Shown: positions 1 to 54,778 of the stretch, piece by piece
Layout: every line of letters starts with the position of its first letter
How positions within the stretch are numbered: position 1 is the stretch's first letter
Assembly: GCA_028874315.1 (NCBI GenBank)
Contig: JAPPKM010000141.1
Span: 1-54,778, forward strand
From: Chloroflexota bacterium
GTDB lineage: Bacteria > Chloroflexota > UBA11872
Reading direction: 5' to 3'
DNA: 54,778 bases
Notes under the pieces: generated by a model
Database searches by the model: none
Told to the model about the DNA's origin: nothing
Seen by the model: only the letters and a program-made list of their open reading frames with translations
Position numbers and translations under genes: made by a program

Positions 1-110
1 TTGTGGGGGCCGGGTCTCGGGTGGGGGGGCGGTTGGGGGGTTGGGGGTTATATGGGCCCCCGCGGGTGGGGGGGCGCCCCCCCCTGGGGGGGGGGCCCGG
101 CCTTGCGAGA
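1..110. repeat. Extremely G-rich low-complexity stretch with G-quadruplex-forming potential
   Basis: Runs of G5-G10 such as gtgggggggcggttggggggttgggggtt and ctggggggggggcccgg; ORFs here are compositional artefacts. Confidence 0.6.
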
Positions 111-490
111 CGGTGAGGGCGAATTTTTGGCGTGGATGGGCGCTGGTGAAGTGGCGTGGCTGGGGGGACGGAGGGCCGGGGCGCCAGGGGACGGCGAGCG
201 CGATGCCCGGGGAGACCGTTGCAGAACCCGAGGGTGGATGCGCGGACGACCCTCACCCCCGGATCGAGTCCGGGGCAGACTCCTGCCGTCTCCCACGGGG
301 AGAGGGAGGAAGAGCGGCCGCGCATTCGAGGAGCAGGGGCGTTGCGCAAAGGTCTCTCACAGGGGTTGGGTTAGCGACACGCCCTATTGTACGCGCTTCG
401 ATTACAGCACGCCAGGGTGGGTTGGGCCTGGCGGGGGTGTGTGGGCGGGTGTTTTGCAGGGCTCGTGGGTGTGGTCAGGCGGTGAGGCCC

Positions 491-587
491 AATGTGTTCG
501 CTTTTTCGGGCGATGTGTTCAGCTTTTGGGGCGAATGTGTTCAGTTTCTGGCCCGATGTGTTCACTTTCCGGGCGAATGCGTTCAGT
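491..587. repeat. Degenerate ~21-22 bp tandem array (atgtgttcag-ttttggggcga type), IS21-like multiple-terminal-repeat remnant
   Basis: Units aatgtgttcgctttttcgggcg / atgtgttcagcttttggggcga / atgtgttcagtttctggcccg / atgtgttcactttccgggcga / atgcgttcag. Confidence 0.7.
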
Positions 588-595
588 GGGGAAGG

Positions 596-730
596 GGAGA
601 GAGGAGAGCGCAGAGGAGTGAGACCGGAGAGGATGGGAGGTGCGCTCGGAATGCGTGCGTGGACGGGGTGGCTGGGTGTGCTGGGGTTGATCATGGCGCT
701 GGGTCCCGGCTGCGGACGCCGGGATGGCAC
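596..730. repeat. Dispersed repeat copy A with REP-like hairpin (TCCCGGC...GCCGGGA at 704-724)
   Basis: aggtgcgctcggaatgcgtgcgtggacggggtggc...gggtcccggctgcggacgccgggatg aligns with 1018-1107. Confidence 0.6.
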
Positions 731-752
731 AGGGGACGCGGGGATGACGGGG

Positions 753-838
753 ATGTGTCCACTCTGGCGGGCCAATGTGTCCAGTTCCTGGCCCGATGTG
801 TCAGCTTTTCGGCGGAACGTGTCCACTTCGGCGGGGCG
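753..838. repeat. Second degenerate ~21-22 bp tandem array of the same family
   Basis: Units atgtgtccactctggcgggcca / atgtgtccagttcctggcccg / atgtgtcagcttttcggcgga / acgtgtccacttcggcgggg. Confidence 0.7.
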
Positions 839-896
839 GGTGCTGCGCTGAAGTGGGCGCTTCGCGAAGCGCCGCTACGAGGGATGGGGCGGAGGG

Positions 897-1298
897 TTAG
901 GCCTGGAGGACGAAGTCGGCGATTCGTTGGGCTTGGTGGATGGCGTCTTGCGCCTTTGGGATGTCGGGTTCAGGAAGACGCGAGCTAAGAGAAGTGAGAA
1001 GTGAGCGAGGAGCGGGAGGTGCGCCTGGGAGGCGGGCGTGGACGGGGTGGCGGGTTGCGCCTGGACCGATTGGGACGCTGGATCCCGGCTGAAGACGCCG
1101 GGATGACGGGAGTGTGGACGAAGCGGAAGGGGACGCCGCGGGCGACGAGGTAGCCCTCAGGTACTTTTCGGCGCTTTGCTGGGCGTGGTAGCAGGCGAGG
1201 GCCGGCAGTGGGCGGCCCGGGCCGAGCGCGCGACGGGCTACTTCAAGGTCGTCGTCGGCTTTGGCGAACCAAGCCTGCTCAGGCGGCATGGCGGTCAT
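897..1298 (-). pseudogene. HEPN-domain protein, disrupted (frameshift plus repeat insertion)
   Basis: N-term AWFAKADDDLEVARRALGPGRPLPALACYHAQQSAEKYLR and C-term DIPKAQDAIHQAQRIADFVLQA are HEPN-like; the middle is repeat-derived; in a shifted frame the sequence continues as GYLVARGVPFRFVHT. Confidence 0.7.
975..1112. repeat. Dispersed repeat copy B with REP-like hairpin (ATCCCGGC...GCCGGGAT at 1082-1104), inside the HEPN gene
   Basis: aggtgcgcctgggaggcgggcgtggacggggtggc...tggatcccggctgaagacgccgggatgacgg. Confidence 0.65.
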
Positions 1299-1674
1299 AG
1301 AGCACCACGGAGTCTTCCAACATGCGGCTGAGCGTGGAGTTGGGATTGGGGCGGTAGGCGGCGAACGTCTCGTAGGACCGGATCAGGAGGTCGACCGGGA
1401 GGACAAAGCGTTCGGCAATGGCGCGGCGGATGGGGTTGCCGCGGCGGGGCGGGTCGACGCCGGGTCGGAGGACGACCATCAGGTCGAGGTCGCTGTTGTC
1501 GTCCTCTTCGCCGCGGGCGACGCTGCCGAAGAGGATGATTTGCTCGGGCTGGAAGCGCTCGACGATGAGCTGGGTGATGGCCTGGATGGTTTCGCGGTTG
1601 AGGGGGTCTTCGACGACGCGCATCGGTTCTCGATCGCCACTGGATTCGGAGTCGCCGGGTGCCGGGGCGTTCAT
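1279..1674 (-). CDS. MNT-type nucleotidyltransferase domain protein (HEPN/MNT toxin-antitoxin partner)
   Basis: GSVARGEEDDNSDLDLMVVL motif (GSxARG...SDxDL); overlaps the HEPN start by 20 bp. Confidence 0.85.
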   Translation of the reverse strand: MNAPAPGDSESSGDREPMRVVEDPLNRETIQAITQLIVERFQPEQIILFGSVARGEEDDNSDLDLMVVLRPGVDPPRRGNPIRRAIAERFVLPVDLLIRSYETFAAYRPNPNSTLSRMLEDSVVLYDRHAA

Positions 1675-1767
1675 GCAGGCAAGGATAAGCGGCCTTGGTG
1701 TGGCGATGGGCGAAGGCGGCCCTTCGACAGGCTCAGGGCAGGCTCCCTGAAGACGCCGGGATGACGG

Positions 1768-1825
1768 GATGTGTCCACACGGCCAAGCGCTAGGTGTCCA
1801 GTTGCGGCCGACGTGTCCCCACGTT
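1768..1825. repeat. Third, more degraded array of the same family
   Basis: gatgtgtccacacggccaagcgct / aggtgtccagttgcggccg / acgtgtccccacgttcact. Confidence 0.5.
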
Positions 1826-2037
1826 CACTTCATTCCGTGATTGGTGTATCATGCGCCCATGCTCCGACACGTTGAGTGCACGGACGAGCACGTGAAATAG
1901 TGACGGAGACGAGAGGGTCAACGACAGGTTCTGTGAAGAGTTCGTTCCGCCGGCCGACTCTCACCGCGCGAATCGAGGAGTCTTGCTAGGCGATCGCGTT
2001 GAGGATGTCTGTGGCGAGTTAACGGAGGTTCCAAACG

Positions 2038-3114
2038 ATGGCTGAGGCTAAGAGTCTGCTGAGTCTGATTGCACGGGGGTATGCGGCGGGGCGCGAGGAC
2101 GCGGCTACGGAGGCTTTGTGTTTCATCTTGTCGCGCTCGGAGTCAGCCAGGGACGAGTTTGCCAAGTTTCTTGGAGACGACGGCGAGCCTCTGCCTGTCG
2201 CCAGCTTTCGCACACAGCAATTGGTGAATGGTGCGTTTCCCGACATGGCTTGCTTCGACGATGACAGCAACCACGTGGCGTTTGTCGAGTCCAAATTTTG
2301 GGCGTCACTCACCTCCCGCCAACCCGTTAACTATTGGGAAGCGCTGCCGGACCACCGATCAGCCACGCTGCTGATTCTGGCACCGGCCTCCCGCGTCGCT
2401 GGTCGTGACGAAGGCTCGTTATGGGACATGCTGAAGCAACGGTTGCGACGTGCCCATCACGACCTGAGTCCTGTCGATAGCCAAGAGCGGAAGGATCTGG
2501 TCGCGGCAACCTCCGAAGACGGCCAACGACGCCTGATGCTTACGAGCTGGGACGTCCTGCTTGACAGACTGGCCGAGGCGACCAAAGAGGATGAAGACCA
2601 CCAAGCGTGCTTCGAAGTCGCCGAGCTGTGGGGGCTTGCCCACGACGCCATCAAGGATGACGACCCTGTAGAAGACGCCAATCTGAGGAAGTTGATTGCT
2701 GACGCGGTCGCGCGAGTAAAGGAATCGGGCTGGGCCAACACCGACGGGTTGCGTACGGGAGGAACAGTAGGCGGTCACTACGCAAGATTCTTTCGTTTAG
2801 GCGGGAGAATAACTGGACTTCGAATCGACTACAAAGCCAAGAAGCAGATGGACAAGCCGCTCTGGCTGTGGTTCTGGGATAGCCCGGATACCCGCAGTTC
2901 AGTGAGTTTGGACGACGTGCGCGACAGATTGGGTGCATCGGCCGGACCGGGATTGGAATGGCTTCCAAATGATGATGTCTGCGTACCCATTGATTTACCA
3001 GCGGGTCTTGGACGCAAAGCAATGTTAGACGCCATAGTCGCTGAGTTGGAGCGTGTCGCCAAGACCATCGATCCTTATGTTCCGACCTATCATCGTGAAC
3101 AAACGACCGGATAA
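2038..3114 (+). CDS. PD-(D/E)XK nuclease-like protein
   Basis: FPDMACFDDDSNHVAFVESKFW fits PD-x(n)-ExK; ggagg upstream of ATG. Confidence 0.6.
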   Translation: MAEAKSLLSLIARGYAAGREDAATEALCFILSRSESARDEFAKFLGDDGEPLPVASFRTQQLVNGAFPDMACFDDDSNHVAFVESKFWASLTSRQPVNYWEALPDHRSATLLILAPASRVAGRDEGSLWDMLKQRLRRAHHDLSPVDSQERKDLVAATSEDGQRRLMLTSWDVLLDRLAEATKEDEDHQACFEVAELWGLAHDAIKDDDPVEDANLRKLIADAVARVKESGWANTDGLRTGGTVGGHYARFFRLGGRITGLRIDYKAKKQMDKPLWLWFWDSPDTRSSVSLDDVRDRLGASAGPGLEWLPNDDVCVPIDLPAGLGRKAMLDAIVAELERVAKTIDPYVPTYHREQTTG

Positions 3115-3116
3115 CT

Positions 3117-3845
3117 GTGTCTCTGAGCATCGTCAATTGGAATGTTCAGTTTGCTACGCCGAGGTCGTGGCGGACTCCTGAAGTCCTGGGCCGAGTCGAT
3201 CGGCATGAGCCGGAGATTGTGTGTCTGACAGAGACACATGACGAGCTGCTTGGCCAGGGTGGATACGCGATTAGCTCGCAGCCGGATTACGGATACGGGC
3301 TGCAGAAGAACCGGCGTAAGGTCTTGCTCTGGTCGAGGGAACCGTGGCGCCAGGTTGACGATCTGGGGATTGACTCGCTGCCGCCGGGGCGGTTTGTGTC
3401 GGGCGTTACGCAGACGTCGGTGGGTGAGGTGGCGGTGATTGGGATCTGCATTCCGTGGTTTGGGTCGCGGACGGAGGCTCGCCGGGGGGAGGAGCGCAGG
3501 GGGCGGTGGGAGGACCATGAGGACTACCTGGCCAGACTTACCGAGGTTCTGGAAGGGGTGGAAGCTAAGCGTCTGATCGTGATGGGGGACTTCAACCAGG
3601 CGATCGGGAAGGGAAGCCGCGCGCCCCGTGGGCTTCAGCAGGCGCTTCACGAGGCCTTCGGTCCGAAGCTGCGGATCGTGACTGCGAATCTTGTGTTCCA
3701 GGGTCGGAAGAGCATCGACCACGTAGCGCTGAGTGCGGACTGGGCGGTCGACTCGGTGGATGCGATCAGCAACATCCACGGGGAGAGGAAACTCTCGGAC
3801 CATTTCGGCGTAGCTGCGGACGTGTCTGTAAGGACTTTGGAGTAG
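3117..3845 (+). CDS. Endonuclease/exonuclease/phosphatase (EEP) family protein
   Basis: SIVNWNVQFA...PEIVCLTETH...RLIVMGDFNQAI...SIDHVALS...KLSDHFGV. Confidence 0.85.
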   Translation: MSLSIVNWNVQFATPRSWRTPEVLGRVDRHEPEIVCLTETHDELLGQGGYAISSQPDYGYGLQKNRRKVLLWSREPWRQVDDLGIDSLPPGRFVSGVTQTSVGEVAVIGICIPWFGSRTEARRGEERRGRWEDHEDYLARLTEVLEGVEAKRLIVMGDFNQAIGKGSRAPRGLQQALHEAFGPKLRIVTANLVFQGRKSIDHVALSADWAVDSVDAISNIHGERKLSDHFGVAADVSVRTLE

Positions 3846-3899
3846 CTTCCTGGCTGTCCCAAGGTGCTAAAGACGACATAAGGATCTTCGGAGGATGCG

Positions 3900-4784
3900 A
3901 TGGGTGTGACGGTCGTGAGTTGGAACATCGCCACGAGGATCAAGCCGTGGCAGGAACTGGTCGAGATGGACGCGGACATGGCGCTCTTGCAGGAGGCCAA
4001 GTACCCGCCAGCGGATATTGCCGACCATCTCGACATTGGGCCTCAGGAGTCGTGGGACTCGCACTCGTGGAATTCGGACTGGTGGCGCGGGCGGGGCTGG
4101 CGTGCACTTTATGACCGCTGGCCGATGGTGGTGCGACTTTCGGATCGAGTCGAAGTCGAGTGGTTCACGCAGGTCAGCCCTGACGGGTGGCCGGAGAAGG
4201 GCGAAATCTCTGTCAGCGGCATTGGAACGGTGACGGCAGCGCGCGTGACGCCAAAGGACGGCTCGATTGAGCCGTTCATCGTCGTCTCCATGTATGGGCG
4301 CTGGGTCGGGCCGCACCCAAGCATTCAGGCGTCCTGGGAGATTTATGCCGACGCTTCGGTCCACCGCATCATCTCGGACCTCTCAGCCTTCATCGGCCAC
4401 GACGATCCAGGGACGCATCGAATCCTTGCGGCCGGGGATCTCAACATCACCTACGGCTATGGGCATGGCAGCGGGCCGTACTGGGATCGACGCTACGAGA
4501 CCGTGTTCGAGAGGATGGAATCCATCGGGCTGAAATTCATGGGACCGCAGCTGCCGAATGGGCGGCAGGCGGAGACGCTGGCGACGGGTGAGCCCGCAGG
4601 ATCGAAAGACGTCGTCACCTATCACCTCCCAAATAGGACCCCAGCGACGGCGAGCAACAATCAGTTCGATTTCGCCTTTGCCTCACGAGGCTTTCACGAG
4701 AGCATCAACGTCCGAGCCCTGAACGAGGTCGAACAGTGGGGCTCGAGTGATCATTGCCGGCTGCTGATTGAGATCGGGGAGTAG
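3900..4784 (+). CDS. Second EEP family protein
   Basis: TVVSWNIATR...DMALLQEAK...ILAAGDLNITYGYG...QFDFAFASR...GSSDHCRLLIEI; ggagg before ATG. Confidence 0.85.
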   Translation: MGVTVVSWNIATRIKPWQELVEMDADMALLQEAKYPPADIADHLDIGPQESWDSHSWNSDWWRGRGWRALYDRWPMVVRLSDRVEVEWFTQVSPDGWPEKGEISVSGIGTVTAARVTPKDGSIEPFIVVSMYGRWVGPHPSIQASWEIYADASVHRIISDLSAFIGHDDPGTHRILAAGDLNITYGYGHGSGPYWDRRYETVFERMESIGLKFMGPQLPNGRQAETLATGEPAGSKDVVTYHLPNRTPATASNNQFDFAFASRGFHESINVRALNEVEQWGSSDHCRLLIEIGE

Positions 4785-4802
4785 GCGCTGCGCGATTCGG
4801 AG

Positions 4803-4955
4803 GTGGATGTGTCGGGGCCGGAGGGATATGAGGTCGAGTATGGGATTGCCGACGACAACCTGAGGGTGGACTGCACCGTGATTGCCGACTCGGTGTATCC
4901 GGCGGAAGGCACACGGCTGAAGGCCGATCACCCGTCGCTCCGCAAACGGCGCATC
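4803..4955 (+). pseudogene. C-terminal fragment of an EEP-like protein, truncated at a repeat
   Basis: LRVDCTVIADSVYPAEGTRLKADHPSL resembles an EEP C-terminus; the reading then enters the repeat at ~4957. Confidence 0.45.
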
Positions 4956-4956
4956 C

Positions 4957-5060
4957 CGATTCTTCATCTCGTCGCTGGATGTTTAAACCACGTCTCCGAA
5001 CGTCTTTCAACCATGTGTCCGGTCTGGACACCCAAAGGGAGAAGGGGAACGAGCGGCTCC
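4957..5060 (+). repeat. ~100 bp repeat with IS-end-like motif (taaaccacgtctccgaac...aaccatgtgtccggtctggacaccc), copy 1
   Basis: Aligns with 6998-7096 in the same orientation. Confidence 0.7.
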
Positions 5061-5094
5061 GCCTTCGAGGTCGAGGGTCGTTATGCAGAGGTCT

Positions 5095-5703
5095 CTACCA
5101 GGTGGGGTGGGGCGGTGGGAAGGGTGGGGCGTAGGGCCAGGGTTTGGTGCGCTGGGTGTCGCGGAATCGGGTTTCGTGGCGCCAGAGGACGTGGTGCCAG
5201 TCGGGGCGGCGGGGTTGCACGCCGTGTTCCTGGATGAGGTGCCAGACGATCTGTTCGAGGGTGATGCGGCGGGCGGGAAGGTGGAGGCGTGAGAACGGCT
5301 TTTGGCCGGGGTAGTGGCGCGGCGCGGCATGCACATGCAGGTGGCAGCGGGGATAGCCAGACGGCACCTCCCGCTGGTAGTGGTACTCGAACACCGGACG
5401 CGGATCGTCAAGGTCGGCGCCAGACTGGTAGGTGAACGTGGCATCCGTTGTTTCAAGGCGTAACGGGTTGTGGATCACCCGCAGTGCGATTTGAACGTTC
5501 AAGTACATCCCATTGCTGAGCGGGGCCGGCTGCCCGCGGCGCGAGGACCGACTTGCCCTGTGGCCGACGATTAGGACATCCGTGTCCCCACCAAGCCACA
5601 CATCGCCGAGCTCCGTAGCCGCGACAAGTTTGTAGACCTCGCGAATACGGCGAAGGAAGTCTCTGGCGGCTCGCCGGCTGCTAGGTCTGGCTGGGTTGAT
5701 CAA
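5095..5703 (-). CDS. Conserved-looking hypothetical protein, possible toxin of a bicistronic TA-like pair
   Basis: FEYHYQREVPSGYPRCHLHVHAAPRHYP...RLHLPARRITLEQIVWHLIQEHGV; overlaps the upstream small ORF by 23 bp. Confidence 0.55.
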   Translation of the reverse strand: MINPARPSSRRAARDFLRRIREVYKLVAATELGDVWLGGDTDVLIVGHRASRSSRRGQPAPLSNGMYLNVQIALRVIHNPLRLETTDATFTYQSGADLDDPRPVFEYHYQREVPSGYPRCHLHVHAAPRHYPGQKPFSRLHLPARRITLEQIVWHLIQEHGVQPRRPDWHHVLWRHETRFRDTQRTKPWPYAPPFPPPHPTW

Positions 5704-5917
5704 GGAGCCGGGCGAGATAGGTCAGTGATCGAAAGATCACGTCGCCGTGGTACCGCCCGGGTGGATCTCTGTAGATGCGCAGAAACTCGTCAGCCGTCAG
5801 ACCAAAGTGGCGCCGCGCGTCGCGGTCCAGTTCGTCCCAGACCTCCTGACGCGTGACCTGTTCGTGTTCGAATTCGTCGGGCAGCCACTCGGGCCGGGTC
5901 TCGACGGTTGTTGCCAT
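5681..5917 (-). CDS. Small protein (78 aa), possible antitoxin partner
   Basis: MATTVETRPEWLPDEFEHEQVTRQEVWDELDRDARRHFGLTADEFLRIYRDPPGRYHGDVIFRSLTYLARLLDQPSQT; overlapping start/stop with downstream ORF. Confidence 0.55.
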   Translation of the reverse strand: MATTVETRPEWLPDEFEHEQVTRQEVWDELDRDARRHFGLTADEFLRIYRDPPGRYHGDVIFRSLTYLARLLDQPSQT

Positions 5918-6171
5918 GGGCTTTGCCTTGCTGCGCGTAGGGACAGGATAGCGCGGGTGTCGGCGGGGACATGGGAGTGACTTCTACCGGAAGATCCCGC
6001 TCGCACACGGGGAAAGAGTGAGGGAAGTGGAGTGAGCGGAGACTGGGAGGGGGCGGGACCGGCCGCTGGCTAGCAGGCGCGGGGCGTTATGCAGTGGTGT
6101 CCCATAGGGGACCGCATGGAGATCGGTGACCGGCTACGACCCGCATGGGCGCGTGCGGGTACCTGGGGTCG

Positions 6172-6567
6172 TTAGGGTTGGGGTTTTTGCTCCTGGATTT
6201 GGATGAGGTTGCCGCAGGTGTCGTCGAGGACCGCGGTGATGACGGGCCCGAGGTCGGTTGGGGGTTGGACGAATTTCACACCTGCTGCCACGAGACGCTC
6301 GTATTCGGCTTGCAGGTCGTCGACGGCGAAGGAGGTGCTGGGGATGCCGTCCGCCCCTATCGCGTCTACGAACGGACGGACCGCGGGATGGTTATCCGGC
6401 TCAAGCAGAAACTCGGTCCCCTCCGGGTCTTCGGGGGATACCACGGTGATCCAGGCGTACTCGCCCAGGGGGATGTTGTGCTTGAGCTGGAAGCCAAGCG
6501 TTTCCGTGTAAAAGCGGAGCGCCTTTTGTTGGTCGTCCACGAAGACGCCGGCGAGGTGAATTCTCAT
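6172..6567 (-). CDS. VOC (glyoxalase/bleomycin-resistance-like) family protein
   Basis: ALRFYTETLGFQLKHN...WITVVSPEDPEGTEFLLEP...GNLIQIQEQ. Confidence 0.9.
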   Translation of the reverse strand: MRIHLAGVFVDDQQKALRFYTETLGFQLKHNIPLGEYAWITVVSPEDPEGTEFLLEPDNHPAVRPFVDAIGADGIPSTSFAVDDLQAEYERLVAAGVKFVQPPTDLGPVITAVLDDTCGNLIQIQEQKPQP

Positions 6568-6570
6568 CGT

Positions 6571-6873
6571 TCACGTGTCCCTTTCATCTGTTGCGATCGG
6601 CCAACGCTCGGCGATGGCCTTGAGCGGGTCGCCCTGATACCAATGGAGCTTGGACCTGCCCACGCGCCTGGTGCGAATCAGCCCGGCGGCTTCCAAGACG
6701 CCCAGGTGTTGGGCGATGGCCTGCCGCGAGGAGTTGATGCCGTGCTTCATGGTCAGGCGTGCGCAGAGTTCGAAGAGCGATTGACCTGACCGATCGACGA
6801 GCTCATCCAGGATGGCCCGGCGGGTTGGGTCAGCGATCGCGCGATAGACGTCCACACGACTAGCCTCAGGCAA
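6571..6873 (-). CDS. ArsR-family winged-helix transcriptional regulator
   Basis: YRAIADPTRRAILDELVDRSGQSLFELCARL...SRQAIAQHLGVLEAAGLIRTRRVGRSKLHWY. Confidence 0.92.
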   Translation of the reverse strand: MPEASRVDVYRAIADPTRRAILDELVDRSGQSLFELCARLTMKHGINSSRQAIAQHLGVLEAAGLIRTRRVGRSKLHWYQGDPLKAIAERWPIATDERDT

Positions 6874-6897
6874 GTGTCGGCTTGCATGTCAGGGCTT

Positions 6898-6927
6898 ACG
6901 ATAGGCAAGCGCGTGCTTGCATGTCAA
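6898..6927 (-). promoter_or_regulatory. Candidate arsR promoter (TTGACA-N18-TATCGT) with inverted-repeat operator GCAAGC-N4-GCTTGC in the spacer
   Basis: + strand gcaagcgcgtgcttgc at 6905-6920; direct repeats gcttgcatgtca at 6880-6891 and 6915-6926. Confidence 0.55.
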
Positions 6928-6997
6928 CTGTTTAACTCCACACACTCAGTCTTCGGGCTCCGGATCACGACCGCAGGTCGCTCATCCGTCGATGGCA

Positions 6998-7096
6998 CAT
7001 CCCGGTCCTCCAGCTCAGCGCTGGATGTGTAAACCATGTCTCCGAACGGGTGTAAACCATGTGTCCGGTCTGGACACCCATGGGGAGCGGGGAAAG
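6998..7096 (+). repeat. ~100 bp repeat with IS-end-like motif, copy 2
   Basis: tgtaaaccatgtctccgaacgggtgtaaaccatgtgtccggtctggacaccc; matches 4957-5060. Confidence 0.7.
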
Positions 7097-7106
7097 ATGA
7101 GGAGCC

Positions 7107-8576
7107 GTGCCGGACGTGCGTGGGTGGAACGCAAGCTGGCCCGCGGCATCCCGACCGGGCTTAGAATCGCCACGAACCACTTTCGGTCGCTCACATTTCG
7201 GGGGAATCCGGTTGCCGTCTGCGCGTCCGGTTGTGCCCTCCCCCGCTACGGGCCCGCCTCAACTGCCCCTGCGTCAGATTCGCCGCCGCCTGTTTGCGCT
7301 CGGCTGGCCGGCCATGCTCGAGAACCTGATGCAGAGCGCGCTGTTCATGATCAACACGGCGCTGGCCGGCCGCCTGGGCGCCGAAGCCCTGGCGGCGGCC
7401 GGCATCTCCAACTTCCTGATGTTCTTTACCTTCTCGCTGTTTTTTGGCATGAGCATCGGGTGCCTGGCCCTGGTGGCCCGCGCCTTCGGCGGCGGCGACC
7501 TCACCACGGCTCACACGGCAGGCCGCCAGGGCATGCTCACCGCCGTCCTCGCCTCCTTCATCTCTGTATTCGTCCTCGTCTTCCTGGCCGACCCGATCCT
7601 GCGCCTGGTCGGCGGCTCCGAGGACATCGTCGCCATGGCCGCCCCGTACCTGGCCATCAGCGCCCTGAGCGCCCCCTTGCAGACCGTGGTGGTGATGGTT
7701 GGCGCCGTCCAGCGCGGCGTCGGCGACACCCGAACCCCGATGCTTGGTTCCGTACTGATGGCCGGCGTCGACCTGGTGGTTGGCCTGGTGCTGGTGACCG
7801 CCGGGTTCGGCCTGCTGGGTATCGCCGTGGCCATGGGCGTCGCCCGCCTGGCCACCGCGATCTTCATGCTCGTCGCGATCTACCGCACCCCCCACCGCGC
7901 CGGTAGCTTCGGTTCCTACCGTCCCGACTGGCCCATGCAGCGCCGCCTGCTACGGGTGTCCGGGCCCGCCGTCGGCGAGATGTTCATCACCATTGGCGGG
8001 ATCATGGCCTTCAGCATCATCGGCCTGCAGTTGGGCACGGTGTCATTCGCCGCCCAGAACGTGGTGGGCCCGATCATGTCGTTGGCGTATATGCCGTCGC
8101 TTGGACTGGGCGTGGCCGCCTCCACCGCCGTGGGCCAGAGCCTGGGCGCGCGCGACCCGCAGCTGGCCCACCGGTACGGGCGCGAGGCGGCCATTGCCGG
8201 GACGCTGGTCTCCACGCTGGTGGGCGTGGTGGTGTTCCTGTTTCCGCGTGCGCTGATGTCGGTCTTCACCACGGATCCGGCAGTGCTGGACGCGGGCGAA
8301 CTGCCGGTGCGAACCATCGGGATGTTCATGCCGGTCGTGGGGCTGGCAACCATCCTGCCCAGCGCCCTGCGCGGCGCCGGTGACACGCGCGCCATGCTGC
8401 TGATCTCCCTGCTGGCGCTCTGGACCATCCGGGTTCCGCTGGCCCTCGTCCTGGGCGTCGTCCTCGGCTTTGGTCTCACCGGCTTGTGGATCGGCGCCGG
8501 CGTCAACTACGTCACCATTGCCGTTGCCTCCCTGGTCCGCTTCGCCTCCGGCCGCTGGCAGACCATCCGCATATGA
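7107..8576 (+). CDS. MATE family efflux transporter (true start probably downstream)
   Basis: LALGWPAMLENLMQSALFMINTALAGRLGAEALAAAGISNFL and 12-TM-like hydrophobic pattern. Confidence 0.88.
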   Translation: MPDVRGWNASWPAASRPGLESPRTTFGRSHFGGIRLPSARPVVPSPATGPPQLPLRQIRRRLFALGWPAMLENLMQSALFMINTALAGRLGAEALAAAGISNFLMFFTFSLFFGMSIGCLALVARAFGGGDLTTAHTAGRQGMLTAVLASFISVFVLVFLADPILRLVGGSEDIVAMAAPYLAISALSAPLQTVVVMVGAVQRGVGDTRTPMLGSVLMAGVDLVVGLVLVTAGFGLLGIAVAMGVARLATAIFMLVAIYRTPHRAGSFGSYRPDWPMQRRLLRVSGPAVGEMFITIGGIMAFSIIGLQLGTVSFAAQNVVGPIMSLAYMPSLGLGVAASTAVGQSLGARDPQLAHRYGREAAIAGTLVSTLVGVVVFLFPRALMSVFTTDPAVLDAGELPVRTIGMFMPVVGLATILPSALRGAGDTRAMLLISLLALWTIRVPLALVLGVVLGFGLTGLWIGAGVNYVTIAVASLVRFASGRWQTIRI

Positions 8577-9301
8577 GCAACGTGAGGGTTGACCTGCTAC
8601 CGGGCACGCTGGCCCCCGATCCTCAGGGCGTCTGTGCCGTTGTGGACGTGATCCGAGCCACCACCACCCTGGTCGCGATGGCCGAGGCCGGTGACCCGGA
8701 GGTCTGGATCGCCGGGGATGTCGACGCCGCCCGACAGGCGGCTCAGCAGCTGGGTCCCGGCACGCTTCTTTGCGGTGAACGCGGCGGCCTGCCGCCGGAG
8801 GGATTCGACCACGGCAACTCGCCGCGCGAGTTCCAGGACACCGACCTCAGCGGCCGCCGGGCCGTGCTCTCGACCACCAACGGCGCCTATGCCATCGAAC
8901 GCTGGGGACAGTCCCGCCGCACCTGCATCGCCGGCCTCCGCAACGCGGGCGCGGTGGCCGATTGCCTGCTGGCGGACCCCGATGTGCCGACGATCACCAT
9001 CGCGTGCGCCGGCCGTTCGGGCGCGCTGGCGCTGGACGACGTTTACACGGCCGGCGTCATCGTTGAGCGGCTGCGAGACGCGTCGCCGGATCTCAAGCTC
9101 GACGAGTCAGCCGTCGCCGCTCTCCACGTGGCCGCCGGATACCCGTCGGCCGAAGCGGCGCTGGCCGCCTCTCGCAGCGGCCAGGCGCTCAAGCCCGTTG
9201 GCCTCTGGGAGGACGTGATCTACTGCGCCCAGGTCGACGTGTCGCAGGCAGTTCCCGAGGTCGGCGGCCAGGGCCGCATCCGGGTCTGGGGCGGCGCCTA
9301 G
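8573..9301 (+). CDS. 2-phosphosulfolactate phosphatase (ComB) family protein
   Basis: VDVIRATTTLVAMAEAG...LLCGERGGLPPEGFDHGNSPREF...TTNGAYAIE; ATGA overlap with the MATE gene. Confidence 0.85.
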   Translation: MSNVRVDLLPGTLAPDPQGVCAVVDVIRATTTLVAMAEAGDPEVWIAGDVDAARQAAQQLGPGTLLCGERGGLPPEGFDHGNSPREFQDTDLSGRRAVLSTTNGAYAIERWGQSRRTCIAGLRNAGAVADCLLADPDVPTITIACAGRSGALALDDVYTAGVIVERLRDASPDLKLDESAVAALHVAAGYPSAEAALAASRSGQALKPVGLWEDVIYCAQVDVSQAVPEVGGQGRIRVWGGA

Positions 9302-10632
9302 GTGTCGTCGCTGCGCCGCGCGACCAGCTTCGGCGCATCAGCTTCCAGCTGCGCCGCGCACTCCTTGGCGATGCGCACGTTGTAGTTCGTCCCGCGGTCC
9401 TCGGGGTAGATCTGCGCCGTGTTGCAGATGTAGAACCCGGGAATCGGCGACGGATACGGCGGCTTCCGCCGCTGGTAGCCCGCCTCGATCACCGGCTGCG
9501 CCACCGGGTCCCGCGATACCCAGGCCTCCTCGATGTGCTCCCGCCGGAACGCCGGGAACACCTTTGCGATCGGGTCCACGAACCGCTCGATCAGCACGTC
9601 GTCATCCAGCTGGAAGAACTCATGCTCCGGCGGCAGGTAGTTGCTCACGTACAGCAGCCGCTTGCCGCCGTAGCGTTCGCGATCCACGTAGTTCGTGTGC
9701 TCGATCAGCCCGGCGAATGGCAGGTCGCGGTCGCCGATGTTGGTCCAGTAGTAGCGCGAGAGCTGTTCGCGAATCTGGATGAGCGCCACGCACGCTCCCA
9801 CGTATGCGGTGGCGGCCAGCGAGTCCGTGAAGCCGCGGCGCGACGGCGGCAGCAGCCGCCGGATGATCGGCAGCCCGACGGTCGCGACCACGGCGTCGGC
9901 TTGCACCGGCTCGTCGTTCACCCGCAGCGCCGGGGCGCCAGGCTCGCCGATCGTGATCTCCTGCACCGGCGAAGCCAGCCGCAGCTCCGCCCCGCGCTCC
10001 CGTACCGAGTCCGCCAGCGCGTCCACGATGACCCGGAAGCTGCCGCGGAAGTACCCGAGCCGCTCCCGTCGCTTGTCGGCCGTTCGCGTGCGCGCCCGGG
10101 CCATCAGCCGCGCCCACATCCAAGCCATCGAGACCGATTCCCAGTGCCCGGCGAACTTGGCCCGCAGCATCGAGGCGAAGATGGCCTCGAAGGCCTCGCG
10201 GCCCACGTAGCGGGGCAGCACCTCCGCCGCCGTCAGGTCTTCAAATGGCCCGTAGTCCGTCCGGCGCTGCAGCAGCACCGAGCCAAGCCCCAGCCGCAGC
10301 CGCGCCCAGTGACTCAGCGCCCCAAAGCGCAGCAAGTCCAGCGGCGAGGTGAACGGGTAGAGCCGGCCACCGAGGAAGTAGCCCATCTCGGGCTCCGGCC
10401 ACTCCAGCCGGTCGCCAACGCCCAGCTCCTCGGCGAGGCCGATCATGAAGCTGTCGTGCGTGAACAGGTGGTGATAGAACCGCTCCACCGGCTCGCCGCC
10501 CACCTCCACGGTGGCCAGCTCCCCGCCAGGCCGCGGCGCCGCCTCAACCAGCGTGACGCCGTGGCCCAGCTTCAGCAGCTCATGCGCCAGCGCCAGACCG
10601 GTAATGCCGGCGCCGACGATCACGACTTTCAC
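9298..10632 (-). CDS. NAD(P)/FAD-dependent oxidoreductase (amine oxidase / protoporphyrinogen oxidase-like)
   Basis: MKVVIVGAGITGLALAHELLKLGHGVTLVEA Rossmann motif. Confidence 0.88.
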   Translation of the reverse strand: MKVVIVGAGITGLALAHELLKLGHGVTLVEAAPRPGGELATVEVGGEPVERFYHHLFTHDSFMIGLAEELGVGDRLEWPEPEMGYFLGGRLYPFTSPLDLLRFGALSHWARLRLGLGSVLLQRRTDYGPFEDLTAAEVLPRYVGREAFEAIFASMLRAKFAGHWESVSMAWMWARLMARARTRTADKRRERLGYFRGSFRVIVDALADSVRERGAELRLASPVQEITIGEPGAPALRVNDEPVQADAVVATVGLPIIRRLLPPSRRGFTDSLAATAYVGACVALIQIREQLSRYYWTNIGDRDLPFAGLIEHTNYVDRERYGGKRLLYVSNYLPPEHEFFQLDDDVLIERFVDPIAKVFPAFRREHIEEAWVSRDPVAQPVIEAGYQRRKPPYPSPIPGFYICNTAQIYPEDRGTNYNVRIAKECAAQLEADAPKLVARRSDDT

Positions 10633-12332
10633 AGGCGGAACGGTCCCAGCGGTCCCTCGTTCAACAGGTCCGTCCGCACATACAGCATGAAGTCATACGA
10701 GCCCTTGGGAACCGGCGGTTCCTCGCGCGTCAACAACCAGTGTAGGAATGACCTGCGCGCTTGCGGATCCGCCAGGAACTCGCCCAGGAATCCCGGGCCC
10801 CAGCCCTTGTAGGTGTGCTCAGGGAACCACCAGCGCAGTTTCATCTCGCGGCCCACGAATTCGGGAAGCTGGATCCCAAGCACGTTGGCGCTGGATGGGG
10901 ACATGAGGACGATCTGCGCTTGTTGGGCGTCTTCCAGGTTCATGTCTTTGGTATACAGCGCGTCCGTGTAGTCGCGCAGGTACCAGACTGTCGGCCAGGC
11001 GTAGTCGTTGTCGATGAGCAGCGGCAGCTTGTCGCCGAGCCCGGTCCGCCTGGCGGCCTCGTCCACGATCGCGGCAACTTCCTTCACGTCGTCCGTGGTT
11101 TGCACGTACACGACCAGGTCGTTCGGCACGCTGCCGCGCTCGTAGGTGATTGGTATGGCGAACCACACCGTCCAGAAGAGCAGGCCAGCGCTTAGCACGC
11201 CCACGATGGCTCGCGGAATCTTCGGTCGCGGCTCGTCGAACCAGCGGCCTACCCACCAGCAGGCCAGCAGCAGCGGGGGCCACAGCAGGTGCAGCACCAG
11301 CCAGGGCGCCTTCTCACCAGCGGCCGAGTAGACGATCCAGGTCACAACGATCCACACGCCCAGCACCAGCGGCAGGAGGTGACGCGCCCGGCGGCCCCGG
11401 ATCAGGGCAACCGCGCCGAGCAATAGCGCAAACGGTTCGTACAGACCCAGGAACATTGCGTAGTAGAACCAGGGCTGATTGACGCGTTCCGATTCGTGGA
11501 CGCCCGTCCAGTACTCGATGGAACTGGTGAAGGCCGCGCGAAAGCCCGGAAGGTAGGTGAGAAAGGACGTGTAGAACGCGAAGACGATGAGCACAAACGT
11601 CAGAGCGCCGTAGACCACGTGCTCCACGTCGACACCCAGCGAACGATAGGCGCTGAGCGCCTGCGTACCCAGCGGGGACGCCGCGGCGCCACGACGCCGC
11701 GCTCGGAACGCCACCGCACCGACACATAGCAGCACGACGACCAGCGCAAAGCCGTGGATGAAGGTGTTTTCCTTGGTCGCCAGCGAAAGTCCCAGCGACG
11801 CCCAGGCCAGGTAGATCCAGCGGCGCCGCGGCTGCTCCAGGTAGCGCATGACCGAGCCGACCAGAAGAAGGGTGAACAGGGTCACGTAGATGTCCATGCG
11901 CAGGAATCGGGAGTAATAGAGGAAAGCGGTCGAGATCGTCATGGCCGCCATCGCCAGCGGCGTTCCGGTGCGGCCCAGTTCCGGACGAAAGATCAGCAGC
12001 GCGCCAACGGAGGCGACGCCGAACAGCGCCGGGATCACGCGTCCAAGGGCATCGTTGACACCGGCGGCCAGGAACACGATCACGTTGCCGAAGTAGAGCA
12101 ACGGCCCGTGGTACGCCGGGTCATATCGAAACTGCTTGCCATTGATCATGTCGTTGGACTCTTTGGCGTGAATCGCCTCGTCGTGGTGATACACACGCTC
12201 GCCCAGATCGAAGAAACGAAGGCCGGCGGCAGCGGCCAGTATCAGTGCGTAGATCAGCCACTCGCCGCGCGACCAGCCGAACCAGGCCGGGCGGGCCAGC
12301 CAGCCGCTCAGCGTGTTCGTGAGGGCGCTCAC
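10629..12332 (-). CDS. Agl23-like (TIGR03663-type) membrane protein, PMT/flippase-associated
   Basis: YHHDEAIHAKESNDMINGKQFRYDPAYHGPLLYF and multi-TM pattern typical of that family. Confidence 0.8.
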   Translation of the reverse strand: MSALTNTLSGWLARPAWFGWSRGEWLIYALILAAAAGLRFFDLGERVYHHDEAIHAKESNDMINGKQFRYDPAYHGPLLYFGNVIVFLAAGVNDALGRVIPALFGVASVGALLIFRPELGRTGTPLAMAAMTISTAFLYYSRFLRMDIYVTLFTLLLVGSVMRYLEQPRRRWIYLAWASLGLSLATKENTFIHGFALVVVLLCVGAVAFRARRRGAAASPLGTQALSAYRSLGVDVEHVVYGALTFVLIVFAFYTSFLTYLPGFRAAFTSSIEYWTGVHESERVNQPWFYYAMFLGLYEPFALLLGAVALIRGRRARHLLPLVLGVWIVVTWIVYSAAGEKAPWLVLHLLWPPLLLACWWVGRWFDEPRPKIPRAIVGVLSAGLLFWTVWFAIPITYERGSVPNDLVVYVQTTDDVKEVAAIVDEAARRTGLGDKLPLLIDNDYAWPTVWYLRDYTDALYTKDMNLEDAQQAQIVLMSPSSANVLGIQLPEFVGREMKLRWWFPEHTYKGWGPGFLGEFLADPQARRSFLHWLLTREEPPVPKGSYDFMLYVRTDLLNEGPLGPFRL

Positions 12333-14488
12333 GGAGCTTGTCGAACCTCGAAGATTGTCGTTGCGCCGTTGGAATAGGCCGCGGCAAGATCCCGGCCGAG
12401 ACGCTGCGCGATGTCGGAACCGTAGCGCTCCCGCTCGGAATCGCCGGCGACGACGTGCGTGACGGCATAGCGATCCAGCACGGCGCGACGCCGAGCGGCG
12501 TCATCGGTTCGGTAGGCGGTGTCGATGTCGGCCGTTCGAGCCGCGATCCGTGGGTCGGATTCCCTCCAGAGTTCCTCGTGTTGGATCCAGCCGATCACGG
12601 TGGGGATTCCTGTCCAGGTCGACATGCGTGAGTCGCCTGAATAGGCACGACCGGGCGCTTCCAGCAGCACGGCATGGCGAGGCGCATGCGCTCGCAGCCA
12701 CTCGGCCGCGGCGACCTCCGATGGCCGGCTTTGCCGATCGGCGGCCAGCCCGTCCAGCGATCCGGAGACAACGCTGGCCTCGGTTTTTGCGCGGGCGGCG
12801 ACGATCGGATAAGCCAGCGCGGGGACGGCCAGCAGTGCGAAGACGGTCACTACCGCGCTGCGCGTCAAATTCAGGCGCAAACCGCCCGGTTTCACGAGCC
12901 GGCGCCACGTCAGTAGCAGGCTTGGTCCAGCCGCAACGGCCAACAGGCCCCAGGCCTGGTAGTGCAGTTTGAAGACGGTGTTCATTCGTTCATTCGGCGA
13001 GCCAAAAAAGTCGTCCACATAGAGAGTCTCGACTGCGGTAAGCAATCCCAAGCCAGCAAGCAGGAGCCACAGCAGCGCCGCCAAACCGGGCTCGTGGCGG
13101 CGCGACCAGAGCGCATAGGCGCTGAGCACGAGGAGTGCGGCGAGCGCGACGGCGACCTCCCCACGTGCTATCAGGGTAGCCCCAGCGCCGGCGGCGAGCA
13201 TGACGACAAGAAACTGGCGGCCGTCCGGGCGCGCGTCCCAGAGCAAGACTGCCAGCGTGGCGACCACCGCGGTCAACAGCAGGCCAAAGACCTGGAAGTA
13301 GTCGATCGCCTCGCTTCGGATCGTCACGACGCCGATCCCACGGCTGCCAGGCGCATAGTTCAGGGTATAGGGCAGCCAGGCGAGCACGCCGACGACCAAC
13401 GCCGCAGCCGCCGGAGGCACGAGCTGCAGCAGGCGTTCCCGGTCGCCCCAGGCCACGATGGCGCCGCCTGCCAGTACGAGTCCCGCGAACGTAGGCGCGT
13501 CCCAGGCATTGAGCGCGTAGAGGCCGCCAAGCACCAGGCCAGTGAGCGCACCGCAGCCGAGCCGTTGCGGCAGGGAGTCGTGCTCCGTCCGCGAAGCCGC
13601 AACGATCCACTGCACGGTCAGCGAGACGGCCAGCAGGATGATCGGAAGCGACATGACGTGTGGGTGCAGATCGCCCAGGATGAACGAGAAAGCCGGAAAC
13701 TCGTTGATCGTGTAATCAGTCAGCTGGCCGGATTCCTCACGCTGAATGGTGCGTGAGGCATTCCAGCCGATGCCCCGCCAAAAGTCCGTGGGCGCGTCCG
13801 GGTTATCGGAGAAGATGTCGCGCAGGACGGCCAGGTTGCCGACCAGCATCGTGAGACCGAGCGCCAGGCCGGCTGCAAGCGCTCGGGCTCGCCTTCCGGC
13901 GCCGGTGAGCACGGCCAGGTCGTATCCGGCGGAAGCCGCGGCCACCGCGCCGAGCGCGAAGAGCGCGGCCAGGGCCAGGTTGTAGCCCACGGCGGGCTCG
14001 GCTCCGCTGAGATGCACGCCGAAGGCGGCCATCGAGTAGCCCAGGTAGTAGTAGTTGACGGTCTCACCGGCAAACCAGGGGTCGGGCGGCGGGAATGACG
14101 TGGCGCGAGCGGCGGCATTGAGCAGGGCGAAGTCCATGGGCTTCTCGGTCCCGCCGATCTCCGGGTTGAGCCAGCGCAATCCTGCGCCGACCGCAAACAG
14201 CCCCAGCAGGAGCAGGCAGCCCCAGAGCCAAAGCCGGCGGTTGCCGCCACGGTCGCGCAAGCCGGAACGCAGCCACCAGGCCAGCACGGCGCTCAACGCC
14301 GCGAACGCCAGCAGCGCGGCCGCCGCGTAGCCGCGTCCGTTTGGGAAGAGACCGGTTGAGAGTCCGGCCCAGGCGAGATAATGGGCCAGAAAGAACCCGA
14401 TAGGCGCGGTCAGCAGGACACCGCGCGAAGGCAGACGGCGACACAGCAGAAAGGCCCACGGCACCCCGAGGACGGAGAACACCACCAA
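12329..14488 (-). CDS. DUF2298 / Chlor_Arch_YYY (TIGR03662-type) membrane protein
   Basis: GGTEKPMDFALLNAAARATSFPPPDPWFAGETVNYYYLGY signature; overlaps the Agl23-like gene by 4 bp. Confidence 0.85.
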   Translation of the reverse strand: MVVFSVLGVPWAFLLCRRLPSRGVLLTAPIGFFLAHYLAWAGLSTGLFPNGRGYAAAALLAFAALSAVLAWWLRSGLRDRGGNRRLWLWGCLLLLGLFAVGAGLRWLNPEIGGTEKPMDFALLNAAARATSFPPPDPWFAGETVNYYYLGYSMAAFGVHLSGAEPAVGYNLALAALFALGAVAAASAGYDLAVLTGAGRRARALAAGLALGLTMLVGNLAVLRDIFSDNPDAPTDFWRGIGWNASRTIQREESGQLTDYTINEFPAFSFILGDLHPHVMSLPIILLAVSLTVQWIVAASRTEHDSLPQRLGCGALTGLVLGGLYALNAWDAPTFAGLVLAGGAIVAWGDRERLLQLVPPAAAALVVGVLAWLPYTLNYAPGSRGIGVVTIRSEAIDYFQVFGLLLTAVVATLAVLLWDARPDGRQFLVVMLAAGAGATLIARGEVAVALAALLVLSAYALWSRRHEPGLAALLWLLLAGLGLLTAVETLYVDDFFGSPNERMNTVFKLHYQAWGLLAVAAGPSLLLTWRRLVKPGGLRLNLTRSAVVTVFALLAVPALAYPIVAARAKTEASVVSGSLDGLAADRQSRPSEVAAAEWLRAHAPRHAVLLEAPGRAYSGDSRMSTWTGIPTVIGWIQHEELWRESDPRIAARTADIDTAYRTDDAARRRAVLDRYAVTHVVAGDSERERYGSDIAQRLGRDLAAAYSNGATTIFEVRQAP

Positions 14489-14635
14489 GGCGCCAGCCCA
14501 GAGCAGCAGGTCGATGGCGCGACGCCTTTCGCGTTCGGGATTTGGACAAGGATTGAGGTCAGAATAGCCAGTGAGACGAGGACAATTCAGATTCGGCGGG
14601 TTTTTCCGGCCGCGCAGGCGGATGACGCCTTGCCC

Positions 14636-16174
14636 GTGAGTGTCGACAACACGACCGCGAGCGCAAGGCTCGACCCGGGTTCAGCCACGCGGCGCGCAAG
14701 GCTCTCGAGACGGGTGCTGCTGCGCGCCGGCCTATCCGGCGCCGGCGTGCTGCTGGCGGCGTGCACGCTGGATTCCGTGGACCAGGCGTTGCCAGCGGTG
14801 ACGGTGCCGCCGGCAGAAGTCGTACAGCCGCCGCCGCTACCCACGGCCACGCCCGAGGTACCGCCGAACTCGCCAATCGCGGCGCCCGCGGCCGCCGATG
14901 TACCGCGGGCGGCCGCCGCCACGATTCACTTCGAAGCCTGGGGGCCCCGAGTGCTGCTGGAGGCCTTTGCGGAGATCCAGCGTGAGTTTCAAGCGAAAGC
15001 ACCGTGGGTCACCGTGCAGACGCGTCTCGACAACGCGCTCACGTCGGATGGATTGCGCAGCCGCCTACGGCTGGGTGAAGGCCCAGACGTGACCCGCATC
15101 GCGCCGGAGGACGTATTCGACTTCACGGCGGCCGGCTTTCTCCACGGGCTCGGTGCGTGGGTGGAAGCGGACGCCGAGTTGCGGCGGGAGGCACCCGGCG
15201 CAGCCGACGCACGCACGGGGGCCGGCGGCGAGCGGTCCGTCGTCAGTCTCGGCGCCGCGCACCAGTGCGTGCTCTACAACACCGAGCACTTTGAGTCAGC
15301 AGGCGTTTCGGCGCCAACCAGCTGGCAACGCACCTGGACGCTGCCGGAGTTCGAGGAGGCGGCGCGACAGCTGGTGGTCGCCAGCAGCCAGCGCATTGAA
15401 CGCTTCGGACTGACGGCCATTCCTGCGTACGCACGTCCGGTCCTGGCTGAAGGCGGCGACCAGGGGTTCCTGAACGCCGAGCAGCGAGCGTCGGCCCTGG
15501 CGACGCCCGAACGCCAGGCACGATTGGAACGTCTGGCCAGCTGGCAAACAACCCTGGCCGTCGAGCTGCCGATTACCCACCGGTTCGTGGCCCCGTTCAG
15601 CGGCGGCTTGTCGTCAATGCACATTGACCGCACGGACGTGGGCCGGTGGATCCGCGCCGACGTCCCGTGGGCCGTGGCGCCGCTGCCGGGCTGGTACGGT
15701 CGCCAGGCGCTGACCGAGGCCGAGGAGCTGTGCGTGGCCGTACCGGCCCGCAGCCCCGAGCCCGACGCGGCCTGGACGTTCGCGCGATCGCTGCTGGACG
15801 CGCCGGCACAGCGGGCGCTGGTCCGGACCAATCTGCTGACACCTATGCGCCTGGAGACGCTGGAGGATCCGGCCTACCTGGATCCCAACCAGCGGCCGTT
15901 CGATCGGACGCCGCTGATCGAGGCGATTGGACAGACCATGCGCAGCCCGGCGCATCCGGGCGCCAAAGCCTGGCACGCGCGCACGGGCGACCCGATTGCG
16001 GTGGTGCGCCAGGGTGACGAGGAAGCCGCCGCCTACCTGGCGCGAACGGACAAGCTCATCACCCGACAGCTTCGACTGCGCGACTGGTCGGCGGCGGCCG
16101 ACCGGCCCGGATACCGGCAGCCGCTGCCCTATGGCAACCGTCTGCTGGCCGAACTGGAGGCACGCGGGCTCTAG
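14636..16174 (+). CDS. Extracellular solute-binding lipoprotein (sugar ABC transporter-like)
   Basis: Twin-Arg-like RRVLLRAGLSGAGVLLAAC lipobox; SBP-type fold features (GEGPDVTRIAPEDVFDF); GTG start inferred. Confidence 0.75.
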   Translation: MSVDNTTASARLDPGSATRRARLSRRVLLRAGLSGAGVLLAACTLDSVDQALPAVTVPPAEVVQPPPLPTATPEVPPNSPIAAPAAADVPRAAAATIHFEAWGPRVLLEAFAEIQREFQAKAPWVTVQTRLDNALTSDGLRSRLRLGEGPDVTRIAPEDVFDFTAAGFLHGLGAWVEADAELRREAPGAADARTGAGGERSVVSLGAAHQCVLYNTEHFESAGVSAPTSWQRTWTLPEFEEAARQLVVASSQRIERFGLTAIPAYARPVLAEGGDQGFLNAEQRASALATPERQARLERLASWQTTLAVELPITHRFVAPFSGGLSSMHIDRTDVGRWIRADVPWAVAPLPGWYGRQALTEAEELCVAVPARSPEPDAAWTFARSLLDAPAQRALVRTNLLTPMRLETLEDPAYLDPNQRPFDRTPLIEAIGQTMRSPAHPGAKAWHARTGDPIAVVRQGDEEAAAYLARTDKLITRQLRLRDWSAAADRPGYRQPLPYGNRLLAELEARGL

Positions 16175-16590
16175 CTTGAGGCGCTATCGGCGAGCAGCCG
16201 GACTTCGACCGTCCTCGTTCCGGGCCCGTCGCACTCAATCAGCAGCACGTCCTGCCAGACACCCACCTGCAGCCGTCCGTCAACGACTGGCACCAGGACC
16301 TGGTGACCGACCAGGTTCGCACGCACGTGGGCGGCCGCGTTGTCTTCAGACCCCTGGTTGTGGGCGTATCGGCCCTCCCAGGGAACCAGCCGCTCAAGTG
16401 CCTGCGCAACGTCGTCCAGCAGGCCGGGCTCCGGCTCGTTCAGGGTCACGGCGCAGGTCGTGTGCGGGACGCTGACCAGCAGCAAGCCGTCCCCGATAGC
16501 GTGGCCCTCCAGCGCCGCCTGGATCTGCCGGCCAATGGGGTGCACGGAGGTTCGCGACGAAGTGGTGACGCGCAGCGAGGCCAGGGACAT
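16171..16590 (-). CDS. YjbQ / secondary thiamine-phosphate synthase family protein
   Basis: LLLVSVPHTTCAVTLNEPEPGLLDDV...NAAAHVRANLVGHQVLVPVVDGRLQVGVWQDVLLIECDGPGTRTVEV. Confidence 0.9.
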   Translation of the reverse strand: MSLASLRVTTSSRTSVHPIGRQIQAALEGHAIGDGLLLVSVPHTTCAVTLNEPEPGLLDDVAQALERLVPWEGRYAHNQGSEDNAAAHVRANLVGHQVLVPVVDGRLQVGVWQDVLLIECDGPGTRTVEVRLLADSASS

Positions 16591-16591
16591 A

Positions 16592-17350
16592 TCAAGCGCC
16601 CGTCCCGGAGACCCCGGGCCGGCTCAGGGAAAGCGATTGCCAGCCGGGCGCCAGGGCCATCCGAGCCGCGTCCGCCAGGTCCCGAGCCATCGCCACGCCG
16701 GGCGGCGCGGGCGATCCATCGCGTGCGATCCACACGACCGGCATCCCGCAACCACGCCCACCGGCCACGTCATTCTCCAGGTCGTCGCCGATCAGCACAC
16801 AGTCGGACACGTCCGCGTCAACGGCAGCGGCCGCGGCTTCGAAGATGCGCCGGTCCGGCTTCTCCGCGCCCACAGCGGCCGAAAACACGACTGGATCCAG
16901 CCGGTCGGCGAGCCCCAACCCATCGAGCACCAGCGGCAGCAGGTAGCTGTAGTTGCTGAGGACGGCTGTGCGCACCCCGGCCGCGTGGACCACGTCAATC
17001 GCGGGTAGCGCATCCGGAAGCACCCGGGTCGCAAAGGCCTCGTGCAGTTCGGCGGCCATGTGGGCAACGTCGAGACGCACAGGGCCCGTATCGCCAAGCT
17101 CCTCCACGTAGACCCGGGCGTCGTCGAGCTTGAGCCGCTGGAAGTCCTCCGCCGTCCGCACCCCGGCGAAGTGCGCCTTGAAGTACCGCATCTCGGCGTG
17201 CAGCGCCGCATCGAGACGCTCGCGCGGCAAATCAACGCCGGCCCGTCGCACCGCGTCGGCCATGTAGTCGAAGGGCGAGGGGTCGGCTGGAAAGTGAATC
17301 AGCGTGCCGTACGCATCAAAAAACACGGCCGCCGGGAGTGAACTGGTCAC
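16592..17350 (-). CDS. HAD family hydrolase
   Basis: AVFFDAYGTLIHF...VLSNYSYLLPLVLDGLGLADRLDPVVFSAAVGAEKPDRRIFE...VLIGDDLENDVAGGRGCGMPVVWIAR. Confidence 0.92.
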   Translation of the reverse strand: MTSSLPAAVFFDAYGTLIHFPADPSPFDYMADAVRRAGVDLPRERLDAALHAEMRYFKAHFAGVRTAEDFQRLKLDDARVYVEELGDTGPVRLDVAHMAAELHEAFATRVLPDALPAIDVVHAAGVRTAVLSNYSYLLPLVLDGLGLADRLDPVVFSAAVGAEKPDRRIFEAAAAAVDADVSDCVLIGDDLENDVAGGRGCGMPVVWIARDGSPAPPGVAMARDLADAARMALAPGWQSLSLSRPGVSGTGA

Positions 17351-17448
17351 ACCCGAACCGTACCACCGGCGACAAACGGCGACGCCGCGTTTGAGCGATT
17401 GCCCTGCGCTTCGCCATAGTCAGGCTGGCGCTTGCAGGGGATTCGCGT

Positions 17449-18816
17449 TTGGCCAGCACCGCAGCTCCCACGACCTACCGCGCGATGGCGGTGTTCTTCC
17501 TGCCGCTGGCCGCGGCACAAGTCTTTCAGACGCTGCGCAATCCGGTGCTGGACGCCGGCATCTCGCGAGCGGTCGACCCGGAGACGTCGCTGGCGGCCTT
17601 CGCCATCGTGGCCAGCGTGATTCAGATTCTGAGCGCTTCCGGGACGGCGATTCAGAGCGCCTACCTGGTGCTGGTACGCGGGCGCCAGTCCTTCGCGGTT
17701 ATCCAGCGCTACATGTTGCTGTACATGGCGGTTATCACCGCAATCAGCACGCTGTTTGCACTACCGGGGATTGGCGAGGGCTTCTTCCGCTTCGCGATGG
17801 GAACGCCGGAGTCCCTGCTGCCCGACGTGATGGCGATGATGCGGATTTCGCTGGCCATCCCGCTCTTCAACCTGTTGCGCGTGTTCAACCTGGCGCAGCT
17901 GGCGCACCGGCGTCGTTCCAACCTGATCTGGGTCGCACCGGCCGTGGGCCAGGTGGTGCTTATGGCGCTGGGTTTGGGCGTGGTTCCCCAACTGCCGGTT
18001 CCGGGGATCTACAGCGCCGCGGTGGTGTGGGTGATCGTGGCGGTGGTCGAGGGCGCACTGGCCGTGCTGCTCGTCCGCCAGGTCGACCGAACAGCGCCCT
18101 ACGCCCCCGACCCCGAGGGCGAAGCGCCGCTGGACTTTCGCTACCTGACCGGATTCCTGATCCCGCTGATCATCACGCAGTTCGCCCTGACCATCGGTCA
18201 TCCCATGGTGAATGCCGGGCTGCTACGGCTGCCCAATCCCGAGGCGACCGTGGGAGCCTTCCGTGTGGCCTTCAGTCTCGGCATGTTGCCGCTAACCGCC
18301 ATGGCGGCTCTGCGGCAGGTCGTGCTCGTGCTCGGACGCGACGCCGATCAGCAGCGCCGCGCCCGCCGCTTCGTCTACGGCGTGGGACTGGGTATGGGCG
18401 GCCTCATGGCCCTGATCGCCTTTACCCCGCTGAATCGCTTCGTGATCGCCGACCTGGTGGGCGCGCCCGAGGCCCTGGTGCCCGATGCCATCACGGCTCT
18501 GAAGATCCTCTCGGTCTTCCCGCTGTTGATGGCGGTGCGCCAGTTCTACCAGTCCATGACGATGAACCAGCGCCGCACGCGCCGGGTGGCCTTCACCGCC
18601 TTCTCGCGGCTGCTGATGATGGCGTCGTTTCTGTTCCTGATTACGCCGCTGGCGGGATGGACCGGGGCCGGCGTTGGGGCCGTGGCCCGAATCGCGGCCA
18701 TGGGTACGGAAGCGGGGGCCGCCTACCTGGTCGGTCGTCGTTTCTTTGGCATGGACCCGGCCACCCGGCCAGTCGCCGGTAAGTCGTCCTCAGGCGCTCC
18801 GGTCCGTCCGAAGTAG
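17449..18816 (+). CDS. MOP-superfamily-like membrane transporter (MATE/ANKH-like)
   Basis: Multi-TM protein; NPVLDAGISRAVDPETSLAAFAIVASVIQILSASGTAIQSAYLVLV; TTG start inferred. Confidence 0.6.
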   Translation: MASTAAPTTYRAMAVFFLPLAAAQVFQTLRNPVLDAGISRAVDPETSLAAFAIVASVIQILSASGTAIQSAYLVLVRGRQSFAVIQRYMLLYMAVITAISTLFALPGIGEGFFRFAMGTPESLLPDVMAMMRISLAIPLFNLLRVFNLAQLAHRRRSNLIWVAPAVGQVVLMALGLGVVPQLPVPGIYSAAVVWVIVAVVEGALAVLLVRQVDRTAPYAPDPEGEAPLDFRYLTGFLIPLIITQFALTIGHPMVNAGLLRLPNPEATVGAFRVAFSLGMLPLTAMAALRQVVLVLGRDADQQRRARRFVYGVGLGMGGLMALIAFTPLNRFVIADLVGAPEALVPDAITALKILSVFPLLMAVRQFYQSMTMNQRRTRRVAFTAFSRLLMMASFLFLITPLAGWTGAGVGAVARIAAMGTEAGAAYLVGRRFFGMDPATRPVAGKSSSGAPVRPK

Positions 18817-19746
18817 CCGTATGAGCTCATCGTTGCGTCGCCGCAGGGCCTCGTCGCGCTGGTTCTCGGTCCACGAGTAGAACCCCTGGCCGACAGCAGC
18901 GCCTGTGCGTCCCGACTCCACGGCGGCATCGAGCGCCGCGGGCGGTCCGTCAATTGTGCTCAGGTCGGCCGCCAGGTACCTGAAGATCTGCCGGTACACG
19001 TCCAATCCGGCCAGATCGGCCTGGCCAAAGAGGCCCATAACGGGCATTCGCCGCGCGATTGAACCTCGAACCGCGCGGTCGATCTCCTCGGCTGAGGCGA
19101 CGCCTTGCCCAACGAGATCCATCGCCTCGCGCAGCAGGGCGAACTGCAGGCGGTTGATGAGATAGCCGGGCATCTCGCGTTCCAAGACCACGGGCCACTT
19201 GCCCAACTGGTCGAGCAGGTCGCGCACGGCCGCAATGGTGGCCGGGCTGGTCCTGGGCCCGGGCGCGACCTCCACCGCCGGAATCAGGTGCGGCGGCAGG
19301 ATCCAATGCGCCAGCGCCACTCGCTCGGGCCGCTCGCAAGCCGCGGCGATGTCGCTGATGGCGAGGCTGGACGTGTTGGACAGCAGGAGCGCTGTCGGCG
19401 GCGCCGCCCGATCGAGCCGGGCAAACACGCCGCGCTTGACGTCAAGGTCCTCGGCGACGGCCTCGAACACGACCTCGGCGTCCGCGACGGCGCTCTCCAG
19501 ATCGATCGCCGGCGTCAGGCGGCCGACGATGGTCGGAATGTCCGATTTCCGGATGCGTTCCGCCGCGACCAGGTCGTTGGCGTCAGACTCGGCCTCGGCA
19601 ATGGCGACCTCGGCACGACTTGGCTGCGAGTCGTGGATGGCGACCTGGTAGCCGCCGCGCGCGGCCTCCAGGGCAATGCCGTGGCCCATGCGCCCAGCGC
19701 CAATCACGGCGGCACGGAAACGCGTGCCGACCTTTCCATCCGTCAC
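18790..19746 (-). CDS. 3-hydroxyacyl-CoA dehydrogenase family protein
   Basis: AVIGAGRMGHGIALEAARGGYQVAIHD...LSNTSSLAISDIAAACERPERVALAHWILPPHLIPAVEV. Confidence 0.92.
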   Translation of the reverse strand: MTDGKVGTRFRAAVIGAGRMGHGIALEAARGGYQVAIHDSQPSRAEVAIAEAESDANDLVAAERIRKSDIPTIVGRLTPAIDLESAVADAEVVFEAVAEDLDVKRGVFARLDRAAPPTALLLSNTSSLAISDIAAACERPERVALAHWILPPHLIPAVEVAPGPRTSPATIAAVRDLLDQLGKWPVVLEREMPGYLINRLQFALLREAMDLVGQGVASAEEIDRAVRGSIARRMPVMGLFGQADLAGLDVYRQIFRYLAADLSTIDGPPAALDAAVESGRTGAAVGQGFYSWTENQRDEALRRRNDELIRLLRTDRSA

Positions 19747-19825
19747 AGCCGATTCACCTCAGTTATCGTCAGGGGGACGCCAATGCATCCGAACGATCCG
19801 CCGATATACTGCCGGTAACTCAGCA

Positions 19826-20764
19826 ATGTCTCGACCCGACCCGCTGCCGCCGGCCCGGAGGCTGAACGACCCACTACACCTCCTGGAGCCGTTGGGTGCC
19901 GCCGTTTCCACCGTGGCACAGCCGGGGGCGCTGGCGGTAGGCCTGGGCGTCGGCGCGGTTGCGGGCGCGCTGGCGGGCCTGGCCGGCGGTCTGGCATTCA
20001 TCCGTTCCCCCGCCGCGCTGGTGGCGTTGCCCCTGGGGGCGGTTCTTGTCCTGGTCCTGTGGTCGTGCGCGCTTGGCGCCGGATCGCTGATCGCCGATCG
20101 CGCCACCGATGAGCGCGATGCGTCGGCCAAGCGGGCGCTGCGAGACGCCTGGCGGCAGATTCCAGCGCTCGTGCTGGCCGCGCTGCCGATTCTGCTGGTC
20201 GTTGGCGCGCTGGTGGTGGTGCAGACCGCCGTCTTCGGCTTCACTCGTCCGCCGGATACCGACATCACGACGGAACGTCCGCTTGCTCTGATCGCCGTGG
20301 TCTATGTGGTCCTGTTTCTGATCGACGCGATCGTGCTGGCCGCGGCCAAGGTGTCGCTCTGGACCGTGATGCCCCAGATCATGGTTGCGGGTCGCACCGC
20401 CGCCGCCGCGTATAACGAATCCTGGGCGAGCTTTCGAGCCCGCCGGGCGTGGACCGCAACCGCAATGGCGGGCGTGCTGATACTGGCCGGAATGGTGACA
20501 GGCGTCGGACTGGGCGGCGTCATCCTGGCGCTGGCCGCGGTTTCGGCAAGCCAACTTGCCGGCGCCACGGAACTGATCCTGCTGCGTTTCTGGGCGCCGC
20601 TCGCGCAAGGATCGTTCGCCGTTTCCGCGGGCGACTTTGTCGCGGTCGTCGTGGTCTTCACCGGCCTGGGAGCCGCAATTGGCGCCGCCGTGGGCCTTGG
20701 CCATATGTTCGGCGTTGCCGGAGGCACCGGCCTCCTGCGGGCTTCGGCCGATTCCACGCGCTGA
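19826..20764 (+). CDS. Hypothetical polytopic membrane protein
   Basis: Ala/Gly/Val/Leu-rich TM segments; ATG at 19826 is in frame. Confidence 0.6.
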   Translation: MSRPDPLPPARRLNDPLHLLEPLGAAVSTVAQPGALAVGLGVGAVAGALAGLAGGLAFIRSPAALVALPLGAVLVLVLWSCALGAGSLIADRATDERDASAKRALRDAWRQIPALVLAALPILLVVGALVVVQTAVFGFTRPPDTDITTERPLALIAVVYVVLFLIDAIVLAAAKVSLWTVMPQIMVAGRTAAAAYNESWASFRARRAWTATAMAGVLILAGMVTGVGLGGVILALAAVSASQLAGATELILLRFWAPLAQGSFAVSAGDFVAVVVVFTGLGAAIGAAVGLGHMFGVAGGTGLLRASADSTR

Positions 20765-20802
20765 CCGACCCACGCACCTACGGCGGCCACGGGTAGCGCG
20801 CG

Positions 20803-23583
20803 GTGCCTGAAATGCTGGCCGTGGGGCTCGAAGCGGCGAGCGTCGCGCTGGCCATGTCCGCGGCCTGCCTGGTCGTGGGCTATGGGCTCACCCGTCTGCT
20901 GGCCACGCCCGAGCTGAAGGCCACGGGATTCCTCCTGACGCCGCTTGTGGGCGCGGCCGCGCTGATCGTCGGCGCGTATGCGCTCAACCTGGCCCTGGAT
21001 CTACGAGTCGCGACGGCCCTGCTGCTGGGCGCCGGAGCCGCGCTGTCCGCCTGGACCATACGTCGCGACGGCTGGTGGCTGCCGCGGCTCTCCAAGCCAC
21101 AGTTTGTGGTCCTGGTTGCCGCCGCGCTGCTGCTGCTGACCGCGTTTCTCGCGCACCTGCATGGCCGGTCGGGCGCGATGTTGGGACTCAATATCGACGA
21201 AGACCTTTACGTCCCGCTGGCCGAAGCCCTCAAGTGGAACACCGTGTTCATGCACGGGCTGACCGAAGGACCGTTCCAGGAAGAGTTCCAGAGCCTGCGC
21301 AACCACTCGCGGGGCTGGGGATTCCCATACCTGCTGTCGATTGGATCGATTCTTTCCAACGCCCCCGCGTTTCACGCGTACGCGCCGCTGCTGTATCTCC
21401 TGCTGGCCGCCAGCGTGCCGGCCGTATACATCTTTGCCCGAACCGGCCTCCAGATGTCCGAACGCCCGTCCGGTTTGGCGGCCACGATCTATGCGCTCCA
21501 CGGCCTGCCGCTCTGGTTCGCGGGCATGGGGTTTGGACCGCATACCGTCGCTTTCGCGCTTCTTCCGTTGGCTGCCGCGACGGGAATCGTGGCCCTGCGG
21601 AACGGCGGCCGGCGTGCGGTGGCCCTGGCCGCGCTTGTCAGCGCCGCCCTCCTCGTGTCCTACTTCTGGGCGATTTCGGCCGTGTGTCTCGCCCTCGCGG
21701 CCACACTGGTCGCGGTGCTGCTGGTCACGGCCCGTCGACGGCTCCGTACGCTGCGCCGCGCGCTGCTTCTTGGCATCGGAACCGCGGTGCTGGGAGTCCC
21801 GGGCATCGCCTGGCTCCTGGTATGGGCGCTGCCACAGCTTGGCGATATTGCCGGCGACCTGAACGGCCAGTTCGGCAACGCCTGGGGCGACCGGCAGTTT
21901 GCCAATATCGAGCTGGCGTTCGGGCTTGAGGCCTATCGGCTGATCCCCCGCAACGGACCCCTGGAACTGCTACTGGGCGCGGGCGGCACCGATGCCCTGG
22001 GCGCTGTGCTCAGCGCCCTGTTCTGGCCGGCTCTCGCCCTGGCCCTCATCGGCGCGCTTACGGTGCGCGGCGATCAGCGTGTGACGCTGGCGCTGGCCGC
22101 CGGATTCGCCAGCTTCATGTACTGGGTCGCGGCGGGCGCGGGCTACCACTACGGACACTTCAAGAACCTGTCCTACGTGGCCTTCCTGGTCTCGGTTCTC
22201 ACGGCATCCGGGATTGCCAACATCTATCACGGCGAGTTCAAGCTGTGGAGCGAGACTTCGACGCGCCGGTTCGAGGCCTGGCTGACGCCCCGCGAGCCTG
22301 CCCTCAGCCGCGTCGCCGTCGCGATCCTGGCCGTCGCTTCCCTGGCCCTGATCTACAACACCTACCTGAGCGTCTGGTGGAACTGGCAAGGCGTCGGCTG
22401 GAACGCCGAGCGCCGCATCGCGCACGATGCGCGAGCCGTGGCCGACCGCGTTCCGCCGGGCAGCCGCGTCTACTTTGCTCCCGGCCTGACCTATCCGGTG
22501 CCTGAGGCCCGGCGGCGCACCGGCGATCACGTGCTGGCCTTTCACTATCCCAAGCACCAGTCGGAATCGTGGGCCCGGCGGGCCACCGGTGTGTGGGCAG
22601 GGATGTTAGTTGGGCGCGAGCTCAGCGGTATCGCCACTTCCCCGGCCTATCGCTACGAAAAACTGACCGACCCGGCTTATGACTACCTCGTGCTCAACTC
22701 CGCCGACGATCCGCGAACCTTTGGACTGCTCGAATCTGATGCGATTTACGCGACCCCATACTGGTCGATCTACCGCGACGCGCCCGGACAGCGGCTGACC
22801 GCACACGAGCTTGGACAAGCGCTCGGCTCGCTGGACGTTCCATCAGACGGAACGGTGGCTCTTGGGCTGCGCAACGGGCGCCTGGCCGTTGGGCCCGATC
22901 TGCAACCGGCCGACCAGCCCATCCTGTTCGGCATCGTGTCCCCCGTGCAGGGGACGGTCACGGCGGGTCCGGCGGAGATTGCCGTCAACCCGGGGCTCAC
23001 CTGGATCACCGTGCCGCCAACGCTTGGAAGCGTGCTGGAGATCAACGCAGCCAGTGACGGCGGCCGTCCCCAGATTGTCGCCGCTCGCCTGGCGCCGGAT
23101 GCCACCGGTCCGACCGCCACTACCGAACACGTGCCTCGCCACGTCGTCTCGGTCGACGTGAACGCGCGCGACGGCGTAATGACCGGCACGGTCATCACAG
23201 CGAATCCCACCGGCACCGGCGGCAGCGTAGGCATGGCCTACGCGGAAGCTCCGCGAGGCGACGCCCCTCTCTCCCACGGCTTCTGGTCGAGCACGGCCCA
23301 CATCACCGCGCCGGCGCAGCGGATCGAGTTTCGCTATGACCCGGACGCCCGAACCCTCACCGAGACGGTCAACGGACGGCGGGATCCCACGCAGACAGCC
23401 CGCCAAGCGTCGCCCGCCGGCGACTACCGTCTGCGTCTGCTGCTGTCCCGCGGACTGATTGACGACCTGTCGATCCTGCTGATGGACTACAGCTTGCGGG
23501 ACGGGGCGTTGACCCCGGCCCAGTCCTTCCGCCAGACATACGTGTTCGACATGCCAATCCGGCCCTTGCCGAATTGGTCGTAG
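20803..23583 (+). CDS. Large multi-TM membrane protein, probably glycosyltransferase-like
   Basis: 926-aa ORF with ~13 hydrophobic segments and a soluble C-terminal region. Confidence 0.65.
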   Translation: MPEMLAVGLEAASVALAMSAACLVVGYGLTRLLATPELKATGFLLTPLVGAAALIVGAYALNLALDLRVATALLLGAGAALSAWTIRRDGWWLPRLSKPQFVVLVAAALLLLTAFLAHLHGRSGAMLGLNIDEDLYVPLAEALKWNTVFMHGLTEGPFQEEFQSLRNHSRGWGFPYLLSIGSILSNAPAFHAYAPLLYLLLAASVPAVYIFARTGLQMSERPSGLAATIYALHGLPLWFAGMGFGPHTVAFALLPLAAATGIVALRNGGRRAVALAALVSAALLVSYFWAISAVCLALAATLVAVLLVTARRRLRTLRRALLLGIGTAVLGVPGIAWLLVWALPQLGDIAGDLNGQFGNAWGDRQFANIELAFGLEAYRLIPRNGPLELLLGAGGTDALGAVLSALFWPALALALIGALTVRGDQRVTLALAAGFASFMYWVAAGAGYHYGHFKNLSYVAFLVSVLTASGIANIYHGEFKLWSETSTRRFEAWLTPREPALSRVAVAILAVASLALIYNTYLSVWWNWQGVGWNAERRIAHDARAVADRVPPGSRVYFAPGLTYPVPEARRRTGDHVLAFHYPKHQSESWARRATGVWAGMLVGRELSGIATSPAYRYEKLTDPAYDYLVLNSADDPRTFGLLESDAIYATPYWSIYRDAPGQRLTAHELGQALGSLDVPSDGTVALGLRNGRLAVGPDLQPADQPILFGIVSPVQGTVTAGPAEIAVNPGLTWITVPPTLGSVLEINAASDGGRPQIVAARLAPDATGPTATTEHVPRHVVSVDVNARDGVMTGTVITANPTGTGGSVGMAYAEAPRGDAPLSHGFWSSTAHITAPAQRIEFRYDPDARTLTETVNGRRDPTQTARQASPAGDYRLRLLLSRGLIDDLSILLMDYSLRDGALTPAQSFRQTYVFDMPIRPLPNWS

Positions 23584-23615
23584 GCTCGGGATACGACACG
23601 CCAGGAATCGTTCCC

Positions 23616-24500
23616 GTGGCACTCAAGTTCCCGCGCTACGTCCTTTCCGGGACGGCGTTTCCCGGGCACTCGCCGGCAGATCTCGTTGCCGAGGCCCGCG
23701 CGCTGGAGCTGGACGCCATCGACCTGGTGATCGCCTCCGGCGGGCAGGTGGATCCCGCGCAGGCCATCGATCTGATCGAAGTCACCGTGGACTGCGCCGA
23801 CGCCGGCGTCCAAGTGGTGATGGTTACCTGCGACGTGACGTCGCCTTTCGACGACCAGGCCGAAGAGATCCACCGCGGCTGCGAGGAGGCGCGGGTTCCC
23901 TACATCCGCTATGGCGCATGGACCAGACTCGACGGCGCGTCCTACCTGGATTCGCTGCAAGCTGCCCGCGCCGGCCTGCGCGGGTTGGAGACGCTCTGCC
24001 GCCGGCACAACCTGCGTGCGCTCGTACGCCAGCTTCCGGGGTCCCTGCAGGAACAGTCCGGTCACGCCGCAGCCCTGCTGCACGGTCGCCTGCCGGGCTA
24101 CGTGGGCATGTGTCTTGCGCCTGGCGAGTTCGGTCCCGTCGCGGCGGAAGCGTGGCGACTGGATCTCGACGCGCTCGATGACCACGTTCAAGCTCTCAGC
24201 ATCGCCAATTCCGTCATCGAGTCCGGCCCTGACGGCTGGTCCCGAGCGCCGGCCATCCTCAGCGACGGCCTAACCGACTGGCGGCAGGTGCTCGCCGAAG
24301 TGACGCGACGCGAACTCGACGTCTTCGCGATACTCGAAGGCGGCTACAGCGCCGGCTTCATCCGGGGGCACGACTCCAATTCAGCACCCGACCCGCGCAA
24401 ACTCTTTGGGGACGACCTACACCTGGTCCGCCAACATCTCGGCACAAGGCCAGTCCGGCGAAAATCCAATAAGCCGCGGCGCTGGTACCGGCCTCTCTAG
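23616..24500 (+). CDS. TIM-barrel sugar isomerase/epimerase-like protein
   Basis: LDAIDLVIASGGQVDPAQ...GLRGLETLCRRHNLRALVRQLPGSLQEQSGHAAALL; GTG start inferred. Confidence 0.5.
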   Translation: MALKFPRYVLSGTAFPGHSPADLVAEARALELDAIDLVIASGGQVDPAQAIDLIEVTVDCADAGVQVVMVTCDVTSPFDDQAEEIHRGCEEARVPYIRYGAWTRLDGASYLDSLQAARAGLRGLETLCRRHNLRALVRQLPGSLQEQSGHAAALLHGRLPGYVGMCLAPGEFGPVAAEAWRLDLDALDDHVQALSIANSVIESGPDGWSRAPAILSDGLTDWRQVLAEVTRRELDVFAILEGGYSAGFIRGHDSNSAPDPRKLFGDDLHLVRQHLGTRPVRRKSNKPRRWYRPL

Positions 24501-24706
24501 CCGCACGCCCCCCAGCCGCAGGCCGGACAACTCAGGCACCGACCCAGGGGCCGCAATGGAGCACCGCAATCGGAACAGACCGGCGCAATTCGCATCGGTC
24601 TGATTGCGTGGCGCGCCGGGCCTTGACGCTCGTCTGACGCCAGGGCGAACGGTTGCCGCACCTGGCTCCGCAGCATTCGTTCGTCATATGTTCGTTCGGT
24701 ATTCAT
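24497..24706 (-). CDS. Small zinc-ribbon protein
   Basis: CSDCGAPLRPLGRCLSCPACGWGACG: CxxC...CxxC plus terminal Cys. Confidence 0.4.
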   Translation of the reverse strand: MNTERTYDERMLRSQVRQPFALASDERQGPARHAIRPMRIAPVCSDCGAPLRPLGRCLSCPACGWGACG

Positions 24707-24858
24707 ACGGTAAGCGTAGCAGCTTGTTCGTTATTTGTCAGGTCTCGAAGTGGCAGCGGTTTCGAGACGCGCTGCTATTGGCTCACAGGCATTGAAAGAG
24801 GGCTTGCCGAACGCGGCAGCCGACGAACTGCCTGGATGCGCGTGATAAATGGGTCACA

Positions 24859-26637
24859 ATGCGGAGCGCGCGCAAGATCAGGAAGTCCCACGCGATGCTG
24901 AACAAGGCGGCGGCCGAGCTGCTGGAAGGCTTTGCCGACGCGCTGGAGATTCGCGGGGCGAATACGTTCCGGGTTCGGGCGTTTCGAAACGCGGCGCGGC
25001 GGGTGGATTCGCTGACCACGGACGTGGCGGAGCTGGTGGAGAGCGGCGAGATCTCCAAGGTGCGGGGGATCGGCAAGGGCATCGCGGGCGTGTTGGGCGA
25101 ATTCGTCGAAAAGGGCCGCGTGGATGAGTACGAGGAGATGCGGGCCGAGATTCCGGACAGTGTTTTCGAGATGCTCTTGATACCCGGCCTGGGTCCGAAG
25201 ACGGCCGCCACGCTATACAACAAGCACGGGATCGACAGCGTGGACGGGCTGGAGGCGGCGGCACGCGCGGGAGAGCTTGCCGGTATCCGGACGATTGGGG
25301 CCAAGCGCCAGGCGCGGCTGCTGCGGGAGCTGGGTCGATTTCGAGAGCGCATTGCACGGCGGCGGCTGGGGGACGTGCTGCCGATTGCCGAGCGGCTGAT
25401 TGCGCACGTGGAGGCGGCGCCTGGAGTTCAGACCGTGCAGTACGCGGGGAGCCTGCGGCGGGGCCGGGAGACGATCGGCGACCTGGACATCCTGGCGGCC
25501 GCCGAAGATCCCGGGCCGGTGATGGAGCATTTCATCGCGGCCGAAGACGTGGAAGAGGTGGTGGGTACCGGCGGGACAAAGACTGCCGTTTTGGTCGGCG
25601 GCGGGTTCCAGGTGGATCTGCTGGTGGTGGCGCCGGATGAGTTCGGGGCGGCGCTGGCGTACTTTACGGGGTCGAAGGAACACAACATCGAAATCCGGGC
25701 GCGGGCGTTGCAGCGCGGGCTGTCGTTGAACGAGCGCGGATTTCTGGACTCCGAAAGCGGGCAGCGACGTCCGGCGGCGACCGAAGAGGACGTGTACGCG
25801 GCGGTGGACCTGCCCTGGATCGACCCGGCGCTGCGCGAGAACCGGGGCGAGATTGAGGCGGCCGAGGCGGGGGCGCTGCCAAGGCTGATCGAGCCTGGCG
25901 ACATCAAGGGTGAGTTGCACGGGCACTCGCTGTGGAGCGACGGGGCGGCGTCAATCGGCCAGATGGTCGACGCCGCGAGGCGACGCGGATTGACCTACTT
26001 CACCGTGACCGACCACTCGGGCAGTCTGCTCGTGGCCAACGGGCTCAGCCCGGAGCGGCTGGCGGAACAGACCGAGGAGATTGCGCGGGAACGGGAAGCG
26101 TCGCCGGATGTTCGCCTGCTGCATGGCAGCGAGGTGGAGATCCTGGCCGACGGAACACTGGATTTCAGCGACGAGATCCTGGCGTCCCTGGACGTGGTGG
26201 TGGCCTCGGTACACAGCAATTTCAACCAGGCGCCGGAGCAGATGACGGAGCGGCTGATCGCGGCAATCGAGAACCCGCACGTGGACATCATCGGCCATCC
26301 CACCGGGCGCATGCTGGGGCTGCGGGACGGCTATACCTTCGACGTGGAGGCGGTGCTGAAGGCCGCCGCCGCCACGGGTACGGCGCTGGAGATCAACGCG
26401 GCGCCCGAACGGCTGGATCTGGACGACACGACAGCGCGGCGCGCCGCCGAATTGGGCGTGCCCATCTCCATCAATAGCGACGCCCACCATCCCGACAGCC
26501 TGGCCTACATGCGCTACGGCGTGCTGACGGCTCGACGGGCCTGGCTGCGGGCGGCGGATGTGATCAACGCGCTTTCACTGGACGAGTTGCTGGCCTGGCT
26601 GGCACAGCCGAAGCCACGCCGCTGGAAGCCTGGGTAG
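24859..26637 (+). CDS. polX: DNA polymerase/3'-5' exonuclease PolX (PolX + HhH + PHP)
   Basis: LLEGFADALEIRGANTFRVRAFRNAAR; GSLRRGRETIGDLDIL; PHP ELHGHSLWSDGAASIGQMV...INSDAHHPDSL. Confidence 0.93.
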   Translation: MRSARKIRKSHAMLNKAAAELLEGFADALEIRGANTFRVRAFRNAARRVDSLTTDVAELVESGEISKVRGIGKGIAGVLGEFVEKGRVDEYEEMRAEIPDSVFEMLLIPGLGPKTAATLYNKHGIDSVDGLEAAARAGELAGIRTIGAKRQARLLRELGRFRERIARRRLGDVLPIAERLIAHVEAAPGVQTVQYAGSLRRGRETIGDLDILAAAEDPGPVMEHFIAAEDVEEVVGTGGTKTAVLVGGGFQVDLLVVAPDEFGAALAYFTGSKEHNIEIRARALQRGLSLNERGFLDSESGQRRPAATEEDVYAAVDLPWIDPALRENRGEIEAAEAGALPRLIEPGDIKGELHGHSLWSDGAASIGQMVDAARRRGLTYFTVTDHSGSLLVANGLSPERLAEQTEEIAREREASPDVRLLHGSEVEILADGTLDFSDEILASLDVVVASVHSNFNQAPEQMTERLIAAIENPHVDIIGHPTGRMLGLRDGYTFDVEAVLKAAAATGTALEINAAPERLDLDDTTARRAAELGVPISINSDAHHPDSLAYMRYGVLTARRAWLRAADVINALSLDELLAWLAQPKPRRWKPG

Positions 26638-26660
26638 ACCATCACGCAAGGAGTAGTCCC

Positions 26661-27434
26661 ATGGATCTTGGATTGAGCGGCAAGGCCGCGCTTGTGACCG
26701 GTGGGAGCCGGGGGATTGGGCGGTCGATTGCGTTGGCGTTGGCGGCGGAGGGCTGCAACGTGGCGATTTCGGCGCGCGGACGGGAGCGCCTGGAAGAGAC
26801 GGTTGGCGAGATCGAGGCCGCCGGTGCGCAGGGGGCCGGGTTCGAGTTGGACATGGCCGAAGTGGCGGCCTCCGCGCAGGCGGTGGAGCAGACCGTCGAC
26901 GCGTTTGGGCGACTGGACGTGCTGGTGAACAACGTGGGCGGATCGACCGGCGGCGGGACGTTCAGGGAAGCGACCGATGACGACTGGGCCGCGACGCTGG
27001 ACGTCAACCTGTGGCCCGCCATCCGGGCCAGCCGCGCGGCCCTGCCCCACATGCGGGCGCGGGGGGCCGGGCGGATCATCCACATCACGTCGATCTATGG
27101 ACGCGAGCAAGGCGGCCCACCGACCTACAACGCCGCCAAGTCGGCCATGAACAGTCTCTCCAAGACCATGGCCCGGGAGCTGGCGCCGGAGGGAATCACG
27201 GTTAACGCGGTGGCGCCCGGCTCGATCATCTTTCCGGGCGGCGGCTGGGAACAGCGCATGCAGGCGGACCCTGACGGCATGGCGGAGTTTCTGCGGCAGG
27301 ACTTCCCGATGGGGCGGTTCGGTTATCCCGAGGAGATCGCGGCGGTAGTGGTGTTTTTGGCGTCGGACCAGGCCAGCCTGGTGACGGGGGCCTGTCTGAA
27401 CGTGGACGGCGGGCAGACGCGGGCGAATGTCTGA
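26661..27434 (+). CDS. SDR family oxidoreductase
   Basis: GKAALVTGGSRGIGRSIALALAAEG...YNAAK. Confidence 0.95.
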   Translation: MDLGLSGKAALVTGGSRGIGRSIALALAAEGCNVAISARGRERLEETVGEIEAAGAQGAGFELDMAEVAASAQAVEQTVDAFGRLDVLVNNVGGSTGGGTFREATDDDWAATLDVNLWPAIRASRAALPHMRARGAGRIIHITSIYGREQGGPPTYNAAKSAMNSLSKTMARELAPEGITVNAVAPGSIIFPGGGWEQRMQADPDGMAEFLRQDFPMGRFGYPEEIAAVVVFLASDQASLVTGACLNVDGGQTRANV

Positions 27435-27485
27435 GACGGCGGTCTCTATACTTCGAGCCACCGACCCGCCAGGGGCGCTCAGAAT

Positions 27486-28409
27486 ATGACCCGGTTCCAG
27501 GAACGCCTGCACGGCGTAATTCCAGCTTTGCTCACGCCGTTGACCGCGGACCTGACGGCGGACGGCCCCGCCATGCGTCGACTGGCGCGGCGAGTTCTGG
27601 ACGCCGGCTGTCACGGCTACGTGCTGTTGGGCACAACCGGCGAATTCGCGGCGATCAACGACGACCAGCGCGCGGTCGCGATCCGCGCGGGCGTTGAGGA
27701 AGCCGACGGCGAAGTCCCGGTGATCGTGGCCTGCGGGCAGCCGTGCGTGGAGCGCACGCACGCGCAGGCCGTCCAGGCCGGCGACCTGGGGGCCGACGGC
27801 CTGCTGGTCAATCCGCCGTTCTACTTCCCCATGAGCAATGACGAGGTGGTCCGCTACTTCGAGGATCTCGTCGCCGCATCGCCTGTGCCCGTGCTGCTCT
27901 ACAACATTCCGGGAATGACCAAGGTATCGGTGGACGCGGCCACGCTGCTTCGCTTGCGTGACGTGGGCGTGCAGGGCACCAAGGACAGCTCGGGCAGCCC
28001 GCAGAACCTGCTGGACTACCTGGACGCGATGCGCGGGGATGACTTCCGAGTGATCGTGGGCGGCGACGCGACGCTGCTGCACGCGCTCAACTCCGGCGCC
28101 GCCGGCACCACCGGTCCCGCGCCCAACGTGGCGCCGCAACTGGTGACAGCCATCTACAACGCCTGGTGCGACGGTGACCTGGACGCCGCCGCGGCCGCGC
28201 AAAACCGGCAAAACGAGTTCATGCGCGCCTTGTCGGGCGGTTCGCCCTTCCTTCAGGCCACGGCCAAGGGCGTGCTGAGCCGGCTGGGCATCATGGAGCC
28301 CTGGGTAGCGCCGCCAAAGATCTCGCTGGACGACGCATCCATCGACGCTGCCTTCGACGCCGTGCGCGAGTACCTGCCGGAATACGAGCCGGCGGCCGTT
28401 GGCGTCTGA
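27486..28409 (+). CDS. Dihydrodipicolinate synthase family protein
   Basis: GCHGYVLLGTTGEFAAI...VLLYNIPGMT...GTKDSSG. Confidence 0.93.
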   Translation: MTRFQERLHGVIPALLTPLTADLTADGPAMRRLARRVLDAGCHGYVLLGTTGEFAAINDDQRAVAIRAGVEEADGEVPVIVACGQPCVERTHAQAVQAGDLGADGLLVNPPFYFPMSNDEVVRYFEDLVAASPVPVLLYNIPGMTKVSVDAATLLRLRDVGVQGTKDSSGSPQNLLDYLDAMRGDDFRVIVGGDATLLHALNSGAAGTTGPAPNVAPQLVTAIYNAWCDGDLDAAAAAQNRQNEFMRALSGGSPFLQATAKGVLSRLGIMEPWVAPPKISLDDASIDAAFDAVREYLPEYEPAAVGV

Positions 28410-28502
28410 GCGCCGACGTCACTGGAACACTCGACACGCCCAGCGGGCTCGCGTCACCATGGGGATATCGTGCGCCCACCCGACTGAGCGAGGTTTAACG
28501 TC

Positions 28503-29429
28503 GTGAATCGACCGCCAGAGGCCTACATGCACATCGGGATCGTGCAGTTCATGCTGCACCCCGATCTCCAGAGCGGCGACGGGCCCGCCGTGGAAGCCGC
28601 CGAGACGCTGGCGGCCGACGGGTTCTTTCACGCCCTGGAGATCGCACGCATCAATGACCCTGCCGAGCGCGTCGCTATGCGTCGGCTGGCCGAGTCCGCG
28701 CACCTGACGCTGGGCTACGGGGCGCACCCGCTGCTTCTCAGCAGAGGCCTGAACCTGGCCTCGACCGACGCAGACGCGCGGGATGACGCAGTTTCGCAGG
28801 TCAAGGGCGCCATTGATGAGGCGGCTGAGTTGGGCATCACCATGGTGACGCTGCTGGACGGGCCAAATTCGGCGCCCGCACCCGGCGGCGAAGAAGCCGC
28901 GGTCGAAAGCGTGGTGGAGTCGCTGACCGAGCTCTGCGACTACGCCGGCCGGCAAGACATCTGGATCGCGCTGGAACAGTTCGACCGCGCGATCGAGAAG
29001 AATTCCTTGCTGGGTCCAATCGACCTGTGCGTCCGCGTGAGCGAGATGGTCCGGGCGTCCACCCCAAACTTCGGCCTCTGCCTGGACCTGAGCCACCTGC
29101 CGCTGCTGGACGAAGACCCGCCGACCTCGTTGCGGGCCGCCGGCGAGCACCTGATCCAGGCGCACATCGGCAACTGCATCGTGCGCGATCGCGAGCATCC
29201 ACAATACGGCGACCAGCACCCGGTATTCGGGGATCCGGCGGGCGAGAACGACGTGCCCGAACTGACGGCATATCTGAAGACGCTGCTGGAGATCGGATAC
29301 TTCGAGCGCGACCTGCCGACGCCGATGCCGCTTGTCTCGTTCGAGATGAAGCCCGCGCCGGACCAGTCGGCGGACGCGATAATCGGCAACTGCAAGCGCA
29401 CGTTCCAACTCGCCTGGGCGCAGGTCTAG
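28503..29429 (+). CDS. Sugar phosphate isomerase/epimerase (xylose isomerase-like TIM barrel)
   Basis: FGLCLDLSHLPLLDED...HIGNC; conserved TIM-barrel layout. Confidence 0.8.
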   Translation: MNRPPEAYMHIGIVQFMLHPDLQSGDGPAVEAAETLAADGFFHALEIARINDPAERVAMRRLAESAHLTLGYGAHPLLLSRGLNLASTDADARDDAVSQVKGAIDEAAELGITMVTLLDGPNSAPAPGGEEAAVESVVESLTELCDYAGRQDIWIALEQFDRAIEKNSLLGPIDLCVRVSEMVRASTPNFGLCLDLSHLPLLDEDPPTSLRAAGEHLIQAHIGNCIVRDREHPQYGDQHPVFGDPAGENDVPELTAYLKTLLEIGYFERDLPTPMPLVSFEMKPAPDQSADAIIGNCKRTFQLAWAQV

Positions 29430-29461
29430 CGCCAGGCACGGCAGCGAGGGGACACACCGAC

Positions 29462-30361
29462 ATGCGAATCGGCTACATCGGTCTCGGGAAGATGGGCATG
29501 CCCATGGCGATCAACCTGCGCGCGGCGGGGCACGACCTGATCGTGCACAACCGCAGCCGCGGCAAGGTCGACGATTTCGTGGCCGACGGCGGCACGGCCG
29601 CCAGCACGGCGGCCGAGGTGGCGGCGCAGTCGGACGTGGTCTGCGTGAATGTGCCGACCCCGGAAGTCTCGCTGGAGCTGCTGCTGGGCGCGGACGGCGC
29701 GATTGAGAGCGCCAGCGAAGGCCAGCTGTGGATCGACTTCGGAACCAACGGCCCGGACACGGCCCGAACCTGCGCCGAAGCCGCCGCGGCGAAGGGCGTG
29801 AATTACCTGGACGCGCCGGTCAGCGGCGGACCGGGCGGCGCGCAGGCCGGAACCCTGGCCGTGTTCGTTGGCGGGACCGAAGAGTCGTTTGCTCAGGGCA
29901 GCGACATCCTGGACATCATCGGCGGCAAGATCGAGCACTTTGGTCCTGCCGGTACCGGCTGCATCGCCAAGCTGACCAACCAGATGATCATCGCCAGCGT
30001 GCGCCAGGCCAACGCCGAGGCCTTTGTGCTGGCGGTCAAGAACGGCCTGAATCCGCGCCAGCTCTACGACACGCTGATGGGCGCCTTTGCCGCCAGTCGC
30101 TGCATGGAAGTGGATATCCCGAACCTGGTCCTTCCGCAGGACTACAGCGCCAACTTTGCCGTCGACCTGCTGCTGAAGGACCTGGGACTGGCGCTGGACG
30201 TAGGTCGTCAAAGCGGCGTGCCGTTGGTGGCTACGGCCCAGGCGGACGCGATCTACCAGGAGATCCGGTCGATGGGCTGGGGCGACCTGGACGCCGCCGC
30301 CACGTTTAAGCGCCTGGAGGAAATCGTGGGCGTCGAGGTGACGGAACCGGAGGCGGGCTAG
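29462..30361 (+). CDS. NAD(P)-dependent oxidoreductase, 3-hydroxyisobutyrate dehydrogenase-like
   Basis: MRIGYIGLGKMGMPMAINLRAAGHDLIVHNRS...DAPVSGGPGGAQAGTLAVFVGG. Confidence 0.93.
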   Translation: MRIGYIGLGKMGMPMAINLRAAGHDLIVHNRSRGKVDDFVADGGTAASTAAEVAAQSDVVCVNVPTPEVSLELLLGADGAIESASEGQLWIDFGTNGPDTARTCAEAAAAKGVNYLDAPVSGGPGGAQAGTLAVFVGGTEESFAQGSDILDIIGGKIEHFGPAGTGCIAKLTNQMIIASVRQANAEAFVLAVKNGLNPRQLYDTLMGAFAASRCMEVDIPNLVLPQDYSANFAVDLLLKDLGLALDVGRQSGVPLVATAQADAIYQEIRSMGWGDLDAAATFKRLEEIVGVEVTEPEAG

Positions 30362-30498
30362 CCTTAACTGTCCCGGGGCCGGCTTGTGGAAGGAGGTTGT
30401 GAGTGAAACCTCTCACCCTGGCACCCCGCGCCCGCCCAGCAGGAAACTCATCGCCCGGCATGGCGCCCGAACGCATTGCCGGGTTCAGCCTCTGACGC

Positions 30499-30909
30499 AT
30501 GGGGTGGCTTAGTCGCGAAATCAGCTTCCTGCTGGCCCGGCTCGTCACGAACTTTTTCGCCGTGCTGGCGGTGACGCAGCTGCTGGAAGATGGCATCGTG
30601 CTGCCGGATCGCGGCAGCGACCGCTTCTGGCTGGCGATATTTGCTCTGGCGGTGGCACTCGCGGTTCTGAATTCCTATGTGCGACCGGCGCTTGAGCTGG
30701 TTCTCAAACCCATTAGCTGCCTGCTGAAGCTGGTGACATTCGGGCTCTCGCACTTCGTCATCAGTGCACTGGTCTTCTGGGGCGCCACGATGCTGGTCGA
30801 TGACTTCACTATTGTGGACATTGGAACGGCACTGCTTGGGACGGTAATCGTGGCGTTGGTGGGCGCCTTCGGGTCGATCGTCTTCGGCGGCCGCTCAACC
30901 GACGAGTGA
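30499..30909 (+). CDS. Phage holin family (PF04020-like) small membrane protein
   Basis: Four TM segments; ALAVLNSYVRPALELVLKPISCLLKLVTFGLSHFVISALVFWG. Confidence 0.75.
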   Translation: MGWLSREISFLLARLVTNFFAVLAVTQLLEDGIVLPDRGSDRFWLAIFALAVALAVLNSYVRPALELVLKPISCLLKLVTFGLSHFVISALVFWGATMLVDDFTIVDIGTALLGTVIVALVGAFGSIVFGGRSTDE

Positions 30910-32708
30910 GCGTGGAGGCCGCGGCTCTGAACGGCGAAGCGCCGGTCCGGCGCAGCGTCCTGGTCGAGGCGGCGGTCACCACCCTTGCGGATGCCGGGCG
31001 CCCAATGACCTTGCAGCAATTGGCGCGTGCCGTGCTGCACGTGGAGGCCGGAGGCGCCCATATAGGCGCGCGCATCCTGGCGCCGCTGTTGGAGGCCGAC
31101 GAGCGTCTGACATCCGGCGCCATGGGGCACTGGGCACTCTCGGCCTGGACGCATCGCACCGATGCGATCGACGAGACCGACTTTGTGGTGTTCGACATCG
31201 AGACCAACGGCGGTCGCGGCGGTCGGCATCGGGTGCTTGAAGTCGGAGCCCTGCGGATTCGAGCGGGCCGCGAAATCTCACGCTATGCATCGCTGGTCCG
31301 CGTACCGAGTCGCGTTTCAAAGTTTGTGACGCGCTACACCGGCATCACGGACGAAATGCTGACGCATGCGCCGCCCATCGAGAGTGTGCTTGACGAGTTC
31401 CGGGAGTTTCAGGCCGACGGGGTGCTGGTGGCCCACAATCTGCCAACGGACCTCGGGTACCTGAACCGCGAAGCCGTCTGGTCGGGACGAGCCTTGTTCC
31501 CCGGTGACGGCCTGGACACGATGGAGTTGAGCGCGGCCCTGATGCCCGATCTCCCGGGCACGGGCCTGGCGACCGTGCTGGAAGCCGCGGACATCAGCGA
31601 CACGCCAACCCATCGCGCCCTGGACGACGCCGGGGTCACAGCCAAGCTGTTTCAGTTTCTCCTGGACACGGAAGCCGCGAGCGACGCGCAGACACTGGGT
31701 GACCTGCGCCGGCTGGCGGCCGCCGCCGGTCCCGAGAGCCGTCACCCTCGACGGGCTCGGGAACTCGCGCGCTGGGCCTCGCGCAATCTGCCGCCATCGC
31801 CCGGTGTGTACATTTTTCGCGACTCCGCCGGTCAGCCGCTCTACGTCGGCAAGTCCACATCGCTGCAGCGGCGCGTGCGCAGCCACTTCACGGATTCGGC
31901 GGGTTTTGTGCGACGGCGCGACGGAATGCTGGCCCAAATCGACACCATTGAGTGGGAACCGACAGGCTCGGAACTACGCGCCCTGGTGCGTGAAGCCGAG
32001 CTGATTACCCGACTGTCCCCGCAGTACAACATCCATCGAAACTGGCGCATGGGCCGGCGGTTCGTGCGCGTGGGGCCGGCCGAGTCGGCGGTCACGCACA
32101 CGGCCTCCGTCCCGCGGGACGACGGGGCCGACTACCTGGGGCCGTTTCCGACATCGCGAGAAGCCCGTCTGGCCAGTGATGCCGCTCGGCGGATCTTCGA
32201 ACTGCCGTCGCGGCGGTCGGTCGACAAGCGGGTCCCCGCGTGGCGGCGCGACGCCGCGGTGGCATTCCTGGGCGTGAGCCGCGAGGCCGCGCTGCACATC
32301 GTGGAAGGGGCCGGGGCTGAGGCTCGGGACGCCGCGGCACGCCGCATCCGGCGCGCCCGGGTACTCCGGCATCCGGTGCGCGGCGGTCTGGGAGCCACCC
32401 CAATGCTGGCCGTCGCCGCCGGGGCCACGCCGGGGAAGGCCGAGCTTGTTCGAATCGAGAACGGCGCCATTGCGGCCATCGAGCCGGTCGCCCGCCCGCG
32501 GCGTCCCTCCGTTCGGGCCGCCCTGCAACGCCTGCGTGATGCCCGCGCCTCAGAGCCACCCAACGAGAGCAACGAGCGGCACATCGTGCTGGCCTGGCTA
32601 CACACGCATGCCGACGACCCGGACACGCTGGCCTGGGATCCCGCACTGCCGCGCGTATTCGTGGACCTGGTGTGGCGGAGAGTTCGTCAGGCAGCGAGCG
32701 CCGGCTGA
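30906..32708 (+). CDS. DEDD (DnaQ-like) exonuclease - GIY-YIG (UvrC/Cho-like) fusion with extra N-terminal domain
   Basis: FVVFDIETNGGRGGRHRVLEVGALRI...HNLPTDLGYLNRE...HRALDDAGVTAKL; PSPGVYIFRDSAGQPLYVGKSTSLQRRVRSHF. Confidence 0.9.
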   Translation: MSVEAAALNGEAPVRRSVLVEAAVTTLADAGRPMTLQQLARAVLHVEAGGAHIGARILAPLLEADERLTSGAMGHWALSAWTHRTDAIDETDFVVFDIETNGGRGGRHRVLEVGALRIRAGREISRYASLVRVPSRVSKFVTRYTGITDEMLTHAPPIESVLDEFREFQADGVLVAHNLPTDLGYLNREAVWSGRALFPGDGLDTMELSAALMPDLPGTGLATVLEAADISDTPTHRALDDAGVTAKLFQFLLDTEAASDAQTLGDLRRLAAAAGPESRHPRRARELARWASRNLPPSPGVYIFRDSAGQPLYVGKSTSLQRRVRSHFTDSAGFVRRRDGMLAQIDTIEWEPTGSELRALVREAELITRLSPQYNIHRNWRMGRRFVRVGPAESAVTHTASVPRDDGADYLGPFPTSREARLASDAARRIFELPSRRSVDKRVPAWRRDAAVAFLGVSREAALHIVEGAGAEARDAAARRIRRARVLRHPVRGGLGATPMLAVAAGATPGKAELVRIENGAIAAIEPVARPRRPSVRAALQRLRDARASEPPNESNERHIVLAWLHTHADDPDTLAWDPALPRVFVDLVWRRVRQAASAG

Positions 32709-32771
32709 CGACTACGCATCGGTCAGCCGGACGCACCGAGTTGGCCGTGATCGCGTCACGGCGCGTACTGG

Positions 32772-32842
32772 AGGCGACGCTGGGAATCGAACCCAGGATA
32801 GGGGTTTTGCAGACCCCCGCCTTACCACTTGGCTACGTCGCC
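32772..32842 (-). tRNA. tRNA-Cys (anticodon GCA)
   Basis: GGCGACGTAGCCAAGTGGTAAGGCGGGGGTCTGCAAAACCCCTATCCTGGGTTCGATTCCCAGCGTCGCCT folds as a full cloverleaf, U73 discriminator, no encoded CCA. Confidence 0.95.
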
Positions 32843-32926
32843 CAAAAGACGTTCGGCGCTTAGCAAAGGATATCCAGAGCACCGCGCGGCGGCCAACACA
32901 CTGCGAAAGCGGGCTGGCTTAGCCCG

Positions 32927-34153
32927 CTAGCCGACCGGGGCGCGCTGCACCACGCGCCATCGCTGATCGGCGGTCCGCGCGAGGAAAAAGCCGACATCCT
33001 GGCTCAGCGGTCCGCGCTGAAGGGTCTCACCGTCAGCCCTCCGGCGAGTAGCCAAGTTTCCAGACTCGCGGACCAGAACTCCGGCACTCTCACCTTCAAT
33101 TCTGGCGTCAATCACCTGAATCGAGATATCGCTTTCCAGGTACACCCCATTGGCGCGCAACTGCTGCACCCGTGCTTCGATCTCCTGCGCCAGGGATTCG
33201 TCATACACCGAACGCAGCGCACTTGAGTCGAGCGACTGATAGGCCTCGAACTCCAGTCGGGCGGCCCGTACGGCCGTATCGGCCGCCTGATCCAGGCTGG
33301 CTGCCTCGGCATCTTGCCGGCCGCGGATCGTGGCGACGGCGAACAGTACGGCAAGCAATCCCGCCAGCATGAATCCAATCCGAAACCGGCGGAGCCGCCG
33401 CGCCTCCGCTTGTTCGAAGGCCTCGGTCTCGGCGAACGTCTGCTCGTGTGACTCGATGTTCGAACGCAGGGTGGACTGTTCCGGCTCCGGTTCGCGCCGC
33501 CCTCCAAGGCCGACGTCCCAGATGTCTGGATTGTCGACGCGGCCAGCATCGTCAGGGTCGTGCGGCGACGGCATGTCGTCGACGTTTGACGGCAGCACCT
33601 CGCCGTCCTCCGGGCGAAACTCGGAATCGGGCTCGTCCGGCAAGTCGGCCGGGGGCGCCACGCGAAGCGAGATGAAGCGGCCGTGCGCGGCCTGCTCACC
33701 GTGTTTGAACCGCACGGCTTGCCCGAGCGTCCAGCGCCCTTCCAGGAGCAGCGTCAGGTCCCGACCGTCCAGGAGGGCCAGCTTGTCGGCCCACTCGGCG
33801 TCGACCGCCATTTCCAGCGGGAAGCCCTGGACGACAATCAGGATGTCAACCTGGCGTTCGAGCGCCGCCTCGGCCAGCGCCGCCGGATCGTCACTGGCCC
33901 ACCACACCGCGATCCGCCGACGCACGCGCTCCAGTCTGACGGCCCCGACGGCGTGGTCGGCTTCCGGCGTCAGCGGCTCCAGCGGTTGGGCGTCGGAGGC
34001 CAGGGCCAGCGCTTCAACCACGTTGGCCAGTTTCGGGAGGCGTTCGGCCTCGTCCGTCAGCGCCTCGTTGAAGAGTTCCGCGTGCGCGGCCAGAACGCGG
34101 CGCCTACGCGCACCCGCGTCGCCGCCCGCAGCCGCGTCACTCTGTGATGGCAT
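32927..34153 (-). CDS. Hypothetical protein with a single TM and possible IMS/ARC6-like C-terminal domain
   Basis: RRFRIGFMLAGLLAVLFAVATIRG TM; C-terminal DVGFFLARTADQRWRVVQRAPVG. Confidence 0.5.
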   Translation of the reverse strand: MPSQSDAAAGGDAGARRRRVLAAHAELFNEALTDEAERLPKLANVVEALALASDAQPLEPLTPEADHAVGAVRLERVRRRIAVWWASDDPAALAEAALERQVDILIVVQGFPLEMAVDAEWADKLALLDGRDLTLLLEGRWTLGQAVRFKHGEQAAHGRFISLRVAPPADLPDEPDSEFRPEDGEVLPSNVDDMPSPHDPDDAGRVDNPDIWDVGLGGRREPEPEQSTLRSNIESHEQTFAETEAFEQAEARRLRRFRIGFMLAGLLAVLFAVATIRGRQDAEAASLDQAADTAVRAARLEFEAYQSLDSSALRSVYDESLAQEIEARVQQLRANGVYLESDISIQVIDARIEGESAGVLVRESGNLATRRRADGETLQRGPLSQDVGFFLARTADQRWRVVQRAPVG

Positions 34154-34260
34154 GGAACTCAGGTTAAGACTCGACGCACCGCACGAACACGGTGGCCTCT
34201 CAATTCATCGTACGACAACCGGCCGCTGAACTCCTTGACGAAACCGCGACACGGCCCCAT

Positions 34261-34989
34261 TTAACTGATGGGGGGAACGCCCATCGGGACCAGTGAAGCG
34301 ATCACCGGCATCAGATTGGTAAACACGATCACGCCCAGCGCGATCAGGAGCACTCCGCCGCCGGCGCTGGTGTATTGGAGTGCCCGCCCGTAGCGCCGCA
34401 GCAGCACGCGCGTCCAGCCGGAGAACGCGCCCGCCAGCACAAAGGGAAGCATGATTCCCAGCGAATAGGCCGTGAGCAGCACGGCCCCGGTCGCGGCGGA
34501 TGCCGTGGTAGCCGCCAGAACGAGGATGGCGCCCAGAATCGGCCCGACGCAGGGAATCCACCCGACCGCAAACGTCCCGCCCACGATCAGGGAACCCGCA
34601 TAGCTGAGACGCCGTGCGAAGCGGTCGTCCACCGTGAAGCCGCGTTCAAGGACCGGGACGCGCAGGAGACCGAGGGTCATGAGGCCGAAGCCGATAATCA
34701 GGAGGCCGCCGATGCGGTTCAGCCAGACGGCCTGGTCCCCGGCGATGCTTGAGATGGCGCCAAGCGACGATCCCAACACCACGAAGACGGACGTGAAGCC
34801 CAAGGCAAAGAGGGCCACATTGAGCACGGTGGCCGCCTGCAATCGCCTTGAGCTTGCCGTACTTGGGTCGCTCAGCGTGAACCCCGCCAGGTACGCGAGA
34901 TAGGCCGGTACGAGCGCCAGCGTGCAGGGAGCAATGAAGGACGCGACACCGGCGATGAACGCCAGTCCGACGTTGAGCGACTGATCCAC
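34261..34989 (-). CDS. ccdA: Cytochrome c biogenesis protein CcdA family
   Basis: GVASFIAPCTLALVPAYLAYLAGFTL...GGTFAVGWIPCVGPILGAIL. Confidence 0.92.
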   Translation of the reverse strand: MDQSLNVGLAFIAGVASFIAPCTLALVPAYLAYLAGFTLSDPSTASSRRLQAATVLNVALFALGFTSVFVVLGSSLGAISSIAGDQAVWLNRIGGLLIIGFGLMTLGLLRVPVLERGFTVDDRFARRLSYAGSLIVGGTFAVGWIPCVGPILGAILVLAATTASAATGAVLLTAYSLGIMLPFVLAGAFSGWTRVLLRRYGRALQYTSAGGGVLLIALGVIVFTNLMPVIASLVPMGVPPIS

Positions 34990-35019
34990 GTTACGTGCCC
35001 AGGTTCCGCTAGCTGGAAC

Positions 35020-36387
35020 CTACGATAGCGAGACGGTGTAGAGCGCCAACCCGCGTTGACCAACCGAGAATTGCAACTCGCCCACGCTCTCCCCGGCGTT
35101 CCGCAGAATGTCGTAGAGACGGAACTGGTCGACGAGCAGATGCGTCTGGCCGTCAGGCCCGGTCAGGACGTCTCCACCCCGGCGGTCAGCCGGAATCGGC
35201 TCGCCATCGACTGTCACATTTACACGAACCGACTCGTTGCCGGACACACCGAAGCTCACCGAGACGGCCTGGGCGTGAAACGGAACACTGACGCGCGCCG
35301 TTTCGTCGGCTTGGGGCTGCGCCAGCGCGGCGTTGGCCACCCAGTCCCAGCGTCCGTCCAGGTAGAGGCGCTCGGCGTCGTGCGCGACATTGTCGGTAAA
35401 CACCCGCGCTCCATCATCGGGCGTACCAGTGGGATTGCCCAGGTAGGAACCGAAGGCGAACCCGCTCCCCGCAAAGAGCGACCGAGGCCCGATGGACGGT
35501 GAGGGGGTTGTCTTGTGCGGGATGGCGGCGCTTGAGAGCGGGATGTGCGAGAGCTCCGTTCCGCCTTCGGCGAGGAGCGCGCGGATTGCCTTCTCGGTTT
35601 CCTGGTAGGCGCCCTCGCCGATGTGGTGATAACGAATCTGCCCTTCCTGATCGATCAGGAACTTGTGCGGCCAGAAGCGGTTCTTGTAAGCACGCCAGGT
35701 CTTGTACCCGTTGTCCATGGCCACCGGCCAAATGACGCCGCGGGAGGGAAGCGATTCACGAACATTGGCCTCTTCGTACTCGTGGTTGAACTCGGGCGTG
35801 TGCACGCCGACGATCACCAGCCCGTGCGGCGCGTAGGCGTCGTGCCAGGCGCGGACGTGGGGCAGCGTGCGGATGCAGTTAATACAGCCGAATGTCCAGA
35901 AGTCGATGAGGACCGGGCGTCCGCGCAATTCGTCCATCGTCAGGACTTCGCTGTTGAGCCAGGCCGTGATGCCCGCAAACTCAGGCGCCGTGCCGATGAC
36001 CGGCAACTCGGGCAGTTGGCCGACGACCACCTGCGGCGTGGGCGCCGGCGTGGGCGCGCTTGTGACGGGCGCCGGAGCGCTGGTCGCGACTGTCGGCGAG
36101 CTGGTCGCCGGTGCGGGCGCGGCGGTTGAGGTAATGGCGGGCGCGGTCGGCGCGGTCGTGCCGGCGGCTGTCGCGCGAGGCGTGGCCGCCCCGGTCGCCT
36201 CCGCAATGGCCTGCGTGGCAGCGGGAGTCGCGGGAGCAGGTGCCGCCGCCTGGGCCTCGTCAGCGCCGGGCAGCCCGACGCCGACTGTCGGTTCCGGCGG
36301 CGATATCACAATCTCGATCAGGGCAATCGCTCCCACCACCACGAGCACCACCAGGCCGAGCGCCGCGTAGCGTTGACGCCCGGTCAT
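35020..36387 (-). CDS. Membrane-anchored thioredoxin-like (TlpA/DipZ C-terminal type) protein with low-complexity T/A/P linker
   Basis: LRGRPVLIDFWTFGCINCIRTLPHVRAWHDAYAPHGLVIVGVHTPEFNHE; linker TPAATQAIAEATGAATPRATAAGTTAPTAP. Confidence 0.88.
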   Translation of the reverse strand: MTGRQRYAALGLVVLVVVGAIALIEIVISPPEPTVGVGLPGADEAQAAAPAPATPAATQAIAEATGAATPRATAAGTTAPTAPAITSTAAPAPATSSPTVATSAPAPVTSAPTPAPTPQVVVGQLPELPVIGTAPEFAGITAWLNSEVLTMDELRGRPVLIDFWTFGCINCIRTLPHVRAWHDAYAPHGLVIVGVHTPEFNHEYEEANVRESLPSRGVIWPVAMDNGYKTWRAYKNRFWPHKFLIDQEGQIRYHHIGEGAYQETEKAIRALLAEGGTELSHIPLSSAAIPHKTTPSPSIGPRSLFAGSGFAFGSYLGNPTGTPDDGARVFTDNVAHDAERLYLDGRWDWVANAALAQPQADETARVSVPFHAQAVSVSFGVSGNESVRVNVTVDGEPIPADRRGGDVLTGPDGQTHLLVDQFRLYDILRNAGESVGELQFSVGQRGLALYTVSLS

Positions 36388-36452
36388 CGGATTGCTTCGG
36401 CGGACGTGATCCGTGAATCAGATGCGCAACCGCGCCGAGCGTTCAACATCGG

Positions 36453-37217
36453 TCAGGCTGCTCGATTCCTTTTCTGGCCTCGCACCATGAGTCCGTCGCG
36501 CCCGAGTCCCTGGCCGGCGGTCTGCACGTTATCCGGGTCGCGGTAGCCAAACCGGACGAGACGACGCCATTGGTCGGTCCGGTTGGGCGCCGAACCGTGG
36601 ATGGTGTAGTAGCTGAAGAACACCACGTCCCCGGCGTCGGCCGGAACCGACACGGCGTCTTCGAGGCGGTATTCGTCCGTCGGCAGATGCGGGCTCGATT
36701 CGGGGCCTCGAATGTGCTGGAGCGGCCCGAGCTTGTGGCTCCCTTCAAGAAATTGTAGGCAGCCGTTCTCTTCGCTTGCCGTATCGATATGCACAATCGC
36801 GTCCACGTACGCCGGACCCTCGTGCTCGTAGAACGGGTGGTCCTGGTGCATGGGAAACGGGGTTCCCATGTCCGGGGCCTTGGCGTGCAGCGTGGTGTGG
36901 TGCAGCTCCACGTCCGGTCCGATCAGGTCGGCCACGGCGCCGGTGAGCCGGTCGTTGACGACGGCCCGCGCGAAGGCCTCGGAATAGTTCTGGAGCTCGT
37001 GCATGGCGGTGAGCCGGGCGCGCTCGTCCTCTTCGGCGGTCATGTAGGCCTTGCGCCAGGGTCCACGCCAACCCGGGGTCTGCTGGGCCCATTCGAGCAT
37101 GAGACGCTCGAGTTCGACGGACTGAAACTTGACGTCGTCGGGCGAGAAAACGTTGCGAAGTCGCAGGTATCCGCACTCGTTATAAAAGGCGACTTGCTCC
37201 GCAGTCAGCGTGTACAT
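36453..37217 (-). CDS. Phytanoyl-CoA dioxygenase family protein
   Basis: MHQDHPFYEHEGPAYVDAIVHIDTASEENGCLQFLEGSHKLG...GDVVFFSYYTIHGSAPN. Confidence 0.92.
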   Translation of the reverse strand: MYTLTAEQVAFYNECGYLRLRNVFSPDDVKFQSVELERLMLEWAQQTPGWRGPWRKAYMTAEEDERARLTAMHELQNYSEAFARAVVNDRLTGAVADLIGPDVELHHTTLHAKAPDMGTPFPMHQDHPFYEHEGPAYVDAIVHIDTASEENGCLQFLEGSHKLGPLQHIRGPESSPHLPTDEYRLEDAVSVPADAGDVVFFSYYTIHGSAPNRTDQWRRLVRFGYRDPDNVQTAGQGLGRDGLMVRGQKRNRAA

Positions 37218-37321
37218 GGCCACGTGCCCTCCCCGGTCGCAGCACCTTCCGATTATATCGAGGCGACGATCTGGGCAGCCTCGGTACCATGGGCCGCGCA
37301 GTCGCGCGGCAAGGGGCAGCA

Positions 37322-37606
37322 ATGTCGCCAGTTCGGCAGCAGATTCTGATTCTGCATCTCCAGTCCGGCGACCTGGGTTCGCCGACCGTCGCCTGGGCGC
37401 TGTATGACGGGGCGCTGCCGGCGGACGCGGTGCAAATGCAAACCGGCAGCGAGTACGAACCGCCGTACGACTCCGTGCTGGCGGCCATGCGCGACGGCTG
37501 GCGCGTGTTTCAGGCCAGCCCGCAGCCGGAACGCAGCGCGGCGACCGGATCCGGACAACTGGCGAATGAGTTCTGGCTGGAACGTAACATCGAAGTCGAG
37601 GGGTAG
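37322..37606 (+). CDS. Small hypothetical protein
   Basis: ATG-initiated 94-aa ORF between two PhyH genes. Confidence 0.45.
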   Translation: MSPVRQQILILHLQSGDLGSPTVAWALYDGALPADAVQMQTGSEYEPPYDSVLAAMRDGWRVFQASPQPERSAATGSGQLANEFWLERNIEVEG

Positions 37607-37651
37607 ACCTAGCCGGCGCCGCTCTCGCGCCGGAACGGAAGGGGCCGAGGG

Positions 37652-38521
37652 ATGGCGATCGCAGAGACCGAGGTCGTACCGCAGACCGAACTCCTGGACG
37701 TGCATCAGATGGCGCGGTTCGTAACCGACGGGTTCATCGAGTTCGACGACCTGGTGCCGGACGAACTGAGCGAAGCCGTCCACGCCGACGAAGTGGCATC
37801 GGTCAACGAGGACGGCCCCATTCCCGAGGTGCGCTGGCACATCACCGACAACCCGCACGGCTTCTACGAGCGGTCCGCCGCCGTGCGCGCCGTGCACAAC
37901 CTGCCGCGCGTGAAGGCTGTCCTGCAGAGCCTGCTGGGCCCCGGACACGTGGCCAGCCACTCGGCCCTGCACTGCACCGGGCCGCTACAGGCGACGGCGC
38001 AGCAGTGGCACGTGGACGCCGGCGGACGTCGCCAGGTGCGACTGCCCGGCGTCCATCCCTGGTCGTTCGACATCCTCACCGCCTACTTCGCCCACGACAC
38101 CCCGCACGAGATGGGTCCCACGCTGGTGCTGCCCGGCTCGCACATGCGCTCCGTGCTCGGTCCGGACGTCGCTCGCTACAAGAACATCGCCGGTCAGAAG
38201 CGCTTGTCAGGCAAAGCCGGGCGCATCGTGTTCATGCACGAAGCGCTCTGGCACTGCGCCCAGACCAACGAGATCGATCAGTGGCGGTTCATGTTCAAGA
38301 TTCGCTACAACCCCCGCGTCCCGCAGCGCGGCATCTTCAACACCGACGGCTGGGACAGCGAGGAAATCCGGCGCTTCTTCCGCATGAACAAGAACGCCCA
38401 TAACCTGACGGGTGAATCCTCGGCCGCCGCCCAGGAACGCGCCGACTGGTGGCGCTACCTCTGCGGCGCCGACGAACTCGCCGACCCCAGCGGGACTGGG
38501 GCCCACGGGGACTACGCGTAG
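37652..38521 (+). CDS. Phytanoyl-CoA dioxygenase family protein
   Basis: QQWHVDAGGRRQVRL...MGPTLVLPGSHMRSVLG...GRIVFMHEALWHCAQTN. Confidence 0.88.
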   Translation: MAIAETEVVPQTELLDVHQMARFVTDGFIEFDDLVPDELSEAVHADEVASVNEDGPIPEVRWHITDNPHGFYERSAAVRAVHNLPRVKAVLQSLLGPGHVASHSALHCTGPLQATAQQWHVDAGGRRQVRLPGVHPWSFDILTAYFAHDTPHEMGPTLVLPGSHMRSVLGPDVARYKNIAGQKRLSGKAGRIVFMHEALWHCAQTNEIDQWRFMFKIRYNPRVPQRGIFNTDGWDSEEIRRFFRMNKNAHNLTGESSAAAQERADWWRYLCGADELADPSGTGAHGDYA

Positions 38522-38544
38522 GCACGGGGTTCCAGCGCCGACGT

Positions 38545-38572
38545 TTGACGACGCGGGCGATTTGCCTAGAAT
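38545..38572 (+). promoter_or_regulatory. Sigma70-like promoter TTGACG-N16-TAGAAT
   Basis: Direct reading; predicted TSS ~38579, immediately before the structured element. Confidence 0.6.
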
Positions 38573-38578
38573 CTGCAC

Positions 38579-38673
38579 ATTACAGCCCGCTGGCGGTTAG
38601 CTCCCGGCCGAACTGGGTGGACTCCGCCGGCAGTGATAGCTCCAGGGGCCGCGTTGCAAGACGCGGCCCCTGC
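38579..38673 (+). ncRNA. Candidate structured RNA/leader, copy 1 (P1 38589-38596/38624-38631; P2 38603-38607/38613-38617; P3 38644-38654/38661-38671)
   Basis: Three stems; covarying second copy at 40436-40530. Confidence 0.6.
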
Positions 38674-38733
38674 TCTGCTTTCGGGCATGAGCCGTAAGGA
38701 GCTTCTCGCTCCTGCTTCAAGGGGCGTCCACAC

Positions 38734-39363
38734 ATGCTGGGCAATCACACGGAACCCGGTCCAGGCAACCGAATTCGGATATTCGTCGACTACTGGAATC
38801 TTCAGTTGACCATGAGCGAAAAGAGCGGGAAGTCGTTCAGGTTCGACTGGAACCGCTTCCCGCTGTGGCTAACCGAAATAGCTACCGAGCTTTGCTACAT
38901 CCGAGACGCTACTTTCGAAGGTATGCATGTCTATTCGTCCTACAACTCAGATTCACAAAAGGACCTCAACCACAAGCGCTGGGCACAGGGCTGGCTAAAT
39001 CGCCAACCGGGAGTCCAAGTGTCACTTCGTGAGCGTCAGCACAGGCCAGCCCCTTCCTGTCCAAACTGCTATCACGTAATCGGCGTGTGTCCCGCATGCA
39101 ATAGGAGAATGAGTGGCACCACCGAGAAAGGCGTCGACACGGCAATTGCAACAGACATGATTCGCCTGGCCTGGGAGCAGGTCTACGATGTTGCCGTGCT
39201 TGTGTCGTCCGACGCTGATCTCATTCCAGCCGTAGAGTTCTTGGACTTGCGAGGCCGAAAGGTGCTACAGGAGGATTCCCGCCCTTGGGCAGCGCGCTCG
39301 CAACCGCGTGCTGGGCGTCGTTCGACTTGTTTGGTAGGCGTGTTGAGTTCGAGCGATGAGTGA
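38734..39363 (+). CDS. NYN-domain (LabA-like PIN nuclease) protein, C-terminus frameshifted
   Basis: RIRIFVDYWNLQLTM...KGVDTAIATDMIRLAWEQVYDVAVLVSSDADLIPAVEFLDLRGRKV; -1 frame continues GGFPPLGSALATACWASFDLFGRRVEFER. Confidence 0.85.
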   Translation: MLGNHTEPGPGNRIRIFVDYWNLQLTMSEKSGKSFRFDWNRFPLWLTEIATELCYIRDATFEGMHVYSSYNSDSQKDLNHKRWAQGWLNRQPGVQVSLRERQHRPAPSCPNCYHVIGVCPACNRRMSGTTEKGVDTAIATDMIRLAWEQVYDVAVLVSSDADLIPAVEFLDLRGRKVLQEDSRPWAARSQPRAGRRSTCLVGVLSSSDE

Positions 39364-39432
39364 AGGTCGATCAGCTAGTGACGGCTGAGATGCAGCGGTC
39401 GTGCGAGCAGTAGTCTGGAGGCGACGAGGGCA

Positions 39433-40362
39433 ATGACCAACGCAAGCCTAGGCACACTCAGGCACGTAGAGGTTCGGCAGGCTTGGGCACACGAGGCCCG
39501 CGACTTCACACCTTGGCTGTCGGAGAACCTTGAGGTGCTGTCTGCTGAGCTTGGGATCGCCCTCGAGCTCGAAGACACAGAAGTCGCGGTCGGGCCGGAC
39601 CAGTATCGGGCGGACATTCTGGCGCGGGCTCCTCACGACGGCAGCGTGGTGCTCATCGAAAACCAACTGGAGGAGGCCAACCTCGAACACTTGGGCCAGG
39701 TGTTGGCCTATTTGGCAGGACTGAACGCTCAGATCGTCGTGTGGGTCGCTACTCGGTTCCGAGAGGGACATCTGTCCGCAATCCGGTGGCTGAACGAGCA
39801 CACGGACGACCCATTCGCGTTTTTTGCGGTACGCCTGAGCGTAGTTCAGATCGGCGATTCGCAGCTCGCCCCGGTACTCAACGTCCTAGAGCGACCGAAC
39901 GAATGGGACCGTCAAGTTGAGAGAGTGAGCGGGCTTTCCGACATTGCAAAGTTCCGGCGCGACTTCTGGACTCACTTTGTGTCCCGACGCCCAGACTCAC
40001 CCCGGCTGAGTCCCGGATACATGGGCAGCAACGTCTGGCACTGGATCGAGGAGGCTGAACTCTACGTTGTTCAGTACTTGGCCCAGAACAGTGTCGGAGT
40101 ATATCTACGGGGCGCGTGGGGCACGACCAAGGCAAGCACTTGGCCTCAGCTGGATCCGTACGTGGAGCTCCTTGAGAAGAGACTTCGTGAAGCAGAGGCT
40201 GAAGACGGCTACGTCCGGGATAGCGGACATCATTGGTGCGTGACGACCCTGCGGGTTGACTCTCGCGACACAGACAACTGGGATCAAATGGCCGATTGGC
40301 TCGACAAGCGGCGGCATGTTTACGAAGTCGTGCTACGTGCCGACTCCGGACCGGCAGCCTAA
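39433..40362 (+). CDS. DUF4268-like / PD-(D/E)XK nuclease-like protein
   Basis: YRADILARAPHDGSVVLIENQLEEANLEHLGQVLAYLAGLNAQIVVWVATRFREGHLSAIRWLNEHT. Confidence 0.75.
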   Translation: MTNASLGTLRHVEVRQAWAHEARDFTPWLSENLEVLSAELGIALELEDTEVAVGPDQYRADILARAPHDGSVVLIENQLEEANLEHLGQVLAYLAGLNAQIVVWVATRFREGHLSAIRWLNEHTDDPFAFFAVRLSVVQIGDSQLAPVLNVLERPNEWDRQVERVSGLSDIAKFRRDFWTHFVSRRPDSPRLSPGYMGSNVWHWIEEAELYVVQYLAQNSVGVYLRGAWGTTKASTWPQLDPYVELLEKRLREAEAEDGYVRDSGHHWCVTTLRVDSRDTDNWDQMADWLDKRRHVYEVVLRADSGPAA

Positions 40363-40435
40363 AGGCGTCCTAGCCAACTGAAGGAGGTAAGAGCGTGCAG
40401 GATGAAGGACCGGCCCTTCGGCCTACCGTTCAGAC

Positions 40436-40530
40436 ATAAGACCCCACTGGTGGTTAGCTCCCAGCCAAACTGGGTGGGATCCGCCTGTCACTAGAGCGCT
40501 AGGGACCGTGTCGTGTGCCACGGTCCCTGC
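40436..40530 (+). ncRNA. Candidate structured RNA, copy 2 (P1 40446-40453/40481-40488; P2 40460-40464/40470-40474; P3 40501-40510/40519-40528)
   Basis: Same architecture and spacing as copy 1, with compensatory changes in P3. Confidence 0.55.
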
Positions 40531-40576
40531 GACGTCTATGGGTCGATCTTGTCCGCCACCGCGACGGAGAGGCTAG

Positions 40577-42151
40577 CTACCCGCTGACATCCACCACGAT
40601 GGTGTGGTGACCCGTCGCGCCATCGGGGTCGGATGAGCTGATCTGGGCGGTCTGGGTTTCGCCGGTGGCGTCGGTGGCGCGGACGGCGATGACGTGCCTG
40701 CCAGGCGTGGCGTCCCAGGGCAGCACCCACTGGCGCCAGGTGTCCTTGGATATTGCCTCGCCTAGCTGCGTCTCCTGCCAGCCGCCGTCACCAATCTGGA
40801 CCTCGACTTTGGCGATGCCCCGGTCTTGGGCCCAGGCCACGCCGGCGATGGGCTGGAGACCCGGTTGCAACGTGCGGCCATTAAGCGGCACGTCGATCCG
40901 CGACTGCGTCTTGATCGGTCCTTCCTTGGACCAGCCGCGCGGAATCCAGTAGCCGTCGAATTCCTCCCACCGGTTCACCACGATCGCGTCCAGCCATTTC
41001 GTGGCCGAGACGTAGCCGTAGAGACCCGCCACGACCAGCCGGGCCGGAAAGCCATGCTTCAGCGGCAGCGGCTCATCGTTCATGCCCACGGCCACCAGCG
41101 CCTGGCGCCCGTCGTAGACGGTGTCCACCGGGAACCCGGCGGTGAAGCCGTCCACGGACATGCCGACGATCTGGCTGGCCTCCGGCTGCAACCCCGCGCG
41201 ATCCAGCAACTCCGACAGCGGCACGCCCAGCCACTTGGCGTTATCTACCAGGTCGCCGCCAACCTCGTTGGAGACGCAACACAAGGTGACGTGCCGCTCG
41301 ACGCGCGAGAGGTCGAGCAGCTCGTCGTAGGTCAGCTCGTAGGGCCGGTCCACCAGGCCCTCGATCTTGAGGGTCCACGTAGACAAGTCGACCTGGGGAA
41401 TGCTGAGGGCCGTGTCGATCCGGTAGAAGTCCTCGTTGGGCGTGACGATCGGGCCGATGCCCTCGGCTTCGACCATCGCGCCCTCGGGAATCTGCCTCGC
41501 GGCGTCGCGCGGCGCGGGGAGAATCACGTCCAGCCGGCTGGAGGCGATGGTGCGCGCCCGCTCCAGCATCACCCGCCCACCGGCCGCGGTCCCGACCGCC
41601 AGGACCGCAAACGCCCCGGCCATTCGCATGAAGGAGCGGCGGCCGAGCGCCATCAGGCGCGGGTCGCGAACGGGCTGTGGCATTTCCTGCGCTTGCACGA
41701 GCTTCAGCAGCATCGCCAGCGTCCACATGCCGGCCGAAGTCGCCAGCAGGGCGCCGATCAGGGCCAGCACGGGCGAAAGCTGCGGCTCGGCGATTCCGGC
41801 CACGGCGGCCACGATTCCGAACACCGCAAAGCCAAGCTGCGGGATCCAGAATTTCCGCATCCCGGCCACGCCGACAAGTGCTCCCAGGCCAAGGCCGATT
41901 ACGACAATCGAAATCAGCAGCGCCAGCTTGTCGTTGGTGCCGAATACAGCAATCGCGAAGTCCTTGGCGAACTTCGGCGACAGGTCAATCACGCCCGAGC
42001 CCACCGCGATGATGAGCGACGGACCGCCGGATATCAGTCCGGCGAAGATCTCGGTAATTCCAAATGACACGCCGGCGGCAATCAGGCCGGCCAATGCCGG
42101 GCGCGACTCGCGCCTGAGCACGGGACCTAGTCCCTTACGAGCGTCGTACAT
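40577..42151 (-). CDS. Sulfite oxidase-like molybdopterin-dependent oxidoreductase with N-terminal TM region
   Basis: RPYELTYDELLDLSRVERHVTLCCVSNEVGGDLVDNAKWLGVPLSELLDRAG...FPARLVVAGLYGYVSATKWL. Confidence 0.92.
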   Translation of the reverse strand: MYDARKGLGPVLRRESRPALAGLIAAGVSFGITEIFAGLISGGPSLIIAVGSGVIDLSPKFAKDFAIAVFGTNDKLALLISIVVIGLGLGALVGVAGMRKFWIPQLGFAVFGIVAAVAGIAEPQLSPVLALIGALLATSAGMWTLAMLLKLVQAQEMPQPVRDPRLMALGRRSFMRMAGAFAVLAVGTAAGGRVMLERARTIASSRLDVILPAPRDAARQIPEGAMVEAEGIGPIVTPNEDFYRIDTALSIPQVDLSTWTLKIEGLVDRPYELTYDELLDLSRVERHVTLCCVSNEVGGDLVDNAKWLGVPLSELLDRAGLQPEASQIVGMSVDGFTAGFPVDTVYDGRQALVAVGMNDEPLPLKHGFPARLVVAGLYGYVSATKWLDAIVVNRWEEFDGYWIPRGWSKEGPIKTQSRIDVPLNGRTLQPGLQPIAGVAWAQDRGIAKVEVQIGDGGWQETQLGEAISKDTWRQWVLPWDATPGRHVIAVRATDATGETQTAQISSSDPDGATGHHTIVVDVSG

Positions 42152-42236
42152 GCTTGCGCTCCCCCTTGAGCCCTCGCACTCAGGATACGCGCCCTGCGCC
42201 TGTCGAGTTGGTGGGTTTTCCTGCTTTGGGAGGCAG

Positions 42237-43223
42237 TTAGCCTCGAAGCCGGCGGGCCAACGGGCTGGCCGTGCGGTAGGCGCGCGATGCGGCGTCCAGT
42301 TCGCGCAGGGCTTCTTCATCCATTTCGATCATCGCGGCGTCGGCATTGGACTCCGCCTGGCCGGCCGTGCGTGCGCCCACGATGGGTAGCACTGCCGAGT
42401 CCCGCAGCGTCCAGGCCACGGCGACCTGCCCGGCTGTGGCTCCGACCGAATCGGCGACTCGCCGAAGGGTGTCGAGCAAGGGCATCACGGTCTCCGGCGT
42501 CTTGGCCCGCAAGACCCGGCGCATGGGACGCGAGCGCGGCTTGCGTCCGCCCGGTCCGTACTTGCCGCTCAGCAAACCCTGGGCCAGGGGGCTGTAGGCG
42601 ATCAGCGTGACATCCAGTTCGTGACAGGCGTCCAGCACGCCGTTCACCTCGGGCGCACGGCGCAGCAGGCTGTACGACACCTGGTTCGAGACGAGCGGAA
42701 CCCCCGCATCGGCCAGCACCGCGTGGGCGCGTCGCATTTGCGGTTCGGTGAAGTTGCTGACGCCGACATAGGCGATGCGGCCGTCGTGGACGGCCCGAGC
42801 CAGACGGTCTAGCAGGCGGCGGTGCGGGATAAAGCTGTACGGCCAGTGCACCTGGTAGTGATCGATCCGGTCGACGCCCAGGCGCTTGAGGCTGCCGTCG
42901 ATGGCGGCGTCCACGGAGCGCACGCGCCAGCGCGTGGGCGAGGGCATGTACTTGGTCGCTACCACGGCCGGCCGGGAGTCGTCCGTGCGTAGCTTTCCGA
43001 TCACTCGTTCCGACTCGCCGAAGCCGTAAAGCTCGGCGGTGTCGAGGAAGTTGGCGCCTCGATCCAGCGTCGCGTGGTACGTGGCGTCGATGTCGGTGGG
43101 TTCCTGGCCGTCGTGATCGTCCCAGTAGCGTTGGTCGCCCCACTGCCAGGTTCCGACGCCGACAGCGCCGACTTCCAGGTCCGAGGCGCCAATGCGACGA
43201 CGCGGGATACGGTCGTCAATCAT
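42237..43223 (-). CDS. Aldo/keto reductase
   Basis: FLDTAELYGFGESERVIGK...DHYQVHWP...VGVSNFTEPQM. Confidence 0.95.
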   Translation of the reverse strand: MIDDRIPRRRIGASDLEVGAVGVGTWQWGDQRYWDDHDGQEPTDIDATYHATLDRGANFLDTAELYGFGESERVIGKLRTDDSRPAVVATKYMPSPTRWRVRSVDAAIDGSLKRLGVDRIDHYQVHWPYSFIPHRRLLDRLARAVHDGRIAYVGVSNFTEPQMRRAHAVLADAGVPLVSNQVSYSLLRRAPEVNGVLDACHELDVTLIAYSPLAQGLLSGKYGPGGRKPRSRPMRRVLRAKTPETVMPLLDTLRRVADSVGATAGQVAVAWTLRDSAVLPIVGARTAGQAESNADAAMIEMDEEALRELDAASRAYRTASPLARRLRG

Positions 43224-43261
43224 GGGGGGTAGGCGACGCCTTCAGGCTTCAGGTTGTTGGG

Positions 43262-43335
43262 CGACCCCGAGAGGACTCGAACCTCCGGCCTTGTGGTCCG
43301 CAACCACACGCTCTGTCCAACTGAGCTACGGGGTC
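43262..43335 (-). tRNA. tRNA-Arg (anticodon GCG)
   Basis: GACCCCGTAGCTCAGTTGGACAGAGCGTGTGGTTGCGGACCACAAGGCCGGAGGTTCGAGTCCTCTCGGGGTCG; anticodon loop TTGCGGA. Confidence 0.92.
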
Positions 43336-43372
43336 AGGGAAATCAGTCTAGCAACGGGCCCGCTCGGCGGGA

Positions 43373-44074
43373 CTACGACGCCTGATCTGCCGGCGCGGGC
43401 GCAGCAGGGGTCGGCGCCGGCGGCTGCGGGAGCCGCAGGCCCACGCCCAGGCGTTCCAGGATCGGCGCGGCGGCCACGAAGATCACGGCGTCGGCGGCGA
43501 TGTGGAGGACGATGGCCGGTGCCACCGATTCAAAGTGGGCCGCCGCGATCCCGAACAGCAGGCCGCCCAGCGTGCCCAGCACCAGGAACGAGCGCGGAAA
43601 CTGCCGGTCCAGCCCGTGGTGCAGGCCGAACACCAGCGAGGTCACCACGATCGACCAGGGCATCCCGATCAGGTTGGCCAGACCGAACATGGCCGCGCCC
43701 CGGAAGAACAGTTCTTCGGCAACCGGATTTAGGACCAGGAAGAACGGCAGGTTCAGCAGCAGCGCCGAGCGGTCGCCGGCGACCCGCACCGGCCAGAGCC
43801 AGCGGCGATAGCTCAGGGTCACCAGGAAGACGCCGACCGACCATAAGCCGATCAACAGCCAGTCCAGCAGTCCCAGGCCCAGTTGCAGCCCGATGGCCGA
43901 TGGGTCGATCCCGGCCACCGCGATCCAGATCAGCGGGGCCCCGATGAGGAAGGCGACCCGGGTCGGCACGTCCCAGCGCATCCAGCGCCAGGCCTCGCGC
44001 CAGGTGTAGCGCGGAAGCCGCGCCCGGCCGGAAGACGGCTGTCCTGCCCCGCTAGCCGCGGAAGGCCTCCGCAC
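43373..44074 (-). CDS. CPBP family intramembrane glutamic endopeptidase
   Basis: LNPVAEELFFRGAAMFGLANLIG...VFGLHHGL. Confidence 0.9.
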   Translation of the reverse strand: MRRPSAASGAGQPSSGRARLPRYTWREAWRWMRWDVPTRVAFLIGAPLIWIAVAGIDPSAIGLQLGLGLLDWLLIGLWSVGVFLVTLSYRRWLWPVRVAGDRSALLLNLPFFLVLNPVAEELFFRGAAMFGLANLIGMPWSIVVTSLVFGLHHGLDRQFPRSFLVLGTLGGLLFGIAAAHFESVAPAIVLHIAADAVIFVAAAPILERLGVGLRLPQPPAPTPAAPAPADQAS

Positions 44075-45077
44075 CGGCCAGCCGTTCGCCGTATTGGCGC
44101 TCGTAGTAGGCCTGGAACTCGCCGTACAGGATTGGCGCCCACCAGTCCTGCGCCTGCATGTACCAGTCCACCGTCGCGTCCATGGCGGCCGCGAAGTCGT
44201 ACTGGCGCGACCAGCCCAGCGACTGGAGCTTGCTGCTGTCCAGCGCGTAGTTCCAGTCGTGGCCCGTCCGGTCCTCCACGAAGTGGATCAGGTCCTGCGG
44301 CGCCCCGACGCGTTCGCAGATGCGCCGTGCCACAGACAGGTTGTCGCGGTTGTTGTCGGCCGCCACGTTGTAGACCTCGCCGGGCTCGCCTCGCTCCAGC
44401 ACCGCCAGGATCGCGCTGGCATGGTCCTCCACGTACAGCCGGTCCCGCTGCTGTTCGCCGCGCCCGTAGAGGGGCAGGGGCTGACCGCGCATGGCGTTGA
44501 TGGTGAACAGCGGCACGGCCTTCTCCGGGTGCTGCCAGGGACCGATGGTGTTGACGCCGCGGGTGATGCAGACGGGGAATCGGTGCGTCTTCCAGCACGC
44601 CAGCACCATCAGGTCGCCGGCGGCCTTGGTGGCCGAGTAGGGGTTGCGGGGGGCCGGTGGGTCGGTTTCCAGGAAGGCCGCGCCGCGCGTTTCGCCGTAG
44701 ACCTCGTCGGTGCTCACGTGCACGGCCTTGGCCACCCCCGCCTGCCGCGCCGCTTCGAAGAGCCGGTAGGTGCCGGTGACGTTGGTGCGCAGGAACGGCT
44801 CGGCGTCGAGCAGCGAGCGGTCCACGTGGGTCTCGGCGGCGAAGTTGACCAGCCAGGTCGCACCGTCCAGCGCCGACTGCGCGGTCTCGGTGTCGGCAAT
44901 GTCGCCCACGATCAGGTCGCAGTGGACACCTTCGAGCCGGCGGCGGTCGCCCGCGTAGGTCAGGGCGTCCAGCACGCGCACGTCCCAGCCGGGACGCACG
45001 GCCCGCACGTGATGCACGAAATTGGCGCCAATAAACCCGGCGCCGCCGGTGACCAACAGGATGGGACGCGCGGACAT
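44052..45077 (-). CDS. dTDP-glucose 4,6-dehydratase family (NAD-dependent epimerase/dehydratase)
   Basis: ILLVTGGAGFIGANFVHHV...FAAETHVDRS...STDEVYGE...NPYSATKA. Confidence 0.92.
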   Translation of the reverse strand: MSARPILLVTGGAGFIGANFVHHVRAVRPGWDVRVLDALTYAGDRRRLEGVHCDLIVGDIADTETAQSALDGATWLVNFAAETHVDRSLLDAEPFLRTNVTGTYRLFEAARQAGVAKAVHVSTDEVYGETRGAAFLETDPPAPRNPYSATKAAGDLMVLACWKTHRFPVCITRGVNTIGPWQHPEKAVPLFTINAMRGQPLPLYGRGEQQRDRLYVEDHASAILAVLERGEPGEVYNVAADNNRDNLSVARRICERVGAPQDLIHFVEDRTGHDWNYALDSSKLQSLGWSRQYDFAAAMDATVDWYMQAQDWWAPILYGEFQAYYERQYGERLAGAEAFRG

Positions 45078-45187
45078 TCGGCACCTCGGGGACTTGAAAT
45101 TCAGTCTAGCAACGGCCCCCTTCAGGTCGGCGTGACGACCGCTGCCTAGACTGGACGGTCTCGCGCCAGCCCAGGCTCGGAGCTCGT

Positions 45188-46216
45188 ATGCACGTCGCAT
45201 TGGTGATGGAGGCCGACGAACAGGGGCACCGGGCGTTTTTTCTGCAAGCCCTGCGCGATCTGGACCTGGTGGACTCGGTCACCGTTGTGGACGAATCCGG
45301 GGGCACGTTCGCGGAAGCGCGCGAGACGCTCGGCCCGAAGTTGCTGGGCACCCATCACGAGTTGTCCGAAGGGCTGGCCGCGGCCACGCCCGACCTGGCC
45401 ATCGTCTCGCTCATCGCCGCCCACGCGCCGTCGGCCGTTCGTCGCTGTCTGGAAGCGGGCTGCCACGTGATGGTGGAGAAACCCGCCTGCACGCATCCGG
45501 ACCAGTTCGCGGAACTGGTCGACCTTGCCGAGGCGAACGACCGCCACCTGATCGTCCCGCTGGCGCGCCGCCTCAGCCCCTGGGTGCAGGACGCCCGCCG
45601 CATCTTCGCCAGCGGCGCGCTGGGGCGGGCCTACGCGCTGCGGGGCGCGGTGATCGCCGATCAGACGCGCATCTGGCCCGCGCACGGCCAGCGCGACTGG
45701 ACCTTCGAACGCTCGCTGGCCGGCGGCGGGCACCTGGTCTGGCTGGGCATCCACTGGCTCGACATGATGACCTACATCACCGAGTCGCCGGTGGTGGAAG
45801 TCCAGGCCATGACCGGTGTCGTGGGCGGCGCGCCGATCGACGTCGAAGACCTGGCGCTGGTCAACCTGCGCTTCGCCAACGGCGCGTACGGCTCGCTGGT
45901 TTCCGGCTACCTGCTGGACAAGCCGTACCAGATAGACCTGAGCCTGTGGGGATCCGAAGGCTGGCTGCGCTTCGGCGAGTCCGATCGACACGTGCTGGAG
46001 TGGCATTCCACGTCGCCGGGCCTGGCCGACGTGGCTGATCGCCGCATCGCCTACAGCGGCCCATCCTTCCGGAACTACACCCCGTGGATCGAGCGCACCC
46101 TGCGGGCCTGCCTGGGCGAACCGCCGCCCATCACCGGCGCCGAGGCCCTGACGGCGTTGCGTGTGGTGCATGCGGCTTACGAGTCGGCTGACAGCGGGCG
46201 AACGATTCGGCTCTAG
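45188..46216 (+). CDS. Gfo/Idh/MocA family oxidoreductase
   Basis: CLEAGCHVMVEKPACTHPDQFAELVDLAEANDRHLIVPLARRL. Confidence 0.9.
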   Translation: MHVALVMEADEQGHRAFFLQALRDLDLVDSVTVVDESGGTFAEARETLGPKLLGTHHELSEGLAAATPDLAIVSLIAAHAPSAVRRCLEAGCHVMVEKPACTHPDQFAELVDLAEANDRHLIVPLARRLSPWVQDARRIFASGALGRAYALRGAVIADQTRIWPAHGQRDWTFERSLAGGGHLVWLGIHWLDMMTYITESPVVEVQAMTGVVGGAPIDVEDLALVNLRFANGAYGSLVSGYLLDKPYQIDLSLWGSEGWLRFGESDRHVLEWHSTSPGLADVADRRIAYSGPSFRNYTPWIERTLRACLGEPPPITGAEALTALRVVHAAYESADSGRTIRL

Positions 46217-47058
46217 GCGCTGTCCCAGCGGCGGGGGCTGATGCCTGGGACGTTGGTTCGGGAATCGACGGGGGGCATGCCCGGCTGGTCGTGGGTGGCG
46301 CGCTGGTTGCGGTTGCCGCAGAGCTCGCGCACGTGTGTCGGCAGGCTCGCCAGGACTTCGTCCGGCCACGGCTCCAGGTCCTGCACGGTCGGGCCGCACC
46401 AGGTGGGGCGGTAGGACATCGCGATCATCTCGCGCGCCCGCGTGCCGGTGTTGGGGCCGTTGGCGTGGAAGAGCGCCAGGTTGATGACGACGGCCGTGCC
46501 TGCCGGCGCGGTAATCACCACCTCGTCGGGATGCGAGGGATAACGCTTGTATGGGTTGGCATCCGGGTGCATGGACAGGTGCGACCGGGGAATCACCCGC
46601 AGCGGCGCAACGTCCGGCGTGAGGTCGTCCAGGTAGTAGAGCACCCGCACCTGCCGCGGCGCGCTGAAGGCGTAGCCCCAGTCGCTGGTGCCATACGGAT
46701 GCGAGTCGGTGTGCAGGTTCATGCCCGGGTGGCCGGGCGCCGAAATGGCGTAGTGCGCGTGCATGAACACCAGGTCGGGTCCCAGCGCCGCTCGCAGGAA
46801 GTCGATCACCGGCGGATGGGCGATCAGCTCCGTCACCGCCCCGCCCGCGAACTGCACGTCGGACTGGGTGCGCTGGTGCGGGCTGTAATGCACCGGTGTG
46901 GGGTCCCACTCCGACGCCTGCGCCTTCAATCGAGCCACGGTCTCCGGGTCCAGCGTGGCCGGCAGCGCGACGTAGCCCTCGACCTCGAGGCTGCGAATGC
47001 GCTGGCCGGTATTCAGCTTGGCCCAGCCGGGCTCACCGGTTGGAGGTTCGGCGTTCAT
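46213..47058 (-). CDS. Phytanoyl-CoA dioxygenase family protein
   Basis: HYAISAPGHPGMNLHTDSHPYG...DLTPDVAPLRVIPRSHLSMHPDANP...GTAVVINLALFHANGPNTG. Confidence 0.88.
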   Translation of the reverse strand: MNAEPPTGEPGWAKLNTGQRIRSLEVEGYVALPATLDPETVARLKAQASEWDPTPVHYSPHQRTQSDVQFAGGAVTELIAHPPVIDFLRAALGPDLVFMHAHYAISAPGHPGMNLHTDSHPYGTSDWGYAFSAPRQVRVLYYLDDLTPDVAPLRVIPRSHLSMHPDANPYKRYPSHPDEVVITAPAGTAVVINLALFHANGPNTGTRAREMIAMSYRPTWCGPTVQDLEPWPDEVLASLPTHVRELCGNRNQRATHDQPGMPPVDSRTNVPGISPRRWDSA

Positions 47059-47112
47059 TGCACGTCCCCGCTACGGGTGGATGCGACTGCCAAGGGTAGG
47101 CGCTCGGACGGT

Positions 47113-47134
47113 CCCAGGCTGCGCGCAGCCTGGG
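47113..47134. repeat. Palindromic repeat CCCAGGCTGCGCGCAGCCTGGG, copy 1
   Basis: Perfect inverted repeat followed by ccacatg. Confidence 0.85.
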
Positions 47135-47281
47135 CCACATGCGGAGCCGCTCTCTATCCACCGCGTCGTCAATCCGCTCCAGCCGCTCGTGGTGGCCAGC
47201 GTCTCCGACACCATTGCTTCCGCGTGGGGTCGTCAGCGAACCGCCTCTCCTCATTATTCAAGGGTGTCAAGTCGCGGTGTC

Positions 47282-47653
47282 CTACATCGGGACGTTCTTC
47301 ACCAGGCCAATCACCTGGCCCTCGGGGTCGGCGAAGATCCCGATGACCACGTCCTCCATTACCTCCATCTCCGGCATGATCACACTGCCGCCCATGCTCG
47401 CGGCTTTATCCAGGTACTCGGTCACGTTGTCCACGCCCACGTAGAACGTGACCCTGGTCGGCGGCTCGACATCGCCCATGCCCATGATGCCGCCGCCGAT
47501 GCCCGGACCTTCGCTGGGCGCGCTGACCACCCCGTAGCCCATGGGGTTGGCGACGCTGATCTCCCAGTCGAAGAGATCGCCGTAGAACTTCTGCATCGCC
47601 GGCCCGTCCTTGGCGTTGATTTCCCAATGCACCACGCTATTCGCCATCTGCAT
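47282..47653 (-). CDS. VOC family protein
   Basis: VVHWEINAKDGPAMQKFYGDLFDWEIS...VTFYVGVDNVTEYLDKAASMGGSVIMPEMEV. Confidence 0.92.
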   Translation of the reverse strand: MQMANSVVHWEINAKDGPAMQKFYGDLFDWEISVANPMGYGVVSAPSEGPGIGGGIMGMGDVEPPTRVTFYVGVDNVTEYLDKAASMGGSVIMPEMEVMEDVVIGIFADPEGQVIGLVKNVPM

Positions 47654-47935
47654 GCTCCTATTCCGCGAGCTCACGGACCGGTCCGATGCGGCCCGTGTGG
47701 CCGGCTTGCGCACGTGCGCCGCTCCGCGCGGAAACGCCCATCCTAAAGGGCCAACCCTCGCCAGCGTTCGACACGACGAGCACCATGCGGGCCGCCAATC
47801 GGTTGATTGACCCGTTCAGCAGGTAAACCCGCGGCGTCGGTATGGGACGACCCCTGTGTCGCCGTTCAGCGTGACTGCCCCGTTCGTCACGTCGCCCGCC
47901 CCTGGTAGTACGGCAGCAGGGACGTACCCCTCAGT

Positions 47936-47975
47936 TGCGGATGCGCTGGCCGGTGCTCAGCTGGAACAGGCGGGT
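47936..47975 (-). pseudogene. Remnant of a phytanoyl-CoA dioxygenase 5' end
   Basis: Minus strand FQLSTGQRIRN* resembles AKLNTGQRIRSLEVEGYVAL of the 46213-47058 gene, with matching flanking DNA and palindrome. Confidence 0.4.
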
Positions 47976-48055
47976 TGACCGGCCAGAGGTACGCCGCTCA
48001 CGGCATGTCCTTGCTACAGGCGGCTGGGGTTACTCAGCTTGGGTGCTCCGTGGAT

Positions 48056-48077
48056 CCCAGGCTGCACGCAGCCTGGG
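48056..48077. repeat. Palindromic repeat CCCAGGCTGCACGCAGCCTGGG, copy 2
   Basis: 10-bp arms, followed by ccacatg. Confidence 0.85.
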
Positions 48078-48291
48078 CCACATGGCGAGCGAACCGCTAC
48101 CACGCGAGCTCGCCAGCGACCTATCCGAGGCCGCGGGTTAACCGTCGCTTGCGTGGTGGCCGCACACACGGGGCGGACCGGGTTTTGACACCGGCCACAC
48201 CTGTTCCGCATAGTGCCAGCGCCGTGGGCGGACGGTCTCTGTCCGCGGCCTATCCTGGAATGGACGGGCCTTACTGCACGGAGGACCGAGC

Positions 48292-48450
48292 ATGTCCAGC
48301 GAGAGGGATGCTGGTCAGAAGGACTTCAGCCTTCTCGTGCGGTCGCTGGTTGGCCATGTGTCCGGCGACGAAGGCGCGGAGACCCCGACGCCAACGGCTG
48401 CCGAACGAGCCGCTATCGCCCGTCGGGGCGAACAGGCTGAGCGGGCCTAG
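48292..48450 (+). CDS. Small ORF (52 aa) directly upstream of hicA; not in the supplied ORF track
   Basis: MSSERDAGQKDFSLLVRSLVGHVSGDEGAETPTPTAAERAAIARRGEQAERA*; ggagg ~8 nt upstream of ATG. Confidence 0.5.
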   Translation: MSSERDAGQKDFSLLVRSLVGHVSGDEGAETPTPTAAERAAIARRGEQAERA

Positions 48451-48462
48451 CCGCGGGCATAC

Positions 48463-48651
48463 GTGCCAGTTCGAGTCCGTGAGGCGATTCGTCGCGTGGA
48501 AGGCAAGGGTTGGAGGCACGACCGGACGAACGGAAGTCACCGGCAATACGTGCACCCCACGCGGCCTGGCACCGTGACGATTGCCGGAAAACTGTCTGAC
48601 GAACTTCATCCGAAAACATGGGCCAGCATCAAGCGTCAGGCTGGCATCTAA
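48463..48651 (+). CDS. hicA: HicA-like toxin
   Basis: REAIRRVEGKGWRHDRTNGSHRQYVHPTRPGTVTIAGKLSDELHPKTWASIKRQAGI. Confidence 0.92.
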   Translation: MPVRVREAIRRVEGKGWRHDRTNGSHRQYVHPTRPGTVTIAGKLSDELHPKTWASIKRQAGI

Positions 48652-48661
48652 GGGGACCGAC

Positions 48662-48913
48662 ATGCGCTACCGAATTGAAATCGAGCGGGGGTCGCAGAAC
48701 TTCTCGGCGTATTCCCCTGATGTCGACGGCTGCGTTGCGACCGGAGCTACGGAGGATGAGTGCCGTCAGAACATGGCCGATGCCCTGGCATTCCACTTCG
48801 ACGGGATGCTTCGACAAGGTCTTCCACTTCCGCAGCCGCGCCCTTCGACCGACCTCGCTGGTGACTCGGTCGAGGTCTCAGTGCACGCGGTCCCGGTGCC
48901 TTTCACGACGTAA
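48662..48913 (+). CDS. hicB: HicB-like antitoxin
   Basis: MRYRIEIERGSQNFSAYSPDVDGCVATGATEDECRQNMADALAFHFDGML. Confidence 0.9.
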   Translation: MRYRIEIERGSQNFSAYSPDVDGCVATGATEDECRQNMADALAFHFDGMLRQGLPLPQPRPSTDLAGDSVEVSVHAVPVPFTT

Positions 48914-49025
48914 GTGAATCGGGTCAGGCTGCGCAGCTCGGGCCACATGCGGCCAGCGGTTCGGCGCTCAGTGCACGTTGTTGTTGCGGGCGGGTGGTGT
49001 TGCCCAACGTGGGTGCTCGGAGGAT

Positions 49026-49091
49026 CCCAGGCTGCACGCAGCCTGGGCCACATCAGAGCCTGGGCCACATGGCACATGGCAGACCGGGCCA
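49026..49091. repeat. Palindromic repeat copy 3 plus degenerate gcctgggccacatgg tandem tail
   Basis: cccaggctgcacgcagcctgggccacatcagagcctgggccacatggcacatggcagaccgggccacatgg. Confidence 0.8.
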
Positions 49092-49132
49092 CATGGCCTT
49101 GCCGCGATTAGAATGCTGGCGACATAGCTTGA

Positions 49133-51301
<2,169 letters not shown>

Positions 51302-51359
51302 TCGCCAGGTAGGCGTTTACAGGGGTCTGGCTTGGCCGGACCCCTGGCACGCCGCTCCC

Positions 51360-52292
51360 ATGCCCTCGTCACCGCCCGACTGGCTCAACCCGCACGGCGA
51401 CGCCACGCCGGTGATCGACCCTGAGTCGCACGTCCGCGAGTACGCCGAGCGCCGCGGTCGCGATCCCAACGAGAACTGCCCGCCGCTGGTCATTGGCGGG
51501 TTCATCAACCTCATGGTCGAGCCGCTGGCCGAGGCCGTGGGCGCCGCCGAGTCCGACGTTCGTCTTGGCTTGCAAGGTCCGAAGACCATCGACCGTTCCA
51601 AAGGCGCCGCCGAGGAAGCCGACTCGCTGCGCCCCGGCCTGCGTATCGGCGAACTGGACGGCCACCCCATCGGCGTGGCGCGCATTCCCGTCGGCGCCGC
51701 GCGCTCCGTCATGACCCTGGAAGAACTGATGGCGCTGGGCGCGCGCACGTTCCTGATCGCCGGCGCCACCGGGGCGCTGAAGCCGGGGATCCAGGTCGGC
51801 GACTACGTGATCGCCACCAGCGGCCTGCGCGAAGAAGGCGCCTCGTATCACTACCAGCCGCCGGAGCACCCGGCGCGCGCCGACGGGCCGGCGTCCCGCG
51901 CGCTGATCGAGGCCGCCAGGAGCAGCGAGCACGCGTCCCACGCCGGCCGCGTGTGGAGCACCGACGCCCCCTACCGCGAGTTCACCGGCAAGGTCAGTCG
52001 CTACGGGCAGGACGGCGTGCTGAGCGTGGACATGGAGACCTCGGCGCTCATGATCGTCACCGAGTTCCGCGGGGCCGACCTCGGAATGATCTTGACGGTC
52101 AGCGACCTTGTCTACCGGCGTGACTGGCCCAACATCTTTGGCACCGACGAGTACCGGGCGAACTGCAATGACATGGCTGACGTAATCGTCCGAGCCGCCC
52201 GCGCCGTGCTTGCCGATCGCGAAGGATCTCGGCGCCCCTGCGACTCACGTCAAAGTGTGATAGCTTCTTCATCCTCACGGCCAGAATCATGA
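51360..52292 (+). CDS. Nucleoside phosphorylase family protein (C-terminus probably altered)
   Basis: LIAGATGALKPGIQVGDYVIAT...VLSVDMETSALMIVTEFRGADLGMILTVSD. Confidence 0.85.
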   Translation: MPSSPPDWLNPHGDATPVIDPESHVREYAERRGRDPNENCPPLVIGGFINLMVEPLAEAVGAAESDVRLGLQGPKTIDRSKGAAEEADSLRPGLRIGELDGHPIGVARIPVGAARSVMTLEELMALGARTFLIAGATGALKPGIQVGDYVIATSGLREEGASYHYQPPEHPARADGPASRALIEAARSSEHASHAGRVWSTDAPYREFTGKVSRYGQDGVLSVDMETSALMIVTEFRGADLGMILTVSDLVYRRDWPNIFGTDEYRANCNDMADVIVRAARAVLADREGSRRPCDSRQSVIASSSSRPES

Positions 52293-52421
52293 TTGCATGG
52301 AGCAAGTCTTCACAACGCGCAGTGCAGGTCACCACTCGCTTGCACAATTGAGCTTCGTCCGATTTACGATATTTCGGCCCAGACACGTGGGGCTGTATGC
52401 CTATAGTGAAGAGAGATTGGC

Positions 52422-53558
52422 ATGTTGAACCTTAGAGTCCTTAGGGTGCTTGGCGTACTGTCCATGTTGGCAGCCGCGTTGACTTCATGCATTCCAGACC
52501 AGTCCTGTTCGAATCCGCCCCACATTCGCCGTACCTCGAACATTAGTACGTTAGAACTCGGCGGCACTCGCCAGAATCCTATTGAGCTCGGAGACGTGGG
52601 CTCCTACGGAGAATGGGATCTTCGTGTCGTAGAGTTCGCCAAGATTTCTGATCTTGTACATGTTCGCCTGGACGCTACGTACACAGGATCGGAGGACGAT
52701 CAGCCCGGCAATGTCGACGAGCTTAAGTTCTGCCTTGCCGGGTCGAATCATACCCTTTATCTGGACGCCACAAATCCATATTCGGATGACGGTCCTTCCC
52801 CGGTATTCGGAGACGGGTACGGCGAAGATCAAGTACAGGATGGATGGTTGACGTTTGAAGAAATCGCGGACGATGACGATGAATTTGTTCTCGCTGTTCG
52901 TGAGGCAGCGTCACTTCTATACCGTGATGCTGACTTCATGTATTTCGAGTTGGAGAGTGGTTCTAACATTGCAAGAGATAGATCCAGCAGGCAAAGTCCC
53001 ACAAGTACCGGAACAGATATTGAGTCGCCCGTTCTACTTGGTGAGGCTGCTGTAACGTCGGCTTTTGCGATTGAGATATCCGAAGCCTATGTAGGCTCTG
53101 AAGCGGAGGAAGTCTTTAGCTCGGTCAACAAGTATTCCGACACCGAGCCAAGGCCTGGATATACGTACTTCCTGTTCAAGATAAGGGTGACAAACACTGC
53201 GACGGGTAACTCTCCAGCTTCGATTTCTTCGACGCAGTTCTCTGCCGATGGGTTTACGGAAGCTATGGCTGCTCTCATCGCTGAGACATCAGGCAGCGAG
53301 GCTAGTGGCTCGGAGGTGACCGAGAGTAAGACCGCGAATCAGTGGCTCGATCTCCCTGGAGAAAAGCTGGAAGCCACCTTGTACCAAGGAGGATCGGCTG
53401 AAGGCTGGGTTATTTTGGAGGTAGACGCTGAGGCCGAGCCGATTGTCGTCTACGACCCGAAGCTTGGCACCGGTCTACACCCAGATGAAGACCAGAGGTA
53501 CTTCCACTTGACTCCAGAGTCAGACACCGACGAGGATGAGGAGGATAGCGAGAGCTAA
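52422..53558 (+). CDS. Putative lipoprotein, acidic C-terminal tail
   Basis: LGVLSMLAAALTSC lipobox-like; C-terminal TPESDTDEDEEDSES; AT-richer than surroundings. Confidence 0.65.
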   Translation: MLNLRVLRVLGVLSMLAAALTSCIPDQSCSNPPHIRRTSNISTLELGGTRQNPIELGDVGSYGEWDLRVVEFAKISDLVHVRLDATYTGSEDDQPGNVDELKFCLAGSNHTLYLDATNPYSDDGPSPVFGDGYGEDQVQDGWLTFEEIADDDDEFVLAVREAASLLYRDADFMYFELESGSNIARDRSSRQSPTSTGTDIESPVLLGEAAVTSAFAIEISEAYVGSEAEEVFSSVNKYSDTEPRPGYTYFLFKIRVTNTATGNSPASISSTQFSADGFTEAMAALIAETSGSEASGSEVTESKTANQWLDLPGEKLEATLYQGGSAEGWVILEVDAEAEPIVVYDPKLGTGLHPDEDQRYFHLTPESDTDEDEEDSES

Positions 53559-53628
53559 ACTTCGGTGACAACGGCTGCGAGCCAGTCTTCATCGACACGG
53601 AGAAGCAGCTAAAGGAAATGCGAATCCA

Positions 53629-54546
53629 ATGACCGGCGGAGCGCAGGAGCGGTCATCGCCCCGCATCAATCGCTGCATCGAGCTCCGCGAGTCCGGCGAG
53701 CCGCTCTATTACACGGGTATGTCCGAGCGCCTGACCTACGAGCGCGGCCGCGAGATGGTCGATACCTTTGCCGACTTCATCCTGGTGGAGTTCGAGCATC
53801 ACGGGCTGGACACCCGCGGCCTGTTCGACTTCATGCAGGGGCTGCGCGACGCGGGTCCCACCCCCAGCGGGCACCGCACGCCGACCGTCCTCTGCACGCT
53901 GCCGGTCAACGGCCTTTCCGAAGAAGTCGTGCAGGCCAACGACTGGCAGATCCGGCACATCCTGGCGACAGGCGTTCACGGCCTGGTGCTCTGCCACTCA
54001 CGAACCCCGGAGGCGGTACGCGCCTTTGTGGAAGCCGTCCGGTATCCGCACGCGACGCTGGGCGTCGGCGAGGGCCTGGGCGAGGGCACCCGCGGCATGG
54101 GCGGCCAGGGCGTGGCGGCTGAAATCTGGGGACTGGATCCCATGGACTACATCCGTAAGGCCGATCCGTGGCCCCTGAACCCCGAGGGCGAACTGATCCT
54201 GGGCCTCAAGATCGAGGACCGCCAGGGCATGCAGCGAGCCTTTGAGATCACCGCCGTCCCCGGCCTGTTCTTCAGCGAATGGGGGCCCGGCGACATGGGC
54301 GTCTCCCACGGCCACTCCGACTGGCACGACCCGCCCTATTCGCCGGAGATGGACCACGCCCGCAACACCATCCAGGCGGCCTGCGAAGCGGAAGGACTGG
54401 CCTTTCTGTGCAGCTGGGCCGACTCGGACCTGGACGACGAAGCCCGCATCCGCCACCTGTTGCAGAACGTCGGGGCGGAGATCGTCAGCGGCGGCGAGGA
54501 GATGGCGCGCATCGGGAGGCAGCTCACCGGCCGGCCGACGCCCTGA
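53629..54546 (+). CDS. HpcH/HpaI aldolase/citrate lyase family protein
   Basis: DFILVEFEHHGLD...LILGLKIEDRQGMQRAFEITAVPGLFFSEWGPGDMGVSHG. Confidence 0.85.
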   Translation: MTGGAQERSSPRINRCIELRESGEPLYYTGMSERLTYERGREMVDTFADFILVEFEHHGLDTRGLFDFMQGLRDAGPTPSGHRTPTVLCTLPVNGLSEEVVQANDWQIRHILATGVHGLVLCHSRTPEAVRAFVEAVRYPHATLGVGEGLGEGTRGMGGQGVAAEIWGLDPMDYIRKADPWPLNPEGELILGLKIEDRQGMQRAFEITAVPGLFFSEWGPGDMGVSHGHSDWHDPPYSPEMDHARNTIQAACEAEGLAFLCSWADSDLDDEARIRHLLQNVGAEIVSGGEEMARIGRQLTGRPTP

Positions 54547-54612
54547 CCCGCGCGCGGCTTCCGGTCGATAGTGGCAAGCTGAACGCCTGACCACCACAAC
54601 GAGGCACACGCC

Positions 54613-54778
54613 ATGAGAGTCGGATTCATTGGCCTGGGCGCCATGGGCCTGCCGATGGCCCGCAACCTGAGATCGGCTGGATTTGACGTCGTCGTGCATA
54701 ACCGCAGCCGCGGCAAGGTCGATGACTTCGTGGCCGCCGGCGGCGAGGCCGCCAGCAGCCCGGCCGAGATGGCAGCGA
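54613..54778 (+). CDS. NAD(P)-dependent oxidoreductase (HIBADH-like), truncated by window end
   Basis: MRVGFIGLGAMGLPMARNLRSAGFDVVVHNRSRGKVDDFVAAGGEAASSPAEMAA. Confidence 0.9.
   Translation, partial: MRVGFIGLGAMGLPMARNLRSAGFDVVVHNRSRGKVDDFVAAGGEAASSPAEMAA

Follow-up and report, generated by a model that had tools for sequence, protein, structure and literature searches.

Introduction

Type III antitoxins are repeat RNAs, and a leaky terminator lies between the RNA and the RNase toxin (PMC5086642). In ToxIN, CptIN and TenpIN, one promoter is followed by an RNA gene, a terminator and an RNase gene, and these repeat-based systems occur on both plasmids and chromosomes (PMC5086642). The RNA of the AbiF-RCd22 system is roughly 100-132 nt long and has a SigA promoter, a Rho-independent terminator and two repeated motifs (PMC12373285). 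The RNA begins 168 nt ahead of the toxin gene and acts by binding the toxin directly, which neutralises it (PMC12373285). NYN RNases cut single-stranded RNA; one of them is CRISPR-associated, belongs to a type III locus and trims crRNA (PMC11346440).

The RNA-controlled RNase toxins described so far have ToxN-like and HEPN (AbiF) folds. Here we analyse a stretch of 54,778 nucleotides from a Chloroflexota bacterium (contig JAPPKM010000141.1, forward strand), called the window below, in which a structured RNA lies beside a NYN-domain RNase gene. Like AbiF-RCd22 (RF03085), the RNA is short, promoter-driven and terminator-ended, sits just upstream of an RNase gene on mobile DNA, contains two repeated structured motifs and is expected to be a discrete transcript. 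The partner here is a NYN protein with a PIN-like fold, whereas the partner there is a HEPN Abi_2 protein (Abi_2/AbiD/F). In sequence and fold, the RNA matches neither RF03085 nor any other Rfam family, it can be divergent or convergent to the gene, and an antitoxin role is proposed for it by analogy. It resembles ToxIN, CptIN and TenpIN in part: its hosts include plasmids and chromosomes, the order of promoter, RNA, terminator and RNase gene is seen at 14 of 18 loci, and the RNA repeats a motif-plus-hairpin unit once. It differs from them in its protein, which Pfam and PADLOC assign to NYN and not to the ToxN/Kid fold, in the number of units, theirs being a longer tandem array of pseudoknots, and in its variable orientation (3 divergent, 1 convergent). 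The CRISPR-associated enzyme is likewise a NYN-domain RNase linked to a small RNA, but the NYN genes described here are paired with RNA genes of their own and sit on small mobile elements. No cas genes were seen among the NYN neighbourhoods that we inspected.

Searches of open-access full text found no literature on NYN together with type III systems, and none describing such an RNA-NYN pair under NYN with structured RNA or abortive infection. Nor did we find an RNA partner described for HEC-09 or PDC-S11, the PADLOC families matched by the two proteins at this locus. The RNA family and its linkage to NYN appear to be new, absence from the open-access literature not being proof, and the mechanism class of an RNA-restrained RNase is already known.

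An inserted cassette carries a NYN gene and two RNA copies

The inserted segment, about 2.05 kb with approximate ends (38522..40576), lies between a convergent PhyH-family gene (37652..38521, + strand) and a molybdopterin sulfite-oxidase-like gene (40577..42319, - strand), both outside the module. The gap between these two flanking genes is about 19-22 bp in nine same-genus genomes versus 2062 bp in the window. The empty site predicted in an earlier note on this DNA is therefore present in relatives. The lower GC content reported there was also confirmed, at 59.4% in the insert versus 67% in the neighbours.

The first gene of the insert (38734..39363, +) encodes a NYN-domain RNase with a CPxC..CPxC arrangement. 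Its identity as NYN, first read from the sequence, was borne out by Pfam (NYN, 4e-10), by PADLOC (HEC-09, 1.8e-11) and by homolog comparison, in which D19, D135, D141, D160 and D162 are invariant in eight NYN homologs. A PDB sequence search with the NYN profile gave no match. Relative to all homologs, the frame of the window gene is shifted near 39261-39270 and the conserved C-terminal GFPPxG..CWxSFD segment falls in another frame, which may reflect decay or an assembly error. NYN is absent elsewhere in the window's genus and family, indicating that it was acquired.

The second gene (39433..40362, +) encodes a candidate defence protein that matches PADLOC PDC-S11 over residues 1-300 (7.8e-82). 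It had been described as DUF4268-like; the C-terminus does show a weak likeness, but DUF4268 itself falls below threshold (E = 0.26) and the gene is better named PDC-S11. By inspection, the N-terminal part looks like a PD-(D/E)XK variant.

The two RNA copies, both about 97 nt and on the + strand (copy 1, 38577-38673; copy 2, 40434-40530), form a gapless, in-register alignment of 97 nt in which 72% of positions are identical, in agreement with the two same-orientation copies first noticed. In a genome-wide search of the window's own genome (86.6% complete), one copy found the other with E = 1.5e-9 and there was no third copy. Identity between the copies peaks in the first hairpin and remains high in P3, past which it is no better than background. 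The alignment had been put at about 130 bp; it holds for the 97-nt transcript (38577-38673) but not for the 37 nt upstream, which are only 46% identical. The shared piece thus begins near the predicted transcription start and stops where the P3 hairpin ends, so that its extent is that of a transcript and not of a promoter plus transcript.

A structured RNA family built from two tandem units

In copy 1, a single-stranded motif placed from the aligned family (CATTACAGCCC, 38578..38588, +) is followed by the unit 1 hairpin (38589..38631, +), which rests on the fold and on five P1 base pairs that covary in 14 homologs. This hairpin consists of P1 (38589-38596 with 38624-38631) and, internal to it, P2 (38603-38607 with 38613-38617). 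The unit 2 motif (AGTGATAGCTC, 38632..38642, +) is a tandem repeat of the unit 1 motif and leads into the terminator-like hairpin P3 (38643..38672, +), placed from the fold and the family alignment. The corresponding elements of copy 2 (40435..40529, +) were found by the family model R3, described below. They comprise the first motif at 40435-40445, P1 at 40446-40453 with 40481-40488, the second motif at 40489-40499 and P3 at 40500-40529.

Between the copies, 22 of 24 pairs are pairable in both and three are altered on both sides. Two of these are the double compensatory swaps in P3, as the earlier note had them, and the outer P1 pair is the third. When the same changes were placed at random, equal pairing together with the double swaps was rare (joint P about 0.0014-0.0016). 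P1 and P2 had been proposed for both copies. For copy 2 alone, the P1/P2 pairs have a probability of 0.01-0.07 and a different fold has the lowest energy; support for the base of P1 comes from the family and not from this one sequence. Because copy 2 by itself does not favour this fold, the structure is not settled by two sequences.

The family provides a larger sample. In an alignment of 14 members cut to helix bases, which was laid with the helices in view and thus favours covariation, 10 of 11 core pairs change on both sides and 99.4% of cells are paired. None of 500 shuffles reached this level, and pairing dropped to 35-54% in slid-partner controls. An unguided MAFFT alignment of seven members contained 7 double-changed pairs (0/500 shuffles).

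We also compared the 11-mers that precede P1 and P3. Within each RNA, they are 66% identical in register and 12-36% identical at other offsets, a likeness reached by none of 20,000 column permutations. The two 11-mers agree at 10 of 11 positions in Novacetimonas and in L146. These data indicate that the RNA is a tandem of two units, in each of which a single-stranded 11-mer with the consensus YATnAnnRCCC precedes a hairpin. Across the family the RNA is about 80-110 nt long.

The earlier note could match the fold to no riboswitch, ribozyme or sRNA class, and Rfam gave no family for the RNA in the window or at five homologous loci. At the gathering score, Rfam 15 recovered only tRNAs in the window and nothing real in the five loci, and permissive thresholds gave chance matches only. 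Neither copy matched the abiF RNA model even with E relaxed to 5, nor did the five loci at E up to 0.1. A T-box leader was considered for the GGGTGG..CCGC segment, which is similar by eye, and was rejected for want of an Rfam match and because there is too little upstream transcript. An integron attC site (RYYYAAC ... GTTRRRY) was rejected by inspection: the box order is wrong and the consensus is unmatched on either strand.

The RNA accompanies NYN genes in three orientations

The earlier note had proposed looking for more covarying copies beside the gene. We found a related RNA at 18 of the 19 NYN loci of the window's NYN subfamily; the exception is L152, the most distant NYN (31%). The 19 loci come from Chloroflexota (G025, G029, G033, G034, G353, G387 and the window), from small alpha- and gammaproteobacterial plasmids and from IMG/VR contigs. 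The plasmids are those of Pararoseomonas (11.8 kb), Novacetimonas (6.3 kb), Paracoccus (12.4 kb), Aeromonas (11.8 kb) and Cobetia (8.5 kb), and NYN is also found on an integrase-bearing contig. Plasmid hosts include Novacetimonas hansenii C110 (pKHC110_1). The RNA lies sense-upstream of NYN at 14 loci, divergent at three (Aeromonas, Cobetia and L149) and antisense downstream, that is convergent, at one (G034). The other RNA-bearing loci have one RNA copy per NYN and no pair, and IS200/IS605-like hairpin ends were rejected on this account. When read directly, the upstream DNA of other NYN homologs has the same layout as the window. After a promoter comes an AT-rich 11-mer that ends in CCC, then P1, whose apical part varies, then another 11-mer and the GC-rich P3 hairpin, in most cases with a T-rich tail.

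Model searches gave a consistent picture. A model built from the two window copies scored 39.6 bits on the IMG/VR contig L137, immediately ahead of a NYN gene with 44% identity; as a chance match of similar score occurred in 400 genomes (G090), we judged the L137 match by its position. Model R2, trained on seven proteobacterial-type RNA members only, recovered G353, G034, L137, Cobetia, Aeromonas and G387 (E 5e-7 to 0.02) and L149 (E 0.15), all beside NYN. It had no matches at 18 PDC-S11 control loci and did not recover the window copies, which are too divergent. Model R3 (14 members, collapsed loops, cut-off E <= 0.01) matched six of 400 Chloroflexota genomes, every one beside NYN, and a NYN profile identified seven NYN genomes among the same 400. 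Five of the six matched genomes had been in the R3 training set (G033 had not), so the informative part is the absence of matches in the other genomes. Two RNA-only DNA patterns matched five of 2.9 million IMG/VR contigs, and all five were known NYN contigs. No further close copies of the window RNA were found with the two-copy model or DNA pattern in its own genome, the 400 Chloroflexota genomes, about 85,000 GTDB genomes or IMG/VR. Apparent matches there fell in coding sequence, including leucine-rich-repeat genes, or in GC-rich terminators, and were rejected.

The RNA was absent from PDC-S11 homologs in Chloroflexota, Nitrospinota, Sphingomonadaceae and IMG/VR. We therefore rejected an association of the RNA with PDC-S11 and conclude that its partner is NYN. 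The cassette had been read as a mobile or defence module in which a structured RNA goes with a nuclease pair. The RNA does accompany a nuclease, but it belongs to NYN alone, and the window's NYN-RNA module has gained a PDC-S11 gene and a second RNA copy.

Copy 1 has a predicted sigma-70-type promoter, TTGACG-16-TAGAAT (38545..38572, +), that fits 10 of 12 consensus positions and places the RNA start about 155 nt before the NYN ATG. A promoter had been assigned to each copy; that of copy 1 is upheld, but copy 2 has a poor one (6/12). Copy 2 is also without a T tail and has no gene downstream on the same strand. The view that P3 is not a plain terminator, for lack of a T-run, was not sustained: P3 of copy 1 scores as a terminator with the tail CTCTGCTTTC, and many homologs have clearly T-rich tails. 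Nearly all homologous RNAs are preceded by a promoter-like sequence, mostly in the same place as that of copy 1, and end in a GC hairpin. Because the RNA has its own promoter even when divergent from or behind NYN, it is a gene and not only a leader. The alternative of a duplicated leader flanking the cassette is correspondingly weakened.

In two Chloroflexota genomes, the NYN gene is broken and the RNA is kept. One is the window, with its frameshift. The other is G033 (L155, contig C34, 31298-31924), in which the NYN homolog has an in-frame TAA in the conserved EKGIDT motif and the RNA is intact. Loss of NYN with retention of the RNA is expected if the protein is the costly part. Broken NYN genes also fit any non-essential gene, and assembly error may contribute.

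A putative RNA-restrained NYN ribonuclease

Our preferred reading, at a probability of about 0.55, is that the RNA is an independent small-RNA gene that travels with one NYN ribonuclease subfamily on mobile DNA, the two forming a type III-like module of RNA antitoxin and NYN RNase. Given its likeness to type III systems and AbiF-RCd22, the RNA most likely restrains the NYN RNase. The analysis establishes the RNA family with its covariation and tandem units, the predicted promoters, the association with NYN in three orientations and the mobility of the cassette, whereas toxicity of NYN, its binding and inhibition by the RNA and the biological role are inferred. A strong promoter would supply the RNA in excess, and the second hairpin would end the transcript, with only some transcripts reading through into the NYN gene. 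The two-unit RNA would bind the NYN RNase and keep it inactive. If transcription stopped or the element were lost, the NYN RNase would be freed and could serve anti-phage defence or element maintenance. Several points weigh against this. Other roles of NYN proteins include those of housekeeping and CRISPR RNases (PMC11346440), the typical RNA-terminator-toxin operon is missing at the four divergent or convergent loci, and there are two units only, versus the longer ToxI arrays.

Other readings account for parts of the data. The RNA might be the working part of a NYN complex (a scaffold, guide or activator) that attacks foreign RNA or senses infection, and not an inhibitor. This is unlikely, although it is the best placed of the alternatives. 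In its favour are the co-occurrence of RNA and nuclease whatever the orientation, the great variation of the apical region inside P1 from member to member (10-38 nt) and the matches of both NYN and PDC-S11 to defence-candidate models. That same apical region is, however, the best conserved part of the two window copies (26/29 nt), and its core is without a match elsewhere, so no guide-target pair is seen. Next in order, and also unlikely, is autoregulation, in which NYN would bind or cut the RNA and so set its own expression, the RNA being chiefly a 5' leader or attenuator. Such a role would suit the 14 of 18 RNAs that are upstream of NYN in the sense direction and whose terminator-like hairpin immediately precedes the gene, but the four divergent or downstream-antisense RNAs have their own promoters and copy 2 of the window precedes no same-strand gene. 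We give less credence than to either of these to the idea that the RNA is an obligate component of a new class of RNA-dependent nuclease, in which the two-unit RNA would direct or trigger NYN cleavage of invader RNA, in parallel to AbiF or Cas13.

It is improbable that the RNA serves maintenance or mobility (plasmid copy control, incompatibility or a folded recombination end) and is near NYN by chance. Small plasmids and inserted elements are its hosts and two direct copies bound the window cassette, as one might expect of such an RNA. However, the other loci have a single copy, and the hosts differ (replication-protein plasmids, an integrase element, chromosomal sites), with the RNA following NYN and not rep or integrase. 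Ordinary terminators or chance hairpins that form no specific RNA family are highly improbable. P3 alone does resemble the common GC-rich terminators of the genus, where weak model matches occur, but the covariation of P1, the fixed 11-nt spacing and the tandem motif contradict this explanation, as do zero family-model matches in those of the 400 Chloroflexota genomes without NYN.

If the antitoxin reading is correct, the design of an RNA-controlled RNase would have arisen again on a third nuclease fold, NYN, with an RNA family of its own. The PADLOC candidate HEC-09 would gain a function, and Rfam a family that it lacks. With a length of about 0.8 kb the module is compact; it is carried by small plasmids of culturable bacteria and yields clear predictions for RNA size, binding and toxicity.

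The insertion site and neighbouring genes

The Chloroflexi MAG CO36386bin_13 (G012) has an insert at the same place with only PDC-S11 genes, 67-68% identical to that of the window. The RNA is absent from this insert. Intergenic DNA of the two inserts shows no significant similarity, and common ancestry of that DNA was rejected on this basis. The PhyH/sulfite-oxidase-like intergenic site looks like an insertion hot spot. The G012 PDC-S11 gene lies in an exact 1254-bp tandem duplication that includes the end of PhyH (L084:200-2625, contig C204), and this duplication may be true or an assembly artefact. Across window positions 37652-42319, the PhyH protein is 100% identical to that of G009 and the sulfite-oxidase-like protein is closest to that of G011 (94%), a sequence pattern that suggests interspecies recombination at this locus.

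Near-identical intergenic hairpins of the form AGGGGCCGCGG..CCGCGGCCCCT occur in several relatives of the same genus (L013, L014, L021 and L023). They are probably a common bidirectional terminator type in the window's genus, and their recurrence in intergenic DNA explains the weak matches to P3 there.

On the Cobetia amphilecti plasmid (L145:732-1379 and 5007-5654), NYN, the RNA, MobC, MbeB and MbeD each occur twice at constant spacing, a pattern that resembles a dimeric plasmid or a duplication made during assembly. In G387 (L158), the gene downstream of NYN looks restriction-endonuclease-type, and NYN-RNA modules may thus lie beside other nucleases elsewhere too. Within the G000 family, 13 of 19 genomes encode PDC-S11-like proteins that are 40-48% identical to the window's and lie at many different sites, as expected for mobile defence genes.
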